From NCBI RefSeq assembly GCF_947500125.1, contig NZ_CANMRA010000026.1, positions 1 through 64,000 on the forward strand: a DNA stretch of 64,000 nucleotides, in the 5' to 3' direction. Positions 1-64,000 of this stretch are shown here, one piece after another. Under the pieces are notes generated by a model. It did no database searches. It had not been told where the DNA came from and saw only the letters and a list, made by a program, of their open reading frames with translations. A program made the translations under genes and the position numbers. Every line of letters begins with the position of its first letter. Position 1 is the stretch's first letter. This DNA is from an uncultured Kocuria sp. (GTDB taxonomy: Bacteria; Actinomycetota; Actinomycetes; Actinomycetales; Micrococcaceae).

Positions 1-522
1 TCGCCGCACGCCAGAAGCCCCGAGAACGCTGACGACGTCGCCAACTCCCGCCTCATCAACATCCGTGCCTACCGGTTTCCGGAAGGGGGCGGCAGGACGT
101 GTCGTGCCTCGTTCCGGCGTCGCCGTCCCGGTCACCACGACGATGCGTGTCGCGGTGCTCTCCGCGCGGCGCCCGGACACCGTCGTGAACGGTTCTGGCC
201 CGCCGGCGGGCCCGGCCGGTCGACCGCGTCGTCGCGTCCGGCGCCGGCGAGGTCGGGACGATCTGCTCCGGGCCGCAGCGGGCCGATCCGCCTCGAAGCG
301 GCGCCGGCAGTCTCGCGGCCACCCCGGTCCGGGCGTCGATCGTCGGACCCGGACCCGGACCCGGACCTCGTCCTCGGAATGTTGCGCCGTCGGACGCCCG
401 TCTTGTGGCCACTTGTGGGGAGATCCCCCTGGCGACCGGGCCCGGGCCGACGCACGCCGGTACGCTCGCCGTGGTCGGCATGGATTCGCGTCGGCAAACA
501 CATGCTCGAGGGAAGGACCTCC
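1..522. other. Non-coding stretch before the first gene
   Basis: I see no credible gene here. Long open frames on both strands are rich in Arg, Pro and Gly, as expected from random GC-rich sequence, and lack family features. A short GGACCC hexamer run (about 345-369) is the only repeat noted. The last bases carry a GGAAGGA Shine-Dalgarno (511-517) that serves the gene beginning at 523. Confidence 0.6.
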
Positions 523-1968
523 GTGGGACGACAGAACTGTGTGATCGCGCCGGACGGCCGGGGGCGCCGGCTGGTGACGTCCGTGCTGGCACTGTCGGTG
601 CTGGCCCTCGCGGGCTGCGCGCAGGACGACGGCTCGGACGCGCCCCCGGCGACCGCTTCCGGTTCGGTCGCCCTCTCCCCCTCGCACGGCGGGCTGCAGG
701 GCGGGAACTTGGTGCTGGCGGACACCGGCGGGGACACCGACGGGCCGGTCACCGTCCGCTTCGGCGAGGAGGAGGTCGAGTGCGAGTTCGACGAGCGCTC
801 GGCACGTCACGCCTGCGTGGCTCCGGCCCGTGGGACCCCGGGCACGGTCGAGGTCTCCTTCGCCGGCGGCGGGAGCGACGTCGAGGAGAAGACCGCCTAC
901 ACCTACACGACGCAGGGCACGCAGGACATCCCCCTGCTGACGGTGGACACGGAGACCGTGCGGCGCAACGCCGAGGCGATCCGGGCGGACTTCCCGTCGA
1001 ACGTCCAGCTGGGCGCCGTGCTCAAGAACGGCGAGCCCGTGGACGTGTTCGGGAAGGTCATCGAGGACGCGGCCGACGTCGACTACGTCTTCGTGCCGAA
1101 GCTCGACGACGCGATCGCCCTGCGCGAGGCCGGCGTCGAGGCGAAGATCGCCGTGCTCTACGTCGCCCAGGTCGAGGACATCCCGCTGCTGATGCACTAC
1201 GACGTCGAGGTCGCCGCCACCGACCCCGCCTGGGTCGAGGCGGCGGAGCAGGTGCTGTCGACCACGGGCGGGTCGCTGAAGGTCCACCTGTGGGTCGACA
1301 CCGGCATGGGACGCGAGGGCGTGGTGCCCGAGGAGGCGCTCCCCCTGGCCCGGGCCGTCGAGGACGCCCCGCACCTGGAGCTCGCGGGCATCGCCACGCA
1401 CTTCTCCACCATCACCGAGGACGACGAGGCCGCCATCGAGCGCAACGACACGGCCAACACCACGGTGGCCCAGAAGAACCGCTTCGACGGCGCGGTGGCC
1501 GCGATCCGGGACGCCGGTCTCGGGAAGGACGCCCTCATCCACGCCGGAGCCAGCGACGTGCTCGCCAACGACATCGATGCCCTGTACTACGACCTGCTGC
1601 GGGTCGGCGGGATGTTCTTCGCCAGCAGCCCGCCGGAGGAGCGCCTCTACTCCTGGACCACGGAGCTGGCCCAGGTCAAGACGCTCCCGGAGGGCTGGTG
1701 CATCGACTACGGGTGCACCGAGCCCACCACGTCCCCGAAGAAGGTGGGCCTGATCAACCACATCCCGTCCCGGGAGAACGAGCTGACGTACACGGTCGGG
1801 GGCAAGGAGGTCCCGGTGCTGCTGGACCACGGCACGGTCCTGACCCTGGACCTGTCCGAGGTCCCGGACGCGGCCGCCGGTGACGAGGTCGCCATCGACT
1901 TCAGCGCGGAGGCCTTCCACATGCTCGACGCCACGGCGCCGCTGCCGGTGACGACCACCGGCGGGTGA
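523..1968 (+). CDS. Secreted alanine-racemase-like lipoprotein with N-terminal TIG-like domain
   Basis: A 481-residue protein. GTG 523 is chosen because GGAAGGA lies just upstream and a compact lipoprotein signal follows, with hydrophobic core LVTSVLALSVLALAGC and lipidation Cys at about residue 32. Residues about 45-125 look like an IPT/TIG beta-sandwich. The rest resembles fold-type III alanine racemase: VLKNG (PLP lysine region), WVDTGMGREGV, IATHFST, DLLRVGG, and IDYGCT, which aligns with the loop carrying the second catalytic Tyr. The usual AYGHG after the lysine is replaced by GEPVDVFG, and the GRxxMD motif is not evident. This suggests an extracytoplasmic amino-acid racemase or a PLP-binding relative. 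Substrate is unknown. It is convergent with the next gene; the two stop codons sit in a 16-bp palindrome (1966-1981). Confidence 0.8.
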   Translation: MGRQNCVIAPDGRGRRLVTSVLALSVLALAGCAQDDGSDAPPATASGSVALSPSHGGLQGGNLVLADTGGDTDGPVTVRFGEEEVECEFDERSARHACVAPARGTPGTVEVSFAGGGSDVEEKTAYTYTTQGTQDIPLLTVDTETVRRNAEAIRADFPSNVQLGAVLKNGEPVDVFGKVIEDAADVDYVFVPKLDDAIALREAGVEAKIAVLYVAQVEDIPLLMHYDVEVAATDPAWVEAAEQVLSTTGGSLKVHLWVDTGMGREGVVPEEALPLARAVEDAPHLELAGIATHFSTITEDDEAAIERNDTANTTVAQKNRFDGAVAAIRDAGLGKDALIHAGASDVLANDIDALYYDLLRVGGMFFASSPPEERLYSWTTELAQVKTLPEGWCIDYGCTEPTTSPKKVGLINHIPSRENELTYTVGGKEVPVLLDHGTVLTLDLSEVPDAAAGDEVAIDFSAEAFHMLDATAPLPVTTTGG

Positions 1969-1978
1969 CCGGCGCCGG

Positions 1979-2353
1979 TCAGGGCCGTCCGGCCGCGGGC
2001 CCGGCGTCGTGGTCCAGCACGAGGTCGGCGTGGAAGTTCCGCGCCAGCTCGCCGGTGCGGGCGGCCTGGCGCTCGGAGGCGTCCGGCCGGACGGTGAGGT
2101 CCACGTAGACCACCGGCCGGCCGTGGAGGGCCTCGAGCCGGGTGCGCAGCCTCTCCGCCCGCTCGTCGTCGGGCGCGCAGCGCCCCGTGCCGAGCAGGAC
2201 GAAGGCACGCTCGAAGTCGGGCTCGGCGGGCACGCCCCGCGTCAGCATGGCGGGCAGCCGCGACTGCAGCGCGGAGAGGCCGACCACGGCCGTCGCCGTG
2301 CCCGCGAGCCAGGCGCCGGCGGCGGAGACCGCCACCGAGGTGATGAGTTTCAT
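1979..2353 (-). CDS. Small membrane-anchored hypothetical protein
   Basis: A 124-residue protein with a strong GGAGGAGGAG Shine-Dalgarno upstream of ATG 2353. Residues 1-30 form one hydrophobic, Ala/Gly-rich segment (signal anchor). The remainder is soluble and charged, with a segment reading RPVVYVDLTVRP. I do not recognise the family. It stands alone, convergent with the racemase-like gene and divergent from the NfeD gene. Confidence 0.65.
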   Translation of the reverse strand: MKLITSVAVSAAGAWLAGTATAVVGLSALQSRLPAMLTRGVPAEPDFERAFVLLGTGRCAPDDERAERLRTRLEALHGRPVVYVDLTVRPDASERQAARTGELARNFHADLVLDHDAGPAAGRP

Positions 2354-2624
2354 GGATCTCCTCCTCCCGCGGGCCGGGGTGCGGCGGGTGTCGGCCCGGC
2401 GCTGGGCACCGGGACGGATGGACGTTCGACGGCGCCGTCCGGACCCCGAGGACTCCGGTGGCACCACCGTAGAGATCCCAACGCCGCCGCGACAGCGCCT
2501 ATTCCGGGGGCGCCCGCCGGCGCCCTGCCGCCACGCCGGTCCGGGGTCGTGTCGGGGCCGTGGGGCACAATGGTGGAACGGCGAGGATGCCCTCGCGGAG
2601 GCGGACGAGAGGCCGGGGACGATC

Positions 2625-3116
2625 ATGTGGGAGTGGCTCGTCGAGAACGCGTGGGTCATGTGGCTGATCGCCGTGATCGCGCTGGCCGCCATCGAGATGC
2701 TCACCCTGGACTTCCTCTTCCTGATGATGTCCGCCGCCGCGCTGCTGGCGTTCGCGGTGAGCTGGGTGACGGACAACGTCGTGCTCCAGGTGGTCACGTT
2801 CGCCCTGGCCTCGGTGCTGCTCATCTTCGTGGTCAGGCCGGTCGCCCTGCGCCGCATCAACCGGTCCACGCCCGGGACCGTGTCCAACGCCGCCCGCCTC
2901 ATCGGGCTGCCCTGCCAGGTGCTGGACCCGGTGACCGGTCGCAGCGGGCTCGTGCGGCTGGAGGGCGACACCTGGAGCGCCCGCTCGGTCACCGGCGAGC
3001 AGCTGCCCCCCGGGACGGACGTCTTCGTCCACGACATCGAGGGCGCCACCGTCCTCGTGGCCCCCTACCCCGCACCGGCCGCGGACGGCGGGCCGGCACC
3101 GCGCCCGTCCTTCTGA
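2625..3116 (+). CDS. NfeD-like membrane protein
   Basis: A 163-residue protein: membrane segments at about 10-65 (LIAVIALAAIEML, FLMMSAAALLAF, VVTFALASVLLIFVV) followed by a C-terminal OB-like beta domain with G(L)PCQVLDP and SGLVRLEGDTWSA, characteristic of the short NfeD family. NfeD proteins are nearly always paired with SPFH/stomatin-type proteins, and the next gene is one. They probably form a membrane microdomain complex. ATG 2625 is chosen because upstream codons give no plausible membrane N-terminus; the ribosome binding site is weak. Confidence 0.85.
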   Translation: MWEWLVENAWVMWLIAVIALAAIEMLTLDFLFLMMSAAALLAFAVSWVTDNVVLQVVTFALASVLLIFVVRPVALRRINRSTPGTVSNAARLIGLPCQVLDPVTGRSGLVRLEGDTWSARSVTGEQLPPGTDVFVHDIEGATVLVAPYPAPAADGGPAPRPSF

Positions 3117-3201
3117 CCCACCGACCGCACCCGCTCCGACGTCGCCGGCGTCCGGGACGACCCATCGAGACCCCATCGAGACTTTATTGAGAGAGGCACC
3201 C

Positions 3202-4326
3202 GTGGACCTAGCCGTCATCGTCCTGCTCGCCGTCCTGGTCGTCCTGGTCTTCATCATCCTGGTGAGATCGGTGCGGATCATCCCGCAGGCGCGGGCCGGC
3301 ATCGTCGAGCGCCTCGGCAAGTACCAGAGCACCCTCACGCCGGGGCTGCACTTCCTCATCCCGTTCGTGGACCGGCTGCTGCCCCTGATCGACCTGCGCG
3401 AGCAGGTCCAGTCCTTCCCGGCACAGTCCGTGATCACGGAGGACAACCTCGTGGTCGGCATCGACACCGTCGTCTACTTCCAGGTCATGGACCCGCGGGC
3501 CGCGACCTACGAGATCGTCGACTACATCCAGGCCGCCGACCAGCTGACGTCGGCGACGCTGCGCAACGTCGTGGGCGGGCTGAACCTCGAGGAGGCGCTG
3601 ACCTCACGCGACAAGATCAACGCCGAGCTGCGCGGGGTGCTGGACTCCACCACGGGACGCTGGGGCATCCGGGTGTCGCGGGTGGACATCAAGGAGATCA
3701 CTCCCCCGCCGTCCATCCAGGACTCGATGGAGAAGCAGATGCGCGCCGAGCGGGAGCGGCGCGCGGTGATCCTCACGGCCGAGGGCGACAAGCAGTCGCG
3801 GATCCTCATGGCCGAGGGCCAGCGGCAGGCAGCCATCCTGTCCGCGGAGGGCGAGGCGAAGGCCGCGATCCTGCGCGCGGACGGCGAGGCCCAGGCCATC
3901 CGGAAGGTCTTCGACTCGATCCACCGGGCCCGGCCGACGCAGAAGCTGCTGGCCTACCAGTACATCCAGACCCTGCCCAAGGTCGCCGAGGGCAGCGCCA
4001 ACAAGGTGTGGATGATCCCGGCCGAGCTCGGGGACGCCCTGCGGGGCGTGGGCGACTTCCTCTCCCGGCCGGACGAGGACGGCCGGGGCCCCGACCGGAC
4101 CTGGTCGGACGCCGACGAGCCGGAGCCCGGGCCGGAGCCCGCGGACGAGCCCCTCGTGAAGCCCGACGCCGTCCGGGTGACGGAGGAGGACCTGCAGCCC
4201 AACCTGGAGCGCACCATGGTCGACCCGGACGAGTTCACCATCCCCCGTCCCTCGAGCATCGACCCGGAGGCCCCCGTGCGCCTCGACGACCCCATGCCCC
4301 CGGAGGACGGGCCGGGATCCCGCTGA
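3202..4326 (+). CDS. SPFH/band 7 (stomatin/QmcA-like) membrane protein
   Basis: A 374-residue protein. An N-terminal membrane segment (about 1-25) is followed by the band 7 domain (IIPQARAGIVERLGKYQ, TLTPGLHFLIPFVDR, VVGIDTVVYFQV). A long Ala/Glu/Arg coiled coil (about 180-240, repeats of AEGE/AEGQRQAAIL) comes next, then an acidic Pro-rich tail. Band 7 proteins oligomerise on the inner membrane face and scaffold proteases and other membrane proteins. GTG 3202 follows GAGAGAGG; a TTG at 3187 is possible but less likely. It lies 85 bp after the NfeD gene and is probably co-transcribed with it. Confidence 0.88.
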   Translation: MDLAVIVLLAVLVVLVFIILVRSVRIIPQARAGIVERLGKYQSTLTPGLHFLIPFVDRLLPLIDLREQVQSFPAQSVITEDNLVVGIDTVVYFQVMDPRAATYEIVDYIQAADQLTSATLRNVVGGLNLEEALTSRDKINAELRGVLDSTTGRWGIRVSRVDIKEITPPPSIQDSMEKQMRAERERRAVILTAEGDKQSRILMAEGQRQAAILSAEGEAKAAILRADGEAQAIRKVFDSIHRARPTQKLLAYQYIQTLPKVAEGSANKVWMIPAELGDALRGVGDFLSRPDEDGRGPDRTWSDADEPEPGPEPADEPLVKPDAVRVTEEDLQPNLERTMVDPDEFTIPRPSSIDPEAPVRLDDPMPPEDGPGSR

Positions 4327-4431
4327 GCCCGCTGTCCCCCGCCGGGCCGGCGCCCCGCTGACCTTTCGGTCCGGCACGGGGTCGGCGGGAGACCCGCGAG
4401 CACGTCCCGGACGAGCCCGGGGGCCTCCCTG

Positions 4432-4457
4432 GGAACATCCCCGGGGGCCCGCACGTT
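4432..4457 (+). promoter_or_regulatory. SigR/SigH-type (ECF) promoter for rbpA
   Basis: GGAAC (4432-4436), exactly 18 bases, then GTT (4455-4457). The wider context GGGAACA and CGTTG fits the disulfide-stress ECF sigma consensus (GGAAY-N18-GTT). It implies a leader of about 80 nt before rbpA. In Streptomyces rbpA is a known SigR target, so the context agrees. Confidence 0.6.
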
Positions 4458-4547
4458 GCACCCAACGGATCCCGGGTCCAGGACCCGCCGTCAGCCCGAG
4501 CGTGTGCCACTGCCGTGGCCACCGTCAGTTATGGAGGAACCACCACA

Positions 4548-4883
4548 ATGAGCGACCGCAGTCTCAGGGGAATGCGTCTGGGCTCCCAGTCCATGGAGAC
4601 GGAGGCCGGTGTCGAGCCGGCCCCGCGCCAGCGCGTCGAGTACCGCACCGCGGACGGTGAGAAGGTCACGGTCACGTTCGCGGCGGAGGCCGAGATCCCG
4701 CCGGTGTGGGTGTCGAAGACCGGCAAGGAAGCGATCATCGTCAACGGCGAGAAGCCGGAGAACCCCAACGAGAAGCACCAGCGCACGCACTGGGACATGC
4801 TCCTGGAGCGGCGCAGCGTGGACGAGCTGGAGGAGATCCTCGCCCAGCGCGTCGAGTTCTACCGGGAGAAGCACGCGCTCTGA
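4548..4883 (+). CDS. rbpA: RNA polymerase-binding protein RbpA
   Basis: A 111-residue protein, normal for the family. It shows RbpA landmarks: LRGMRLGSQSMETE at the N terminus, APRQRVEYRTADGE, AEIPPVWV, and the near-invariant RTHWDMLLERRSVDELEEIL of the sigma-interaction region. RbpA stabilises RNA polymerase-sigma open complexes in actinobacteria. ATG 4548 is preceded by GGAGGAA (4533-4539). Cysteines of the zinc-binding Streptomyces form are absent, as in many other RbpAs. It is a single-gene unit with an ECF-type promoter upstream and a hairpin downstream. Confidence 0.95.
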   Translation: MSDRSLRGMRLGSQSMETEAGVEPAPRQRVEYRTADGEKVTVTFAAEAEIPPVWVSKTGKEAIIVNGEKPENPNEKHQRTHWDMLLERRSVDELEEILAQRVEFYREKHAL

Positions 4884-4903
4884 ACCCCGCGCCCGCAGCG
4901 CAC

Positions 4904-4936
4904 GGAGGGCCCCACCCGCAACGGGTGGGGCCCTCC
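4904..4936. terminator. Hairpin terminator between rbpA and the convergent glycosyltransferase
   Basis: GGAGGGCCCCACCC (4904-4917) is perfectly complementary to 4923-4936 with a 5-base loop. No T-run follows, as is common in GC-rich actinobacteria. It lies between convergent genes and can serve both. Confidence 0.7.
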
Positions 4937-4966
4937 GCACGTCCGGCCGGTGCGCGGACCGGGAGC

Positions 4967-5704
4967 TCAGCGCCGGGTGAGCTTGCCCGCCAGGGTCTTC
5001 GCGCGGGCGGAGAGCCCCCACTGGGCGACGCGCACGACGGCCTCCCGGGTCACGTCCGGGCTCATCTTGGACTCCCCCTCGGCGCGCTCCACGAAGGTGA
5101 TGGGCACCTCGACGACGTTCAGGCCGGCCCGCTCGGTGCGCCAGCCGAGGTCGATCTGGAAGCAGTAGCCCTTGGAGTCGACGGTCTCGAGGCCGATCCG
5201 CTCAAGGGTCTCGCGGCGGAAGGCGCGGTAGCCTGCGGTGATGTCGTGGATCCGGGAGCCCAGGAGGGTGCGGGCGTAGAGGTTGCCGCCGCGGGAGAGC
5301 AGCTGGCGCTGCAGGGGCCAGTTCACGGTGCGCCCGCCGGGCACGTAGCGGGAGCCGATGGCGAGGTCGGCGCCGCGCTCCACGGCGTCCAGCAGCAGCG
5401 GGAGCTGCTCGGGCTGGTGGGAGCAGTCGGCGTCCATCTCGACCAGGACGTCGTAGTCCCGGGCCAGGCCCCAGCGGAAGCCGGCGATGTACGCGGCCCC
5501 GAGACCCTCCTTGCTCGTGCGGTGCAGGACGTGGATGTTGTCGTCCGCGGCCGCCATCTCGTCGGCCAGACGACCGGTCCCGTCCGGGCTGTTGTCGTCC
5601 ACCACCAGCACGTGCCCGTCCGGGACGGCCTGGCGGAGCCGGTCCATCACGGTCGGCAGCGACTCGTGTTCGTTGTAGGTGGGGATGACGGTCAGTACGC
5701 GCAC
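4967..5704 (-). CDS. ppm1: Polyprenol monophosphomannose synthase (GT2)
   Basis: A 245-residue GT2 glycosyltransferase. N-terminal [36 protein letters not shown] (DXD-like), and GSRYVPGG are typical of DPM1/Ppm1. It transfers mannose from GDP-mannose to a polyprenyl phosphate, which then feeds lipomannan or glycoprotein mannosylation. GTG 5704 is preferred because AAAGGAA (5712-5718) stands just upstream. The open frame extends 11 codons further to 5737, but that part looks like leader. The fused acyltransferase domain of mycobacterial Ppm1 is absent, so a separate partner would be needed. Confidence 0.85.
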
Positions 5705-5903
5705 CGGTGTCGTTCCTTTCGAGGTCTCACCTGCCACACCACGGGGCAGGCTCCCTCGCCTTCGGACCAGACCGGCCCTGAGGGGATGCCGGCCTGTTTT
5801 CTAAGGACGAGCGAGCCCACCCGGCAGCAGTTGCCCAGCTTATCCTGCCCCGTGCCCTCGACCAAGATCCTGCCGGCGTGCCCGCGGCGCGACGTCGAAG
5901 GGC

Positions 5904-7592
5904 TCAGAACCCGTCGGAGCGGTACAGCTCCACGCCGTCGAGCACGGTCTGGCGGCACACGGGCAGGGACGTGCCGTCCAGCGCGGGCAGCAGAGGCGTG
6001 CGGGCGCGCGGGTCGGTGCTCCAGGCGGAGCCGGTCCCCTCGGCCTGCTGCACCATGAGCGCCTCGACGTCCCAGACGGCGAACGTGGCCGGGGTGCCGG
6101 GCGCGAGCTGGCCCTGCATGGGGTCGGGGTGCCGGGCGGCCCGCCACGCGCCCCGGGTGGAGGCGAGGAACGCGGCCCGCGCGGAGATCCGCTGGTCGGG
6201 GTCGTGGTGCCGGAGGCAGGCCCGGACGGTCTCCCACGGGGACAGCGGCACCACGGGGGCGTCGCTGCCCAGGGCCACGGGCACCCCGGCACGGTAGAAC
6301 GAGGCCATCGGGTTCATCGCCGCCGCCCGGTCGGCGCCGAGACGCTGCTCGTAGAGCCCGCCCGGTCCGCCCCAGGCGGCGTCGAAGCCCGGTTGCACGG
6401 AGACGGTCACGGCGTGGCGGGCGAGCCGCTCGATGCCCTCGGGGTCGATCATCTCGGCGTGCTCCAGGCGGTGGCCCGCGCTGTGCAGCGCCCGCTCCCC
6501 CACGAGCTCCACCGCGCGGTCGAGACCGTCGAGGACGATGTCCATCCCGGCGTCCCCGATGACGTGGAAACCGCCCTGCAGGCCGGCCTCCGTGGTCGCG
6601 GCGAGGTGGGCGGCCACGGCCTCGGCGTCGAGGTAGCGGTCCCCCCGATCACCCGGTGCGTCGGCGTAGGGAGCGCGCAGGGCCGCGGTCCGGGAGCCCA
6701 GGGCGCCGTCGACGCACAGGTCCCCGGCGAGCCCCACGAGCGACTCCCGCCGGTCCACGGCTCGCCCGAGCAGATCGGCCAGGGCGGTGTCGAAACGCTC
6801 CGCGACCGACCTCGCCTCCTGGACCGTGGCCGCGAGCTCGCCCCGGTAGGGCAGCACGCGGGGTGTCGGGCCCTCGGCGCCGACCCCGTGGTTGGCGAGG
6901 GCCGTCAGCCGGACGAGGTCCTCGAACGGGGCGACCTGCTCGGCGTTGGCCTCGGCCAGGGCCACGTAGCCCTGGGACGCGGCGTGCCGCAGGGCCAGCC
7001 GGTGCAGCTCGGCGCGGCGTCCGGCGTCGAAGCCGAGGGCCGCGGCGCGCACGCGGTCGTGGGCCCGGTTCTCCACCCGGCCGTCGCCGAGCCAGCCCTC
7101 GGCACCGGCGAGGCCCAGCCGCCGGGCCAGGGACGAGGACACGACCCCGGAGTGGACATCGATCCTCGTCAGGTAGACCTCGCGTCCCCCGGCGGCCCGG
7201 TCGAGCTCCTCCGCCGTCGGCGCCCGGCGCTCCGGCCACACGGACTCGTCCCAACCGGAGCCGAGGACCGTGCCCGCCCCCGTGCGGGCGGCACCGGCCA
7301 CGGCCTCGAGCACCTCGTGCAGGGAGCCGGCCGCCGTGAGGTCGAGGGTGGACAGCGCCAGCGCGGTCTCCGTCACGTGCACGTGGGAGTCCACGAACCC
7401 CGGGGCCAGCAGCCGTCCGTCGAGGTCGACCACGTCCATGGAGGAGTCCTGCAGCGACTGCGCGGCCTCCTCGGAGCCGACCCAGGCGACGCGGGCGCCG
7501 TCGACCAGCAGGGCCGTGGCGAACGGGTCGGCGGGGCTGTAGACGGAGCCGTTGCGGTAGAGGACGGGACGGGCGGGGACGGTGGTGCTCAC
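5904..7592 (-). CDS. Amidohydrolase, YtcJ-like (Amidohydro_3)
   Basis: A 562-residue metal-dependent hydrolase. It has the N-terminal beta-sandwich start (LYRNGSVYSPADPFATALLVDGARVAWVG), the metal motif APGFVDSHVHVTETA, DGALGSRTAAL, GFHVIGDAG (His ligand), HRLEHAEMI, VSVQPGF, and ALGSDAPVVPLSPW (Asp ligand). YtcJ-family members hydrolyse cyclic amides or imides, but the substrate cannot be read from sequence. GTG 7592 follows GGAGACCC. It lies 65 bp after helY and is probably in the same transcript. Confidence 0.85.
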   Translation of the reverse strand: MSTTVPARPVLYRNGSVYSPADPFATALLVDGARVAWVGSEEAAQSLQDSSMDVVDLDGRLLAPGFVDSHVHVTETALALSTLDLTAAGSLHEVLEAVAGAARTGAGTVLGSGWDESVWPERRAPTAEELDRAAGGREVYLTRIDVHSGVVSSSLARRLGLAGAEGWLGDGRVENRAHDRVRAAALGFDAGRRAELHRLALRHAASQGYVALAEANAEQVAPFEDLVRLTALANHGVGAEGPTPRVLPYRGELAATVQEARSVAERFDTALADLLGRAVDRRESLVGLAGDLCVDGALGSRTAALRAPYADAPGDRGDRYLDAEAVAAHLAATTEAGLQGGFHVIGDAGMDIVLDGLDRAVELVGERALHSAGHRLEHAEMIDPEGIERLARHAVTVSVQPGFDAAWGGPGGLYEQRLGADRAAAMNPMASFYRAGVPVALGSDAPVVPLSPWETVRACLRHHDPDQRISARAAFLASTRGAWRAARHPDPMQGQLAPGTPATFAVWDVEALMVQQAEGTGSAWSTDPRARTPLLPALDGTSLPVCRQTVLDGVELYRSDGF

Positions 7593-7657
7593 GGGTCTCC
7601 TGTTCGGGGCGGTCGTGCGGGCGGAAGGCGGGGGCGGGACGCGGGAGGTGGCGCCGC

Positions 7658-10495
7658 TCAGTCCTCGAACGCGGAGTGGGCCACGACGCCGCGGCGCACC
7701 AGCGCGATCGCGCGCTGGCACTGGGTGCGCGTGCCGGCGTCGAGGAGGTCGATCTTCGCGAGCTGGTCGAGCATGTCGATCACCTGCTTGGCCCAGCGCA
7801 CGAAGTCGCCGGCGGCGAGCTCCGTCCCGGACAGCGCCGTGCTCAGGGTGGCGCCGCGTGCCCAGAGGTACATCGGCTCCACGAGCCCGAACTCCGGCTC
7901 CGCGGTGGCCGGCAGGTGGTGCTCCAGCTCGCGGTCGGTGAGCCGGGACCAGTTGCGCACCACGGTCTGGGCGGCCCGGTCCATGGCGGCGGACGGCAGG
8001 ACGGGCTGGATCCCCTGCTCCTCGCGCTTGGCCTGGTAGGCGAGCAGGGTCACGAGACCCGCGGTGGCGGCGGGGTCGAGGTCCTCGAGGAACCCGTCGC
8101 GCAGGCTCAGGGCCAGGAGCAGGTCCCGGTCCCCGTAGATCCGCCGCAGCTGCTCGCCGGCGTGGGTCGGCCGGACCTCCCCGTCCGGGAGGGTCTCGAG
8201 GTAGCCGAAGGAGCCCAGCACCTGGGAGACGCGGTCGAAGGTCTTGGCGATCGTGTTGGTGCGGCTCTCGATCTGGCGCAGCAGCCCGTCGGTGTCCCGG
8301 CGCAGGGTCCACCAGCGCTCGGCCCAGCGGGCGTGGCTCTCGCGGTCCGAGCAGCCGTGGCAGGGGTGGCCGCGCAGGGCCCTGCGCACCTCCGTGATGC
8401 GCCGCTCGGCCGCGGACGTGCCGCGGTCGAACTGGATGGTGTGCCCCCGGCCGCCGCCGCGCGGGGGCCGGTGCTCGTGCAGGGCGTTGCGCACGGACGA
8501 GGCGAGGTCGCGCCGCTCCTTGGGGGTCCTGCCGGTGAAGTGCTTGGGGATCCGGATCCGCGAGACCGGCTCGAGGGGCCCGTCCAGGTCCTGGGCCCCC
8601 ACCCGGCGCAGCTGGTGGTCCAGGGTGAGGATCGAGGGGCGGGGGTCGTCCCGGTTGGGGTCGGTGGACAGGATCACGGCGTAGCCGGCGTTGCGCCCGC
8701 GCGGGATCTCCACGACGTCCCCGGGCAGCAGGTCGTGCAGCGACGCGACGGCGTCCGAGCGGCGCCGCCGCGAGCCCGCCTTCTCCTCGGCGCGCTCGAG
8801 GTCCTTGAGCTCCCGGCGCAGGGCGGCGTACTCGGAGAAGTCCCCGAGGTGGCAGGTCATGGCCTCCTCGTAGCCCTTGAGGGACTCCTCCTGGGAGCGG
8901 ACCCGGCGGGCCAGGCCCACCACGGAGCGGTCGGCCTGGAACTGGGCGAAGGAGGACTCGAGGATCTTGCGGGAGCGGAGGGCACCGAACTGGGCCACCA
9001 GGTTCACGGACATGTTGTACGTGGGCCGGAAGCTCGAGTTCAGGGGGTAGGTGCGCTTCGAGGCGAGGCCGGCGACGGCGTGCGGGTCCATCCCGGGCTG
9101 CCACAGCACCACCGCGTGGCCCTCGACGTCGATCCCCCGGCGCCCGGCGCGACCGGTGAGCTGGGTGTACTCCCCCGGCGTGATGTCCACCCGGGACTCG
9201 CCGTTGAACTTGTCGAGCTTCTCGAGCACCACGGAGCGGGCCGGCATGTTGATGCCCAGCGCCAGGGTCTCCGTGGCGAAGACCGACTTGACGAGCCCGT
9301 CGGCGAACAGCTGCTCCACGAGCTCCTTGAACGCGGGCAGCATGCCCGCGTGGTGGGCGGCCACGCCGCGCAGCAGGCCGTCGCGCCACTCGTAGAAGCC
9401 GAGGACGTTGAGGTCCGCGGCCTCGAGCGAGGCGGCGGTCTCGGCCACCCGGGCGCGGATGGTCTGCTGCTCCTTCTCGGAGGTCAGCCGGATGTCCGCC
9501 GTGACGCACTGCTGCACGGCGGCGTCGCACCCGGCGCGGGAGAAGATGAAGGTGATGACGGGCAGCAGCCCCTCGGCGTCGAGGCGGCGGATCAGCTGCG
9601 GGCGGGACACCCGCCGCGTCTCGGGGCTCGGCCGGAACCCCTCGCCGCCGTTGCGGCGCGAGAACCGGTCGCGGGACCGGCCGCCGGGACCGCGGCCGCC
9701 CCGGCGGCCGCCGCGCGGGTGCTCGGCGCGGGCCAGCTGGAGCAGCTCGGGGTTGACCTCGGGCTCGTCCTGGCCGGGGCCCCCGAGCCGCTCGGCGGCC
9801 TCCTCGACCGTGGTGTCGTCCACGAACAGGTCCAGCAGTCGCCCGCCCACCTGGACGTGCTGCCACAGCGGGACGGGCCGGTGCTCGGAGACCACCACGT
9901 CCGTGTCGCCGCGCACGGTGTCCAGCCAGGCCCCGAACTCCTCGGCGTTCGAGACGGTCGCGGACAGGGAGACGAGCTGGACGCTGTCCGGCAGGTGGAT
10001 GATGACCTCCTCCCAGACGGCGCCCCGGAACCGGTCGGCGAGGTAGTGGACCTCGTCCATGATCACGAAACCCAGGTTCAGCAGGGTCGGAGAGTCCGCG
10101 TAGAGCATGTTCCGCAGGACCTCGGTGGTCATCACCACGACGTCCGCCTCGGAGTTCACGGAGGTGTCGCCGGTGAGCAGGCCGACCCGCTCGGCGCCGA
10201 AGGCCCGGGAGAACTCGTGGAACTTCTGGTTGCTGAGCGCCTTGATGGGCGTCGTGTAGAAGGCCTTCTGCCCGCGGGACAGGGCCAGGTGGACGGCGAA
10301 CTCCCCCACCACGGTCTTGCCGGCGCCCGTCGGGGCGGCCACGAGCACCCCCCGGCCCTCCTCGAGGGCCCCGCAGGCGGTCACCTGGAAGTCGTCCATC
10401 TCGAACTCGAGCCGGTGCTGGAACACGGAGAGCTCGGTCCTCGCGTGGGCGGCCCGCTGCTTGGCGGCCAGGTATCGGTCGGCGTAGGAGGACAT
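7658..10495 (-). CDS. helY: DEVH-box RNA helicase of the Ski2/Mtr4 class (HelY)
   Basis: A 945-residue superfamily 2 helicase. The Q-motif region EFEMDDFQ, Walker A APTGAGKT (about 54-61), TPIKALSNQKF, DEVHY (about 147-151), SATVSNAEEFGAWL, and the C-terminal RecA lobe with GINMPARSVV and TGRAGRRGID are all present. A winged-helix/ratchet and DSHCT-type C terminus follows. It probably unwinds structured RNA. It is conserved next to tatC and pafBC in actinobacteria. A TAGGGT box lies 6 nt before the ATG, suggesting a leaderless transcript and a promoter independent of tatC. Confidence 0.92.
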   Translation of the reverse strand: MSSYADRYLAAKQRAAHARTELSVFQHRLEFEMDDFQVTACGALEEGRGVLVAAPTGAGKTVVGEFAVHLALSRGQKAFYTTPIKALSNQKFHEFSRAFGAERVGLLTGDTSVNSEADVVVMTTEVLRNMLYADSPTLLNLGFVIMDEVHYLADRFRGAVWEEVIIHLPDSVQLVSLSATVSNAEEFGAWLDTVRGDTDVVVSEHRPVPLWQHVQVGGRLLDLFVDDTTVEEAAERLGGPGQDEPEVNPELLQLARAEHPRGGRRGGRGPGGRSRDRFSRRNGGEGFRPSPETRRVSRPQLIRRLDAEGLLPVITFIFSRAGCDAAVQQCVTADIRLTSEKEQQTIRARVAETAASLEAADLNVLGFYEWRDGLLRGVAAHHAGMLPAFKELVEQLFADGLVKSVFATETLALGINMPARSVVLEKLDKFNGESRVDITPGEYTQLTGRAGRRGIDVEGHAVVLWQPGMDPHAVAGLASKRTYPLNSSFRPTYNMSVNLVAQFGALRSRKILESSFAQFQADRSVVGLARRVRSQEESLKGYEEAMTCHLGDFSEYAALRRELKDLERAEEKAGSRRRRSDAVASLHDLLPGDVVEIPRGRNAGYAVILSTDPNRDDPRPSILTLDHQLRRVGAQDLDGPLEPVSRIRIPKHFTGRTPKERRDLASSVRNALHEHRPPRGGGRGHTIQFDRGTSAAERRITEVRRALRGHPCHGCSDRESHARWAERWWTLRRDTDGLLRQIESRTNTIAKTFDRVSQVLGSFGYLETLPDGEVRPTHAGEQLRRIYGDRDLLLALSLRDGFLEDLDPAATAGLVTLLAYQAKREEQGIQPVLPSAAMDRAAQTVVRNWSRLTDRELEHHLPATAEPEFGLVEPMYLWARGATLSTALSGTELAAGDFVRWAKQVIDMLDQLAKIDLLDAGTRTQCQRAIALVRRGVVAHSAFED

Positions 10496-10501
10496 GTGTC
10501 C

Positions 10502-10507
10502 ACCCTA
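10502..10507 (-). promoter_or_regulatory. Leaderless -10 box for helY
   Basis: TAGGGT on the minus strand ends 6 nt before the helY ATG, and no Shine-Dalgarno is present. Transcription starting about 7 nt downstream of this box would begin at the start codon. The -35 is unclear. Confidence 0.5.
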
Positions 10508-10566
10508 CTGCTCGGCCCCGACCCGGACGGGCCCGCCGGGACCCGGATCCGTCCGGGCCGGGCGGA

Positions 10567-11460
10567 TCAGGCGCGGGATCCGTCCCCGGGCTCGTGGCCC
10601 AGCCGCCCGAGCTCGTCGGCGGGGGTCGCGACGTCGGCCGCGGCGCCCGTGCCCGCCGCGAGCCGCTCCTCCTTCCGGGCCCGCCGGCGGTCGAGGAGCA
10701 GGCACAGCCCGACCGCCACGAAGAAGAGCGTGAGCAGCGGCACGGCGAGGTAGAACATCGTCATCGGGTCGGGCCCCGGGGCGGCCATCGCGGAGACGAC
10801 CATCACGAGGACCACGACGATCCGCCAGCTCTTGAGCACCGTGCGCCCGGAGAGCACGCCGAGCATGTTCAGGCCCACCAGGAACACCGGCAGCACGAAG
10901 GCGACGCCGAAGGTCAGGATCAGCTGCAGGAAGAACCGCAGGTACACGTCCGCGGAGATGAAGTTGGTCCCGCCCGCCGGGGTGAACGCGGTGAGGGCGT
11001 AGACGGCCGTGGGCAGGGTCAGCACGGCGACCGCGATCCCGCCCAGGAAGAGCGGGACGGCCGCGGCGAGGAAGCCGACCGCGTAGCGGCGCTCGGTCCG
11101 GTGCAGGGCCGGCGTGACGAACGCCCAGAGCTGGTAGAGCCACACGGGGCTGGCCAGGACCAGGCCGAGCACCAGGGAGACCTCCACCATGATGTTGAAG
11201 GACGAGCCCACCGCGGAGTAGTTGATGGAGGCCTCGCTGCCCTCCGCGGAGGCCAGCCGCTGCAGGGGCTCCGTGATGTACGCCATGAAGGGGATGTACA
11301 GGAAGAAGCCGCCGACCATGCCGACCACGGTGGCCACGGCGGACTTGATCAGCCGGTTGCGCAGCTCCCGCAGGTGCTCGGCCAGCGCCATCTGCGCCTG
11401 CGGATTGGCCTTGCGCGCCGTCCGGCGCTTCTGGGGGCCGCGGGGGGACTGCGAGGACAT
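10567..11460 (-). CDS. tatC: Twin-arginine translocase subunit TatC
   Basis: A 297-residue membrane protein with about six membrane segments. It contains the TatC signatures MALAEHLRELRNRLIKSA near the N terminus (about 28-45) and a periplasmic loop with ALTAFTP, followed by FLQLILTFGVAFVLPVFLVGLNMLG. TatC recognises the RR signal of folded exported proteins. It lies 138 bp downstream of tatA on the same strand. The C-terminal tail is long, charged and cytoplasmic. Confidence 0.93.
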   Translation of the reverse strand: MSSQSPRGPQKRRTARKANPQAQMALAEHLRELRNRLIKSAVATVVGMVGGFFLYIPFMAYITEPLQRLASAEGSEASINYSAVGSSFNIMVEVSLVLGLVLASPVWLYQLWAFVTPALHRTERRYAVGFLAAAVPLFLGGIAVAVLTLPTAVYALTAFTPAGGTNFISADVYLRFFLQLILTFGVAFVLPVFLVGLNMLGVLSGRTVLKSWRIVVVLVMVVSAMAAPGPDPMTMFYLAVPLLTLFFVAVGLCLLLDRRRARKEERLAAGTGAAADVATPADELGRLGHEPGDGSRA

Positions 11461-11598
11461 GGGGACCTTCGGGACGTCGGGGCCGCACGGTGCGCCGGGG
11501 CCGCTCGGGCGGTCCGTTCCCCCGGCCGGGGTCGCGGGCCGCTCGGTGGCGGCGCGGTGGACCGGGCCGGAGGAGGAAGCCGGGGAAAGGGGGCGGGG

Positions 11599-11895
11599 TC
11601 AGGCCGGAGGGCGGCCGGGGCGCTGCTCGGGGTCGCGCGGGGCGTCCGCGGCGGAGGCGCCGGGGGCCTGTTCCGGGGTCACGTCCTGGCCGCGCTCCAC
11701 GGGCTTGCCGTCGATGACCACGTCCGAGCCGTCCGGCTGGTCGTCCTTCTTCATCTCCTTGACCTCGGACTTGAAGATGCGCAGCGACTGGCCGAGGCTG
11801 CGGGCCATGCCCGGGAGCTTGGGCGCGCCGAACAGCAGCAGGATCACCAGCAGGATGATCAGGATCATGAAGGGGCTGTCGAAGAGCCTACCCAT
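11599..11895 (-). CDS. tatA: Twin-arginine translocase subunit TatA
   Basis: A 98-residue protein with one N-terminal membrane helix ([15 protein letters not shown]), the hinge [27 protein letters not shown] typical of TatA, and a disordered acidic/Pro tail. It overlaps the preceding small gene by 8 bp, implying translational coupling. TatB is not in this window. Confidence 0.93.
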
Positions 11896-12256
11896 TGAAC
11901 ATTCCTTTCCGTTCAGCCCGGCGGATGTCGCTGATCCGCTGCGGCTGGCCCATGCGGTCCTTGCGCTCGATGCGGCGTCTCAGACGGGCGGTTTCTCGTT
12001 GGTCACGGCCGACCCGGTAGTCGGCCACGGCTTGCCCCACCGGCGTGAACAGGGCCGGGTCCGGGGCGGCCCGGACGGGACGCTGCACCCCGGCGGCCGC
12101 GTCGTCCCACCGCTGGGCGAACTCCCCGGCCACCGTTTCGGTGTCCCGGAGGAGGACGAGGAAGATCCGGACCAGCCGCCACAGCATCAGTCCGAGGAAT
12201 GCCGCACCGAGCAGGACGAGGACCGTCCACAGCAGGACCCAGGACCACCAGAGCAT
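11888..12256 (-). CDS. Membrane-anchored hypothetical protein upstream of tatA
   Basis: A 122-residue protein. Residues 1-35 form a strong membrane helix ([19 protein letters not shown]), followed by a soluble region with [20 protein letters not shown] and a basic C terminus ([28 protein letters not shown]). I do not recognise a named family. Its stop overlaps the tatA start by 8 bp, so it is co-translated with tatA. It could be an accessory of Tat or merely a conserved neighbour. A TATACT box lies 6 nt before the ATG, pointing to a leaderless transcript. Confidence 0.8.
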
Positions 12257-12262
12257 GCCCTC

Positions 12263-12268
12263 AGTATA
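12263..12268 (-). promoter_or_regulatory. Leaderless -10 box for the orf-tatA-tatC unit
   Basis: TATACT, close to the -10 consensus, lies in the 22-bp gap after pafBC and 6 nt before the ATG at 12256. No Shine-Dalgarno is present. This suggests the tat genes have their own leaderless transcript. Confidence 0.55.
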
Positions 12269-12278
12269 GGCGGGCGGA

Positions 12279-14354
12279 TCAGGCCGGCTCGGACGTCCCG
12301 TAGGCGCGGAGCGCAGAGTTCACCCAGAGTTCCACCTGGGCCACGACGTCGTCGGGCCCGGCCACGGCGAGCTGGCCGCCGTAGCGGGTGACGAGCGCGC
12401 ACACGGCCTCGACCGTCTGGAACCCGATGAGCGCGGCCTCGTGGTCGGCGGCCGGCCCGGTGCGGGCCCCGCCGGGCACCCGCACCACGGCGGTGCGGGT
12501 CGCGTGGTACTGGTCGGCGATCCACCGGCTGCGCCGGTCGGTGACGAGCACGACCTCCACGGTGTCCGGGGTGCCGGGGGCCGGCCGGGACGCGGCGGCG
12601 GCCTCCTGAGCGGCGGGGCGCTCCCCGGCCGGTCCGGCGTCCTCGACGGCGGAGATCCGGTCCAGCCGGAAGTTGCGCATCCCCTCGGCGTCGAGGCACC
12701 AGGCGCGCACGTACCAGTGGGTGTTGGAGGAGAACACCTGGACCGGGTCGACGACGCGCTCCGTGAGCTCGTCCCGGGACGGGACCACGTAGCGGATCCG
12801 GATCCGGCGGCGCTGCTCCACGGCGTGGCGGACCGCGGCCATGACGTCGGCGAGGGCGGGCGCGGGGGTGTCCGTGATGGGCCGGGCGCCCACCGCGTTG
12901 GCGAGCACCCCGGCGTCCCCCGCCGCGCCGGCGACCTTCGCGATCGTCGAGGCCACGGCCTCGGAGTCCCCGCCGGGCACGGTGCGCAGCGTCTGCAGCC
13001 CCACGAGCAGCGCGGAGGCCTCGGGCTGCGTGAGGCGCACGGGGTCGGAGAGCTCGTCCGCGTTGGAGAGGTAGACGTGGCCGTCGTCCCAGGACGCGTC
13101 GATCAGCTGGTCCGGCATGTGCCCGGGCTTGCCGCACACGAACAGGGTGTTGAGGTCCGCGATCAGCTCCTGGTCGGTGATCCCGAACCGGCGGGCGGTC
13201 TCCTCGAGCTCCGCGCCCTGGTGGGCGTAGACCCAGCGGACGATCTCGAGCAGCCGCGAGAGGTGGTCGGCGGTGGAGAGCTTGTTGCGCGTGCCCTTGC
13301 GGGACTTCAGGCTCCAGTCGACCTGCACGCCGCGGAACCGGGCCACGGCCGACTCGGCGCTGTGCAGCCGGCGCACCACGGCGGCGCGCACCTCGGCCTG
13401 CATCGTGGGCGCGGTGCCGTCCCCGTCCCGGGGCACGACGACGCCGGGGCCGGCCGCGGCGATCTCCTCGGCGAGGATCTCGGTCTCCGCGAAGGGGATG
13501 TGCAGCCGGTCCCAGTGGTCGACACCGTCCCCGGCGGTGGTGCCCGGCTCCTGCCGGGAGGCCATGCGGCGCAGCATGTGCGCGTGGCCGGGCCGGGCGA
13601 GCACCTCCACGGCGCGCGCCGGGGCGTGCGAGACCATGTGGGAGAGCGCCTCGTTCATGGAGAAGCCCTCGGGCGGGGCGAACTCCTTGCGGGTGACCGT
13701 GACGTCGGACATGATCCGCGACAGCCGGAAGGTGCGGGAGTCCTTGCGGTCGAGGTCCCAGCCGACCACGTACCAGTTGCCGTAGCGGGAGCCGATCCCC
13801 CAGGGCCTCAGCCGCCGGGTGGTGAGCTGGTCGGTGCTGCGGGCGAGGTAGTCGAAGCGCACCTCGCGGTGGCGCACCACGGCGGAGAGCAGCGGCTCGA
13901 AGGACGGTTCGTGGGCCGTGAGGGTCGGCTGCAGCAGGGGCGGGGCGTCGTCCTCGGGCAGGCCCCCGATGGCGGGCTCGAGCTTGCGCAGGGCTCGGTG
14001 GGCGAGCTCGCCGAGGGAGGCGTCCGTCCAGGCGTTGGCCGCCAGGGCGAGCACCGCGGACTCCTCCGCCGTGAACTGCAGCGGCGGGAGGGTGAAGGAG
14101 CCCCGCGGGATCCGGTAGCGGTGGCCGTGCGTGTCGTCGGGGAACAGGGGGTCCTCGGAGACCTCCTCGATGGGGTAGCCGAGGTCGCGCAGCTCCGCCT
14201 TGTCGCGCTCGAACATGCGCTCGAACGCCTCGTCGGACGCGGACTCCGCGTACGACGGAACGGCCTCCCGGAGCTCGGCGCGGGTGTACCCGCGTTCGCG
14301 GGAGACCAGGGCGATGAGCAGGTTGAGAAGCCGCTCCGTCGATCGGGCTGCCAT
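12279..14354 (-). CDS. pafBC: PafB-PafC fusion, WYL-domain transcriptional activator
   Basis: A 691-residue protein made of two tandem HTH-WYL modules. First half: winged helix (RSTERLLNLLIALVSRERGYTRAEL) and WYL domain with VRFDYLARSTDQ and NWYVVGWDLDRKDSRTFRLSRI. Second half: HTH (ADHLSRLLEIVRWVYAHQGAELEETARRFGI), WYL with IRIRYVVPSRDE and HWYVRAWCLDAEGMRNFRLDRI. Mycobacteria encode PafB and PafC separately, while Arthrobacter has a fusion like this one. The complex activates the RecA/LexA-independent DNA damage response. ATG 14354 has a weak GAGGA and lies 11 bp after the FKBP gene. Confidence 0.93.
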   Translation of the reverse strand: MAARSTERLLNLLIALVSRERGYTRAELREAVPSYAESASDEAFERMFERDKAELRDLGYPIEEVSEDPLFPDDTHGHRYRIPRGSFTLPPLQFTAEESAVLALAANAWTDASLGELAHRALRKLEPAIGGLPEDDAPPLLQPTLTAHEPSFEPLLSAVVRHREVRFDYLARSTDQLTTRRLRPWGIGSRYGNWYVVGWDLDRKDSRTFRLSRIMSDVTVTRKEFAPPEGFSMNEALSHMVSHAPARAVEVLARPGHAHMLRRMASRQEPGTTAGDGVDHWDRLHIPFAETEILAEEIAAAGPGVVVPRDGDGTAPTMQAEVRAAVVRRLHSAESAVARFRGVQVDWSLKSRKGTRNKLSTADHLSRLLEIVRWVYAHQGAELEETARRFGITDQELIADLNTLFVCGKPGHMPDQLIDASWDDGHVYLSNADELSDPVRLTQPEASALLVGLQTLRTVPGGDSEAVASTIAKVAGAAGDAGVLANAVGARPITDTPAPALADVMAAVRHAVEQRRRIRIRYVVPSRDELTERVVDPVQVFSSNTHWYVRAWCLDAEGMRNFRLDRISAVEDAGPAGERPAAQEAAAASRPAPGTPDTVEVVLVTDRRSRWIADQYHATRTAVVRVPGGARTGPAADHEAALIGFQTVEAVCALVTRYGGQLAVAGPDDVVAQVELWVNSALRAYGTSEPA

Positions 14355-14365
14355 CCGGTGGGTCC

Positions 14366-14761
14366 TCAGCGCACGTCCAGGAGGTCCACCACGAAGATCA
14401 GGGCCTCGTCGGGGCCGATGACCCCGCCGGCTCCCCGGGAGCCGTAGGCCTGGTCCGCGGGGATCTCCAGGCGGCGGCGGCCTCCGACCTTCATGCCGAG
14501 CAGGCCCTTGTCCCAGCCCTCGATGACCTGGCCGATGCCCACCGTGAAGTCGAGGGGCTGGCCGCGGTTCCAGGACGCGTCGAACTCCTCGCCGGCGGAG
14601 AACGTCACGCCCACGTAGTGGCAGGAGATCTGCTTGCCGGGAGTCGCCTCGGCGCCGGTGCCCTCCACAAGGTCCGTGCTGACGAGCTCGGTCGGGGCCT
14701 CCCCCTCGGGGAAGTCGATCTCGGGCTTGCTGCGGTCGAGCTTGCGCTCTCCGAAGGACAT
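14366..14761 (-). CDS. Cytoplasmic FKBP-type peptidyl-prolyl isomerase
   Basis: A 131-residue single FKBP domain with no signal peptide. It shows VGVTFSAGEEFDASWNRGQPLDF, VIEGWDKGLLGMKVGGRRRLEIP, and DQAYGSRG, matching the FK506-binding pocket residues (Val-Ile, Trp, Tyr). It catalyses cis-trans proline isomerisation. It sits directly before pafBC, the arrangement usual in actinobacterial pup loci. Confidence 0.92.
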   Translation of the reverse strand: MSFGERKLDRSKPEIDFPEGEAPTELVSTDLVEGTGAEATPGKQISCHYVGVTFSAGEEFDASWNRGQPLDFTVGIGQVIEGWDKGLLGMKVGGRRRLEIPADQAYGSRGAGGVIGPDEALIFVVDLLDVR

Positions 14762-14850
14762 GGGTGCTCCTGTTCGTCGGGTCGTCGACGGGTGGTCGTC
14801 GGGAACGGCGGGGCGCGAGGCCCCACCGGGTCACCTTAGCCGACCGGGGG

Positions 14851-15810
14851 CTACTCCCCGGTCGCGGAGGGGGACGGCGAGGCGGAGGGCTCGGTCTCGA
14901 CCGGCGCCTCGGGGGTGTCCACGGCCGCCAGGATGTCGACGACGAAGAGCAGGCTCCCGGCCGGGTAGTCGGAGTCCTCGCCCAGCTCCTTCTCCGTGCC
15001 GTAGGCCTGGCCGACGGGCACGGACAGGATCACGCGGGAGCCCTCCTTCTTGCCCTCGAGGCCCTCCTGCCAGCCCTCGATGACGTTGTCGAGGGGGAAG
15101 GACGCTGGGGCGCCGTTCTCGTAGGAGGAGTCGAAGGTCTCGCCGTCGGACCACTTCACGCCCACGTAGTGCGCGATGACGGTGTCGCCCTCGGCGACCT
15201 CCTCGCCGTCGCCCTCGACGAGGTACTCGGAGACGAGCTTCTTCGGGGCCCTGCCCTCCGGCTCGGCCACGGCCGGCACGCCCTCGTCGTTCTCGGTGAC
15301 CTCGGGCAGGCCCCGGGGGCTGTCCTGCATGTCGCCCTCGATCTCGGTGGGGATCTTCCGGACGACCTCGTAGACCTCCACGGAGGTCGACTCGTCGCCG
15401 GCGGCCCCGGCGGTCTCCGGGGAGGAGTACGCGATGATCGCGCCCTCCTTGGCACCCACCAGCGCGTCGTACATCTCCGGGATCTGGTCCTTGAGCTCCT
15501 GCTCGAGCTGGAGCACCTGTCCGGCGCCGCGGGAGTAGGTCTCGCCGATCGAGGTGCCGTCGGAGCCCTTGAAGAGCGCCGCCTGCAGCAGGATCGTGTC
15601 GCCCTCGGCGATCTCCTCCCCCTCACCCTCGCGCAGCTCCTTCGCGCCGGCCTCCTCGGCGTTGAGGGGGGTCTCGAAGGTGATCGACGGGGCCGTGCCC
15701 GGGTCCGGTTCGTTGCTGAGCTCCACGGAGTCGACGCCGGGCCCGGAGCAGCCCGCGAGGACGAGGGCCAGGGACAGGGCGGCGCCGGAGGTGGTCAGGG
15801 TCTTTCGCAC
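14851..15810 (-). CDS. Lipoprotein FKBP-type peptidyl-prolyl isomerase
   Basis: A 319-residue protein with lipobox (SLALVLAGC; Cys about 21). An N-terminal degenerate FKBP-like domain (about 50-170, with ILLQAALFKGSDGTSIGETY and VLQLEQELKDQIPEMYDALVG) is followed by an intact FKBP domain (about 205-300: AHYVGVKWSDGETFDSSYENG, VIEGWQEGLEGKKEGSRV, VGQAYGTEKELG). A Ser/Pro/Glu tail ends the protein. It is a surface-anchored foldase and lies 89 bp upstream of the cytoplasmic paralogue, so the pair likely arose by duplication with relocation. Confidence 0.9.
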   Translation of the reverse strand: MRKTLTTSGAALSLALVLAGCSGPGVDSVELSNEPDPGTAPSITFETPLNAEEAGAKELREGEGEEIAEGDTILLQAALFKGSDGTSIGETYSRGAGQVLQLEQELKDQIPEMYDALVGAKEGAIIAYSSPETAGAAGDESTSVEVYEVVRKIPTEIEGDMQDSPRGLPEVTENDEGVPAVAEPEGRAPKKLVSEYLVEGDGEEVAEGDTVIAHYVGVKWSDGETFDSSYENGAPASFPLDNVIEGWQEGLEGKKEGSRVILSVPVGQAYGTEKELGEDSDYPAGSLLFVVDILAAVDTPEAPVETEPSASPSPSATGE

Positions 15811-15934
15811 GGGTTGCTTCCTCAGGGGTCGGGCCGGGTGGGGGCGGTGGGGTCGGACGGCACGGGGCGGGACGGCGGCCAGCCTAGTGCAGGGCGCTGG
15901 GCGTTGACTGGACGGGCGGCGTGCCCGGCGCGGT

Positions 15935-17380
15935 TCAGACCACGGGGGCGTCCCCGTGGGCCCGGCCGGTGGCGTCGCGCCCGCCGAGGGAGGCCACCAG
16001 GGCGTCGGCCTCCGCGTTCTCCACGGCGAACGGGTCCTTGCACAGCACCGTGCGCTGGCTGCGGTCGTTGACCTTCAGGTGCACCCAGTCGACGGTGTAG
16101 TTGTGCCCGGAGGCGACGACCGCGTCGATGAACCGGCCGCGCACGGCGGCCCGTGTGGCGGGCGGGGTCCGGGCGGCCTCCTGGACCCGCTGGTCCGGGA
16201 CGAAGGTCGCCGCCCGCCCCCGGCGCTGCAGGAGGTTGAACAGCCCCCGCTCCGGGGCGGTGTCGTGGTACGCGAGGTCCAGCTGCGCCATCCTCGGCGC
16301 CGAGAGGTCCAGTCCGTCGCGGGCGGCGTAGCCGTCGAGGAGCTTCTTCTTGATCGCCCAGTCGATCTCGGTGTCGATCGCGGAGGCGTCCTGGCGGGCC
16401 ACGGCGTCCAGGGTCCGCTCCCACAGGTCCAGCACCCACGGGACCCGGTCGTGGTGGGCGCCCTCGCGGTCCACGAACCGGCGCACGGCCTCCAGGTGCT
16501 CGCGCTGCAGGTCCAGGGCGGAGCGGCGGGTGCCGTCGGCGAGCGGCACCGGGCGGGTGCCGGTGAGGTCGTGGGAGACCTCCCGGAGGGACCGCACCGG
16601 GTCCACCATGGTGCGGTCGGGCAGGATCTGCCCGGCCTCGATCATCCGCAGCACGAGGTCGGTGGTCCCGATCCGCAGCGCGGTGGTGGTCTGGGACATC
16701 GTGGAGTCGCCCACGATGACGTGCAGCCGGCGGTAGTGCTCGGCGTCGGCGTGCGGCTCGTCCCGGGTGTTGATGAGCGGCCGGGAGCGCGTCGTGGCGG
16801 AGGAGGAGCCCTCCCAGATGTGGTCGGCGCGCTGGGAGAAGGAGTAGCTGGGCGCCCCGGCGGCGTCCCCCACCCGCACGGCGCCGAAGTCCTCGGGCCC
16901 GGCGGGGTGCACCTTGCCGGCGCCGACGAGCAGCTGCCGGGTGACGAGGAACGGGATGAGGATCTGCACGAGCCGGGCGAACTCGGTGCGCCGGGCGATG
17001 AGGTAGTTCTCGTGGGAGCCGTAGGAGTTGCCGCGCGAGTCCACGTTGTTCTTGAACAGGTACAGCTGCCCGGCCACCCCCTGCTCCCCCAGGGCCTCCT
17101 GGGCCTGCCGCCGGAGGTCGTCGACGATCAGTTCGCCGGCCTTGTCCTGGGCGACGAGGTCCTCGAGCGTGGCGCACTCCGCGGTGGCGTACTCGGGGTG
17201 GGAGCCGACGTCCAGGTAGAGGCGTCCGCCGTTGGGCAGGAACACGTTCGAGGACCGGCCCCAGGCCACGACGGGCCGGAAGAGGGTGCGCGCGGCCTCC
17301 TCCGGGCTGATCGGACGGGCGCCCGGGGCGCTGTGGGTGAGGCCGAACTCGGTCTCGACCCCGTAGATCCTGCGGTCCAT
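15935..17380 (-). CDS. pafA: Pup-protein ligase PafA
   Basis: A 481-residue member of the carboxylate-amine ligase fold. It has GVETEFG (7-13, metal/ATP Glu), [16 protein letters not shown] with the catalytic Asp at about residue 57, [20 protein letters not shown], and [15 protein letters not shown]. PafA uses ATP to phosphorylate the Pup C-terminal Glu and joins it to substrate lysines. It starts 5 bp after the pup stop. In most actinobacteria prcB and prcA lie between pup and pafA; here they are absent. Confidence 0.95.
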
Positions 17381-17385
17381 GGGGG

Positions 17386-17589
17386 CTACTGGCCGCCCTT
17401 CTGGACGAAGCCCTTCACGAACTCCTCGGCGTTGGACTCGAGCACGCCGTCGATCTCGGCGAGCAGGTCGTCGGCGCTGGTCGCGCTGGTCTGGGACTGG
17501 GCGGCGGTGGGCGCGGGCGCGCCGGGCTCGGGGAGCTCGGTCTCCTCGCGGCGCTGGGCGCCGGTGCCGAAGATGCGTTCCTGGGCCAT
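17386..17589 (-). CDS. pup: Prokaryotic ubiquitin-like protein Pup
   Basis: A 67-residue protein with the Pup landmarks: a disordered N-terminal half and a C-terminal coiled-coil region ([28 protein letters not shown] split here by the reader into [14 protein letters not shown] and [14 protein letters not shown]). The C terminus is Gly-Gly-Gln, the precursor form that Dop must deamidate to Glu before PafA can attach it. It lies 34 bp after dop and 5 bp before pafA. Confidence 0.95.
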
Positions 17590-17623
17590 GACGGGGTCCT
17601 CCTGGGTTCGGTGGTCGGGGTGC

Positions 17624-19261
17624 TCAGCCGAGGGAGCCGGTGTGCACGAGGGCGGGTCGGGCGGCGGCGAGGGCGCGGACGAGGTGCTCGGCGTCCGGTG
17701 CCGCGGACAGCAGGGGGTCGACGTCCTCGCGGGTCAGCTCGAGCGGCTCGGGCATCGCGATCCGCGCGCCGCGGCGGACACCGGGCAGGGTGAGCGAGAC
17801 CGAGTCCCAGTTGGCCGTGAGGACGTCGTCGGGAAAACGGGTGACCAGCCGGCCCCGCAGCCACGCCCGGGTGTCGGCGGGCGGCTGTCCCACCGCGCGC
17901 TCGAGGTCCTCCGCGCCGAACAGGGTGCGCATCCGCCCGGCCGCGACCAGCCGGTGGTAGAGCCCCTTCTCCGGGCGCACGTCCGCGTACTGCAGGTCGA
18001 TCAGCGTCAGGCGCGGGTCCGCCCAGGCGAGGCCGTCGCGCTCGCGGTAGCCCAGCAGCAGGGCGTGCTTGGCGACCCAGTCCAGGCGGTCCGCCAGCGA
18101 CAGGGGGTCGGTCTCGAGGGCGTCGAGGACCTCCGCCCAGAGCTCGAGCACCTCGCGGGTCTCCGGGTCCGGGCCCCCGGTGGTCTGCTCGTGCGCCCGG
18201 GCGGCCTCGAGGTAGAGCCGCTGCAGCTGGACGCCCGTGAGCTCCCGGCCGTCCCGGAGCGGCACGGTGGTGGTCAGCCCGGGGTCGTGGCTGATCGCCT
18301 GCAGCGCGGCCACGGGGTCGACGAGCGCGAGGTCGGGGGCGGTCCCGGCCTCGATCAGGCCCAGGACCAGGGAGGTGGTGCCGAACTTGAGCAGGTTCGA
18401 GGTGTGGGAGAGGTTGGCGTCGCCGATGATGACGTGCAGGCGCCGGTGGCGGGTGCGCTCGGCGTGGGGCTCGTCGCGGGTGTTGACGATGGGCCGGTGG
18501 ACCGTGGTCTCGAGGCCGACCTCGCGCTCGAAGAAGTCGGCGCGCTGGCTGATCTGGAAGCCGGGGCGCTGGCCGCGGTCGCCGAGGCCGACGCGCCCGG
18601 CGCCGCACACGACCTGGCGGGAGGCGAAGAAGGGCAGCAGGCCCGCGGCGAGGGCGTCGAAGGGCACGGAGCGGGGCACGAGGTAGTTCTCGTGGGCGCC
18701 GTAGGAGACGGACTTGTTGTCGGTGTTGTTCTTGTAGAGGTTCACGACGTCGAGGCCGGTGGCCGGGGCGCTGGCGGCGATCGCGCGGACCGCGTCGAGG
18801 GCGACCCGGTCCCCGGCGGCGTCCCAGAGGACGGCGTCGCGGGGGGTGGTGACCTCCGGGGAGGAGTACTCGGGGTGGGAGTGGTCCACGTAGAGGCGGG
18901 CGCCGTTGGGCAGGACGGTGTTCATCACGACCTGGCGCCAGTCCATGGACTCCGCGTGGGGGCCGGTCTCCCGGAGGGCCTCGGCGGCGACCTCCTCGGC
19001 GGTGAGCACCGGGGCGACGTCGGTGAGCTGGGAGGGGTCGGCCTGCTCGCGGGGGACGGCGAAGCCGCGGGCGTCCTGGAGGGGGGTCTCGCCGTGGTAG
19101 TCCCAGCCGGCGGTGGCGCGGGACGCGCCGAGCCGGCGCCGCACGAGGGCGGCGTAGGTGGTGACCACCTGGGTGGAGAGCACGGTGGCGTTGGCGTGGG
19201 CGTTGCCGGTGGCGAGCACGCCGTACTCGGTCTCCGCGCCCATGACGCGGCGGACGCTCAT
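17624..19261 (-). CDS. dop: Pup deamidase/depupylase Dop
   Basis: A 545-residue paralogue of PafA. It shows GAETEYGV (8-15), the Dop-specific insertion after it (TGNAHANATVLSTQ), LYVDHSHPEYSSPE with nucleophilic Asp at about residue 126, LYKNNTDNKSVSYGAHENYL, and ANLSHTSNLLKFGTTSL. It deamidates the Pup C-terminal Gln and removes Pup from conjugates. The start overlaps the arc stop in an ATGA, implying coupled translation. Confidence 0.95.
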   Translation of the reverse strand: MSVRRVMGAETEYGVLATGNAHANATVLSTQVVTTYAALVRRRLGASRATAGWDYHGETPLQDARGFAVPREQADPSQLTDVAPVLTAEEVAAEALRETGPHAESMDWRQVVMNTVLPNGARLYVDHSHPEYSSPEVTTPRDAVLWDAAGDRVALDAVRAIAASAPATGLDVVNLYKNNTDNKSVSYGAHENYLVPRSVPFDALAAGLLPFFASRQVVCGAGRVGLGDRGQRPGFQISQRADFFEREVGLETTVHRPIVNTRDEPHAERTRHRRLHVIIGDANLSHTSNLLKFGTTSLVLGLIEAGTAPDLALVDPVAALQAISHDPGLTTTVPLRDGRELTGVQLQRLYLEAARAHEQTTGGPDPETREVLELWAEVLDALETDPLSLADRLDWVAKHALLLGYRERDGLAWADPRLTLIDLQYADVRPEKGLYHRLVAAGRMRTLFGAEDLERAVGQPPADTRAWLRGRLVTRFPDDVLTANWDSVSLTLPGVRRGARIAMPEPLELTREDVDPLLSAAPDAEHLVRALAAARPALVHTGSLG

Positions 19262-21030
19262 GCGGGCCCCGCCCCGGGAGCCGCGCCGGCGCGTGCGGGG
19301 ACGTGGCGCGCGCCGGGTCCGGCCGGGTGCGGGTCGCGGTGCAGGACCACGCGCAGGTCCGTGATCGTGTCGCCGCGGCGCCCGGAGATGCGGGCCCAGT
19401 CCTCCGGGTTGGAGGTGTTGGGCAGGTCCTGCTGCTCGTGGAACTCCTCGTCCACGGCGCGGACCAGGTGCTCGCGGCCCAGGCCGCGGATCCCGGTGGT
19501 GAGCAGGTCCTTGATGGCCTGCTTCTTGGCCCGGTCCACCACGTTGCGGATGACCGCCCCGGAGGTGAAGTCGCTGAAGTAGAGGGTCTCCTCGGTGCCG
19601 TCCCGGTAGCTCAGGTGCAGGAACTGCGTGCCGGGGCTCTTCTGGTACATCCGGGCCACGGCGGCGTCGACGAGGGCGGTGACGGCCCCGGTGCGGGAGC
19701 CGGCGGCGTCGACCTCGTCCTGGCGCAGGGGCAGGTCCTCGGTGACGTAGAGCCGGAGGATCTCGGCGGCGCCCTCGGCGTCCGGGCGGTCGATGCGGAT
19801 CTTGACGTCGAGCCGGCCCGGTCGCAGGACCGCGGGGTCGATCATGTCCTCGCGGTTGGTGGCGCCGATGACGATGACGTTGTCGAGGCGCTCCACGCCG
19901 TCGATCTCGGTGAGCAGCTGCGGGACGATGGTGGTCTCCACGTCCGAGGACAGCCCGGAGCCGCGGGTGCGGAACAGGGAGTCCATCTCGTCGAAGAACA
20001 CGACCACGGGGATGCCGCGGGCGGCCTGCTCGCGGGCGCGCAGGAAGATGGAGCGGATCTGCCGCTCGGTCTCCCCCACGTACTTGTCCAGCAGCTCGGG
20101 GCCCTTGATGTTCAGGAAGTAGCCCAGGGCCTTCTCGCGCCCGGCGCGGTCGGCGGCGCGCTCGGCGAGGGAGCGGGCGACGGCCTTGGCGATGAGGGTC
20201 TTGCCGTTGCCGGGGGGCCCGTAGAGGAGGATGCCCTTGGGCGGGGTCAGCCCGTGCTCGCGGTAGAGCTCGGGGTGGACGAAGGGCAGTTCCACGGCGT
20301 CGCGGATCTGCTCGATCTGGGGGCCGAGGCCGCCGATGTCGTCGTAGGAGACGGCGGGGACCTCCTCGAGGACGAGCTGCTCGACGTCGGAGCGCTCGAT
20401 GGGCTCGAGGGCGAAGCCGGTGCGGTGGTCGATGGACACGGCGTCGCCGATCTCCGGGCGGCTCCGGCGCAGGAGCCCGGAGAGCAGCAGGACGCGCTCC
20501 TCGTCGGAGCGTCCCACGGTGAGGACGCGGTCGTGGTCGACGATCTCCTTGACGGTGGCGATCTCGCCGGTCTGCTCGTAGTCGAGGACGGCGCCGACGG
20601 TGTAGTTCTGGTCGAGGAGGACCTGGCGGCCCGGTTCGCAGGCGGCGAAGCTCACGAGCGGGCTGAGGGCCACGCGCATGCGGCGCCCGGCCACGAGGAC
20701 GTCGAGGGTGCGGTCGGTGACGGCGGGACCGATGCCCGTCTGCTCGCCGACCGGGGTGCGCCCGGGGTTGACCTGCAGCACGGTGCCCTGGCTCAGGGGC
20801 GGGACCAGGTCGTTCTCGAGGGCGCGCTTGAGCTGGGCGATCTCGGTGCGGGTCGCGTCGAGGAGCCGGACGAGCTTCTGGTTCTGGGTGCCGGCGGCGG
20901 CGAGCTGCTTGTCGAGGGCTCGCTTCTGGTCGCGCAGGATGTTGACCTGCCGCTGGGCGTTGACCAGGGCACGGCGGGTCTGCTCGGCGTCCGCCGGTCC
21001 GGTGGTCTGCTGCGGGGACGTCTCGTTCAC
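19258..21030 (-). CDS. arc: Proteasome-associated AAA ATPase ARC (Mpa), lacking the proteasome-docking tail
   Basis: A 590-residue protein. The N-terminal coiled coil (about 15-75) binds Pup in the family. Two OB domains follow (about 85-215), then the AAA module with Walker A GPPGNGKT (271-278), Walker B VVFFDEMD (343-350) and VIGATNREDMIDPAVLRPGRLD. In proteasome-bearing actinobacteria the protein ends in a short Gln-Tyr-Leu motif that opens the 20S gate. Here it ends in a Pro/Ala/Gly-rich stretch finishing GAAPGAGPA. It overlaps both trmI (4 bp) and dop (4 bp). Confidence 0.94.
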   Translation of the reverse strand: MNETSPQQTTGPADAEQTRRALVNAQRQVNILRDQKRALDKQLAAAGTQNQKLVRLLDATRTEIAQLKRALENDLVPPLSQGTVLQVNPGRTPVGEQTGIGPAVTDRTLDVLVAGRRMRVALSPLVSFAACEPGRQVLLDQNYTVGAVLDYEQTGEIATVKEIVDHDRVLTVGRSDEERVLLLSGLLRRSRPEIGDAVSIDHRTGFALEPIERSDVEQLVLEEVPAVSYDDIGGLGPQIEQIRDAVELPFVHPELYREHGLTPPKGILLYGPPGNGKTLIAKAVARSLAERAADRAGREKALGYFLNIKGPELLDKYVGETERQIRSIFLRAREQAARGIPVVVFFDEMDSLFRTRGSGLSSDVETTIVPQLLTEIDGVERLDNVIVIGATNREDMIDPAVLRPGRLDVKIRIDRPDAEGAAEILRLYVTEDLPLRQDEVDAAGSRTGAVTALVDAAVARMYQKSPGTQFLHLSYRDGTEETLYFSDFTSGAVIRNVVDRAKKQAIKDLLTTGIRGLGREHLVRAVDEEFHEQQDLPNTSNPEDWARISGRRGDTITDLRVVLHRDPHPAGPGARHVPARAGAAPGAGPA

Positions 21031-22160
21031 GGGCGCTCCTCGTCGGGGTGCTCGAAGGCCTCCGGCTCAGGAGCCGCTCCGGGTGCCGGGGCGGACGCCG
21101 GCGGAGGCGTCGTGCCGGGGGCGTCGGCCGGCGCGGTCGCGCGGGCGGCGCGCTCGGCCAGGCCGAGGGCCTCGCGGCCGGCGCGGCGCAGCTTCTTGTC
21201 GGTGACGTCCCGCTCGCCCAGGGCCACGGGGGTCCAGGCCTGCAGGTCCTCCTCGCTGTACTCGGACTTGGAGGCCCGCCGCTTGGGCGCCAGCCGCTCG
21301 GAGCCGTCGGCGAGCCGGCGGGCGGAGAGCAGGAAGCCGGTGTGGGCGACCATGCGGTGGTCCGGACGCACGGCCAGGCCCTCGACGTGCCAGCCGCGGA
21401 CCATGGTCTCGGAGGCGTCGGGCTCGGTGAAGCGGCCGTCGGCGCGCATCGCCTCGGCGGTGCGGGAGAGCTGGGTGACGGTCGCGACGTAGCACATGAC
21501 CACCCCGCCGGGGGTCAGGGCCGTGGCCACGGCGTCGAGGCACTCCCACGGGGCGAGCATGTCGAGGACCACCCGGTCCACGGAGCCGGGCGCCTCGTGC
21601 TCGCCGAGCTCCTCGGCGAGGTCCCCGATGCTGATCTGCCACGCGGGGTGCGGGCCGCCGAACATGGTCTCCACGTTGCCCCGGGCGATGTCGGCGAACT
21701 CCGCCCGCCGCTCGAAGGAGTGCAGCCGGCCCTCGTCGCCCACCGCGCGCAGCAGGGAGATGGACAGCGCGCCGGAGCCGACACCGGCCTCGACCACCCG
21801 GGCGCCCGGGAAGATGTCGGCCATCGTGATGATCTGGCCGGCGTCCTTGGGGTAGACCACCGCGGCGCCGCGCGGCATGGACAGCACGAAGTCCTTGAGC
21901 AGCGGGCGCAGGGCCTGGTACCGGAAGCCCGCGGAGTTCTCGACCACGGTGCCCTCCGGGCGGCCGATGAGCTCGCCGTGGCTGAGCACCCCGCGGTGGG
22001 AGTGGAACGCGCCGTCCTCCGCGAGCGTGACCGTGTTCATCCGCCCGCGCTCGTCGGTCAGCTGCACGCGCTCCCCGGCCCGGAAGGGCCCGCGCCGGTT
22101 GGCGGCGCCCCGCGGGGACGCGGGCGAGGGGTCGGCGGTCTGGTCAGCGGTTCCGGTCAT
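21027..22160 (-). CDS. trmI: tRNA (adenine-58-N1)-methyltransferase TrmI
   Basis: A 377-residue protein. An N-terminal beta domain (GERVQLTDERGRMNTVTL, FHSHRGVLSHGELIG) precedes a Rossmann methyltransferase domain with YPKDAGQIITMADIFPGARVVEAGVGSG split by the SAM motif VEAGVGSGALS, and DRVVLDMLAPWE. It makes m1A58 in the tRNA T loop. A long Ala/Pro tail is extra. It is the first gene of the pup cluster, with a 4-bp overlap into arc. The start at 22160 has a weak ribosome binding site. Confidence 0.9.
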   Translation of the reverse strand: MTGTADQTADPSPASPRGAANRRGPFRAGERVQLTDERGRMNTVTLAEDGAFHSHRGVLSHGELIGRPEGTVVENSAGFRYQALRPLLKDFVLSMPRGAAVVYPKDAGQIITMADIFPGARVVEAGVGSGALSISLLRAVGDEGRLHSFERRAEFADIARGNVETMFGGPHPAWQISIGDLAEELGEHEAPGSVDRVVLDMLAPWECLDAVATALTPGGVVMCYVATVTQLSRTAEAMRADGRFTEPDASETMVRGWHVEGLAVRPDHRMVAHTGFLLSARRLADGSERLAPKRRASKSEYSEEDLQAWTPVALGERDVTDKKLRRAGREALGLAERAARATAPADAPGTTPPPASAPAPGAAPEPEAFEHPDEERP

Positions 22161-22307
22161 CGGCTCACTCTCGGGGCGGGGCGGGGCGTGGTCTGGTCGG
22201 GTCGTGCGGGAGCCGGCGGATGCTCCGCCGGCCCGGGGTCCTCCCCCATTGTGTCACCGCGGCGCGGGGTGCCGCCGCCGGGGTGCCGCGGGGGCGGGCG
22301 CCGGGGG

Positions 22308-23441
22308 TCAGCCGGCCAGCAAGCGCTCGAGGGCCGCGCTGCGCAGCACCCCCACGAGCGCACCGCCGGGCCCCGTCACCACGTAGTGCGGGTACTCCCG
22401 GGCGGCGACCGCCCGCAGCAGCGACTCCTCGCGCAGCCCGGCCTCGAGCACCGCGTCGGCCGGCAGGTGCTGCAGCACGGACGTCAGCGGGGTCTCCGCC
22501 CTCCGGTCCGCGGGCACCGCGTCGGCGGCGGCGGGCACGAGCAGACCCACCACCTGCCGGTCCGGGGACACCGCCAGCACGTGCGGGACCGGGGCGCCCG
22601 GACCGGCGGCGCGGGCGAGGTGGTCGGTGACCACCCGGTCGGTGTGGGCCAGGGTGGCGCTCGCGGGCACCGCCACGGCGGGCTCGGCGAGCGCGGCGGC
22701 GCTGACGCCGTGCATGCGGGAGAGGACGGCCGCCCCGCGCAGGGAGGCGCCGGCGCCCTGCCACATGAAACCGGCGATGAGGACCACGAGGACGAGCGCG
22801 ACGGGCTGGCTCCACAGGCCGGTGAGGGCGGTCGCGGCGACGAGCCCCACGGCGAGAAGCCGGCCCGTCCAGGCCGCCACCACCGTGCCGTGCTGCTCCC
22901 GGCCCGTGACCGCCCAGACGAGGGCCTCGACCACGCGGCCGCCGTCCAGGGGCAGCCCGGGCAGCACGTTGAAGACGCCCACGATGAGGTTCGCCCACGT
23001 GGTGAGGTCGAGCAGCACCCAGCCGAGCGTGGGTTCGGGCTCCCCGGTGCGCAGCAGCGCCCATCCGGCCAGGCCGAGCGCGAGGTTGACGGCGGGTCCG
23101 GCCAGGGAGACCGCGGCGGAGGCCAGCGGGGTGCTGCGCACGTCTCCGAAGTGGGTGTGGCCGCCGAGCAGGCTCAGCACGATCCGGCTCGTGGGCCAGC
23201 CGAAGGCCCGGCCCGTCCAGGCGTGGGCGAGCTCGTGCAGCAGCACGGACAGGGCCAGGGTGAGGGCGAAGCCGAAGGACGCGGCGTAGTTGAGCGCCCC
23301 CAGCCGGGGGTACGCCTCCATGAGCACGGGGGTGTAGAGGAGCACGGTGACCGCGGCGATGAGGAACCAGGACCAGGACAGGGTCACGGGCACCCCGCCG
23401 ATCCTGCCGAGGGGGATGCCCTCGGTGCGGGTGCGGCTCAC
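22308..23441 (-). CDS. Site-2 protease family metallopeptidase (M50) with CBS-like tail
   Basis: A 377-residue membrane protein. The zinc motif HELAH is at 69-73 within a membrane helix, and the second motif NVLPGLPLDGGRV (about 157-169) supplies the Asp ligand. Six membrane segments and a C-terminal CBS-pair-like soluble region (about 250-377, PHYVVTGPGGALVGVL) follow. This is the Rip3-like class that cleaves within membranes. The GTG start overlaps the stop of the HAD gene (GTGA), so the two are co-translated. Confidence 0.88.
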   Translation of the reverse strand: MSRTRTEGIPLGRIGGVPVTLSWSWFLIAAVTVLLYTPVLMEAYPRLGALNYAASFGFALTLALSVLLHELAHAWTGRAFGWPTSRIVLSLLGGHTHFGDVRSTPLASAAVSLAGPAVNLALGLAGWALLRTGEPEPTLGWVLLDLTTWANLIVGVFNVLPGLPLDGGRVVEALVWAVTGREQHGTVVAAWTGRLLAVGLVAATALTGLWSQPVALVLVVLIAGFMWQGAGASLRGAAVLSRMHGVSAAALAEPAVAVPASATLAHTDRVVTDHLARAAGPGAPVPHVLAVSPDRQVVGLLVPAAADAVPADRRAETPLTSVLQHLPADAVLEAGLREESLLRAVAAREYPHYVVTGPGGALVGVLRSAALERLLAG

Positions 23442-24157
23442 GCGCGGGTCCCGGGCACGAGCCGTCCGAGGTCCTCGGGGCCCACGCCGGCGAGGCTGGG
23501 CAGCACGAGGTCGGCGCCGGCGTCGTCGAGCGGGACCATGTTGGGCACGCCCACGGTGAAGATCCCCGCGGCGGTGGCCGAGCGGATGCCCGTGGGGGAG
23601 TCCTCGACGGCGACCATGCCGGTGAGCTCCAGCGGTCGTCCGGTCCGCTCGGCGAGCCCGGCGGCGCCGATCCGGTAGGGGTCGGGGGCCGGCTTGGCCG
23701 GGTGGCCGAGGTCCCCGGTGACGACGACGTCGAAGACTCCCGGGCCGCCGAAGGCGTCGAGGACGACCTCGGCCAGGGGGGTCTCGCTGCTGGTGACCAG
23801 GGCCAGGGGCACGTCGCGCTCGCGCAGGGCGGCGACGAGGTCCAGCGCCCCCTCCTTGTACACGACCCGGTCCCGGGTGCGGGCGGCGACCCGGGCGATG
23901 AGCCGGTCCACGATCTCCCGGACGCCCAGGCGGACCCCCTGGCGCTGGAACACGGCGGCCGCGTCCTCGAGGCCGGTGCCGACCATGGCCAGGGCGTCGG
24001 CCTCGGTCCAGGTCCCCCCGTGGGAGCGGACCAGCTCGATCTCGGCCTCGATCCAGTAGGGCTCGGTGTCCACGAGGGTGCCGTCCATGTCGAACAGCAC
24101 GGCGGTGGGCAGGAGCACGTCGGGGGGCGGGGGCGGGAGGCGGGACATGGCCTCCAT
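23438..24157 (-). CDS. HAD-family phosphatase (beta-phosphoglucomutase-like subfamily)
   Basis: A 239-residue protein. HAD motif I VLFDMDGTLVDTEPYW (nucleophile Asp about 21), motif II LVTSSE, motif III lysine in KPAPDPY, and motif IV VAVEDSPTGIRSA are all intact. It dephosphorylates small molecules, but the substrate is not predictable. ATG 24157 is used; a second ATG at 24148 is possible. It is divergent from the PAC2 gene. Confidence 0.87.
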   Translation of the reverse strand: MEAMSRLPPPPPDVLLPTAVLFDMDGTLVDTEPYWIEAEIELVRSHGGTWTEADALAMVGTGLEDAAAVFQRQGVRLGVREIVDRLIARVAARTRDRVVYKEGALDLVAALRERDVPLALVTSSETPLAEVVLDAFGGPGVFDVVVTGDLGHPAKPAPDPYRIGAAGLAERTGRPLELTGMVAVEDSPTGIRSATAAGIFTVGVPNMVPLDDAGADLVLPSLAGVGPEDLGRLVPGTRA

Positions 24158-24197
24158 CGTAGTGTCCGCAACACGGGCGTCCGCCTGCCGGGGCCTC

Positions 24198-24225
24198 TTG
24201 CCGTCGAAGTCGCTGCGCGTAGTGT
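24198..24225 (+). promoter_or_regulatory. Leaderless promoter for the PAC2 gene
   Basis: TTGCCG (24198-24203), 16-base spacer, TAGTGT (24220-24225), then 7 bases to the GTG at 24233. No Shine-Dalgarno is present, so transcription likely starts at or next to the start codon. Confidence 0.6.
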
Positions 24226-24232
24226 GGGTGGC

Positions 24233-25132
24233 GTGAGCAACGACTTCGACGAGACGTTCCCCCGTCCCCAGGCCGGCCCGTTCGGGGTGGTCCGCGAGGA
24301 CGGTGACCAGGAGCGCGTGACGGTGCTGGTGGCGGCGTTCGAGGGGTGGAACGACGCCGGGGACGCCGCCACGGACGCGGTGCAGTTCCTGGCCGGCCAC
24401 TACGGGGCGAAGGACGTCTTCGAGGTCACGTCGGACGACTACTACGACTACCAGTTCTCCCGTCCCATCGTGCGCCGGGCCGCGACCGGCGAGGTGAAGA
24501 TCGTCTGGCCCACGACCCGGCTCTCCACCGCCACCGTGCCCGGCACCAACCTCGACCTCGTGCTGCTGCACGGCTGGGAGCCCTCCTACCGGTGGCGCTC
24601 CTTCACCGCGGAGCTGCTCGAGCAGGCGACGCTGCTCGACGTGGACTTCGTGGTGATGGTCGGGGCGCTGCTCGCCGACGTGCCGCACACCCGGCCCATC
24701 CCGGTGACCAAGACCTCCGACACCGCCGAGCTCCAGGAGGAGCTGGGCATCGACTCCTCCCAGTACGAGGGGCCCACCGGCATCGTGGGGCTGCTCTCCC
24801 ACATGGCGTCCCTGGGCGGGTTCCCCACGGTCAGCCTGTGGGCGGCGGTGCCCCACTACGTCGCGCAGTCCCCCTCCCCGAAGGCCGAGCTGGCCCTGCT
24901 GCGGGAGCTCGAGGAGCTGCTGAGCATCACGCTGCCGCTGGACGCCATCGCCGAGGACGCCGAGGCGTGGGAGCGGGGGGTCAACGAGCTGGCCTCGGAC
25001 GACCCCGAGATCGCCGCCTACGTCCAGCAGCTGGAGGAGGCCAAGGACACCACGGACCTGCCCGAGGCCACCGGGGACGCGATCGCCAAGGAGTTCGAGC
25101 GCTACCTGCGCCGGCGCCGCGACGAGAAGTGA
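24233..25132 (+). CDS. PAC2-family protein
   Basis: A 299-residue protein. The PAC2 core reads VLVAAFEGWNDAGDAATDAVQFL, then WPTTRLSTATVPGTNLDLVLLHGWEPSYRW, GALLADVPHTRPIPVT and GPTGIVGLLSHMASLGGFPTVSLWAAVPHYV. The family is named after a eukaryotic proteasome assembly chaperone, but bacterial members occur widely and their role is unsettled. It is a single gene, convergent with mshC, with a leaderless promoter. Confidence 0.88.
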   Translation: MSNDFDETFPRPQAGPFGVVREDGDQERVTVLVAAFEGWNDAGDAATDAVQFLAGHYGAKDVFEVTSDDYYDYQFSRPIVRRAATGEVKIVWPTTRLSTATVPGTNLDLVLLHGWEPSYRWRSFTAELLEQATLLDVDFVVMVGALLADVPHTRPIPVTKTSDTAELQEELGIDSSQYEGPTGIVGLLSHMASLGGFPTVSLWAAVPHYVAQSPSPKAELALLRELEELLSITLPLDAIAEDAEAWERGVNELASDDPEIAAYVQQLEEAKDTTDLPEATGDAIAKEFERYLRRRRDEK

Positions 25133-25164
25133 GCGCGCACGGCCCCCGGGAACGGGCGCCGTGC

Positions 25165-25204
25165 GCCGAGGGGCGGCACCCCGTCACGGGTGCCGCCCCT
25201 CGGC
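25165..25204. terminator. Bidirectional hairpin between the PAC2 gene and mshC
   Basis: A perfect 17-bp stem (25165-25181 with 25188-25204) and a 6-base loop lie between two convergent genes. No T-run. Confidence 0.75.
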
Positions 25205-25232
25205 GTGCCGCGGGAGCGGTCCCGGGACGGGC

Positions 25233-26516
25233 TCAGAGCTCGATGCCGAGCCGGGCGTCCACGAGGTCCCGGACCAGCCGGGCGTCCGCCCCGCAGGTCC
25301 CCGGGGTGCCGCCGGTCAGGGCGCCGGCGGCCCAGGCGTCCAGGGCGGCCAGCGCCGTGGGGGCGTCCAGGTCGTCGGCCAGGGCGGTGCGCACGGCCTC
25401 CAGCAGCGGGGCCGCGCTGCCCTCCGGGGCCACGGCCAGGGCGCGGCGCCACGCGTCCACGCGGGCGACGGCGCCGGCGAGCACGAGGTCGGTCCAGTAC
25501 CAGTCGTCGGTGTAGCGGTGGGCGAGGATCGCGGTGCGGATCACGGCGGGGTCCACGCCCTGGGCCCGCAGCGCGGACACGAGCACGAGGTTGCCCTTGG
25601 ACTTGGACATCTTCTCGCCGTCGAGCCCGACCATCCCGGTGTGCAGGAAGTGCTGGGCCATGGGCTTGCCGGTCAGGGCCCAGCAGTGGCCGGCGCCCAT
25701 CTCGTGGTGCGGGAAGACGAGGTCCGAGCCACCGCCCTGGACGGTGAACGGCGCGGGCAGGTACTCGAGGGCGATGAGCGAGCACTCGATGTGCCAGCCG
25801 GGGCGACCCGATCCGAGGGACGCGCCGTCCCAGGCGGGCTCACCGGGGCGCTCCACGCGCCACAGCAGCGGATCCAGCCGGTGCCGCTTGCCGGGGCGCT
25901 CGGGGTCCCCGCCGCGCTCCGCGAACAGCGGCAGCATCTCCTCGGGGGTCAGGTGGGAGACGTCGCCGAGCACCCACGCGTCGGCGTCGTCGCTGGGCAG
26001 CGCGCCGGCGGCCTCCACATCGAAGTAGACGTCGCCGTCGGGCTCCCCGTCCTGGCCCGGGACCCGGTAGGCGAGCCCGCGCGCCACGAGGCGCTCGACA
26101 GCGGGCACGATCCAGCCGACGGCCTCGGTCGCGCCCACGTAGTGCTGGGGCGGGAGGACGTTGAGCGCGCTCATGTCTGTGCGGAACAGCTCGGTCTGCT
26201 CGGCGGCCAGCTCCCGCCAGTCCACGCCGGTGGCCCGGGCCCGCTCGAGCAGGGGGTCGTCCACGTCGGTGACGTTCTGCACGTAGTCCACCGGGGTCCC
26301 CGCGTCCAGCCAGGCGCGGTGCAGCAGGTCGAAGGCCACGTAGGTGGCCGCGTGGCCCATGTGGGTCGCGTCGTACGGGGTGATCCCGCACACGTAGAGG
26401 CTCGCCCGCTCCTGCCGGGGCAGCGCCACCCGCCGCCGCAGCCGGGTGTCCTGCACGACGGGCAGGGGGGCCTCGCCGGGGAGGTCGGGGACGGGTCGGG
26501 CGGACCAGGCTTTCAT
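25233..26516 (-). CDS. mshC: Cysteine-glucosaminylinositol ligase MshC (mycothiol synthesis)
   Basis: A 427-residue relative of cysteinyl-tRNA synthetase. It has [19 protein letters not shown] (zinc Cys plus HxGH-like signature), [27 protein letters not shown] and KMSKSKGN. It lacks the anticodon-binding domain of CysS and is the length of MshC. It joins cysteine to GlcN-Ins in mycothiol synthesis. ATG 26516 follows GAGGTG. A TAGGTT box at 26569-26574 could be the -10, giving a leader near 50 nt. Confidence 0.93.
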
Positions 26517-26616
26517 GCTCACCTCGGGTGGTTCGGGGATCGGACGTCGGCGGCGCGGGGCCTCACCCAACCTACCGGACCCGCCGGCGCACCCGGTCCG
26601 CCGGGTGACGCAGGGC

Positions 26617-27447
26617 TCAGGCGCTGATGACCCCCAGGCCCAGGAGCACGAAGATGGCCAGCCCCAGCGCGATGCGGTACCACACGAAGATCGTGTAGCT
26701 GCGGTTGGAGATGTAGTGCATGAACCAGCCGATGATCACGTACGCCACCACGAACGCGATGCCCGTGGCCACCAGCGTCTCCGTCATGCCGTAGGGCCCC
26801 GCCTGCGGCTGCCCCACGGTCTGGGCCAGCTTGTACAGCCCCGAGGCGAACACCGCCGGGATGGCCAGCAGGAACGCGTAGCGGGCGGCGGCCTCGCGGG
26901 TGTAGCCCATCAGCAGCCCCGCGGTGATCGTGCCCCCGGACCGCGAGACCCCCGGGATCAGGGCCAGCGCCTGCGCCAGCCCGAAGAGCACACCGTGCTT
27001 CACGGTGAGGTCGTCCAGGTGGCGGGTCTGCCGGCCGACCCGGTCCGCCACCGCCAGGATCACGCCGAAGACCACCAGCATCGTGGCCGTGATCCACAAG
27101 GAGCGGAACTCCGTGTCGATGTAGTCCTCCAGCAGCAGCCCGAGCACGCCGATGGGCAGGGAGCCCAGGATGATCAGCCACCCCATCCGGGCGTCCGGGT
27201 CCGAGCGCTCCACCCGGCCCACCAGCGACAGGGTCCACTGCGTGAGGATGCGGGCGATGTCCCGCCAGAAGTAGATGATCACGGCGGTCTCGGTGCCCAG
27301 CTGCGTGATGGCCGTGAACGCGGCCCCCGGGTCGGCGCTGTTGGGCAGGAGCTCCCCCACGATGCGCAGGTGCGCGGAGGAGGACACGGGGAGGAACTCG
27401 GTCAGGCCCTGGACGAGGCCCAGAATGATGGTTTCGATCCAATTCAC
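26617..27447 (-). CDS. uppP: Undecaprenyl-diphosphatase UppP (BacA)
   Basis: A 276-residue protein with about eight membrane segments. The family motifs are [20 protein letters not shown] (N-terminal) and [16 protein letters not shown]. It recycles the C55 lipid carrier for cell-wall synthesis and confers bacitracin tolerance. The GTG start has no Shine-Dalgarno. A TAGGGT box (27454-27459) lies 6 nt before it, suggesting a leaderless mRNA. Confidence 0.95.
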
Positions 27448-27453
27448 CCGGCC

Positions 27454-27459
27454 ACCCTA
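27454..27459 (-). promoter_or_regulatory. Leaderless -10 box for uppP
   Basis: TAGGGT on the minus strand, 6 nt before the GTG start. No ribosome binding site is present between them. Confidence 0.45.
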
Positions 27460-27500
27460 CGGCACCCCCGGCGCCGCCGACGGCGGGACAGGCCCGGACA

Positions 27501-27538
27501 CAGCAGGAACGGCCCGCGCGTGCGGGCCGTTCCTGCTG
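27501..27538 (-). terminator. Hairpin terminator after the acidic-protein gene
   Basis: A perfect 17-bp stem (27501-27517 with 27522-27538) and a 4-base loop. It lies 16 bp after the stop of the acidic-protein gene and before the uppP promoter, separating the two same-strand units. Confidence 0.75.
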
Positions 27539-27554
27539 ACGCGGCGACCGGGGC

Positions 27555-27914
27555 TCAGCGGCTGGAGCGTGCCCCGTCCGTGTCGTCGAGGTCCTCGTAG
27601 TCCTCCTCGTCGACGAGGTCCTCGTCGAGCATCTCGTTGTCCTCCAGGAGCTCCTCGTCGTCGTCCTCGTCCGAGTCGTCGTCGTCCGAGTCGTCGTCGG
27701 AGTCGTCCTCCTCCTCCGCGAAGACGGTCAGCGGGGTCACCTCGTCGTAGGCGTCGTAGAGCGCCTCCTCGTAGGCGTCGAAGGCGTCGGCGATGGCGAT
27801 GTAGGCGCCGTCGACAGCGGGGTCGTCGTCGCTGCGGCGGTTGGACGCGGCGACGAGGTGTTCTTCGAAGGCGCTCACGAGCGCCTGCAGCGCGGCACGA
27901 GGATCATTGCTCAT
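27555..27914 (-). CDS. Small highly acidic hypothetical protein
   Basis: A 119-residue protein. The N-terminal 65 residues look helical (ALQALVSAFEEHLVAASNRRSDDD, IAIADAFDAYEEALYDAYDEV split in two helices). The C-terminal half is a run of Asp/Glu (for example EEEDDSDDDSDDDD). I cannot name the family. ATG 27914 is chosen because TAACGT lies 7 nt upstream (leaderless). It is divergent from the DUF5703 gene over a 40-bp gap, so the two may be co-regulated. Confidence 0.72.
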   Translation of the reverse strand: MSNDPRAALQALVSAFEEHLVAASNRRSDDDPAVDGAYIAIADAFDAYEEALYDAYDEVTPLTVFAEEEDDSDDDSDDDDSDEDDDEELLEDNEMLDEDLVDEEDYEDLDDTDGARSSR

Positions 27915-27921
27915 GGAGTAG

Positions 27922-27946
27922 ACGTTAGCGCTATTCCGTGCAGAAT
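27922..27946. promoter_or_regulatory. Compact divergent promoter region
   Basis: Only 40 bp separate two divergent starts. On the minus strand TAACGT (27922-27927) sits 7 nt before ATG 27914. On the plus strand TGCAGAAT gives a -10 CAGAAT (27941-27946), 8 nt before ATG 27955. Both transcripts appear leaderless, and the -35 regions would overlap. Confidence 0.45.
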
Positions 27947-27954
27947 GGGGACCG

Positions 27955-28188
27955 ATGAGAGAACAAGTCCGGACCAGCACGGCGACCCTCACGAGGGACG
28001 CCGACCAGCGCTACGAGTACCTCCTGCTGACCGTGGCCCCGCACGAGCTGCTCAGCGACGCGCGGGCCCGGCTCAGCGAGCACGCCGAGTACGGCAAGTG
28101 GGAGCTGACCCGCTCCGTCCTGCTCTACGGCGGCACCCGCAAGTACTGGCTGCGCCGCCGGGTCATGCGCGTGGAGCGCACCGTCTGA
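27955..28188 (+). CDS. DUF5703-type small protein
   Basis: A 77-residue soluble basic protein: RYEYLLLTVAPHELLSDARARLSEHAEYGKWELTRSVLLYGG in outline (start RYEYLLLTVAPHELL, middle EHAEYGKWELTRSVLLYGG, end TRKYWLRRRVMRVERTV). It matches my recollection of the DUF5703 family of Micrococcales. Function is unknown. The start codon is likely the 5' end of the transcript. Confidence 0.75.
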   Translation: MREQVRTSTATLTRDADQRYEYLLLTVAPHELLSDARARLSEHAEYGKWELTRSVLLYGGTRKYWLRRRVMRVERTV

Positions 28189-28228
28189 GCCCGGGATCCA
28201 GGCCCCGAGGCCCCGTGCCCGACTGGGC

Positions 28229-29470
28229 TCAGCCGCCGATCGGGCCGAGCAGGGCCTTGGCCACGGCGGCGTGCACGGACTCGTTGTCGGAGGGGTGGTA
28301 GATCCCGGCGAGCACGTCCCGGTACAGCCGCTCCAGCTCCCGGCCCCGGGAGTACTGGGCCCCGCCGGAGGTGCGCATCGCGAGGTCGACGACCTGGCGG
28401 GCGGCCTCGGTGGCCCGGTGCTTGACCCCGGAGAACAGCAGGAACCAGCGGGGGCCGTGGTCCGGGGCCTCCGCGGAGCCGAGGGCGTCGACGTCCGCGC
28501 TGAGCCGCAGCAGCTGCAGCTCCACCCCGTCGCGCAGGAGCGCGGCCTCGGCGATTTGCCAGCGCACGTCGGGGTGCTCGGCATGGGACGCTCCTGCGCC
28601 GCGGGAGCGCCGGGAGCCCGCGATCTCCACGGCCAGCTCCACCGCCCGGTCCGCGATCCCGGTGTAGACCGCGGCCAGCAGCAGCTCGAAGCAGCCGAAG
28701 ACGCCCCACACCACCGGGTCCGGGTTCGGTCCCACGGGGGTGCGCGTGAGCACCTGCTCCGCGGGCATCGGCACCGAGCGCAGCACCGTGGTGCGGGACT
28801 GGGAGGCGCGCATGCCCATGGTGTCCCAGTCGTCGAGGACCTCGATGCCCTCCGCCGCCCGGTCGAGGAGGCCGAACACGAGCGGGGCGCCGGGATCGGC
28901 GTCGTCGCGGGCGTGCACGAGAAGCCGGGTCCACACCGGTGAGAGCGAGGTGAAGATCTTCGTGCCCGTGATCCGGTACCCGTCCTCGGCGGCCTCGGCG
29001 GTGGTGGCGGCGTCGAAGAGCACGGAGTCGTTGCCGGCCTCGGAGATGCCGAAGGCGAAGATCTCCCCGGCCGCGGCCTGGTCGAAGATCCGATCCGCCC
29101 GGGCGTCCCCGCGCAGGCGCAGGGTGTGCGCCACGCCGACCAGGACGTGGTGCATGTTGATGCCCAGCGCCGTGGCGGGGGCGGCCGCGGCGAGGCGCCG
29201 CTGCGCGGCCACCGCCTGCTGCAGCGTGAACCCGAGGCCGCCCCGGTCCCGCGGCACCAGCATGAGCGGATAGCCGATGCGCACCAGGTCCGCGAAGTCC
29301 TCGTCGAAGAACCGGTTCTCCCGGTCGTAGCCGGCGGCGCGCTCGCGGAACGTCGCCAGCAGGTCGTCCGGAAGCAGGGTCTCGGGCACCAGGTCCCCGG
29401 CCGTCCGGTCGCCGGGCGACGGCGGCCGGGGCGGCGCGGGCTCGGGCTGCGTTCCGGTGGCGTGGTCCAT
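28229..29470 (-). CDS. Acyl-CoA dehydrogenase family protein
   Basis: A 413-residue flavoprotein. Recognisable parts are FGISEAGNDSVLFDAATTAE (flavin/substrate loop), YRITGTKIFTSLSPVW, DWDTMGMRASQSRT, and a C-terminal helical domain with RQVVDLAMRTSGGAQYSRGRELERLYRDV. It probably oxidises an acyl-CoA or acts as a flavin monooxygenase of the same fold; the substrate is unknown. The Shine-Dalgarno AGGAGCG precedes ATG 29470. It lies 70 bp after the M20 peptidase gene on the same strand. Confidence 0.85.
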   Translation of the reverse strand: MDHATGTQPEPAPPRPPSPGDRTAGDLVPETLLPDDLLATFRERAAGYDRENRFFDEDFADLVRIGYPLMLVPRDRGGLGFTLQQAVAAQRRLAAAAPATALGINMHHVLVGVAHTLRLRGDARADRIFDQAAAGEIFAFGISEAGNDSVLFDAATTAEAAEDGYRITGTKIFTSLSPVWTRLLVHARDDADPGAPLVFGLLDRAAEGIEVLDDWDTMGMRASQSRTTVLRSVPMPAEQVLTRTPVGPNPDPVVWGVFGCFELLLAAVYTGIADRAVELAVEIAGSRRSRGAGASHAEHPDVRWQIAEAALLRDGVELQLLRLSADVDALGSAEAPDHGPRWFLLFSGVKHRATEAARQVVDLAMRTSGGAQYSRGRELERLYRDVLAGIYHPSDNESVHAAVAKALLGPIGG

Positions 29471-29539
29471 CTCGCTCCTGTCGGCGGTGTCCTGGGGTCG
29501 TGGGGCCCCGGCCGACCGTGCGGTCCGGGACGGGCTCGG

Positions 29540-30874
29540 TCAGTACCGGCTCAGCAGCCGGTGCAGCACGCGGGAGCCGAACTCCAGGGAGTCCGTGGGC
29601 ACGCGCTCGTCCACGCCGTGGAACATGGACGGGAAGTCCAGCTCGTCGGGCAGGCGCAGCGGCACGAACCCGTAGCCGGTGATCCCGAGCGGGTCCAGGG
29701 ACTTGTTGTCCGTCCCGCCGGAGAGCATGTACGGCAGCACGACCGCCTCGGGGTCCTCGGCGTGCAGGGCGTCGACCATGGCGTCGACCACCGTGCCGGA
29801 GAACGGCACCTCCAGGGCGATGTCGTCGGACTCGAACTCGAAGGACACCCCGTCCCCGGCGAGCTCGGCGAGCTTCGCCAGCACGATCTCGCGCTGGCCC
29901 GGCAGGTAGCGCACGTCCAGCCCGGCCTGGGCCGAGCCGGGAATGACGTTGACCTTGTAGCCGGCCTCGAGCATCGTCGGGTTCGCCGTGGTCTGCAGGG
30001 TCGCGCCCACGAACCGGGCGACGGAACCGAGCTCGGCGAGGAGCCGCTGGGGGTTCTGCGGGTCGAACTCCACGCCCGTCAGCTCGGTGACCGAGTCCAG
30101 GAACGCCCGGGTGGTCTTGGTGAGCTCGATCGGCCACTGGTGCTCACCGATGTTGGCCAGCGCCCTCGAGAGCCGGGTCACCGGGTTGTCGTCGTTGATC
30201 TGGGACCCGTGCCCCGCCGTTCCCTGCGCGTTGAGGCGCAGCCACATGAGGCCCTTCTCCGCCGTCTGCAGCAGGTAGGCCCGCCGGCCGCCGATGGTGG
30301 CCGAGTACCCGCCGACCTCGCTGATGGCGTCCGTGACGCCGTCGAAGAGCCCGCGGTGGTGCTCGGCGATCCAGTGGGAGCCGTACACCATGCCGGCCTC
30401 CTCGTCGGCGAAGAAGCCGAAGACGATGTCCCGCCGCGGCCGCTGCCCGGTGCGCACCATGTGGCGCAGCACCGAGATCATCATGGCGTCCATGTCCTTC
30501 ATGTCCACGGCCCCGCGGCCCCAGATCATGCCGTCCCTGAGCTCGCCCCCGAACGGGTCCACGGACCAGTCGGCGGCGATCGCGGGCACCACGTCGAGGT
30601 GGCCGTGCACGAGCAGGGCGTCGGCGGAGGGGTCGGTGCCCTCGATCCGGGCGAAGACGTTGGCCCGGCCGGGCGCGGACTCGAGGACGGTCGTCGCGAG
30701 ACCCACCTCCTCGATCAGCCCGGCCACGTACTCGGCCGCCCTCCGCTCCCCCTTGGCGTCGCCGCTGCCGTAGTTGGAGGTGTCGATGCGGATGAGGTTG
30801 CGGCAGATCTCGACGGTCTCGCCCTCGGGCGACGACGCGGCCGCGGCGGTGGGAACGGTCTGCGGATCGGTCAT
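29540..30874 (-). CDS. M20-family metallopeptidase
   Basis: A 444-residue zinc hydrolase. The metal motifs LLVHGHLDVVP, GRGAVDMKDMDAM, GFFADEEAGM (catalytic Glu) and the C-terminal FHGVDERVP are intact, and a dimerisation domain lies at about 200-310. It cleaves dipeptides or deacylates amino acids. A strong AGGAAGGA precedes ATG 30874. Confidence 0.9.
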   Translation of the reverse strand: MTDPQTVPTAAAASSPEGETVEICRNLIRIDTSNYGSGDAKGERRAAEYVAGLIEEVGLATTVLESAPGRANVFARIEGTDPSADALLVHGHLDVVPAIAADWSVDPFGGELRDGMIWGRGAVDMKDMDAMMISVLRHMVRTGQRPRRDIVFGFFADEEAGMVYGSHWIAEHHRGLFDGVTDAISEVGGYSATIGGRRAYLLQTAEKGLMWLRLNAQGTAGHGSQINDDNPVTRLSRALANIGEHQWPIELTKTTRAFLDSVTELTGVEFDPQNPQRLLAELGSVARFVGATLQTTANPTMLEAGYKVNVIPGSAQAGLDVRYLPGQREIVLAKLAELAGDGVSFEFESDDIALEVPFSGTVVDAMVDALHAEDPEAVVLPYMLSGGTDNKSLDPLGITGYGFVPLRLPDELDFPSMFHGVDERVPTDSLEFGSRVLHRLLSRY

Positions 30875-30923
30875 GGCGGTCCTTCCTGGAGTGCCTGGTG
30901 GGCGGGGCAGGGCGCGGGGGCGC

Positions 30924-31355
30924 TCAGCGGATGGCGGTGTCGCGGCCGGGGTAGCGCAGCAGCACGAGGCGGCCGGACTCCTCGACCACGACGACCTCCT
31001 CCGTCTCCTCGGGGGTGTCCTCGGGGGCGACCTCGAGCCGGTACCCGTCCGGGGTCCCGACGGCGTCGCCCTGGACGACGAGCGTCTCGTAGCGGGAGGT
31101 GTCCGGGTGCCAGCGCTCGAGGTAGACGGGGCAGTACTGGGAGTTCCCCTCCATGGCCCGGTGCACGAAGTCGTGGGACAGCAGCCCGCAGGCGCTCTCC
31201 CAGTCGCGCTGGGCCATCGCGTCGACGAAGGCCCGGGTGGTGCCCTCGGGGGTGTCGAGGTCCGGCCCGCACCCGGTCAGGCCCACGGCGACGGCGGCCA
31301 GGCACAGCCCCAGCGGGCGCCGGACGCCGGTGGCGCGGATGGCGTGGACGGTCAT
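30924..31355 (-). CDS. Small lipoprotein with NTF2-like fold
   Basis: A 143-residue protein with a lipobox (LAAVAVGLTGC). The body begins DTPEGTTRAFVDAMAQRDWESACGLLS in form (DTPEGTTRAFVDAM then RDWESACGLLSHDF), a pattern seen in small NTF2/DUF4878-like lipoproteins of actinobacteria. The ribosome binding site GGAGAGGAG precedes ATG 31355. It lies 49 bp before the M20 peptidase gene and is probably co-transcribed with it. Confidence 0.8.
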   Translation of the reverse strand: MTVHAIRATGVRRPLGLCLAAVAVGLTGCGPDLDTPEGTTRAFVDAMAQRDWESACGLLSHDFVHRAMEGNSQYCPVYLERWHPDTSRYETLVVQGDAVGTPDGYRLEVAPEDTPEETEEVVVVEESGRLVLLRYPGRDTAIR

Positions 31356-31793
31356 CGGACTCCTCTCCGGGTGAGCTCCTTCAGCCTATCGTTCCCCGGG
31401 CCTCGGACCGCCCGGCGCACGGACGTCGTCCCGAGCCGCCCCCGGGGAGCCGTGGCCGCCGATCTCGCGCCGACGCCGCGGCCGGCGTCCCGGCACCTGC
31501 ACGAGGGGCGTCCCGGCGCTCACGGACCTCGTGCCGGAGGATCGAGAACCGCTCACTATAACCACGGGAATACGGGCCGGTCGGTACATTCCGTGATGTC
31601 GCCGTTATTGTTCCGTGATAGACGAAACAATTTCACACATTTCCTATTTGCAATAGAAATTCCCTAGCATTCCCCTGGGCGACTTCCCCAGCCCAATCTG
31701 TCTCGTCGTCCGGCCGGACGACGATAGCCCCCCGCCGCGCGGAACCCCCCAATTTTTCCGTGCGTGCAGACAGACCAGGAAGCAGAAGCACCC
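31356..31793. promoter_or_regulatory. AT-rich intergenic region and leader of the CAP-domain gene
   Basis: A 438-bp gap. From about 31550 to 31675 the sequence is strikingly AT-rich for this genome. A plausible promoter for the downstream gene is TTCACA (31632-31637), 16 bases, TAGAAA (31654-31659). The transcript would then have a leader of about 130 nt containing a 22-bp palindrome (listed separately). I see no gene in it. Confidence 0.4.
31703..31724. repeat. 22-bp perfect palindrome in the CAP-gene leader
   Basis: Each half reads TCGTCGTCCGG, meeting its own reverse complement with no spacer. It may be a dimeric-regulator operator or an RNA hairpin, about 70 bp before the start codon. 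Confidence 0.6.
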
Positions 31794-32972
31794 ATGGCGA
31801 AACACCGCTGCGCCCCCGCGCGCCGTCAAGGCCGCATGGCCGCCCTGGCCCTCTCCGCCGGCATCGGCGTCACCACCCTCGCCGGCACCTCGCTGCTGGC
31901 CGGTCCCGCGGCCCATGCCGCCGCGCAGGACATCGTGGCGGTCGACGCGGCCACCCGTCAGGCCGACGCCCAGCTGATCCTCGACGAGATCAACCGGTAC
32001 CGCGAGTCCCTCGGCGTGAAGCCGCTCAAGTACTCCGCCACGCTCTCCCAGGTGGTGCAGAAGGAGTCCGACCGGCAGGTGGTCGAGGAGAAGTTCTCCC
32101 ACAGCACCTCCTTCCTCACCGACCCCCGCACCGGGCCCTGGACCAGCGCCAACGAGGTCATCGCCCTGGAGCACCACCGGGACGTGAGCGCACTGGTGAA
32201 GTGGTGGAAGTCCTCGGCCGCCCACGACAAGGCGATCAAGGACCCCCGCCACGAGGTGATCGGCATCGGTCTCAGCTACGCGGACGGCCGGCTCGAGAAC
32301 ACCGGTCAGCCCTGGCAGGTGCTCTCCACCGTCAACCTCTACGGGTACGCCAACGGCGGCGCCCCCGCGGACGCCTCGACGCGCGTGACCGGGGCCCCGG
32401 CCTACAGCTACGAGACCTCACAGCCCGTCCAGAGCCCCGCGGGCTACGGCGTGGCCGGTGCCATCGGCGCGAAGTACCACGCCCTGGGCGGCGCCTCCGT
32501 CCTCGGGCAGCCCGTGATGGCGGAGCGCGGCGGTCTGCGCGCCGGGGGCGCCTATCAGGAGTTCTCCCTGAACGGGCGCAAGACCACCCTGTACTGGAGC
32601 CCCGCCACCGGCGCCCACTGGGTCGAGAACCCCACGGCCATCGGCCAGAAGTTCGTGGCGGCGGGACGGGAGAACGGCTACGGCTTCCCGACCACGGAGG
32701 AGCGCCGGCTGGCCGACGGGTCCTCCTACCAGGTCTTCTCCCGGGACGGCGTCCTCACCAAGGTGATGTGGACCCGCGCCCACGGGGCGCGTGCGGTGAA
32801 CGAGACCGGCGCCATCGGCCGCGCCTGGAAGGCCGCCGGCTTCGAGCGGGGCTACGGCTACCCGGTCACCGACCCGATCCGCTATGGGGACACCGTCTAC
32901 CAGCGCTTCTCCAACGGCTACCGGGTGAACTGGTCCTCGACCACCGGTCAGGTGTGGGTCACCGGGTGGTGA
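31794..32972 (+). CDS. Secreted CAP-domain protein with LGFP repeats
   Basis: A 392-residue protein. The Sec signal (about 1-44) has core LALSAGIGVTTLAGTSLLAG and cleavage after AHA. The CAP/SCP domain (about 55-190) has QLILDEINRYRESLGVKPL, LSQVVQKESDRQV, FSHSTSF and NEVIAL. Three LGFP-type repeats follow (for example IGAKYHALGGASVLGQPV; IGQKFVAAGRENGYGFPT; IGRAWKAAGFERGYGYPV), a module that attaches proteins to the actinobacterial cell wall. ATG 31794 follows AGGAAG. It is likely a wall-associated extracellular protein. Confidence 0.9.
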   Translation: MAKHRCAPARRQGRMAALALSAGIGVTTLAGTSLLAGPAAHAAAQDIVAVDAATRQADAQLILDEINRYRESLGVKPLKYSATLSQVVQKESDRQVVEEKFSHSTSFLTDPRTGPWTSANEVIALEHHRDVSALVKWWKSSAAHDKAIKDPRHEVIGIGLSYADGRLENTGQPWQVLSTVNLYGYANGGAPADASTRVTGAPAYSYETSQPVQSPAGYGVAGAIGAKYHALGGASVLGQPVMAERGGLRAGGAYQEFSLNGRKTTLYWSPATGAHWVENPTAIGQKFVAAGRENGYGFPTTEERRLADGSSYQVFSRDGVLTKVMWTRAHGARAVNETGAIGRAWKAAGFERGYGYPVTDPIRYGDTVYQRFSNGYRVNWSSTTGQVWVTGW

Positions 32973-32978
32973 CCCGCG

Positions 32979-33006
32979 GCGCCCCGGGGCACGGTCCCCG
33001 GGGCGC
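32979..33006. terminator. Hairpin between the CAP-domain gene and the convergent dehydrogenase
   Basis: GCGCCCCGGGG (32979-32989) pairs perfectly with 32996-33006 over a 6-base loop, just after the CAP-gene stop. Confidence 0.65.
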
Positions 33007-33039
33007 GGTCCGGGAACCGTGCTCAGTGCCGAACCGTGC

Positions 33040-34047
33040 TCAGTGCTCGAGCACGATCTTGCCGAAGTGCCGCGCGGACTCCATCTCCCGGAAGGCGTCG
33101 GCGGCCTCCGCCAGGCGGTGCCGGCGGTCGATCACCGGGCGCAGACCGGTCGCCTCGAGCGCGCGCACGAAGTCGGCCTGGTCCCGCCGGCTGCCCACCA
33201 GCAGCCCCTGGAGCCTCGCCTGGCGAGCCATGAGCATCGCCGTGGGGACGTCTCCGGCCGCGCCGGTGAGCACGCCGATCAAGGAGATGTGGCCGCCGAC
33301 CCGCACGGCCCGGATGGACTGGGCCAGCGTGCCCGGCCCGCCGACCTCGATCACGTGGTCCGCGCCGCGACCGCCCGTGAGCTCCTGGACCACGCGACCC
33401 CACTCGGGGGTCTCCCGGTAGTTGATCACATGGTCCGCGCCGAGCTGCCGGACACGGTCGAGCTTGTCGTCGGACGAGGACGTGACCACGACGGTGGCAC
33501 CCATGGCCTTGGCGAGCTGCACGGCGAAGACGGAGACACCCCCGGTGCCCAGGGCCAGGACCACGTCGCCGGCCCGGAGCCCGCCCTCCACCACGAGTGC
33601 CCGCCAGGCGGTGACACCGGCCGTGGTGATGGTCGCGGCCTCGGCGTGCGACCACCCCGCGGGGGCGCGCGTGAACCACGTGGCGGGCCGCACCACCGTC
33701 TCACGCCCGTAGCCGTCGAGCCCGTCCCCGGGCACCCGCCGGAAGTTGCCGTCCACGGGCGGGCCGTCCTGCCACAGCGGGAAGAAGCAGGAGACCACGG
33801 CGTCGCCCTCTGCGAAGTCCTCGACGCCCTCCCCCACCGCCTCGACGACGCCCGCGCCGTCCGCCAGCGGGATCCTCCCGTCCTCGGTCCGGGTCCCGCC
33901 CGAGACCACGAGGTAGTCGTGGTAGTTCAGGGAGCTCGCGAGCACGCGGACGCGGATCTCCCCCGGTCCCGGGGCCCCGGGACCGGGCACGTCCGCGAGC
34001 TCGAGCCGGTCCAGGCCGCCGGGGGCGGAGACGGTCAGTTGCTTCAT
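33040..34047 (-). CDS. MDR-family NAD(P)-dependent alcohol dehydrogenase
   Basis: A 335-residue medium-chain dehydrogenase. GroES-like domain with SSLNYHDYLVVSGG and PLADGAGVVEAVGEGVEDF, then the Rossmann domain with VLALGTGGVSVFAVQLAKAMGA and LGADHVINY. The catalytic-zinc Cys/His set is not obvious, so it may be a zinc-free quinone oxidoreductase-like enzyme. GGAGGA precedes ATG 34047. Single gene. Confidence 0.87.
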   Translation of the reverse strand: MKQLTVSAPGGLDRLELADVPGPGAPGPGEIRVRVLASSLNYHDYLVVSGGTRTEDGRIPLADGAGVVEAVGEGVEDFAEGDAVVSCFFPLWQDGPPVDGNFRRVPGDGLDGYGRETVVRPATWFTRAPAGWSHAEAATITTAGVTAWRALVVEGGLRAGDVVLALGTGGVSVFAVQLAKAMGATVVVTSSSDDKLDRVRQLGADHVINYRETPEWGRVVQELTGGRGADHVIEVGGPGTLAQSIRAVRVGGHISLIGVLTGAAGDVPTAMLMARQARLQGLLVGSRRDQADFVRALEATGLRPVIDRRHRLAEAADAFREMESARHFGKIVLEH

Positions 34048-34179
34048 GGGTGGTCCTCCAGCAGGGGCGCGGTCATCGGTCGCCGCCCACGATAGCCGCC
34101 GAGCCCGGGCATGTCATCAGCACACTTCCCATTGGCCGGGCCCGGAGCACTCCTCCGGCAGGTTCCCCTCAGTTTCCCC

Positions 34180-34923
34180 TCAGTGGGCGCCCACCGCGCG
34201 GGCGTGCCGGGCCGCGGCCGCCGCGCCCTGCGTCCAGCGCTCCCCGTGGCCGGGCAGGACGGTGCGCGCCCCGGTGGCGGCCACCGCGTCGAGGGAGTCG
34301 AGGGCGACGGCGGAGTCGTTGGTCGCCGCGCCGGCGACGATCTGCGGGCCGCGCCGGCCGGTGTAGGGGTCCAGCGTCACGAGCGCGTCACCGCTGAGGA
34401 CGGCTCCCCGGTCCGGCAGGTGCAGGACGCAGTGCCCGTCCGTGTGGCCCGGGGTGTGCACCGCTACGGGCCGGCCCGGGACCGGCAGGGCCGCACCGGT
34501 CCCGAGCGGCTGCAGCCCGCGGACGCCCCGGACCGCGAGGGCCCCGGCCGCCGCCATGCGCCCGAGCAGCGGCAGGGACCGCGGGTGGCTGACGGGGTAG
34601 AGGAACCGGTTGCGCTCGGGCCGGTACCGGTAGGGGTGGGCGGCCAGCCGCGCGTCGTCCGGGTGGCCGAGCACGGGCAGCCCCCACTCCTCCTGGGCGC
34701 GGCGGGCGAAGCCCATGTGGTCGAAGTGCGCGTGCGTGAGCACCAGGGCCCTGACCTCGTCGGGGCGCCGGCCCCGCTCCTCGAGTCCTTCGAGCAGCAT
34801 GGGCCACATGCTCGGCAGGCCGGCGTCGACGAGGGTGACGCCGTCCTCGTCCTCGATCAGATAGCAGTTGACGTGGGCGTGGGTGACGCGGTGGACGCCG
34901 TCGGCGACTTCGGGGGTGAACAT
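34180..34923 (-). CDS. Metallo-beta-lactamase-fold hydrolase
   Basis: A 247-residue protein with the signature LVLTHAHFDHMGFARR (HxHxDH), VAVHTPGHTDGHCVLHLP (His), LSGDALVTLDP (Asp) and TVLPGHGERW (His). It is a generic binuclear zinc hydrolase, glyoxalase II-like; the substrate is unknown. ATG 34923 follows GAGGAG. The promoter region carries an inverted repeat. Confidence 0.9.
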   Translation of the reverse strand: MFTPEVADGVHRVTHAHVNCYLIEDEDGVTLVDAGLPSMWPMLLEGLEERGRRPDEVRALVLTHAHFDHMGFARRAQEEWGLPVLGHPDDARLAAHPYRYRPERNRFLYPVSHPRSLPLLGRMAAAGALAVRGVRGLQPLGTGAALPVPGRPVAVHTPGHTDGHCVLHLPDRGAVLSGDALVTLDPYTGRRGPQIVAGAATNDSAVALDSLDAVAATGARTVLPGHGERWTQGAAAAARHARAVGAH

Positions 34924-34937
34924 CGGTCTCCTCACTC

Positions 34938-34956
34938 GATCAGTGTGCTGATCATA
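34938..34956 (-). promoter_or_regulatory. Promoter with overlapping operator-like inverted repeat
   Basis: On the minus strand the -10 TATGAT (34951-34956) overlaps the inverted repeat GATCAG-n4-CTGATC (34938-34953), which lies between the -10 and the Shine-Dalgarno of the hydrolase gene. This placement suits a repressor site. Confidence 0.5.
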
Positions 34957-35104
34957 CCTGCCGGACCACGACACCGGCCCGGGGACGGCCCCGCCGGACG
35001 GGGTGCCCGGTAGCATGGGTCCCACCACGGCCCCGGCCCACGGATCCCCCGGTCCGCCCGGAACAGGCCCTGGCTCCCCCGGCCTGCCCCCGAAAGGTCC
35101 CGCT

Positions 35105-35308
35105 GTGATCGACCAGCGTCCCGATGCCCTGCCCTCCGTGGAGATCGTCGCCGTCCCCTTCCACCGGTTCCGCCGGCGCCGCTGGGCCATGACCTTCGTC
35201 CCGGCCGGCGGCGGCGACACCGTCCGCCGCACGTTCCCGGACTTCCGGGACGCCGTGGCCGCCGCCCGCGCCCTGGCGCTGGACCAGCGGGCCTCCGTCG
35301 GCTTCTGA
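35105..35308 (+). CDS. Small hypothetical protein
   Basis: A 67-residue basic protein. Segments are SVEIVAVPFHRFRRRRWAMT, FVPAGGGDTVRRTFPDF and RDAVAAARALALDQRASVGF. GTG 35105 follows AAAGG at 35092-35096. I do not recognise the family. It stands alone and ends before a hairpin. Confidence 0.55.
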   Translation: MIDQRPDALPSVEIVAVPFHRFRRRRWAMTFVPAGGGDTVRRTFPDFRDAVAAARALALDQRASVGF

Positions 35309-35354
35309 GCCCGCCCGGGAGCGCCCCGCCGGGCCCGGCCACGTGCCCGGTCCA

Positions 35355-35380
35355 CCCGGGCGCTCGCCGGAGCGCCCGGG
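35355..35380. terminator. Hairpin between convergent genes
   Basis: CCCGGGCGCTC (35355-35365) pairs perfectly with 35370-35380 over a 4-base loop, with near-complementary flanks extending the stem. Confidence 0.65.
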
Positions 35381-35409
35381 GTGGTCGGCGCGGGCGAGGG
35401 CCTCCCGGG

Positions 35410-36108
35410 TCACTCGGCGAGCGCCTCCACGACGATGTCGGCGACGGCCTGGCTCGACTGGGGGTTCTGCCCGGTGATCAGGTTGGCATCGCGGATGACG
35501 TGGCTGGACCACGCGGGTCCGGTCTCCACGACGGCTCCCTTCTCCCGCAGCACGGTCTCCAGGAACCAGGGGGTGTTCTCCCCGGTGCCGCCGCCGAGCT
35601 CCTCCTCGTTGGTGAAGGCGGTCAGCCTGCGGCCCGCGAAGAGGAACGTCCCGTCGTCCTGGGCGCTGAGCAGGGCGGCGGGGCCGTGGCAGAAGGGGGC
35701 GATGATCCGGCCGGCGCGGTCCGAGGCGGCCAGGATCCGGCCGAGCGAAGGGTCTCGGACGAGGTCCGCCATGGGGCCGTGGCCGCCGGGCAGGACCACG
35801 GCGTCGTAGTCGGTCTCGTCGACGTCGGCCAGGACGCGGGGCGCGGCGAGCTCCGCGTCGATCTCCTCGAGGTAGGCGCGGAACTCGTCGGCCCGCTCCC
35901 GGCCCCCGGTCATGTCCGGGGCGAGGCTGGCCTGGTCCACGGTGGGACGGCGCCCGCCCGGGGTGGCGAGGTCGACCGTGTGCCCGGCCCGGCGCAGGGT
36001 CCGGTGGGCGACGACGAGCTCCTCCGCCCAGAAGCCGGTGGGGTGCTCGGTGCCGTCCCGCATGGTGAGGGAGTCGGCGGCCGAGGCGATCATGAGAACA
36101 CGGGCCAT
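35410..36108 (-). CDS. DJ-1/PfpI-family protein, Hsp31-like
   Basis: A 232-residue protein. VVLPGGHGPMADLVRDPSLG and the nucleophile elbow IIAPFCHGPAALLSA (Cys-His) fit Hsp31-type glyoxalase III/deglycases, as does the extended N-terminal part with GFWAEELVVAHRTLR. Likely role: removal of methylglyoxal adducts or chaperoning during electrophile stress. GAGGAG precedes ATG 36108. It lies 62 bp after the aldo-keto reductase gene, probably in one operon under a SigR-type promoter. Confidence 0.88.
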   Translation of the reverse strand: MARVLMIASAADSLTMRDGTEHPTGFWAEELVVAHRTLRRAGHTVDLATPGGRRPTVDQASLAPDMTGGRERADEFRAYLEEIDAELAAPRVLADVDETDYDAVVLPGGHGPMADLVRDPSLGRILAASDRAGRIIAPFCHGPAALLSAQDDGTFLFAGRRLTAFTNEEELGGGTGENTPWFLETVLREKGAVVETGPAWSSHVIRDANLITGQNPQSSQAVADIVVEALAE

Positions 36109-36170
36109 GATGGGTTGCTCCTCAACTGTGGTGTGCGTTCCGGTGGGGCGTCCGGGTGGGCCGGGGCGGG

Positions 36171-37043
36171 TCAGCCCGCGGCGGTGAGCTCCTCGTAGGT
36201 GGCGTCGTCGAGCTCGAGGTGCGCGGCACCCATATTCTCCTCGAGGTGCTCGAGGGAGGCGGTGCCGGGGATGGGCATGATGACCGGGGAGTGCCGGAGC
36301 AGCCAGGCGAGGGCGACCTGGGCGGTGGTGGCGCCGAGCCGCTGGGCGGCCCGGTCGACGGGCCCGCCCGGGCGGGCCAGTTCCCCGGCGGAGATCGGGG
36401 CCCAGGGGATGAAGCCGATGCCGTGCTCCGTGGCGTGGTCCAGGACGTCCTGGGAGGCGCGGTCGGTGAGGTTGTAGCGGTTCTGCACCGTGGAGACGGT
36501 GAAGTGCCGTCCGGCGCTCACGAGCTGCTCGACCGTGACCTCGGACAGGCCCAGGGCCTTGACCTTGCCCTCCTGCTGGAGCTCCCGCAGGACGCCGAAC
36601 TGCTCCTCGGCGGGGACGTCCGGGTCCACGCGGTGCAGCTGGAGCAGGTCGAGGGCGTCCACCCGGAGCTTGCGCAGGCTCAGCTCGGTCTGCTGGCGGA
36701 GGTACTCGGGCCGGCCGAGAGGGATCCACTTCCCCGGTCCGGTGCGGGCGAAGCCCACCTTGGTGGCGATGCGCACGCCCTCGGGGTAAGGGTGGAGGGC
36801 CTCGGCGATGATCTGCTCGCTGACGTCGGGGCCGTAGGCGTCGGCGGTGTCGATGAAGTCGACGCCGAGCTCCACGGCCCGGCGCAGCACGCGCACGGCG
36901 TTCGCGCGGTCGGCGGGCTCCCCCCACACGCCCTCGCCGACGATGCGCATGGCGCCGAAGCCGAGCCGGTGGACGGTGCCGAGGTCCGGGAGGTCGATGG
37001 TGCCGGGTACGGCTCGGGCGGTGGTCCGGGTGTTTTCCGTCAT
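36171..37043 (-). CDS. Aldo/keto reductase
   Basis: A 290-residue TIM-barrel oxidoreductase. The catalytic tetrad is visible: GVDFIDTADAYG (Asp, Tyr), IATKVGFAR (Lys), LLQLHRVDPD (His). NADPH-binding IPGTASLEHLEENM is at the C terminus. It reduces aldehydes or ketones. There is no Shine-Dalgarno, and a perfect SigR-type promoter places the transcript start within a few bases of the ATG. Confidence 0.92.
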   Translation of the reverse strand: MTENTRTTARAVPGTIDLPDLGTVHRLGFGAMRIVGEGVWGEPADRANAVRVLRRAVELGVDFIDTADAYGPDVSEQIIAEALHPYPEGVRIATKVGFARTGPGKWIPLGRPEYLRQQTELSLRKLRVDALDLLQLHRVDPDVPAEEQFGVLRELQQEGKVKALGLSEVTVEQLVSAGRHFTVSTVQNRYNLTDRASQDVLDHATEHGIGFIPWAPISAGELARPGGPVDRAAQRLGATTAQVALAWLLRHSPVIMPIPGTASLEHLEENMGAAHLELDDATYEELTAAG

Positions 37044-37052
37044 GCGAGCCGC

Positions 37053-37078
37053 AACGAGTCCGCCCGTGGGCTTATTCC
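37053..37078 (-). promoter_or_regulatory. SigR-type disulfide-stress promoter for the AKR/DJ-1 operon
   Basis: On the minus strand GGAAT (37074-37078), exactly 18 bases, GTT (37053-37055), then 9 bases to the ATG at 37043. This equals the Streptomyces SigR consensus GGAAT-N18-GTT and predicts a leaderless or nearly leaderless mRNA. Confidence 0.7.
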
Positions 37079-37135
37079 GCTCCGGGGGGACGTGGATATG
37101 CTGACGGGGATTCCGGCACGACCGAGGAGGCCCCT

Positions 37136-38026
37136 GTGGACCAGGACACCCACGAGCACGACGGCGAGCGCCACGAGCAGCGCCCCGGCCGGCGCACGGT
37201 CGTGATCACGGGGGCCAGCGACGGCATCGGTGCCGCCGCGGCCCGCGAGCTGACGAGGCGGGGGCACGACGTCGTCGTGGTCGGCCGTTCGTCCGAGAAG
37301 ACCGCGGCGGTGGCCGGTCCGCTCGGGGTCCGGCACTTCACCGCGGACTTCGCGCGCCTCGACGACGTGCGCCGCCTGGCCGCCGATCTGCGGGAGTCCG
37401 TTCCGCGGATCGACGTCCTGGTCAACAACGCCGGCGGGATCTTCGACCGCCGCGAGCTGACGCCCGACGGGCTCGAGAGGACGTGGCAGGTCAACCACCT
37501 GGCGCCCTTCCTGCTCACCCATCTGCTGCTGGACGGGCTCCTGGTGCGCGGAGCGGCGGTGGTCAACACCTCCAGCGTCGCGGCGCGCATCGGCCGGCTC
37601 TCGCCGGAGACCCTCGTGGACGACCGGCCCTGGTCCCCGCAGCGGGCCTACGCGGACACGAAGCTCGCCAACCTCCTGTTCACCCGCGGCCTCGACCGCC
37701 GCTACGGGCCGCACGGGCTGAGCGCCGCGGCCTTCCACCCCGGCGGCGTGGCGACGAACTTCGCCTCGGGCACCAGCACGGCCCTGCGGTTCCTCTACAG
37801 CACGCGCCCGGGCCGCCGGCTCATGCGCACCCCCGAGCAGGGGGCGGAGACCCTCGTGTGGCTGGCCGACGGCGCCGCCGGGCGGGACTGGCGCTCCGGG
37901 GGCTACTACGAGAAGCGCAAGCCCGCCCGCGCCCCGTCCCGGGCGGCCGACGACGCGCTCGCGGACGCCCTGTGGCAGCGCAGCGCGGAGCTCGTGGGCC
38001 TCACCCCGGGTCACCCGGCCGGCTGA
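37136..38026 (+). CDS. Short-chain dehydrogenase/reductase
   Basis: A 296-residue SDR. It has VVITGASDGIGAAAA (cofactor), VLVNNAGGIFD, VNTSSVAA (Ser) and YADTKLAN (YxxxK). The C-terminal part resembles retinol dehydrogenase-type SDRs. GTG 37136 follows AGGAGG. A TATGCT box (37097-37102) is a candidate -10. It is divergent from the aldo/keto reductase and its last 26 bp overlap the end of the convergent kinase gene. Confidence 0.88.
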   Translation: MDQDTHEHDGERHEQRPGRRTVVITGASDGIGAAAARELTRRGHDVVVVGRSSEKTAAVAGPLGVRHFTADFARLDDVRRLAADLRESVPRIDVLVNNAGGIFDRRELTPDGLERTWQVNHLAPFLLTHLLLDGLLVRGAAVVNTSSVAARIGRLSPETLVDDRPWSPQRAYADTKLANLLFTRGLDRRYGPHGLSAAAFHPGGVATNFASGTSTALRFLYSTRPGRRLMRTPEQGAETLVWLADGAAGRDWRSGGYYEKRKPARAPSRAADDALADALWQRSAELVGLTPGHPAG

Positions 38027-38612
38027 GCACCAGGGCGTCGACCTTCGCCCAGAGCTGCTCGACCGTCCCGTCGTTGACGAGGGTGGCGGTGATCCAGTGC
38101 GGGTCGATGCCGGCTTCCGAGGGGTGCGGGTCGTCCGGGGCGGACGCCCCAGGGCGCACGACGTGCACCACCCGGCCCCCTTCGGCCGTGATGGCGGCCG
38201 CCTCGACGTCGAAGCGCACGTCCGTGAACACGACCGGCCCGTCGGTCCGCCGAGCCGTGTCCAGGCCGCGGTCCGCCCACACCGTCTCCCCGAAGACGGC
38301 CTTGCCGGCCTCGTTGCCGACCTTCTGCAGCAGCGTCCGGATCTCCCGGTGCACCGGGTCCCGCGCCTCGTCCTTGAGCAGACCCCAGTCCCCGCCCACC
38401 TCCGCCAGCACCGTCCCGAGACGCAGCGGCGCGCCCTCCCGGACGCCCACGAGGGGGTCCAGTTCGCTGAGGAACAGTCGCAGCGGGTCCGCGAAGGCGA
38501 TCCGGGTGTAGCCGTGGGCGGCCACGAGGCGGTCACCGCACGTGTCCTTGCCCGACTGTTTGCGACCGTGCAACCCGATCAGTCGCGGACGGGGGTCCGG
38601 TTCCTGCGCCAT
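38001..38612 (-). CDS. Deoxynucleoside-monophosphate kinase-like P-loop protein
   Basis: A 203-residue protein with GLHGRKQSGKDTCGDRL, a P-loop variant (GxxxSGKDT) typical of phage-type dNMP kinases, then YTRIAFADPLRLFLSELDPL and VFTDVRFDVEAAAI (Walker B-like region). It probably phosphorylates nucleoside monophosphates. It overlaps the SDR gene by 26 bp tail to tail. Confidence 0.72.
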   Translation of the reverse strand: MAQEPDPRPRLIGLHGRKQSGKDTCGDRLVAAHGYTRIAFADPLRLFLSELDPLVGVREGAPLRLGTVLAEVGGDWGLLKDEARDPVHREIRTLLQKVGNEAGKAVFGETVWADRGLDTARRTDGPVVFTDVRFDVEAAAITAEGGRVVHVVRPGASAPDDPHPSEAGIDPHWITATLVNDGTVEQLWAKVDALVLSRPGDPG

Positions 38613-38696
38613 GCGGAGCCTCCTCCGGTCGTGCGCGCTCGCGTTCCAGCGTACGGACGGCGGGGCGGGCGCGCACCGGGGAGGCACCGTCGTAGA

Positions 38697-41087
<2,391 letters not shown>

Positions 41088-41228
41088 CCGGCCCCGGCGC
41101 CCGGGCGAGCCGGACGGGAACTGGCCGAAAGACCATGTGCGAAAGGGAACGCCCTCGGTAGAGTGAGCCCGGGCCAGGCGTCCTCCGCCCGGCCCGGGCA
41201 CCTCTGTCACCCCCCGGAAGGAACTGTC

Positions 41229-41333
41229 ATGATCAGACTGGTCGGCGAGTTCGACGCGTTCTTCAACCCCAACTTCACGGCCATCCTCGGCATGTTCTTC
41301 GACCTGGTCCGCGCGGTGCTGATCGGCGGCTGA
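41229..41333 (+). CDS. 34-residue amphipathic peptide
   Basis: ATG 41229 follows a strong GGAAGGAA (41216-41223) and reads MIRLVGEFDAFFNPNFTAIL then GMFFDLVRAVLIGG. The peptide is hydrophobic and aromatic with charged residues on one face. It stands alone: a TAGAGT -10 candidate (41159-41164) lies upstream and a strong 15-bp hairpin 20 bp downstream. I do not recognise a family. It could be a membrane-active or signalling peptide, or a leader-like small protein. Confidence 0.6.
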   Translation: MIRLVGEFDAFFNPNFTAILGMFFDLVRAVLIGG

Positions 41334-41353
41334 GCCCCGGTCCACCCCGCCCC

Positions 41354-41388
41354 GTCGGCGCCGCCGGAACTCCTCCGGCGGCGCCGAC
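41354..41388 (+). terminator. Hairpin terminator after the 34-residue peptide gene
   Basis: A perfect 15-bp stem (41354-41368 with 41374-41388) and a 5-base loop, 20 bp after the stop codon. Confidence 0.75.
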
Positions 41389-41507
41389 GCCGTCCGGGCC
41401 CGGGCCGTCCCGGAGGTTCCCGGGAGTCTCTCCCGACTGCTAGGTTCTGCGCATCAGGCACCCGGCGGACCGGCCGCCGCCGTAGCCCAGGCCCCGAGGA
41501 GGGTCCC

Positions 41508-42005
41508 GTGAGCCAGCACCACCACGCCGGCGGCGCCACCGGCATCGGCACCCGCGCCGTGGTCGTCCGCGGCGGCCCCACTCTGCGCACCGAGCGGCGC
41601 ACCGTCGTCGACGAGACCGATCGGACCGTCACGGTCGACGACGGCACGCGGTTCGTCAAGGCCACAGGTCTCGAGCGGCACGCCCCGGAGCCCGGCACCG
41701 GCGAGCACGAGAACGCCTGGACCCCGACGCGTCTCGTCACCGAGGGCCACCCGGAGTTCGAGCAGCTGTGGGCCGACGCGGGGCTCAGCGCCTTCACGGA
41801 CTCCGACCACGCCGCCTACGTGGAGGGGCTGATCGCCTCCAACCGGCTGGCGCGGCGCGGTGACGTGCACGCCCACTACGACGTGGCCGCCATCATCGAC
41901 GAGCTCGCCGCCCTGCACCCCGACCTCGAAGCCGTCCCCGAGGACCTGTTCTGGGCGGTCGTCGACCGCCACGCCCGCGAGGAGGACCGGGACGACGCCC
42001 CGTGA
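41508..42005 (+). CDS. Hypothetical protein
   Basis: A 165-residue soluble protein. The N-terminal half looks beta-rich (GTRAVVVRGGPTLRTERRTV, VDDGTRFVKATG) and the C-terminal half helical and acidic (AAYVEGLIASNRLARRGDV, AIIDELAALHPDLEAVPEDL). Family not recognised. GTG 41508 follows GAGGAGGG. It is convergent with thymidine kinase. Confidence 0.7.
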   Translation: MSQHHHAGGATGIGTRAVVVRGGPTLRTERRTVVDETDRTVTVDDGTRFVKATGLERHAPEPGTGEHENAWTPTRLVTEGHPEFEQLWADAGLSAFTDSDHAAYVEGLIASNRLARRGDVHAHYDVAAIIDELAALHPDLEAVPEDLFWAVVDRHAREEDRDDAP

Positions 42006-42038
42006 CGCCGCTGCCGCACCGGCCGCCCGGGTCCGTGC

Positions 42039-42629
42039 TCAGCGCAGGCGCCCGCCGGAGTGGCGCAGGTAGCATCCGGCGCACATCGACTCGTAGGACA
42101 CCGCCACGCCGTCGATGGCCACCTGGTCGCCCTCGAACACCGGTGCCCCGTCCACCGTCCGGGCGTTGAACATCGCCTTGGAGCCGCAGCGGCAGATCGT
42201 GCGCAGCTCCTCGACGGTGTGGGCCACCGCCAGCAGGCGGGCCGCGCCGGGGAACGCCTCCGTGCGGAAGTCCGTGCGCAGCCCGTAGGCGAGCACCGGC
42301 ACGCCGTCGAGCACCGCGATGCGCAGGAGGTCGTCGACCTGCGCCGGGGCGAGGAACTGCGCCTCGTCGACCAGCAGGCAGTGCACGGGTCCCTGCTCCT
42401 CGACGGCGGCGCGGAAGCGCTCGCGCGCCGCGTCGTCCGGGGCCAGGAGCAGGTCGACCTGACGGGACTCCCCCAGCCGCGAGACCACGGTGTCCGCGCC
42501 CTTCGAGTCGATCGCGGGCTTGGCGACCAGGACCTTCTGGTCGCGCTCCTCGTAGTTGTGCGCGGCCTGGATCAGCACCGTGGACTTGCCGGAGTTCATC
42601 GCCCCGTGCCGGAAGTAGAGCTTCGCCAT
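42039..42629 (-). CDS. tdk: Thymidine kinase (type II)
   Basis: A 196-residue protein. P-loop RHGAMNSGKSTVLIQ, LLVDEAQFLAPAQVDDL (Walker B), AYGLRTDFRTEAFPGA, and two Cys pairs (CRCG and CAGC) binding structural zinc. This is the normal length and order for the TK1-like salvage enzyme that phosphorylates thymidine. Confidence 0.95.
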   Translation of the reverse strand: MAKLYFRHGAMNSGKSTVLIQAAHNYEERDQKVLVAKPAIDSKGADTVVSRLGESRQVDLLLAPDDAARERFRAAVEEQGPVHCLLVDEAQFLAPAQVDDLLRIAVLDGVPVLAYGLRTDFRTEAFPGAARLLAVAHTVEELRTICRCGSKAMFNARTVDGAPVFEGDQVAIDGVAVSYESMCAGCYLRHSGGRLR

Positions 42630-42770
42630 CAGCGTGGCCTGGCGGAGGTGGTCATGCTGGTTCTCCTGGGATCGTGCCGGGTGGTGGGCGGACGGCAGGG
42701 GGCGCCGTGCGTGCCGGTGAACACCCTACGTCGGCACCGTCCGGTGGTCGGCGCGGCCGCGGACGCCCGC

Positions 42771-42776
42771 TAGCCT
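42771..42776 (+). promoter_or_regulatory. Leaderless -10 box for the DUF72 gene
   Basis: TAGCCT, 7 nt before ATG 42784. The intervening GGAGTCC contains GGAG but is too close to the ATG to be a usual Shine-Dalgarno. Confidence 0.4.
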
Positions 42777-42783
42777 GGAGTCC

Positions 42784-43515
42784 ATGGGCTGGCACATCGG
42801 CACCTCCGGGTGGAGCTACGACCACTGGGAGCACGTCCTCTATCCCCCGGGCACGGCCCCGGCGGAACGCCGGGAGCTCTACACCCGGGTCTTCTCCACC
42901 GTGGAGCTCAACGCGAGCTTCTACCGCTGGCCGCGGAACACCACCTTCGCCGGGTGGAACCGGCGACTGCCGGAGGGCTTCCGGATGACGGTCAAGGCCC
43001 CCCGCGGGCTGACGCACGCGAAGAAGCTCTACGCGCCCGAGACCTGGAGCCGGCGGATCGCGGAGTCCTGGCACGAGCTGCGGGACCGTCGCGGGGTGCT
43101 GCTCGTCCAGCTGCCGCCGGCGCAGGCCCGCGACGACGCGCGTCTCGACTGGTTCCTGGCCGGACTGCCCGAGTGGATCCCGGTCGCGGTGGAGTTCCGC
43201 CACGACAGCTGGGTGCACCCGGAGGTGTTCGATCTGCTCCGGCGCCACGGCGCGGCATACTGCGTGATGAGCGGGGCGGGGCTGCCCTGCGTCCTGGAGG
43301 CCACGGCTCCGTTCGTCTACGTCCGCTTCCACGGCCCCGACCAGCACCACCTGTACGCGGGGTCCTACCCGGACGAGGACCTGGCCTGGTGGGCGGACCG
43401 GATCCGGGAGTGGCACCACGACGGCCGCGAGGTGTACGCGTACTTCAACAACGACGGCGACGGCCACGCCGTGCGCAACGCCCTGACACTGCGCGGGCTC
43501 CTCGAGGGCGGCTGA
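42784..43515 (+). CDS. DUF72 (YecE-like) protein
   Basis: A 243-residue TIM-barrel protein. Family marks are HIGTSGWSYDHWEHVLYPPG, FSTVELNASFYRWP, KAPRGLTHAKKLY, AVEFRHDSW, VYVRFHGP and VYAYFNNDGDGHAVRNA. Function is unknown; the fold suggests a nuclease or hydrolase. It is conserved across bacteria. Confidence 0.9.
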   Translation: MGWHIGTSGWSYDHWEHVLYPPGTAPAERRELYTRVFSTVELNASFYRWPRNTTFAGWNRRLPEGFRMTVKAPRGLTHAKKLYAPETWSRRIAESWHELRDRRGVLLVQLPPAQARDDARLDWFLAGLPEWIPVAVEFRHDSWVHPEVFDLLRRHGAAYCVMSGAGLPCVLEATAPFVYVRFHGPDQHHLYAGSYPDEDLAWWADRIREWHHDGREVYAYFNNDGDGHAVRNALTLRGLLEGG

Positions 43516-43549
43516 GGAGCGCCCGGGGGCCGGGTGCGCCCGCGCGCGG

Positions 43550-43846
43550 TCAGCGCCGGACGCCGGGCCTGCCCCAGGAGCACGGGCCGAGGTGCTCCTC
43601 GGTCGGCCCCAGGTGCTCGACCTCGCTCAGGGGCAGCAGGGCGCCGGGGCTGTGCCCGTCGGACTCGCAGCGCACGACCACGACCATGGCCAGCTCGGCG
43701 GGCTCGTACGGGGCGCACAGGACGGTCTCGCCGGCGCGCAGATCCAGACCCGGCCGGTCCACCTGCATCCGGTAGCGCGAGAGCCGGGGCGGCGCGGCGG
43801 CGGATCGTTCGGGACGGGGGGCGGGACTCAGACTGGCAGCAGTCAC
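43550..43846 (-). CDS. Small hypothetical protein
   Basis: A 98-residue protein. The core RYRMQVDRPGLDLRAGETVLC then APYEPAELAMVVVVRCESDG looks like a small beta barrel. GTG 43846 is chosen for the strong AGGAGG 8 nt upstream; the open frame continues to 43918 but without support. Family not recognised. Confidence 0.6.
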   Translation of the reverse strand: MTAASLSPAPRPERSAAAPPRLSRYRMQVDRPGLDLRAGETVLCAPYEPAELAMVVVVRCESDGHSPGALLPLSEVEHLGPTEEHLGPCSWGRPGVRR

Positions 43847-44135
43847 GGTGGGGGACCTCCTGGTGATCGGATGCACCGGGGTCGTGGGACTCCGGTGCCG
43901 GTGGGGGTTGCTCGACATCGTCGTCCGTGTCCAGGATACGGGTCCGGAGGTCCTGCACTAGCCGGATCGGCAGGTGATCCGAGTCGCAGCTCTGCCCGTC
44001 CCACTGGGGGCGACGCGGCGCCGGGACGGCTCGCGGAGCCCCGGAGGGCGTTCGGCCGGGGGCGCCGGGGCACGGGGGCCGGCCGGGCCGGGCATAGGAT
44101 CGGGCCATCACCGCCGAGCAGGACAGGAGCCGGAG

Positions 44136-44339
44136 ATGGACCGCTACCAGGAGCCCGCGGACCGCGACGAGGCCTACGCGGAGACGAGCCAGGAGAGGCT
44201 GGGCGTGCGCGACGAGGACTGGCTGACCGCCACCACGGACGAGAACAACAGGCGCGAGGAGAGCGGGCCCGAGGAGGCAGAGGACGACGTCGTGCCGCCG
44301 GAGGACCCGGAGACCGGTCTTCCCACGGACGACGAGTAG
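44136..44339 (+). CDS. Small acidic hypothetical protein
   Basis: A 67-residue, strongly acidic, probably disordered protein (RLGVRDEDWLTATTDENNRR, then ESGPEEAEDDVVPPEDPETG). AGGAG precedes ATG 44136, and TAGGAT (44095-44100) is a plausible -10. Similar short acidic proteins are common in actinobacteria, without known function. Confidence 0.6.
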   Translation: MDRYQEPADRDEAYAETSQERLGVRDEDWLTATTDENNRREESGPEEAEDDVVPPEDPETGLPTDDE

Positions 44340-44438
44340 CCGTCGGCCGGCCCTCGGACACCGTCCCGGGTTGCACTGCCCGGGCGGTGTCTTCCACCAT
44401 GGAAGGCCTGCCTCCGGCACCGGGAGGCGGAACGTGTT

Positions 44439-44479
44439 GAAGGCCCGGTCCCTCTGCTCATCGCAGGGGCCGGGCCTTC
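44439..44479. terminator. Hairpin before the DinB-like gene end
   Basis: A 15-bp stem (44439-44453 with 44465-44479; one G-T pair) and an 11-base loop, between the convergent acidic-protein and DinB-like genes. Confidence 0.65.
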
Positions 44480-44527
44480 GCAGTTCCGGTGCCCCGGAAG
44501 CCGCTGGTGCTCGCCGCTCCGGGCGGT

Positions 44528-45091
44528 TCAGCGGCTGTGGGCGTACAGGTCGCGCAGCAGGGCGATCTCCGCGCCGTGATGGATCAGCTCCCGGTTGATG
44601 TGCAGCACCAGCGCGAGCATCGGGAGGTCCCCGTACGGGCCCTCCCCCGGGCCGCACGGGCGGGCCAGGTCCGCCTCCGACAACGAGTGCACCCCGGTCG
44701 TCCAGCGGGCGAACTCGCGGTCCAGCTGGGCCAGTCCCGCCTCGGCGGTACCGGCGTACGCCCAGTTCTCGTAGGAGGCCTCCGGGCCGGCGAAGTGCTC
44801 ATGACTGCGCACCGCGAGGACGCCGACGACGACGTGCGCCAACCGCCAGGCGATGGTGGTGAACGGCGCGGGCACCGGCTCGGGGTAGGCGAAGTCCACC
44901 ACGAACTCCCCGCTGCCCGTCTGCAGGGGCGTGCGCCGCTCCGTGCGGGGATGGACGGTCCACGCGGACCCTCCGGTCGGGTCGAAGACGTACTCCTCGT
45001 CGGTCAGGCCGGCGAGGCGGGGCCGCAGCTGCTGGGCCCAGTGCCAGTCGATCTGATCGGCGGCGCAGGCGGCGACGTCGAGGTCGGTCAT
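44528..45091 (-). CDS. DinB-superfamily protein
   Basis: A 187-residue four-helix-bundle protein. The likely metal-binding histidines are in AWRLAHVVVGVLAVRSHEHF and VLHINRELIHHGAEIALLRDLY. DinB-like proteins include thiol transferases that use mycothiol or bacillithiol; mycothiol is present here (mshC). The exact activity is unknown. It lies 42 bp from the next gene on the same strand. Confidence 0.85.
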   Translation of the reverse strand: MTDLDVAACAADQIDWHWAQQLRPRLAGLTDEEYVFDPTGGSAWTVHPRTERRTPLQTGSGEFVVDFAYPEPVPAPFTTIAWRLAHVVVGVLAVRSHEHFAGPEASYENWAYAGTAEAGLAQLDREFARWTTGVHSLSEADLARPCGPGEGPYGDLPMLALVLHINRELIHHGAEIALLRDLYAHSR

Positions 45092-45133
45092 GGTGGTTCC
45101 TTCCTGCTCGAGGTGGTTCCCGGCCGCGTCCCG

Positions 45134-45433
45134 CTAGGGCAGGTCGCTGTAGCCGACCTCGTACTCGGTCACGTCCAGGATGCGTGACCCCGACGTGGCC
45201 GCGGCACGTTCCCGGATCTGTTCCACGGCCTGCCGGGTGGCGACCAGGGCCTCCTCGTCCGCCCAGAAGGTGATGGAGACGGACCGACCGGTGGAGCGCT
45301 CCACCAGGCTCAGGGACCCGCGGTACCCGCGCAGCGCCTGGATGCCGGGGAGGACCTCGGAGCGCAGCGCGTCCAGGCCGGAGTCGTAGTCCTCCGGATA
45401 GGCGCCCTCGTAGGTACTGACCCGTGCGTACAT
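45134..45433 (-). CDS. Antibiotic-biosynthesis-monooxygenase-like small protein
   Basis: A 99-residue dimeric alpha-beta barrel type protein: MYARVSTYEGAYPEDYDSGL, VLPGIQALRGYRGSLSLVER, and SVSITFWADEEALVATRQAV. The pattern (RVSTYEG, GYRG, ITFWADEEA) fits the ABM fold. The reaction is unknown. It is probably co-transcribed with the DinB gene. Confidence 0.75.
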   Translation of the reverse strand: MYARVSTYEGAYPEDYDSGLDALRSEVLPGIQALRGYRGSLSLVERSTGRSVSITFWADEEALVATRQAVEQIRERAAATSGSRILDVTEYEVGYSDLP

Positions 45434-45610
45434 CTGCGGCCTCCGCTCCCTGGTGCGGACAGGTTACGCATCCCGGGGACCGGACACCACCACCGAGAGG
45501 AAGATCGCAACTGCCGCAGCTGCAGCTGCGAGGCCACGGCAGGCCGGTCGGGGAAAGCCCGCTCGTGACCTGCGGGGACGGGCGACCGCTCGCGATCCCC
45601 CGGCGGCCGC

Positions 45611-45991
45611 TCAGGCACCGTCCTGGGACCGGACGGAGGCACCGGGCTCGAAGATGGCCAACAGCTCCCCCACCTCGTGGCCGGCGGTGGCCGGATGACG
45701 GAAATGCTGGTGGGCGTCGACGGTGTAGTGGCTGCGCCGGCCCACCCGGTGCCGGGTGAGGTACCCGGCGTCCTCGAGGTCCTTGAGGATGGTGAGGGTG
45801 GCCCGGGCGGTGATGCCCACTTGGGCGGCGATCTCTGCCACCTTCATGTCCTGGGACTGGGCCACGGCCAGCAGGACGTGGCCGTGGTTCGTGAGGAACG
45901 TCCACGCCGGGCGCCGCGCCCCTGCTCCGCCGGAACTGTCCGGGGTGGGGGGCGGACTGCCGACCGCACCGGAAGGGGGTCTGGAGGGCAA
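45611..45991 (-). CDS. Winged-helix (MarR/ArsR-like) regulator
   Basis: A 126-residue protein. The winged helix spans about 28-95: TFLTNHGHVLLAVAQSQDMK, VAEIAAQVGITARATLTILK and DLEDAGYLTRHRVGRRSHYT. The TTG 45991 start has GAAGGA upstream. Target unknown. It lies next to, but outside, the usp-terC unit. Confidence 0.8.
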   Translation of the reverse strand: MPSRPPSGAVGSPPPTPDSSGGAGARRPAWTFLTNHGHVLLAVAQSQDMKVAEIAAQVGITARATLTILKDLEDAGYLTRHRVGRRSHYTVDAHQHFRHPATAGHEVGELLAIFEPGASVRSQDGA

Positions 45992-46059
45992 TGTCGTGGG
46001 TCCTTCCCGTCGGAGGTGCCAATTCTACGACCCGGTTTGCTCGTGGGAGCAGGTCCGTG

Positions 46060-46548
46060 TCACAGTTCGGCCAGTCCGCGCGAGCGGGCGGGGCGGCGCA
46101 CGGTGATCAGGGACGCCGCACCGCCCGCCACGAGCACGACCTCGGCCCCGTGCCGGACCGTGGGCAGCGGGATGTCCGCCGGGGTGACGACCACCGCGGC
46201 GCCGGCCCGGCCGGCCGCGTGGGCCAGGGCGATGGCCCGCCCCTGACGGGCACGGCGGAGGGAACAGGACCGGTGCCACACGACCTGGACCCGGGCCGGG
46301 GTCCCGGCGGCGTCCAGGGCCGGTCGGGTGCGGGCGGCGACGGCCTCGGCCTCGCGCAGCGCCTGCTGGTGGATCCGGGCGGCGATGACGGAGTCGGTGG
46401 TGAAGGCCGAGCGCAGCATCGGCACCAGCAGCAGCAGCGGGCGGTTCTGTTCGGCGGCGGTCCGAGCCGCGCAGCGGACCACCGTGACGGCTTCGGGACC
46501 GTCGGTGATCACCGCAGCCACGGGGCGGCGAGGGGCGAGGGCGGTCAT
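46060..46548 (-). CDS. Universal-stress-protein-like protein
   Basis: A 162-residue protein starting with the USP-like pattern PVAAVITDGPEAVTVVRCAA and LLLLVPMLRSAF. A C-terminal beta region (AAVVVTPADIPLP, AEVVLVAGGAASLITVRRP) follows. The GxxG ATP-binding motif is not obvious, so nucleotide binding is doubtful. The ATG overlaps the terC stop (ATGA) and AAGGAGAG precedes it, so it is co-translated with terC. Confidence 0.7.
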   Translation of the reverse strand: MTALAPRRPVAAVITDGPEAVTVVRCAARTAAEQNRPLLLLVPMLRSAFTTDSVIAARIHQQALREAEAVAARTRPALDAAGTPARVQVVWHRSCSLRRARQGRAIALAHAAGRAGAAVVVTPADIPLPTVRHGAEVVLVAGGAASLITVRRPARSRGLAEL

Positions 46549-47633
46549 CGGAGCTCTCCTTCGTGACGGTGGGCGCGCTCGGGGTCGTCCCGGCGGTCGT
46601 GCCGGTGCGGAGTGGCGGCCGCCGGGCGGTGGCGGGACCACACCGGCTCCAGGGCCCCGTCCTCGGCCTCGGTGGCGACCCGGAACGGTGGCTCCGCCGG
46701 GGTCGGCAGCGCCTGGCGGCCCTGTCCCCGGGTGGCGCGCAGGCTGAGGACGACCGACACGGTGATGATGGTGGCGACCACGGCCAGGGAGACCGGGGTG
46801 GGGATGTAGAAGAGATCGATCTTGAGCAGCATCTTGATCCCCACCCAGATCAGCACCAGAGCCAGGCCGATCTTCAGGTACACGAAGCGGTGGATCAGGT
46901 CGGCCAGCAGGAAGTACATGGCCCGCAGCCCCAGGATCGCGAAGGCGTTGGCGGTGAAGACCAGGAACACCTCGTCGGTGACGGCGAAGATCGCCGGGAT
47001 GGAGTCCACGGCGAAGACGACGTCGGTGGCCTCGATCAGCACGAGCACCGCCAGCAGCGGAGTCGCCAGCAGCACCCCGTTCTTCCGGACCAGCAGCTTC
47101 TGCCCGTGGTAGACATCGGTCATCGGCACGAAGCGGCGGAAACCGCGCAGCACCATCGACTGCTCGGGGTCCAGGTGCTCGTTGCGCTGGCGGATCATCC
47201 GGTACCCGGTGTAGAGCAGGAACGCGGCGAAGACGTAGAGGATCCAGGAGAAGTTCTGGATCAGCACCGCCCCGGCGGCGATGAAGATCCCGCGGAACAC
47301 CAGGGCACCCAGCACCCCCAGGAACAGCACCCGGTGCTGGAACTCCCGGGGGACGGCGAAGTAGCTGAAGATGATCGCCCAGACGAAGACGTTGTCCACC
47401 GCCAGGGACTTCTCGATCAGGTAGCCGGCGAAGTACTGCTGGCCGAACTGCGCGCCCCAGACCTGCCAGACGATGACGCCGAAGGCCACACCGAAGGCCA
47501 CCCACACCCCCGACCACACGGCCGCCTCGCGCACCCCGATCACGTGGGCGCGGCGGTGGGCGAACAGGTCCACCGCCAGCATCACCACGATGAAACCCAG
47601 CACCGAGGCCCAGATCCAGAACGGGACATCCAT
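46545..47633 (-). CDS. terC: TerC/Alx-family membrane protein (putative metal exporter)
   Basis: A 362-residue protein with about eight or nine membrane segments. TerC motifs are GYLIEKSLAVDNVFVWAIIF (acidic membrane residues), VLIEATDVVFAVDSIPAIFA and LRAMYFLLADLIHRFVYLK. The His/Arg-rich C-terminal tail (HRPAAATPHRHDRRDDPERA) may bind metal. Family members export Mn2+ or metallate exported proteins. The leader carries an apparent Mn2+ riboswitch. ATG 47633 is 8 nt after AAGG. Confidence 0.9.
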   Translation of the reverse strand: MDVPFWIWASVLGFIVVMLAVDLFAHRRAHVIGVREAAVWSGVWVAFGVAFGVIVWQVWGAQFGQQYFAGYLIEKSLAVDNVFVWAIIFSYFAVPREFQHRVLFLGVLGALVFRGIFIAAGAVLIQNFSWILYVFAAFLLYTGYRMIRQRNEHLDPEQSMVLRGFRRFVPMTDVYHGQKLLVRKNGVLLATPLLAVLVLIEATDVVFAVDSIPAIFAVTDEVFLVFTANAFAILGLRAMYFLLADLIHRFVYLKIGLALVLIWVGIKMLLKIDLFYIPTPVSLAVVATIITVSVVLSLRATRGQGRQALPTPAEPPFRVATEAEDGALEPVWSRHRPAAATPHRHDRRDDPERAHRHEGELR

Positions 47634-47636
47634 GAC

Positions 47637-47668
47637 GAAACCTTCCGATCGATCCGATCGGAGGTCTC
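47637..47668 (-). promoter_or_regulatory. Shine-Dalgarno-sequestering hairpin (riboswitch expression platform)
   Basis: In the terC leader GAGACCTCCGATCG (47655-47668) pairs with CGATCGGAAGGTTTC (47637-47651) over a 3-base loop: 14 pairs with one bulged A and one G-T pair. It buries the AAGG ribosome binding site. Its 5' arm includes the CCTCC needed to close riboswitch helix P1, so the two structures exclude each other, predicting that ligand turns translation on. Confidence 0.6.
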
Positions 47669-47752
47669 TCCCGGCCCGGACCGGACCCGTTCCACCGGGC
47701 CCGCGGGGGCCGTAGTGACGACGGAACGCTGGGGGATACTCCCCTCCCTGTG
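47657..47752 (-). promoter_or_regulatory. yybP-ykoY (manganese) riboswitch
   Basis: On the minus strand the leader holds GGGAGGGGAGTA at its 5' side, GTCACTACGG in the middle loop, and GAGACCTCC at its 3' side. These match the conserved elements of the yybP-ykoY class (GGGGAGUA, GUCAnUACG, AGACCU). GGAGG/CCTCC can form P1, and CGTTCC/GGAACG (47723-47728 with 47688-47693) an inner helix. This class senses Mn2+ and typically controls TerC/Alx or Mn exporters; terC is the next gene. Confidence 0.75.
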
Positions 47753-47758
47753 TGAACA

Positions 47759-47787
47759 ACTGAAGCACACTTCACCTGTTTGCTCAA
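47759..47787 (-). promoter_or_regulatory. Candidate promoter of the terC operon
   Basis: TTGAGC (47782-47787), 17-base spacer, TTCAGT (47759-47764) on the minus strand, about 10 bases before the riboswitch. A TGAAG-n4-CTTCA inverted repeat (47761-47774) overlaps the -10. Confidence 0.4.
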
Positions 47788-47998
47788 GACCCGGTTCCGC
47801 AGTCAGGCCCCGGGGTCGTCGCCGAGACGATCGCCAGCGTGTTCGCCCCCCCCCGTGGGGTTCCGTGGAACGTGCTCGCGACGCCGTGCCGGGGGGTGCC
47901 CCGGCGCACCATGGCCGGGGTCTGACGGATGAAACTTCGTCCTCCCACATGTTCGTGGCAGGTGCCGTGGACCTACCCTGAGGCTGGAGGTGGGGCCG

Positions 47999-48734
47999 AT
48001 GTCGCGCAAGGTCATGGGGACGGTGTTCGGTGCGCTGCTCCTGGTGGCGGGGGTCCTGCTTCTGCTCGAGACGGTCGGTGTGCTGATCGCCGCAGGGCTG
48101 TTCTGGGGTGCGCTGTTCGTCGTGGCCGCCGCGGCCTTCTGGTACCTGTTCGTCGCCGACCCCCAGGCCTAGTGGGCGGCCATCCCCGGCGGTGCCCTCG
48201 CCGGTCTGGGCCTGGTGATCCTGGCCGACGAGGCCGACGTGGCCGGCAACGACCAGTGGGGCGGGGCACTGTTCCTGGGCGGAATCGGGATCGGGTTCGC
48301 CGCGGTGTACCTGCGCGACCGGCTCCGCTGGTGGGCCGTGATCCCCGCCGGGGTGCTGGTGACCCTGGCGGTGCAGGCGGGCCTGACCGGGGGCCGGCCT
48401 GGCTCCACCGCTCCAGGGCGCCCTCTTCTTCGCCGGGCTGGCACTGACCTTCGCGCTGGTCGCGCTGCTGCCCGGCGGGCCGCGGCGGTGGGCATGGATC
48501 CCGGCAGCAGTCCTCGGGGCCCTGGCGGTGCTGAGCGCGCTGGAGGCCACGGCTCTGCTGGCGGTGTACACCTACGTGTGGCCCCTGGCCCTGATCGCCG
48601 CAGGCGCCGTGCTGCTGTGGCGGGCGATCGGCAGAGGCCGTGGACCGTCCACCGACCAGGACGCCGTGCCGGAGCCCCCACCACAGGGTCCCGCCCGTTC
48701 AGCAGAACCGCACAGCAGGAGGGAGCCGTCATGA
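47999..48734 (+). pseudogene. Broken polytopic membrane protein (amber codon plus frameshift)
   Basis: GGAGGT precedes ATG 47999. The frame encodes membrane helices (VMGTVFGALLLVAGVLLLLE; LIAAGLFWGALFVVAAAAFW) up to TAG at 48170, where homologous-looking sequence simply continues (WAAIPGGALAGLGLVILADE, then ALFLGGIGIGFAAVYLRDRL). Near 48390-48410 the coding frame shifts by one and goes on (GALFFAGLALTFALVALLPG, ALIAAGAVLLWRAIGRGRG) to a stop at 48734. The repeated WWA-IP(G/A) motif resembles DUF5668/LiaF-type proteins. The parent had about 245 residues. Confidence 0.75.
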
Positions 48735-48832
48735 CCGTCCTCGTCGCCGACGCCACCCGGCACGGCGCCACCGCCGGGATCGCCGAACGGATCGCCGCAG
48801 AGCTCAGCCTCGGCGGGTCCCTGGAGGGCTGA
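48731..48832 (+). pseudogene. Flavodoxin-domain stub
   Basis: A 33-codon frame, ATGA-coupled to the preceding pseudogene, reads MTVLVADATRHGATAGIAER and then stops soon after. This is the first strand and FMN phosphate loop of a flavodoxin-like (HemG-type) protein, which is normally about 170 residues. The remainder is missing. Confidence 0.6.
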
Positions 48833-49103
48833 GAGCGCCCGAGCGGACGAACCACCACCTCCGGGACTGCTGATGCCGAGCGCAGGCAGGGTCCGGCGCC
48901 CCACCTGCCGCATGTCCGTGCGCTCGCGCTGCGGGACGACGGCACGGGCCGGCTCCATCCGGACATGGTCCGGGCACCATGGGATTCGCACCTCTCGTGG
49001 TGCCCGTCGCACAGCCTCACATTCGCGTCTGCACCTACCGCCCGACTCCACTCAGGAGCAGAATCGGCTCTGACGAGGGAAGACAGAAGGGCGGCGGATC
49101 TCC

Positions 49104-50333
49104 ATGGCACATTCGTCCACGTCACGGCTGGTCACCGGCACAGCGGCCGCGGCGCTGGCGGTGACGGGAATCGCGGTGGCGGGCCCGGCCCACGCCGCGG
49201 CCCAGCAGTACTTCACCTACGCCAACGAGTGGCGGGTCGATGAGCACGTGAGGGAGCTCGCCGACGTCAACGGCGACGGCCGCGCCGACGTCGTCGGCTT
49301 CGGGGACCCCGGCACCTTCGTGGCCTACGGACGGACCGACGGCACGTTCGCCGCCCCGGTCCTGGCGATCCGCGACTACGGCACCGCCCAGCGCTGGGCC
49401 TGGGAACAGGCCCAGCGCACCACCGGCGACGTCAACGGCGACGGCCGGGCCGACCTCATCGGCTTCGGCACCAAGGGCGTGCAGGTCTCCTACGCCCGCC
49501 CGGACGGCTCCTTCACCCCGGCCGCGCAGGTGGTGGACGACTTCGGCTGGGCCCAGCGCTGGACGGTCGAACGCCACCCCCGCCATGTGGCCGACGTCAA
49601 CGGCGACGGGATCGAGGACATCGTCGGCTTCGGCGACGCCGGGGTCCGGGTGGCCTACGGCCGGGCGAACAGCACCTTCGCCCCCGCCGCCCTGAAGATC
49701 CCCGATTTCGGGGTGAGCCAGGGCTGGCGGACGGACCAGCACCCGCGGCAGCTGGCCGACGTCAACGACGACGGGGCCGCCGATGTGGTCGGCTTCGGCT
49801 ACGGCGGCACCTGGATCTCCTACGGCCGCACCGGCAGCACCTTCACCCAGCCGGGGCTGGAGGTCCGCGACTTCGGCACCGCCCAGGGCTGGCGGGTCGA
49901 CCAGCACCCCCGGGCGGTCGGAGACATCACCGGCGACGGGCGGGCCGACATCGTCGGCTTCGGCCACCGCGGGATCCACGTGGCCCGCTCCATCCCCACG
50001 CTGCCGAGGAACATCAACTTCTACCCCACAGCCCTGGAGGTCGCCGACTTCGGGGCAGCCCAGGGCTGGCAGGTCGATCGCCACCCGCGGTTGCTGGCGG
50101 ACATCACCGGGGACGGGGTGGAGGACGTGGTCGGCTTCGGCAACGCCGGCACCTGGGTCTCCGACGGCAACCCCGCTCCCCTGACCGGCCCGCGCCTGCT
50201 GACCCCCGAGTTCGGCTACAACACCGGATGGACCCCGCAGAAGTACCCGCGGCTGCTCGGCGACGTCAACGGCGACGGCCGGGACGACATCGTCGCCTTC
50301 GGCCACTCCCAGCTGAGCGTGCGCCCGTCCTGA
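49104..50333 (+). CDS. Secreted seven-bladed FG-GAP/VCBS propeller protein (copy 1)
   Basis: A 409-residue protein. The Sec signal (1-32) is cleaved after AHA. Seven repeats of about 53 residues each contain a Ca2+-binding-type loop: DVNGDGRADVVGFG, DVNGDGRADLIGFG, DVNGDGIEDIVGFG, DVNDDGAADVVGFG, DITGDGRADIVGFG, DITGDGVEDVVGFG, DVNGDGRDDIVAFG. This predicts a closed seven-bladed beta-propeller like integrin-alpha heads, probably a surface or extracellular binding protein. No catalytic domain or wall anchor is seen. The paralogue is 51 bp downstream. Confidence 0.88.
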   Translation: MAHSSTSRLVTGTAAAALAVTGIAVAGPAHAAAQQYFTYANEWRVDEHVRELADVNGDGRADVVGFGDPGTFVAYGRTDGTFAAPVLAIRDYGTAQRWAWEQAQRTTGDVNGDGRADLIGFGTKGVQVSYARPDGSFTPAAQVVDDFGWAQRWTVERHPRHVADVNGDGIEDIVGFGDAGVRVAYGRANSTFAPAALKIPDFGVSQGWRTDQHPRQLADVNDDGAADVVGFGYGGTWISYGRTGSTFTQPGLEVRDFGTAQGWRVDQHPRAVGDITGDGRADIVGFGHRGIHVARSIPTLPRNINFYPTALEVADFGAAQGWQVDRHPRLLADITGDGVEDVVGFGNAGTWVSDGNPAPLTGPRLLTPEFGYNTGWTPQKYPRLLGDVNGDGRDDIVAFGHSQLSVRPS

Positions 50334-50384
50334 AACCAAACACTCCGGCACCGCACCCGATGCCCGAACCCCCGGAGGCCTGAG

Positions 50385-51617
50385 ATGACACGTTCACTGG
50401 TGCACCGCGTGATCGCCGGTGCCTCCGCTGCGGGGCTGGCCCTGGGAGGTCTTGCCGTGGGCGGCGCCGCGCAGGCGACGCCCACCGCCGCCCAACCCAT
50501 GTTCTCCTACGCCGACGGGTGGCGAGTGGAGCGTCACGTGCGCGAGCTGGCCGACGTCACCGGCGACGGGCGGGCCGACATCGTGGGCTTCGGCGACGCC
50601 GGGCTCTGGGTCGCCCACGCCCGCCCGGACGGAACCTTCACCACCCCGGTCCTGCGAGTCCGGAATTTCGGCGCTGCCCAGGGCTGGTCCACCACCGGCC
50701 ACGTGCGCACGGTGGCCGACCTCGACGGAGACGGCCGGGCGGACCTGGTCGGCTTCGGCGACGCCGGGGTCTCGGTGGCCTACGCCCAAGCGGACGGGAC
50801 CTTCACCGCCCCGGCCCTGAAGGTGCGCGACTTCGGCGCCGCCCAGGGCTGGTCCACCACCCGCCACGTGCGCACGGCCGCCACCGTGGGGGCAGACAGC
50901 GCGGCGGCGGACCTGGTCGGGTTCGGCGACGCCGGGGTCCTCGCCGCCAGCGGCCGGACGAACCGCACCTTCACCGCCCCCGCCCGGCTCTCGGACAGCT
51001 TCGGGTACGACCGGGGCTGGCGGGTGGAGAAGCACCCGCGGCTGCTCGCCGACGTGTACGGGGTCACCCAGCACGAAATCGTCGGCTTCGGGGACGCCGG
51101 CACCTGGATCTCCCGGTGGTCCCCGGTCGGCTGGTTCATGGGCCCTCCCCGCTTGGAGATCGGCGACTTCGGATACGACCAGGGATGGCGCACCGACCGG
51201 CACACCCGGATCCTGGGCGACCTCAACGGCGACCGGATGAAGGACGTGGTCGGTTTCGGCCACGGCGGGACCTGGGTCTCCTACGCCGGCGGGGACGGCA
51301 GGTTCAGCGCGGCAGCACTAAAGGTCCCGGAGTTCGGCTACGCCCAGGGATGGCGCACCAACCTCAACCCGCGCACCCTGGCAGATCTCAACGGCGACGG
51401 CCTCCAGGACATCGTGGGCTTCGGCTACGAAGGCATGTACGCCGCCCACGGGCGCACCGACAACACCTTCGATGCCCCCTTCCTGCTGTCCGGGGACTAC
51501 GGGGTCGGCCTGGGCTGGGACGAGCGTCTCCCCCGCCTGCTCGGCGACGTCAACGGCGACGGACGCGACGACGTCGTCGGCTTCGGGGCCAGCCGCACCG
51601 TCGTGACCCTGTCCTGA
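50385..51617 (+). CDS. Secreted seven-bladed FG-GAP/VCBS propeller protein (copy 2)
   Basis: A 410-residue paralogue of the preceding gene. The Sec signal is cleaved after AQA. The repeats match copy 1 in number, but the third and fourth loops have lost their acidic ligands (VGADSAAADLVGFG and DVYGVTQHEIVGFG), so those blades probably no longer bind Ca2+. GGAGG precedes ATG 50385. The pair arose by tandem duplication and is probably one transcript. Confidence 0.88.
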   Translation: MTRSLVHRVIAGASAAGLALGGLAVGGAAQATPTAAQPMFSYADGWRVERHVRELADVTGDGRADIVGFGDAGLWVAHARPDGTFTTPVLRVRNFGAAQGWSTTGHVRTVADLDGDGRADLVGFGDAGVSVAYAQADGTFTAPALKVRDFGAAQGWSTTRHVRTAATVGADSAAADLVGFGDAGVLAASGRTNRTFTAPARLSDSFGYDRGWRVEKHPRLLADVYGVTQHEIVGFGDAGTWISRWSPVGWFMGPPRLEIGDFGYDQGWRTDRHTRILGDLNGDRMKDVVGFGHGGTWVSYAGGDGRFSAAALKVPEFGYAQGWRTNLNPRTLADLNGDGLQDIVGFGYEGMYAAHGRTDNTFDAPFLLSGDYGVGLGWDERLPRLLGDVNGDGRDDVVGFGASRTVVTLS

Positions 51618-52068
51618 GAACGTGTCGGGACACCTCCATCCGCCCGGGGCCGGCACTGTCCTCGGCGCGGCGACGTGCGGGGTCCAGGCCGCCTCGCTGC
51701 GGGTCGACGCGGCGCTCGAGCACTGGCTGGTCGGACGCGGAGCAGCCCACCCGCGCCGGTGGATGGCGATCCTCGCCGTGCTCGCCTCGCTGGCCATGGA
51801 CGCCGCCGGGGACCGCGTGCGCACTCTCGCCGTGCAGGACCGCCGGTCCGCCTCCTGACGGTCCCCGGCAGAACGACCCCGGTGCCGCTCCGCGCGCTGA
51901 TCCACTCCGCCACCATCGGAGTGCCGGCCGCGACGATCACCGTCCGCCCGGTCCGCGCGTGACCGGCCCCTTCCGCGGCACCCGGCACATAGGATCGGAC
52001 CAGGGTGTGCACCCGCGCGCTCGGTGATCCCTGCTCGGCACCCGATCCCATCGACGAGAGGACGTCCC
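51618..52068. other. Intergenic region with no clear gene
   Basis: 451 bp between the second propeller gene and the lipoprotein. One open frame (51622-51858, 78 codons, with ALEHWLVGRGAAHPRRWMAI and a short hydrophobic patch) could be a small protein, but it has no good Shine-Dalgarno or recognisable family. I do not call it. Confidence 0.4.
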
Positions 52069-52473
52069 ATGCGCCGCCCCGTTCCTGCTCTACTGGCTCT
52101 CTCCGCCCTGGCCCTGACGGGCTGCGGGCCGACCGCCGACGACGTCCAGGCGATGGTGGACGGCGAGACCGCCTACGACGACGCACTGGCACTGCGCGAG
52201 GACGTCGTCGGCGCCGGTGTCGAGTGCCCGGGCACGGATCAGCTGCAGGCACCGGCCGACCCCTCGACCACTTTCCTCGACTGCGCCAACGGTGTCATGG
52301 CGATGGCAGTCGCGGGCTCCGAGGAGAGCATGGAGGAGCTTCTGGACCTCCTCAGCAGCGAGGAGAACGCCTCCTTCCTGCACACGGCCAACTGGGTGGT
52401 CATCTCTCGGGACGAGACTCCCCTGCAGCAGCTGCAGGACGAGCTCGGTGGTCGGATCACCGCGAACCCCTGA
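52069..52473 (+). CDS. Small lipoprotein
   Basis: A 134-residue protein with lipobox (LLALSALALTGC). The body contains two further Cys (GVECPGTDQLQ and TFLDCANGVMAMAV), which may form a disulfide. Helical and acidic, with segment SMEELLDLLSSEENASFLHT. GAGAGGA precedes ATG 52069. Family not recognised. Confidence 0.72.
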   Translation: MRRPVPALLALSALALTGCGPTADDVQAMVDGETAYDDALALREDVVGAGVECPGTDQLQAPADPSTTFLDCANGVMAMAVAGSEESMEELLDLLSSEENASFLHTANWVVISRDETPLQQLQDELGGRITANP

Positions 52474-52718
52474 GCGGTCGCGGTTCCGACCCGAGGGCCG
52501 AGAAGCAGGAGCCGTCGGCGTGGAGGACCTCCTGGAGCACCACGGCACTGCGCCGGTCGTCGACGGCGCGGGAGGTCCCGGGGTCCGATGCCGCGAACGC
52601 GCCGCGGGACGACCCAGGTCGGCGGCCCCTTCTGGGAGAGCAGGGATCGTCGGCGGCCTCGCCGTCGACCGGCCATGGGCTGCTCTGCCCGCAGGGGTGA
52701 CCGTAGCGCCGGCGACGG

Positions 52719-53336
52719 TCACTGGTCGGCGGCGTCGATGATCCGGGCGACCAGCACCTCGGTGGTTACGGTCGCGTCCACGACACTCCACCCCCAGGCG
52801 GAGGCGAGCTCGAGGTAGGCGGCGCGGGCGGTGCGCAGGTAGTCCAGGGACTCGTCGTCCTCTCCGCGGCGCAGGATCCGTTGCTGGGCGATCTCGGCCG
52901 GCACCTCGAGCACGACCACCGTGTCCGGGCGCAGCACCCAACAGGCCAGCCGCGGCAGCCAGCGGCCCGCCGGCAGACCACGACCCCGGCGCAGCACCAG
53001 TTGGCACACCAGGTGACGGTCGACGATCACCAGGCCCTCCCTGCGCCAGGCCCGGGCCTGGGACACCAGGACGTTGAGGATGCGCACACTGGTCTCGAAC
53101 CGGTCCGCCCACCGCACGGGCACCTCCAGTCCGCACCGCGCCGAGGCGCGGGCCAGCCAGCGGCGACCCGACCGGTTGCGCAGCACGATCGCCGGGACCC
53201 CGGCTTCCCGTGCCGCAGCCGCCAGGGCGGTCGCCGCGGTCGTCTTCCCGGACCCGTCGATGCCCAGCAGCACCACGATCTGCCGGTGCCCGCGCGTCGG
53301 TGACCCGGCATGCTGCACCCTCCCCCCCGGACGCAA
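52719..53336 (-). CDS. Thymidylate-kinase-like P-loop kinase
   Basis: A 205-residue protein: P-loop VVLLGIDGSGKTTAATAL, GLVIVDRHLVCQLVLRRGRG (DRH motif, like the DRY/H of TMP kinases), and lid-like ILRRGEDDESLDYLRTA. It is a divergent TMK-like protein rather than the housekeeping Tmk. The start is uncertain: TTG 53336 is used, while GTG 53318 is an alternative. Confidence 0.68.
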   Translation of the reverse strand: MRPGGRVQHAGSPTRGHRQIVVLLGIDGSGKTTAATALAAAAREAGVPAIVLRNRSGRRWLARASARCGLEVPVRWADRFETSVRILNVLVSQARAWRREGLVIVDRHLVCQLVLRRGRGLPAGRWLPRLACWVLRPDTVVVLEVPAEIAQQRILRRGEDDESLDYLRTARAAYLELASAWGWSVVDATVTTEVLVARIIDAADQ

Positions 53337-53764
53337 CGCTGGTCGTCAGGCACCGGCCACCCCTTCTGTCGGCTGTTCTTCGCACCACTGATCGCAGGAT
53401 CCCACGCCGTGCGCCACGACGCGTTCCAGAGGTCCTCGGCCGAGGGCGCGGTGCCAGGCGGTGACGAAGCGCGGCCGTGGACGCGGGCCAACCACCTCCG
53501 GGCCGGGCTGTCCGTGCTCGGAGCACTCTGCCTGCTCCTGCCCTGAACTCATCGCCGACAGCAGACGACCGCGACCGGGGGTCGCCCGAACCGTCGCGGG
53601 AACAGCTCACCGGTGGGCTGCATCTTCCGTCCACGCTCTCCACCTGCGATGCCTGGCCACGACGGGAGCCCAGAAGACCGTGGCCCGAACCTCGGCTGAT
53701 GGCGCGCATCCGATCCCGGAGGTCGGGGACTGCACGCATCGTGACCGGAAGACGGAGCGCACCC
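53337..53764. other. Intergenic region with possible DUF1772 remnant
   Basis: 428 bp. On the plus strand, about 53390-53546, a frame reads LFFAPLIAGSHAVRHDAF then WTRANHLRAGLSVLGALCLL. The last part (W-x-x-x-N-x-x-R plus a hydrophobic helix) resembles the C terminus of DUF1772 membrane proteins. The N-terminal part is missing. The rest shows nothing convincing. Confidence 0.35.
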
Positions 53765-54460
53765 ATGAGCACCTCCCCCGCACGCCTCGCCCATGGCCGA
53801 GCTGACCATCGCCGCCCTGACCCTGACCGGGTGCGGTCGCGGTTGCGGGTCCGGCTCCGCCGCCGGGGACGATGAGCTCTCCGGCACGCTGACCGGCATC
53901 GGCGCCTCCTCCGAGGAGACAGCGATGACCGCCTGGCAGAAAGGATTCCAAGAAGCCCACCCCGGGGCCGACATCCGCTGCTCCGGGACCGGCCGGGAGG
54001 CCTTCACCGCCGGTGGAGCGGACTTCGCCCGCACCGACGCCGACCTCGACGCCGAGGAACACGAGGCGTCGCCGGAGGTCGGCGGACCCGAGGGCGGCTC
54101 CCGCATGCCGGCCGGGATCTCCCCCATCGCCGCGGCCGCCCCGGACGTATGGACCGAGGAGGTCTCCGGCAAGAGGCCCTCACGATGGCCTGTGGAGAAC
54201 TCCACGCCCGCCGGGGGGTCGGACGAAGTACGACACGGCCGTGGACCTCGCCCGGGACACCACCGAACCCGGCTCCTACCCCATCGTTCTTGTCTCTGAG
54301 CACCTGTACTGGCCGCAGTACGACTCCCAGGCCACCGCCGACCTGACCAAGGCGATCGGGAAGTACATGATCAGCGAAGAGGGCCAGCCGACCGCCGCCG
54401 GCTCCGCTCCAATCTCCGAGAGCCTGGGCGCCTCAGCGCAGGAAGCCCCCGACCAGACCA
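53765..54460 (+). pseudogene. pstS: Degraded phosphate-binding protein gene (pstS)
   Basis: The start (MSTSPARLAHG) shifts frame into a lipobox-like LTLTGCG and then mature PstS sequence: LTGIGASSEETAMTAWQKGF, EAHPGADI, GREAFTAGGADFARTDADLD. After about residue 140 a large central part is missing. A second shifted frame resumes with the PstS C terminus: YDTAVDLARDTTEPGSYPIV, YDSQATADLTKAIGKYMISE, and AGSAPISESL. The normal protein is about 370 residues, so roughly 150-200 are deleted. Confidence 0.8.
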
Positions 54461-54482
54461 CGGTCGCCTGCCGGGGGCAGTC

Positions 54483-54523
54483 GAATGCCCCAGCTGGACC
54501 GTCGCGGAACGGCTGGGGCATTC
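54483..54523 (+). terminator. Hairpin terminator after the pstS remnant
   Basis: GAATGCCCCAGC (54483-54494) pairs perfectly with 54512-54523 over a 17-base loop. Confidence 0.65.
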
Positions 54524-54724
54524 GTCACGAGTGCTCGGGGGCGCATCCGTGCAGGTCAGACAGGATTCGGGGGTCTCCTGCTGGCCTCCGACACCGTAGG
54601 GAGCCGCTGTGACCGTCCGGCCAACGGCAGGTGAACGCCCAGTAGCACCGGATGCGCATGGCCGGGCACCCGGGTTCCTTCAGCGGCAGAACGGTGCCGG
54701 GAACGCGGCACCCGGTGCGCTCGG

Positions 54725-55070
54725 GGGTGAGGAACTCCTGCAGGCCGGGAAGGTTCTCGGTGCTGGTGTGGTCGACCCCGGCCGCCTGCAGCTGGGTCCA
54801 CATTCTCTCCCGGGCCTGCCCGGCGATGTCGTTGGTGGCCCAGAACCGCACCCGGTACCCGGCGTCATGGGCGACCCGCAGCTCTCCCTCGACCAGCCAC
54901 CCATCGGCTTCCACGGAGGTAGAGCCGTGCTCCGGAGCATCGAACAGGGGCCGACCGTGCTCGTCGTCGTTGTGGGCGTGGGCCTGGGCCAACGGAGCAC
55001 CCAGCTCCACCGCCTCGTCAGTGGGAATGGCGGTGGCCGTCTGCGGGGCGCTCCGACCGGCACGGGCCCC
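54725..55070 (-). pseudogene. Degraded PI-PLC/GDPD-type phosphodiesterase gene
   Basis: A minus-strand frame has the N-terminal signature PLAQAHAHNDDEHGRPLFDA and TSVEADGWLVEGELRVAHD of secreted PI-PLC-like/glycerophosphodiester phosphodiesterases. It is joined directly to the C-terminal signature YRVRFWATNDIAGQARERMW and TENLPGLQEFL. Roughly 150 central residues with catalytic parts are missing, and the signal peptide region is out of frame (about 55010-55070). Confidence 0.75.
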
Positions 55071-55185
55071 CGGGTTGCCGCGACATCACCAGCAACCTGC
55101 GGCGAAGGCGGCAGGCGGTCCGTTCAGATGATGTTTGCCCAGTGGGCCTATGGTCGGTCCAGACGCTCGGAGCGAGGAGGACACC

Positions 55186-56436
55186 ATGACGCGCGTCCAC
55201 AGGCCGATGACGGCGGCGGCGCTGGCGGCAGTGCTGCTGATGGGGGCCGGTGCCCCGGCCGTGGCGGGGCCCGACCATGACCACGGGCACAGGCACGGGG
55301 AGCAGCGGGGCAAGGGCACCCGGGAGGCGGTGCGGTTCATGACCTACAACGCCTCACTGAACCGAGGGACCGAAGGGCAGTTGCGTGAGGATCTGGCCAC
55401 CGCGGACGACGCCCAGGCCCAAGCGGTGGCCGAGGTGATCCAGCGGACCGATCCCGAGATCCTGCTCATCAACGAGTTCGACCATGACCCCGAGGGCCGT
55501 TCCGCCGAGCTGTTCCACGACAACTACCTTGCGGTCTCGCAGAACGGGCAGAACCCGGTGGACTATCCCTACGTCTACTCGGCCCCGGTGAACACCGGCG
55601 TGCCCTCGGGGCTGGATCTGAACCAGGACGGGACCGTGGGCGGGCCTGACGACGCGTGGGGGTTCGGGGCCTTCCCGGGCCAGTACGGGATGGTCGTCTA
55701 CTCCAAGCACCCCATCGACACGCCCAACATCCGCACGTTCCAGGGCTTCCGGTGGGCGGACATGCCCGACAACCTCCTCCCCGCCGACTACTACACCGAC
55801 GAGCAGGCCGGGCAACTGCGGCTGTCCAGCAAGTCCCACTGGGACGTGCCGGTGCGGATCGGCAAGAAGACCGTGCACGTGCTCGCCTCCCACCCCACCC
55901 CACCGTCCTTCGACGGCGACGAGAACCGCAACGGGCGGCGCAACCACGACGAGATCCGGTTCTGGGCCGACTACGTGTCCGACCGGGCCGCGTCGTCGTA
56001 CATCTACGACGACGAGGGCCGACGTGGTGGGCTGGAACCCGGCTCCCGTTTCGTGGTCATGGGGGATCAGAACTCCGACCCGCACGACGGCGACTCCTGG
56101 CCCGGAGCCATCCAGCAACTGCTGGAACACCCCCGGGTGCAGGACCCCCTGCCGACCTCCGCGGGTGGGCCCGAGGCGGCTGCTCGGCAGGGCGGAGTCA
56201 ACCTGAGTCACCTTTCGGATCCCGCTTATGACACCGCGGACTTCAACGACGACCCGGCCCCGGGCAATCTGCGGGCCGACTACGTGCTTCCGTCGAAGAA
56301 CCTGCGGGTCCTCGAGGCCGGTGTCTGGTGGCCGGCACCCGGGGAGCCCGGGTCCGAGCTGACCGGGGAGTACCCCTTCCCCACCTCCGACCACCGCCCC
56401 GTCTACATCGACATCGCCGTCGCAGGACACCGATGA
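55186..56436 (+). CDS. Secreted endonuclease/exonuclease/phosphatase-family protein
   Basis: A 416-residue protein. The Sec signal (1-27) is cleaved near AVA-GP, then a His-rich stretch (DHDHGHRHGEQR). EEP-fold motifs: FMTYNASL (Asn), ILLINEFDHD (metal Glu), HVLASHPTPPSFDG, FVVMGDQNSDP (GDxN), and FPTSDHRPVYIDI (SDH). All catalytic residues are intact. It probably hydrolyses extracellular phosphodiesters. GCGAGGAGG precedes ATG 55186. Lying between phosphate-uptake and phosphodiesterase remnants, it suggests phosphate scavenging. Confidence 0.88.
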   Translation: MTRVHRPMTAAALAAVLLMGAGAPAVAGPDHDHGHRHGEQRGKGTREAVRFMTYNASLNRGTEGQLREDLATADDAQAQAVAEVIQRTDPEILLINEFDHDPEGRSAELFHDNYLAVSQNGQNPVDYPYVYSAPVNTGVPSGLDLNQDGTVGGPDDAWGFGAFPGQYGMVVYSKHPIDTPNIRTFQGFRWADMPDNLLPADYYTDEQAGQLRLSSKSHWDVPVRIGKKTVHVLASHPTPPSFDGDENRNGRRNHDEIRFWADYVSDRAASSYIYDDEGRRGGLEPGSRFVVMGDQNSDPHDGDSWPGAIQQLLEHPRVQDPLPTSAGGPEAAARQGGVNLSHLSDPAYDTADFNDDPAPGNLRADYVLPSKNLRVLEAGVWWPAPGEPGSELTGEYPFPTSDHRPVYIDIAVAGHR

Positions 56437-56446
56437 CCCGGCACCA

Positions 56447-56498
56447 GGGGCGGTAGGGCGCCGCACTGTGCCACGACATCCCGGCCCTCTACCGCCCT
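56447..56498 (+). terminator. Hairpin terminator after the EEP-family gene
   Basis: GGGCGGTAGGGC is complementary, with one bulge, to GCCCTCTACCGCCC about 25 bases later, just past the stop codon. Confidence 0.55.
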
Positions 56499-56657
56499 GC
56501 CGTACCTCACGCGGTCATGGGGCGGGTCGGTCGTTGCAGCGCAGGACGTGACACCGGGGACAACGGGCGGGGACCGGGTGGTGTTCGATGGAGCACCTGC
56601 GGTTCACCTCGGGATGCTCCACTGGGGTGTCGATCTGTCGTCCCCCGGAGGATCCCC

Positions 56658-56812
56658 ATGAGCCCCCGCATGTCTGCACCCACCCTGTTCCGGACGTCTT
56701 TGGGCGCGGCCTTCACCGCCGCGCTGCTGGCCGCCCCGCTGACGGTCCCGGTCCACGCCGCCCCGGAGGGGGCGCGTGTGGTGATCAACGAGGCGTACAC
56801 CAACGGCGGGCC
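56658..56812 (+). pseudogene. 5' fragment of an ExeM/NucH-type secreted nuclease gene, cut by an IS
   Basis: GGAGGA precedes ATG 56658. The frame encodes a Sec signal (LGAAFTAALLAAPLTVPVHA) and the first strand of a lamin-tail domain (ARVVINEAYTNGG), then runs into the insertion sequence and stops at once. The missing remainder resumes in the same frame at 58143. The promoter and signal peptide are thus separated from the enzyme. Confidence 0.85.
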
Positions 56813-56846
56813 TTGACCCCGAATCGTGGACACGGTGTCGTTTCGG

Positions 56847-57755
56847 TTATGCCGCTTCCGTGAGCGTAGCGGAGGCGGCGGTTTCGTAGGCGTTCGGGGC
56901 GATGTTCCCGATCGCGGAGTGGCGTCGGCGGGTGTTGTAGCGGTTCGCCCATCGGAACACGGCCCGGTAGGCGGTGGGCGCGTCGGGGAACGCGGCGCGG
57001 CCTTCGAGCAGCTCACGCTTGAGGGCCGCGTTGAGGCTTTCGGCGAGGGCGTTGTCGGCCGATGAGCCGACCGCTCCCATCGACTGCCTCACCCCGAGCT
57101 GCTCGCACAGCGCTGCGTAGGACTTCGATGTGTAGACCGAGCCGTGGTCGGAGTGGAACACCGCCCCGGCCAGCGTCCCACGCTCGCACCAGGCGACCTT
57201 CAGCGCGTCCTCGACGAGCTCGGTGCGCATGTGCCCGGCCATGGCCCATCCGGCGAGCTTCCGGGAGCCCAGGTCGATGCAGGAGGCGAAGTAGAGGTTC
57301 GTGCCGTCCTCGAGGGGCAGGTAGGTGATGTCACCGACGTAACGGCAGCACGGCGCGCCGGTGCTGAAGTCGCGGCCGATCAGGTCGGGGAACCGCCTGC
57401 CGGACTGGTCCGGGATCGTGGTCCTCACGCGTTTGCGCAACCGGATCCCGGCCAGAGCGTGCTCGCGCATCACCCGGGCCACGCGCTTGTGGTTGACCCG
57501 GTCACCGGCCGGCACGTCCTCGTTGAGGTCGGCCGTGATCCGGGGCGCGCCGTAGGCGCGGTCCCCGCCCCGGGCCGGGTCCTGCAGCACCCGGATCCGC
57601 GATACCAGCGCCGCGTCGGCCGCCGCCCTGGCCGCCCGTGCCGGCTCGGCGGCCAGCCAGGCGTAGAACGACGACCGGGCGATCTCGATGACCTCGCACA
57701 ACCGCTTCACGCCCCAGGCGTCCTTGTGGTCCTCGACGAACTGGAAGCGGTTCAC
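56847..57755 (-). CDS. IS3-family transposase OrfB (DDE integrase)
   Basis: A 302-residue protein. HTH_21-type N terminus (DAWGVKRLCEVIEIARSSFY), then the rve domain with VGDITYLPL (D1), FHSDHGSVYTSKSY (D2) and SSADNALAESLNAALKREL (E). The three catalytic acids and the downstream RYNTRRRHSAIG are intact, so the enzyme may be active. GTG 57755 overlaps the orfA stop (GTGA), so it could be made by reinitiation; a -1 frameshift as in many IS3 elements is the alternative. Confidence 0.92.
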   Translation of the reverse strand: MNRFQFVEDHKDAWGVKRLCEVIEIARSSFYAWLAAEPARAARAAADAALVSRIRVLQDPARGGDRAYGAPRITADLNEDVPAGDRVNHKRVARVMREHALAGIRLRKRVRTTIPDQSGRRFPDLIGRDFSTGAPCCRYVGDITYLPLEDGTNLYFASCIDLGSRKLAGWAMAGHMRTELVEDALKVAWCERGTLAGAVFHSDHGSVYTSKSYAALCEQLGVRQSMGAVGSSADNALAESLNAALKRELLEGRAAFPDAPTAYRAVFRWANRYNTRRRHSAIGNIAPNAYETAASATLTEAA

Positions 57756-58081
57756 CAGTTCGTCTCCCCGGCGAAATACTTCGCCGCCTGGCGGAGGATG
57801 TCCCGCTCCTGGGCCAGCTTGGCCTGCTCGGCCCGCAACGCCGCGTTCTCGGCCTCCAACCGGGCGATCCTCGCCCCCGGCGACTCCGGCCGGCCCTGCG
57901 TCGGAGCGGCCGTGGCCGCGCCCGCCGTCGTCCCGGAGCCGAACTTGTCGACCCATTCCTTCAACGCGCCCCGGGACACGCCCAGATCCGCTGCGATCCC
58001 TTTGAGCGTCGCGCCCGGGGTGGACTCGTACAAGTCCACCGCCCGGCGACGGAACTCGTCGGTGTAGTTCTTCCTGGCCAT
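57752..58081 (-). CDS. IS3-family transposase OrfA
   Basis: A 109-residue protein. HTH_Tnp_1 domain: YTDEFRRRAVDLYESTPGA, LKGIAADLGVSRGALKEWVD. It is followed by a leucine-zipper-like helix (ARIARLEAENAALRAEQAKL, AQERDILRQAAKYF) used for OrfA/OrfAB dimerisation. It starts 41 bp inside the right inverted repeat. Confidence 0.92.
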   Translation of the reverse strand: MARKNYTDEFRRRAVDLYESTPGATLKGIAADLGVSRGALKEWVDKFGSGTTAGAATAAPTQGRPESPGARIARLEAENAALRAEQAKLAQERDILRQAAKYFAGETNW

Positions 58082-58142
58082 CCTTGGATTCTCGCTTCTC
58101 CCAGCATCGTGCTGGATTCCGCGTGTCCAAGATCAGGGGTCA

Positions 58143-60656
58143 AGCGCCGGCGGCTCCACCAACGCTGTGTACCAGCACAAGTTCGTGGAGTTCTACAACC
58201 CCACCTCCGAGCCCGTGGACCTCACCGGGTGGACACTGCAGTACCGCTCCGCCTCCGGCACCGAGAACACCAACAGCTCTGTGGTGCTGTCCGGGGCCAT
58301 CGCCCCAGGGGGTTACTTCCTGGTCCAGGGCGGGTCCAACGCGGGCAACGGTGCGGCTCTGCCCGCCGCCGATCTGGCCACCTCGTTCAACCCCGCCGGC
58401 GTCTCGGGCACCATCGTGCTCTCCGACGGCGCCGAGTCCCTGGCCCCGTCCACGGGCTCGGTGACCGGCGCGGAGAGGATCGTGGACCTGCTCGGTTACG
58501 GCGCGTCCAACACCTACGAGACCGCCCCGGCCACGGGCCCGGCGGCGAACTCCGACCCGAAGTCGATGACCCGCACCGACGGGGTGGACGCCGACGACAA
58601 CTCGGCCGACTTCACGGCCACCACCACGGTGACCCCGCAGAATTCCGGCGGCACCGGGAGCGGACCCGCCCCCGAGCCCAGCCCGGCCCCCAAGGCCCCG
58701 CCGGTGGAGCTGGCGATCCGGGACATCCAGGGCACCGGGGACGTCTCCCCGGTGGCGGGGCAGGCGGTGACCACTCGCGGTGTCGTCACCGCGGTGTACG
58801 CCACCGGCGGGCTCAACGGCTACTACCTGCAGACCCCCGGCACCGGCGGGGACCTCGACCCGGCCACCCACGACGCCTCCGAGGCGATCTTCGTGTACTC
58901 CCCCGACACCGCGGGCACAGTGCTCCCCGGGGATCACGTGGAACTCGCCGGCACCGTCGCGGAGTACTACGGCCAGACCCAGCTCAGCGTCCGTTCCGAG
59001 GGCCTGCGGGTCCTCGACGAAGCCGTCGAGGCGGTCAAGCCCGCCGTCGTGGGGTGGCCCACTGAGGAGGCGGAGCGTGAGGACCTCGAGGGCATGCTCC
59101 TGGACCCGGCCGGCGAGTTCGTGATCACCGACAACTACGACCTCAACCGCTACGGGGAGATCGGGCTGGCCGCAAGCACCACCCCGCTGGTGCAGCCCAC
59201 CGCCGTGGGCGCACCCGGCTCGCCGGAGGCCGCCGCACAGGCCGCCGACAACGCCGCCCGCGGCGTGCTGCTCGACGACGGGGCGACCACCAGCTACGGG
59301 AACTTCGCCAACTCCTCCGTCCCGTTGCCCTACCTCACCGCCGGAACCCCGATGCGGATCGGTGCGCCCGTGGACTTCGTGGCGCCGGTGGTGCTCGGCT
59401 ACTCGTTCGACCGGTGGCGCCTCCAGCCCACGACCCACGTGACCGGGGAGAACGCCGAGGACGCCCCCGTGATCGCCGAGAACACCCGCACCGCCGCCCC
59501 TGAGGACGTCGGCGGGGACGTGCAGCTGGCCACGTTCAACGTGCTGAACTACTTCACCACCACGGGCGACGAGCTGAACGGCTGCACGTACTACACGGAC
59601 CGCGCCGGGGACCCGATCTCAGTGCGCGGGGGCTGCGACGCCCGCGGGGCGGCCGAGCAGGAGGACCTTCAGCGTCAGCAGGCCAAGATCGTCGCCGCGA
59701 TCAACGCCCTGGACGCCGAGGTCGTCTCCCTGGAGGAGATCGAGAACTCCGCGAAGTTCGGCAAGGACCGGGACCAGGCCCTGTCCGCCCTGGTCGACGC
59801 CCTCAACGCCGCCGGCACCGAGGTCTGGGCCTACGTGCCCTCCCCGGCCGAGCGGCCCGCCGTCGAGGACGAGGACGTCATCCGCACCGCATTCATCTAC
59901 AAGCCGGCCGCGCTCGGGACCGTGGGCGAATCCGTGATCCTGCAGGACGAGGAAAACTTCGACAACGCCCGCGAGCCGCTGGCCCAGACCTTCCGCCCCG
60001 TCGGCGGCGCCGCGGCAGAGGACTTCACGGTGATCGTGAACCACTTCAAGTCCAAGGGCTCCGCGCCCAGCACCGGGCCCAACGCGGACTCCGGGGACGG
60101 GGCCGGGGCGTGGAACGCCGACCGCACGGCTCAGGCCCAGGCCCTGGTGGCCTTCGCCGAGGAGCTCGAGACCGCCCAGGGCACCGACCGGGTGTTCCTC
60201 ACTGGCGACTTCAACTCCTACGACCAGGAGGACCCGATGCGGGTGCTCTACGACGCCGGCTACGTGAACCTGGCCCCCGAGGGGGAATACTCCTACGCCT
60301 TCGGCGGCATGGTCGGCTCCCTCGACCACGTCCTGGCCTCCCCCACAGCGGCCGAATTCGTGAGGGGCTCGGACATCTGGGAGATCAACGCCCACGAGTC
60401 GGTGGGCCTGGAGTACAGCCGGCACAACCACAACGCGGTCGACCTCTACGCGGCTGACCCGTACCGGGCCTCCGACCACAACCCGGAGATCGTCGGCCTG
60501 AGCTTCGAGGCCTCCGAGGACACCGACCCCGGCCGGGCGCGGAAGCCGGACAGGGGCAACTCCGCGGAGCACCCGGGCCGGGGCGAGCCCGGCCCGGGTG
60601 CCTGGGAGAAGGGCAGCGACCGCGCCCACCACGTGCTCGAGCGGATCTTCGGCTGA
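58143..60656 (+). pseudogene. 3' fragment of the IS-interrupted ExeM/NucH-type secreted nuclease gene
   Basis: An open frame of about 837 codons continues the lamin-tail domain (KFVEFYNPTSEPVDLTGWTL), followed by an OB-fold domain (VELAIRDIQGTGDVSPVAGQ, TTRGVVTAVYATGGLNGYYL) and a C-terminal EEP nuclease domain. The EEP motifs are LATFNVLNYFTTTGDE, VVSLEEIENSAKFG (metal Glu), FTVIVNHFKSKGSAP, VFLTGDFNSYDQEDP and RASDHNPEIVGL. All look intact, so the disruption is probably recent. GTG 58167 might initiate a product, but it would lack the signal peptide. Confidence 0.85.
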
Positions 60657-60664
60657 CGTGCCGG

Positions 60665-60695
60665 CCGGCCCGGCGCCACACCAGCACCGGGCCGG
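60665..60695 (+). terminator. Hairpin after the nuclease gene
   Basis: CCGGCCCGG (60665-60673) pairs perfectly with CCGGGCCGG (60687-60695), about 10 bp past the stop. Confidence 0.55.
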
Positions 60696-61306
60696 AATCT
60701 GTCAACGTCGTCGGGTCAGTTGCTGAGCTGAAGCGTTGAGCTGATCGACTGTCTGGAGGGCGGGTTGATCCAGCCGTTGCGAAGCTGACCTCCCCCGGGT
60801 CGGGCGCAGACGAGGTCCCTGAGCTCGCGGCCTGCCATGTCTTCCTCGGTGCATGCGCGCCGAAGCCTCCACCGACGGCTGGACCTTGGCCCGCGGTTGC
60901 CCTGAGCCGGGTCGGTGTCGAGGTGCTTGGCAGCCATGCGCTCGTCCCCGGCCCGTGTGCCGGATTCCACGCCCGTCAACGCCTCGAGGTGTCCCGGGAC
61001 GGCATCGGCGCGATTCGGGGCTTGGGGACGGAACTCCGCGGCGGACCGGGGGGCCAGACGGAAGGATTTGCCGTTGGCATCGAGGAAGTCCTCGAACATC
61101 ACGGCTTCGCGTTGATCATCGTCGGTGCGTGAGGTCTGCTTGCCGGTGTCCTGCTCGCGCCGCAGCACCGCCGACGTCAGTGTTCCGTCCTGGTGTGCGC
61201 GCTGTCCGACGCTTGCCTTGGCGATGACAATAGCCCCGTCGTCAACAGGATTTTTGATCCTGTCAACGACGGGGCTACCGTCTTGGGCCTGACCGGCCGT
61301 TTCCTG
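60696..61306. other. Intergenic region next to tRNA-Leu without a clear gene
   Basis: About 610 bp. A minus-strand frame (60716-61099 from an internal ATG; starts MFEDFLDANGKSFRLAPRSA) is open but has no recognisable domain, and its longer form runs through the tRNA. The region may hold decayed mobile DNA. It ends with a long inverted repeat (61231-61277, listed separately). Confidence 0.4.
61231..61277. repeat. Long inverted repeat beside tRNA-Leu
   Basis: Two 21-base arms (61231-61251 and 61257-61277) are complementary except for two adjacent positions, with a 5-base TTTTG loop. A related partial copy (CTGTCAACGTCGTCGGG) occurs at about 60699-60715. It may be the tRNA terminator or the end of a mobile element. 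Confidence 0.6.
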
Positions 61307-61392
61307 TGCGCGAGGGGGGACTTGAACCCCCACCCTCTAATACGAGGACTAGCACCTCAAGCTAGCGCGTCTGCCTATTCCGCCACCCGCGC
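61307..61392 (-). tRNA. tRNA-Leu(GAG)
   Basis: On the minus strand the gene begins GCGCGGGTGGCGGAATAGG and has the class II long variable arm. The anticodon stem CTAGC/GCTAG encloses the loop TTGAGGT, giving anticodon GAG. The T arm reads GGGGGTTCAAGTCCCCC. The acceptor stem GCGCGGG pairs with CTCGCGC (one G-U), followed by discriminator A. CCA is not encoded. Length 86 nt, normal for tRNA-Leu. Confidence 0.95.
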
Positions 61393-61832
61393 GAGTGGAT
61401 CCAGGTGGAACGTCGTACCGTTTCCGGCCGCTCTCCCTGAACGCAACAGAAAATAAGTTACCACATGCGCGCCCGTGGTTCACATCGGCGCGGCTCCCGG
61501 GGAGCGGCCGGGGCGCCGTCGAAAAAATCGATGAAAACTCGTGGGTAGGTGCGCTCCCGTCTTCCCCCGCGCTTCGGCATGCGGTTGAATGTGTGCTGAG
61601 CATCTCCCGGATTCTCCAGCTGACCTGGGACGATGTTCACTCGAGAGTCGCGTCGGAGCCGCCGGGGTGCCCCCGTCCCCGCCGGCGACGTGAGTTCTCG
61701 GGGTGGCCGGGGACCCCCCTCACCTGTGCCGGCGGCGGCCGCCGCCGCCCCGTGCTCCCACGGGCTCACGGTGGCCGCCGCCTCTCCCGCACGGCCCCGG
61801 CGGTCACGAGGCACAGCCGGGCCGCCCGGGCC
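61393..61832. other. Intergenic region between tRNA-Leu and glgA
   Basis: 440 bp without a convincing gene. It contains the upstream region of the minus-strand tRNA (a TAACTTATTTT stretch near 61450-61462 could be part of its promoter) and a GC-rich part after the glgA stop. No hairpin stands out strongly. Confidence 0.5.
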
Positions 61833-63026
61833 TCACAGCACGGACCGGTAGACCTCCACGGTCCGCTCGGCGATGGACTCCCACGCGAAGTGCTCCTCGG
61901 CGCGGCGCCGGCCGGCGGCCCCCATCTGCCGGGCGCGCTCCGGGTCGGAGACCACGTCGGTCAGCGCGGCCGCGAAGTCGGCCACGAACTTCTCGGGGTC
62001 CAACGGTGTGCCGGTGCCGTCCTGGGTCTGCTCGAGCGCGACCAGCCGGCCGGTCTCGCCGTCGACGACGACCTCGGGAATGCCGCCCGTGGCGGAGGCG
62101 ACCACCGCGGTGCCGCAGGCCATGGCCTCGAGGTTGACGATGCCGAGCGGCTCGTAGACAGAGGGGCAGGCGAACGCCGTGGCGCCGGAGAGGATCTGGA
62201 CGATCTCGCGGCGCGGCAGCATCTTCTCGATGAGCACCACCCCGGACCGGGTGGCCCTGAGGTCGTCGATGAGCGCGTTGACCTCGGCGCCGAGCTCCGG
62301 GGTGTCGGCGGCGCCGGCGCACAGCACGAGCTGCACGTCCTCGGGCAGCCGGGCCGCGGCGCGCAGGAGGAACGGCACGCCCTTCTGCCGGGTGACGCGG
62401 CCCACGAACGCCACGGAGGGCTTGGCGGGGTCGATGCCGTAGGACTCGAGCACGTCGGTCCCCTCGTCGGGCACCCACTGGCTGACGTCGATTCCGTTGT
62501 GCACGGTCCGGACCCGATCGGGGTCGACGTCCGGATAGGACCGGAGGATGTCCTGGCGCATCCCGTCGGAGACGGCGATGATCGCCGCGGCCGCTTCGTA
62601 GGCCGTCTTCTCCACGAAGGAGGACACCGCGTACCCGCCACCGAGCTGCTCGGCCTTCCACGGTCGGAGGGGCTCGAGGGAGTGCGCGGAGAGCACGTGC
62701 GGGATGCCGTGCATCAGCGACGCGAGGTGCCCGGCCATGTTGGCGTACCAGGTGTGGGAGTGCACCAGGTCCGCGCCGGCGATGTCGCCGACCATGGCGA
62801 GGTCCACGCCCAGCGTCTGGATCGCGGCGTTGGCGTTGGCCAGTTCCGCGGGCACGGGGTAGGCCTGCACCTCGACGCCGTTGACCCGTGGTTCGCGCGG
62901 AGCGCCGAAGCACCGCACTCTCAGGTCGACGAGCGGGGCCAGGACCCGCGAGAGCTCGGACACGTGGACTCCGGCGCCGCCGTAGATCTCGGGCGGGAAC
63001 TCCTTGGACAAGATATCTACTCGCAC
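61833..63026 (-). CDS. glgA: Glycogen synthase, actinobacterial GT4 type
   Basis: A 397-residue GT-B glycosyltransferase. [20 protein letters not shown] at the N terminus, [43 protein letters not shown], and [20 protein letters not shown] (EX7E motif). This short GT4 form makes alpha-1,4-glucan or, as GlgM in mycobacteria, maltose-1-phosphate from ADP-glucose. GTG 63026 is chosen because a TACGCT box (63034-63039) lies 7 nt upstream, with no Shine-Dalgarno. It is divergent from glgC, which makes its substrate. Confidence 0.9.
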
Positions 63027-63033
63027 GGTTCCG

Positions 63034-63039
63034 AGCGTA
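63034..63039 (-). promoter_or_regulatory. Leaderless -10 box for glgA
   Basis: TACGCT on the minus strand, 7 nt before the GTG start. It supports GTG 63026 over the longer open frame that reaches 63107. Confidence 0.45.
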
Positions 63040-63238
63040 CTGCAGGATCGCCCCGCCGCCACGGGAATCCTGCCGCCGCGAGCCGTGTGGGCTGCTCCGG
63101 GTGACACATCAGGACTCCTGTGCGGACGGTCACTCCCCTTCGCGGCTGTTAAGACACAATGAAGGCGCCTGTCGAGTGGTTCCGCACCGCGAGGCGGAGT
63201 TGTTGCGCCCGATTGCCGAAGAAGTCAGAGAGGTTCCC

Positions 63239-64000
63239 ATGCCCCACCGTAAGAAGGTACTCGCGATCGTCCTGGCCGGAGGCGAGGGCAAGCGCCTGAT
63301 GCCGCTCACCGAGGACCGCGCCAAGCCCGCGGTGCCCTTCGCGGGCGGCTACCGGCTGATCGACTTCGCACTGTCCAACATCGTGAACTCGGGTTATCTC
63401 CAGGTCGTGGTGCTCACCCAGTACAAGTCGCACTCCCTGGACCAGCACGTCTCCCAGACCTGGCGGCTGTCCACCCAGCTGGGCAACTACGTGGCCACCG
63501 TCCCGGCGCAGCAGCGGCGGGGCAAGGAGTGGTTCCTGGGCTCCGCCAACGCCATCTTCCAGTCGATGAACCTCATCGACGACGCGAAGCCGGACATCGT
63601 CGTGGTGGTCGGCGCCGACCACGTGTACCGGATGGACTTCTCGGCGATGGTGGACTTCCACATCGAGTCGGGGGCCCGCGCCACCGTGGCGGGCGTGCGC
63701 CAGCCGATGGAGATGGTCACGTCCTTCGGCGTGATCGAGACGGATCCCGACGACGTCACGAAGATCTCCCGCTTCGTCGAGAAGCCCCAGAGCACCGCTC
63801 CCCTCCCGGACGACCCCAACGCGTTCTTCGCGTCGATGGGCAACTACGTCTTCGACACCGACGCGCTCATCGAGGCGCTGCGGGCCGACGAGACGAAGGA
63901 GGGCACGAGCCACGACATGGGCGGGGACATCATGCCGTGGTTCGCGGACCGCGGCGAGGCGGCCGTCTACGACTTCACGAACAACGACGTCCCGGGCTCC
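63239..64000 (+). CDS. glgC: Glucose-1-phosphate adenylyltransferase (3' end outside the window)
   Basis: 254 codons of a protein usually near 410 residues. The N-terminal signature [20 protein letters not shown] is followed by [50 protein letters not shown] and [11 protein letters not shown]. It makes ADP-glucose for glycogen or trehalose synthesis. ATG 63239 follows GAGAGG. CACAAT (63155-63160) is a weak -10 candidate in the 212-bp divergent region shared with glgA. Confidence 0.95.

Follow-up and report, generated by a model that had tools for sequence, protein, structure and literature searches.

The window, a 64,000-nucleotide stretch of DNA, carries on its reverse strand a compact run of five genes, and its genus was taken as Kocuria because its ARC shares 97% identity with the ARC in a Kocuria polaris record. 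The run begins with trmI (21027..22160), which encodes a tRNA methyltransferase of the TrmI/GCD14 kind (377 residues; PF14801 and PF08704) and overlaps by 4 bp the GTG-initiated arc/mpa (19258..21030), encoding the Pup-binding AAA+ unfoldase (590 residues; TIGR03689, 736 bits). There follow dop (17624..19261) for the Pup deamidase/depupylase (545 residues; TIGR03688, 637 bits), pup (17386..17589; 67 residues; PF05639 at 70 bits and the Pup C-terminus model TIGR03687 at 65) and pafA (15935..17380) for the Pup ligase (481 residues; TIGR03686, 678 bits). PafA, Dop, ARC and Pup are named by curated TIGR models, each above its cut-off, and TrmI by Pfam. The tight succession of genes recorded in the preliminary description is borne out, with spacings of -4, -4, 34 and 5 bp and five open frames free of internal stops; the place between pup and pafA that prcB and prcA hold in 20S-bearing relatives is indeed 5 bp only (17381..17385), the coordinates being confirmed to the base. 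On the same strand, next to pafA, lie two genes for FKBP-type prolyl isomerases (PF00254), a long one (14851..15810) and a short one (14366..14761), and a pafBC-like regulator gene (12279..14360) in which a single frame covers both the WYL domains and HTH_PafC (PF19187, PF13280) and whose start was picked by eye. An FKBP gene is a known neighbour of Pup loci according to the accessible part of PMC2588565.

The surroundings of the locus vary among relatives. One Kocuria clade (L012, L013 and L015-L017) has no trmI or pafBC match inside its loci; the block in L016 has an MFS transporter gene upstream and genes for an M20 peptidase, BacA and a class I tRNA-synthetase (C) downstream, and HTH_PafC is found ~12-14 kb away from pafA in seven of the clade's genomes. 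In two genomes of one genus (G013 and G043 of g13, the g-numbers being the genus codes of our survey sample) HTH_PafC gave no match, and arc, dop, pup and pafA are present.

The Pup of the window ends in VQKGGQ, and the Gly-Gly-Gln end is found in 24 of 24 Kocuria rows (the window and L081-L103); Dop therefore stays needed, as had been proposed. The active-site region of PafA is unchanged with respect to that of the solved Pup ligase 4b0t, its Asp being residue 57, and that of Dop reads ARLYVDHSHPEYSS where the solved depupylase 5lrt has ARLYVDHAHPEYST, a difference of two neighbouring residues, its Asp being residue 126. The Asp within each of these motifs is presumably the catalytic residue. 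These alignments to solved structures agree with the earlier judgement that the catalytic residues of both enzymes look intact. Length differences near the Dop loop were considered as a Kocuria trait and rejected, as they are general variation. ARC has a Walker A motif at 271, the pore motif KYVG at 316 and Walker B at 343, and its C-terminus is GAGPA, GQYL being absent. A different Pup end was seen in two 20S-less loci, L104 (G002) and L115 (G042), where it is GGE, so deamidation by Dop would be unneeded in these two genomes; in both genera, the other two members included have GGQ.

The suggestion that this genome does without the 20S proteasome could have been overturned by prcB or prcA genes elsewhere. 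A PF00227 profile search of the 4.31-Mb draft assembly (105 contigs, rated 100% complete) gave 0 matches, and at the sensitivity of that model neither gene is present in the draft. The model does give matches in both E. coli and B. subtilis, to proteins that we take to be of the HslV kind; since it reaches these and yet finds nothing here, HslV seems to be missing too. Within the family sample, PF00227 was found in 162 of 295 genomes and in 19 of 32 genera, leaving 133 genomes without a match, among them all 24 sampled from the window's genus. ARC was found in 294 of the 295, the sole miss (G189) being a 20S-less, fragmented assembly in which the contig with pafA measures 5,153 bp. Sixty genomes chosen from the sample, 55 of them 20S-less, all matched PafA at 1e-100, and 58 did so above the cut-off. 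A loss of Dop in g10, g11, g13 and g14, which gave a single PafA-type match each at 1e-100, was rejected, a lower-scoring Dop being present; in this check L121 is cut by the contig end.

For comparison of loci we used the window and the loci of 80 further genomes; the stretch from G189 is without ARC, which gives 80 ARC rows. L121 (G189) was accordingly left out of the 80-row tree and the ARC counts, and G167, a 71% complete genome with 20S matches that has pafA and dop on separate contigs, was not counted among the loci. In 24 of 24 Kocuria rows the pup stop and the GxExE motif of PafA are 21-23 bp apart, so the short interval in the window is not a local accident; in 20S-bearing rows with both genes on the contig the distance is about 1.5-1.7 kb. 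The 80 ARC rows divide into 22 with both the 20S genes and a GQYL end (including L152, whose contig breaks off within prcBA), 24 from Kocuria and 29 further 20S-less ones, all tailless, 4 that have the 20S genes and a tailless ARC, and 1 (G008) with a tail and without the 20S. Among loci from named organisms, 16 of 17 from Kocuria have pup and pafA and are without prcBA and GQYL, the seventeenth being cut, and 61 of 63 from other genera have prcB, prcA and GQYL, the remaining two being short contigs; this named set overlaps the first (14 of its 17 Kocuria loci and 4 of the other 63 have an ARC frame identical to one there) and is not independent of it. One contig, L049, is labelled as an Acidobacteria MAG and yet has an arc-dop-pup locus of Micrococcaceae type, which is probably due to wrong binning or naming.

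The docking tail is where ARC of Kocuria departs most from that of its 20S-bearing relatives. GQYL ends all 22 rows grouped as 20S-bearing with a tail and none of the 24 Kocuria rows. Of the sites with 95% or higher conservation across these 22 rows, Kocuria has lost 13 of 20 in the tail (549-590) against 29 of 298 in the body (Fisher p = 2.4e-8, only a guide as the rows are related); both Walker motifs and the pore motif are retained. The last three residues of the 24 Kocuria proteins are GAA in five, GPA in three and sixteen other endings once each. A scan for GQYL or GQYF before a stop found none in the window's whole assembly; in the eight genomes scanned for GQY(L/F), the 20S-bearing controls G018 and G031 yielded exactly ARC and Bpa. 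Bpa itself (PF10759) was found in 20 of 80 genomes overall, G029 and G189 being left out of that search, and in 0 of 24 from Kocuria, the window's genome included. G025 and G015 have the 20S genes and an ARC with GQYL and gave no Bpa match, an exception to the published strict co-occurrence. The association of tail and 20S rests on the raw counts and the ARC site test, in which the rows are related; a comparison of independent pairs on starred branches gave five pairs, two going the same way, none the opposite way and three showing no difference (p = 0.5), a test without power. Cpa was considered as a further partner of the 20S; 0 of 10 genomes, 20S-bearing ones included, passed the cut-off of the CDC48 model, which may not reach Cpa.

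We compared the window with six Kocuria loci by the Nei-Gojobori method and obtained dN/dS values of 0.12-0.23 for ARC, 0.18-0.29 for PafA, 0.20-0.49 for Dop and 0.10-0.55 for Pup, the last based on 4-11.5 synonymous changes in a gene too short for the values to mean much; the neighbours gave 0.12-0.21 (TrmI), 0.10-0.19 (PafBC) and 0.24-0.46 (the long FKBP). ARC, Dop, Pup and PafA are under purifying selection. ARC has the lowest value of the four in five of six pairs (the exception is the comparison with L099, where Pup falls below it on few changes), Dop and PafA are less tightly constrained than TrmI, and in most pairs Dop and Pup are looser than TrmI and PafBC, Dop reaching 0.49 in one. 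With no PF00227 match, no Bpa, no GQYL and the genes under constraint, the proposal that pupylation is kept for a role other than 20S degradation is supported as far as sequence goes.

We consider it probable that this Kocuria runs a working proteasome-free pupylation cycle. Dop would turn Pup-Gln into Pup-Glu, which PafA would join to lysines of target proteins; ARC would then grip the Pup part and draw the tagged protein into its pore, so that proteins are unfolded or complexes dismantled with no hand-over to a protease, and Dop would afterwards strip and recycle Pup. Tagging in the cell, unfolding by ARC in Kocuria and the identities of the targets are what we infer.

A different reading is that the locus is a relic that is disappearing after loss of the 20S proteasome. 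The somewhat relaxed Dop and Pup speak for it, as slow decay would also give looser constraint, and proteasome-less lineages are the more divergent, as judged by ARC E-values and as stated in the accessible text of PMC3511204. Two of 27 distinct Kocuria loci moreover have frame breaks: in G259 (L099) dop is spread over two frames, and in L006 (Kocuria atrinae C3-8) pafA and trmI each are. Decay or read errors are possible causes of both, and those of L006 point to read errors because trmI is hit as well. In the remaining 25 loci, however, the on-contig pathway genes are full or nearly full length (L003 is cut by the contig end), dN/dS is below 0.6 in every pair, and the split within Kocuria is deep, so there has been time enough for loss. 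We regard decay as very unlikely.

It could also be argued that ARC passes pupylated proteins not to the 20S but to another compartmental protease, ClpP or FtsH, and two ClpP-family genes do lie side by side in the window's genome. We think this very unlikely: the tail of Kocuria ARC is variable, with no conserved new docking motif seen in it across 24 rows, and HslV, which is within reach of PF00227, was not found in the assembly. In keeping with the retention of both PafA and Dop in the complete loci examined would be a reversible regulatory mark that is read without unfolding, ARC being kept for another reason; the differing phenotypes of pup and prcB mutants in S. coelicolor, given in the accessible text of PMC8223512, lend themselves to this as well. 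Such a mark is nonetheless unlikely, given an ARC that has the lowest dN/dS in five of six pairs, retains its Walker A, Walker B and pore motifs and is present in 294 of 295 genomes. We prefer the cycle in which ARC would unfold the tagged proteins.

Unfolding of tagged proteins by ARC without degradation has been proposed for ferritin, the target in C. glutamicum and the example studied best (accessible text of PMC8223512 and PMC12288473). The BfrB-type ferritin of the window's genome contains just one lysine, K102, which is found in all six Kocuria ferritins of this type. Among 27 Kocuria genomes the BfrB type is present in 6 (a search at 1e-20 gave no match in the other 21), another ferritin in 13 and neither in 8. 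The last eight have only a weaker PF00210 match, partial in one, none matching the ferritin; these weak matches are called Dps-like, judged from L210 and from the second match of the window's genome (L162). Six of these eight genomes are within the locus set, and all six keep ARC, Dop, Pup and PafA. Since 8 of 27 genomes are without a ferritin match beyond the Dps-like or partial ones, the ferritin role is not general, and ferritin cannot explain the retention of pupylation across Kocuria.

The locus also differs from that of Corynebacterium in its Pup, which ends in GGQ and needs Dop (that of C. glutamicum we take to end in GGE), and the BfrB-type ferritin is found in only 6 of 27 Kocuria genomes. 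What the two have in common is pup directly before pafA, an ATPase lacking the docking motif and the absence of the 20S, as far as the accessible text of the 2012 review PMC3511204 describes Corynebacterium; the same text gives for proteasome-less actinobacteria in general pup placed directly before pafA and an ATPase kept without its C-terminal interaction motif. The earlier suggestion of Corynebacterium-like unfolding by ARC without a proteasome is supported as far as the sequence goes, within two limits: reviews already give the idea, and the ferritin example does not extend to all of the genus. About half of the sequenced actinobacteria have lost the core 20S genes according to the accessible part of PMC6466877, and the accessible legends to figures on prcBA presence name Micrococcus luteus, of the same family, and Kocuria rhizophila, of the same genus. 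With the canonical Pup-proteasome of Mycobacterium and Arthrobacter the window shares orthologous ARC/Mpa, Dop, Pup and PafA in identical order, and differs in being without prcBA, a Bpa match and the GQYL tail. The idea of proteasome-less pupylation is already published in reviews, and the locus fits the known type; two additions may be new, namely that ferritin is not general across Kocuria and that the order in which tail and 20S were lost differs between relatives.

That order was read from a Dop-PafA-TrmI tree of the 80 rows, made by a quick search under LG+G4; it is unrooted, TrmI is missing in 8 of the 80 rows, several forks are open, and G008, G002 and G029 have long branches. The tree calls for 6 changes in the 20S and 3 in the tail, or 11 separate losses of the 20S if regain is barred. 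One branch (SH-aLRT 98) sets apart a Kocuria side of 48 rows, all with tailless ARC, and four of these carry 20S genes: L138 (G001, genus g2) and L129-L131 (G093, G110 and G155, genus g21). As all 48 are tailless while four keep the 20S genes, tail-first is the simplest order, and in this set ARC probably parted with its tail earlier than the 20S genes went. In the Kocuria lineage ARC was probably uncoupled from the 20S ahead of the loss of prcBA, and this forms part of the explanation we prefer.

The four genomes have prcA and a prcB with Thr, Asp and Lys at the positions of the catalytic residues, both genes being open. Constraint was computed for g21 only, where dN/dS of the prc genes is 0.06 in the closest pair and 0.11 in a wider pair (dS > 1); the three 20S-bearing g21 assemblies have 4-7% contamination, but the prc genes sit inside the pup locus. 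Regain of prcBA by transfer was considered for g2 and g21 and not adopted, the genes being at the usual pup-pafA place. A PrcB-PrcA tree of 25 rows, from which L109 and L152 were left out, puts g2 and g21 together and apart from the other rows (100/100), and the Dop-PafA-TrmI tree, which joins g2, g16 and g21, is in keeping with it; as both trees are without an outgroup, transfer into g2 and g21 from outside the family is possible. These four g2 and g21 genomes would have a proteasome without a recognised activator: they gave no match for Bpa (PF10759), and among open frames of at least 40 residues GQYL or GQYF ends were found only in two unrecognisable ones. An uncoupled 20S has a precedent in the literature: Propionibacterium acnes is a reported exception that keeps the 20S in the absence of both ARC and Bpa (accessible text of PMC4254994). 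Kocuria differs in being without the 20S, and the g2 and g21 relatives in keeping it with a tailless ARC.

Tentatively, we suggest that the ancestor of Kocuria and ten other sampled genera may have had a tailless ARC with prcBA still present, pupylation being already a non-degradative unfoldase pathway; the 20S would then have been lost several times, and that of g2 and g21 would be fed by another route. The opposite order, the 20S reduced and the ARC tail kept, is what the sequence of G008 (L109) points to. Its ARC ends in NTGQYL, and its pup-pafA interval of 272 bp holds one short open frame that starts PrcB-like by eye and matches PrcA at its end with 22 bits, apparently the short remnant of a recent internal prcBA deletion; Bpa gave a partial match, still ending in GQYL. 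G077 (L137) of g26 is 20S-less and tailless where the other four members of g26 in the locus set have the 20S and GQYL, an isolated and probably young loss. In the literature searched, largely the accessible text of open papers, neither the order of uncoupling nor a 20S combined with a tailless ARC is mentioned.

Taken by itself, the locus extends a known list by one species. The survey of ferritins has a wider consequence, in that iron release in C. glutamicum, the one worked example, cannot be the general answer. Since one family includes members with the 20S, members without it, one with a remnant and others that combine a tailless ARC with the 20S, what pupylation does without degradation becomes a question that can be asked among close relatives.
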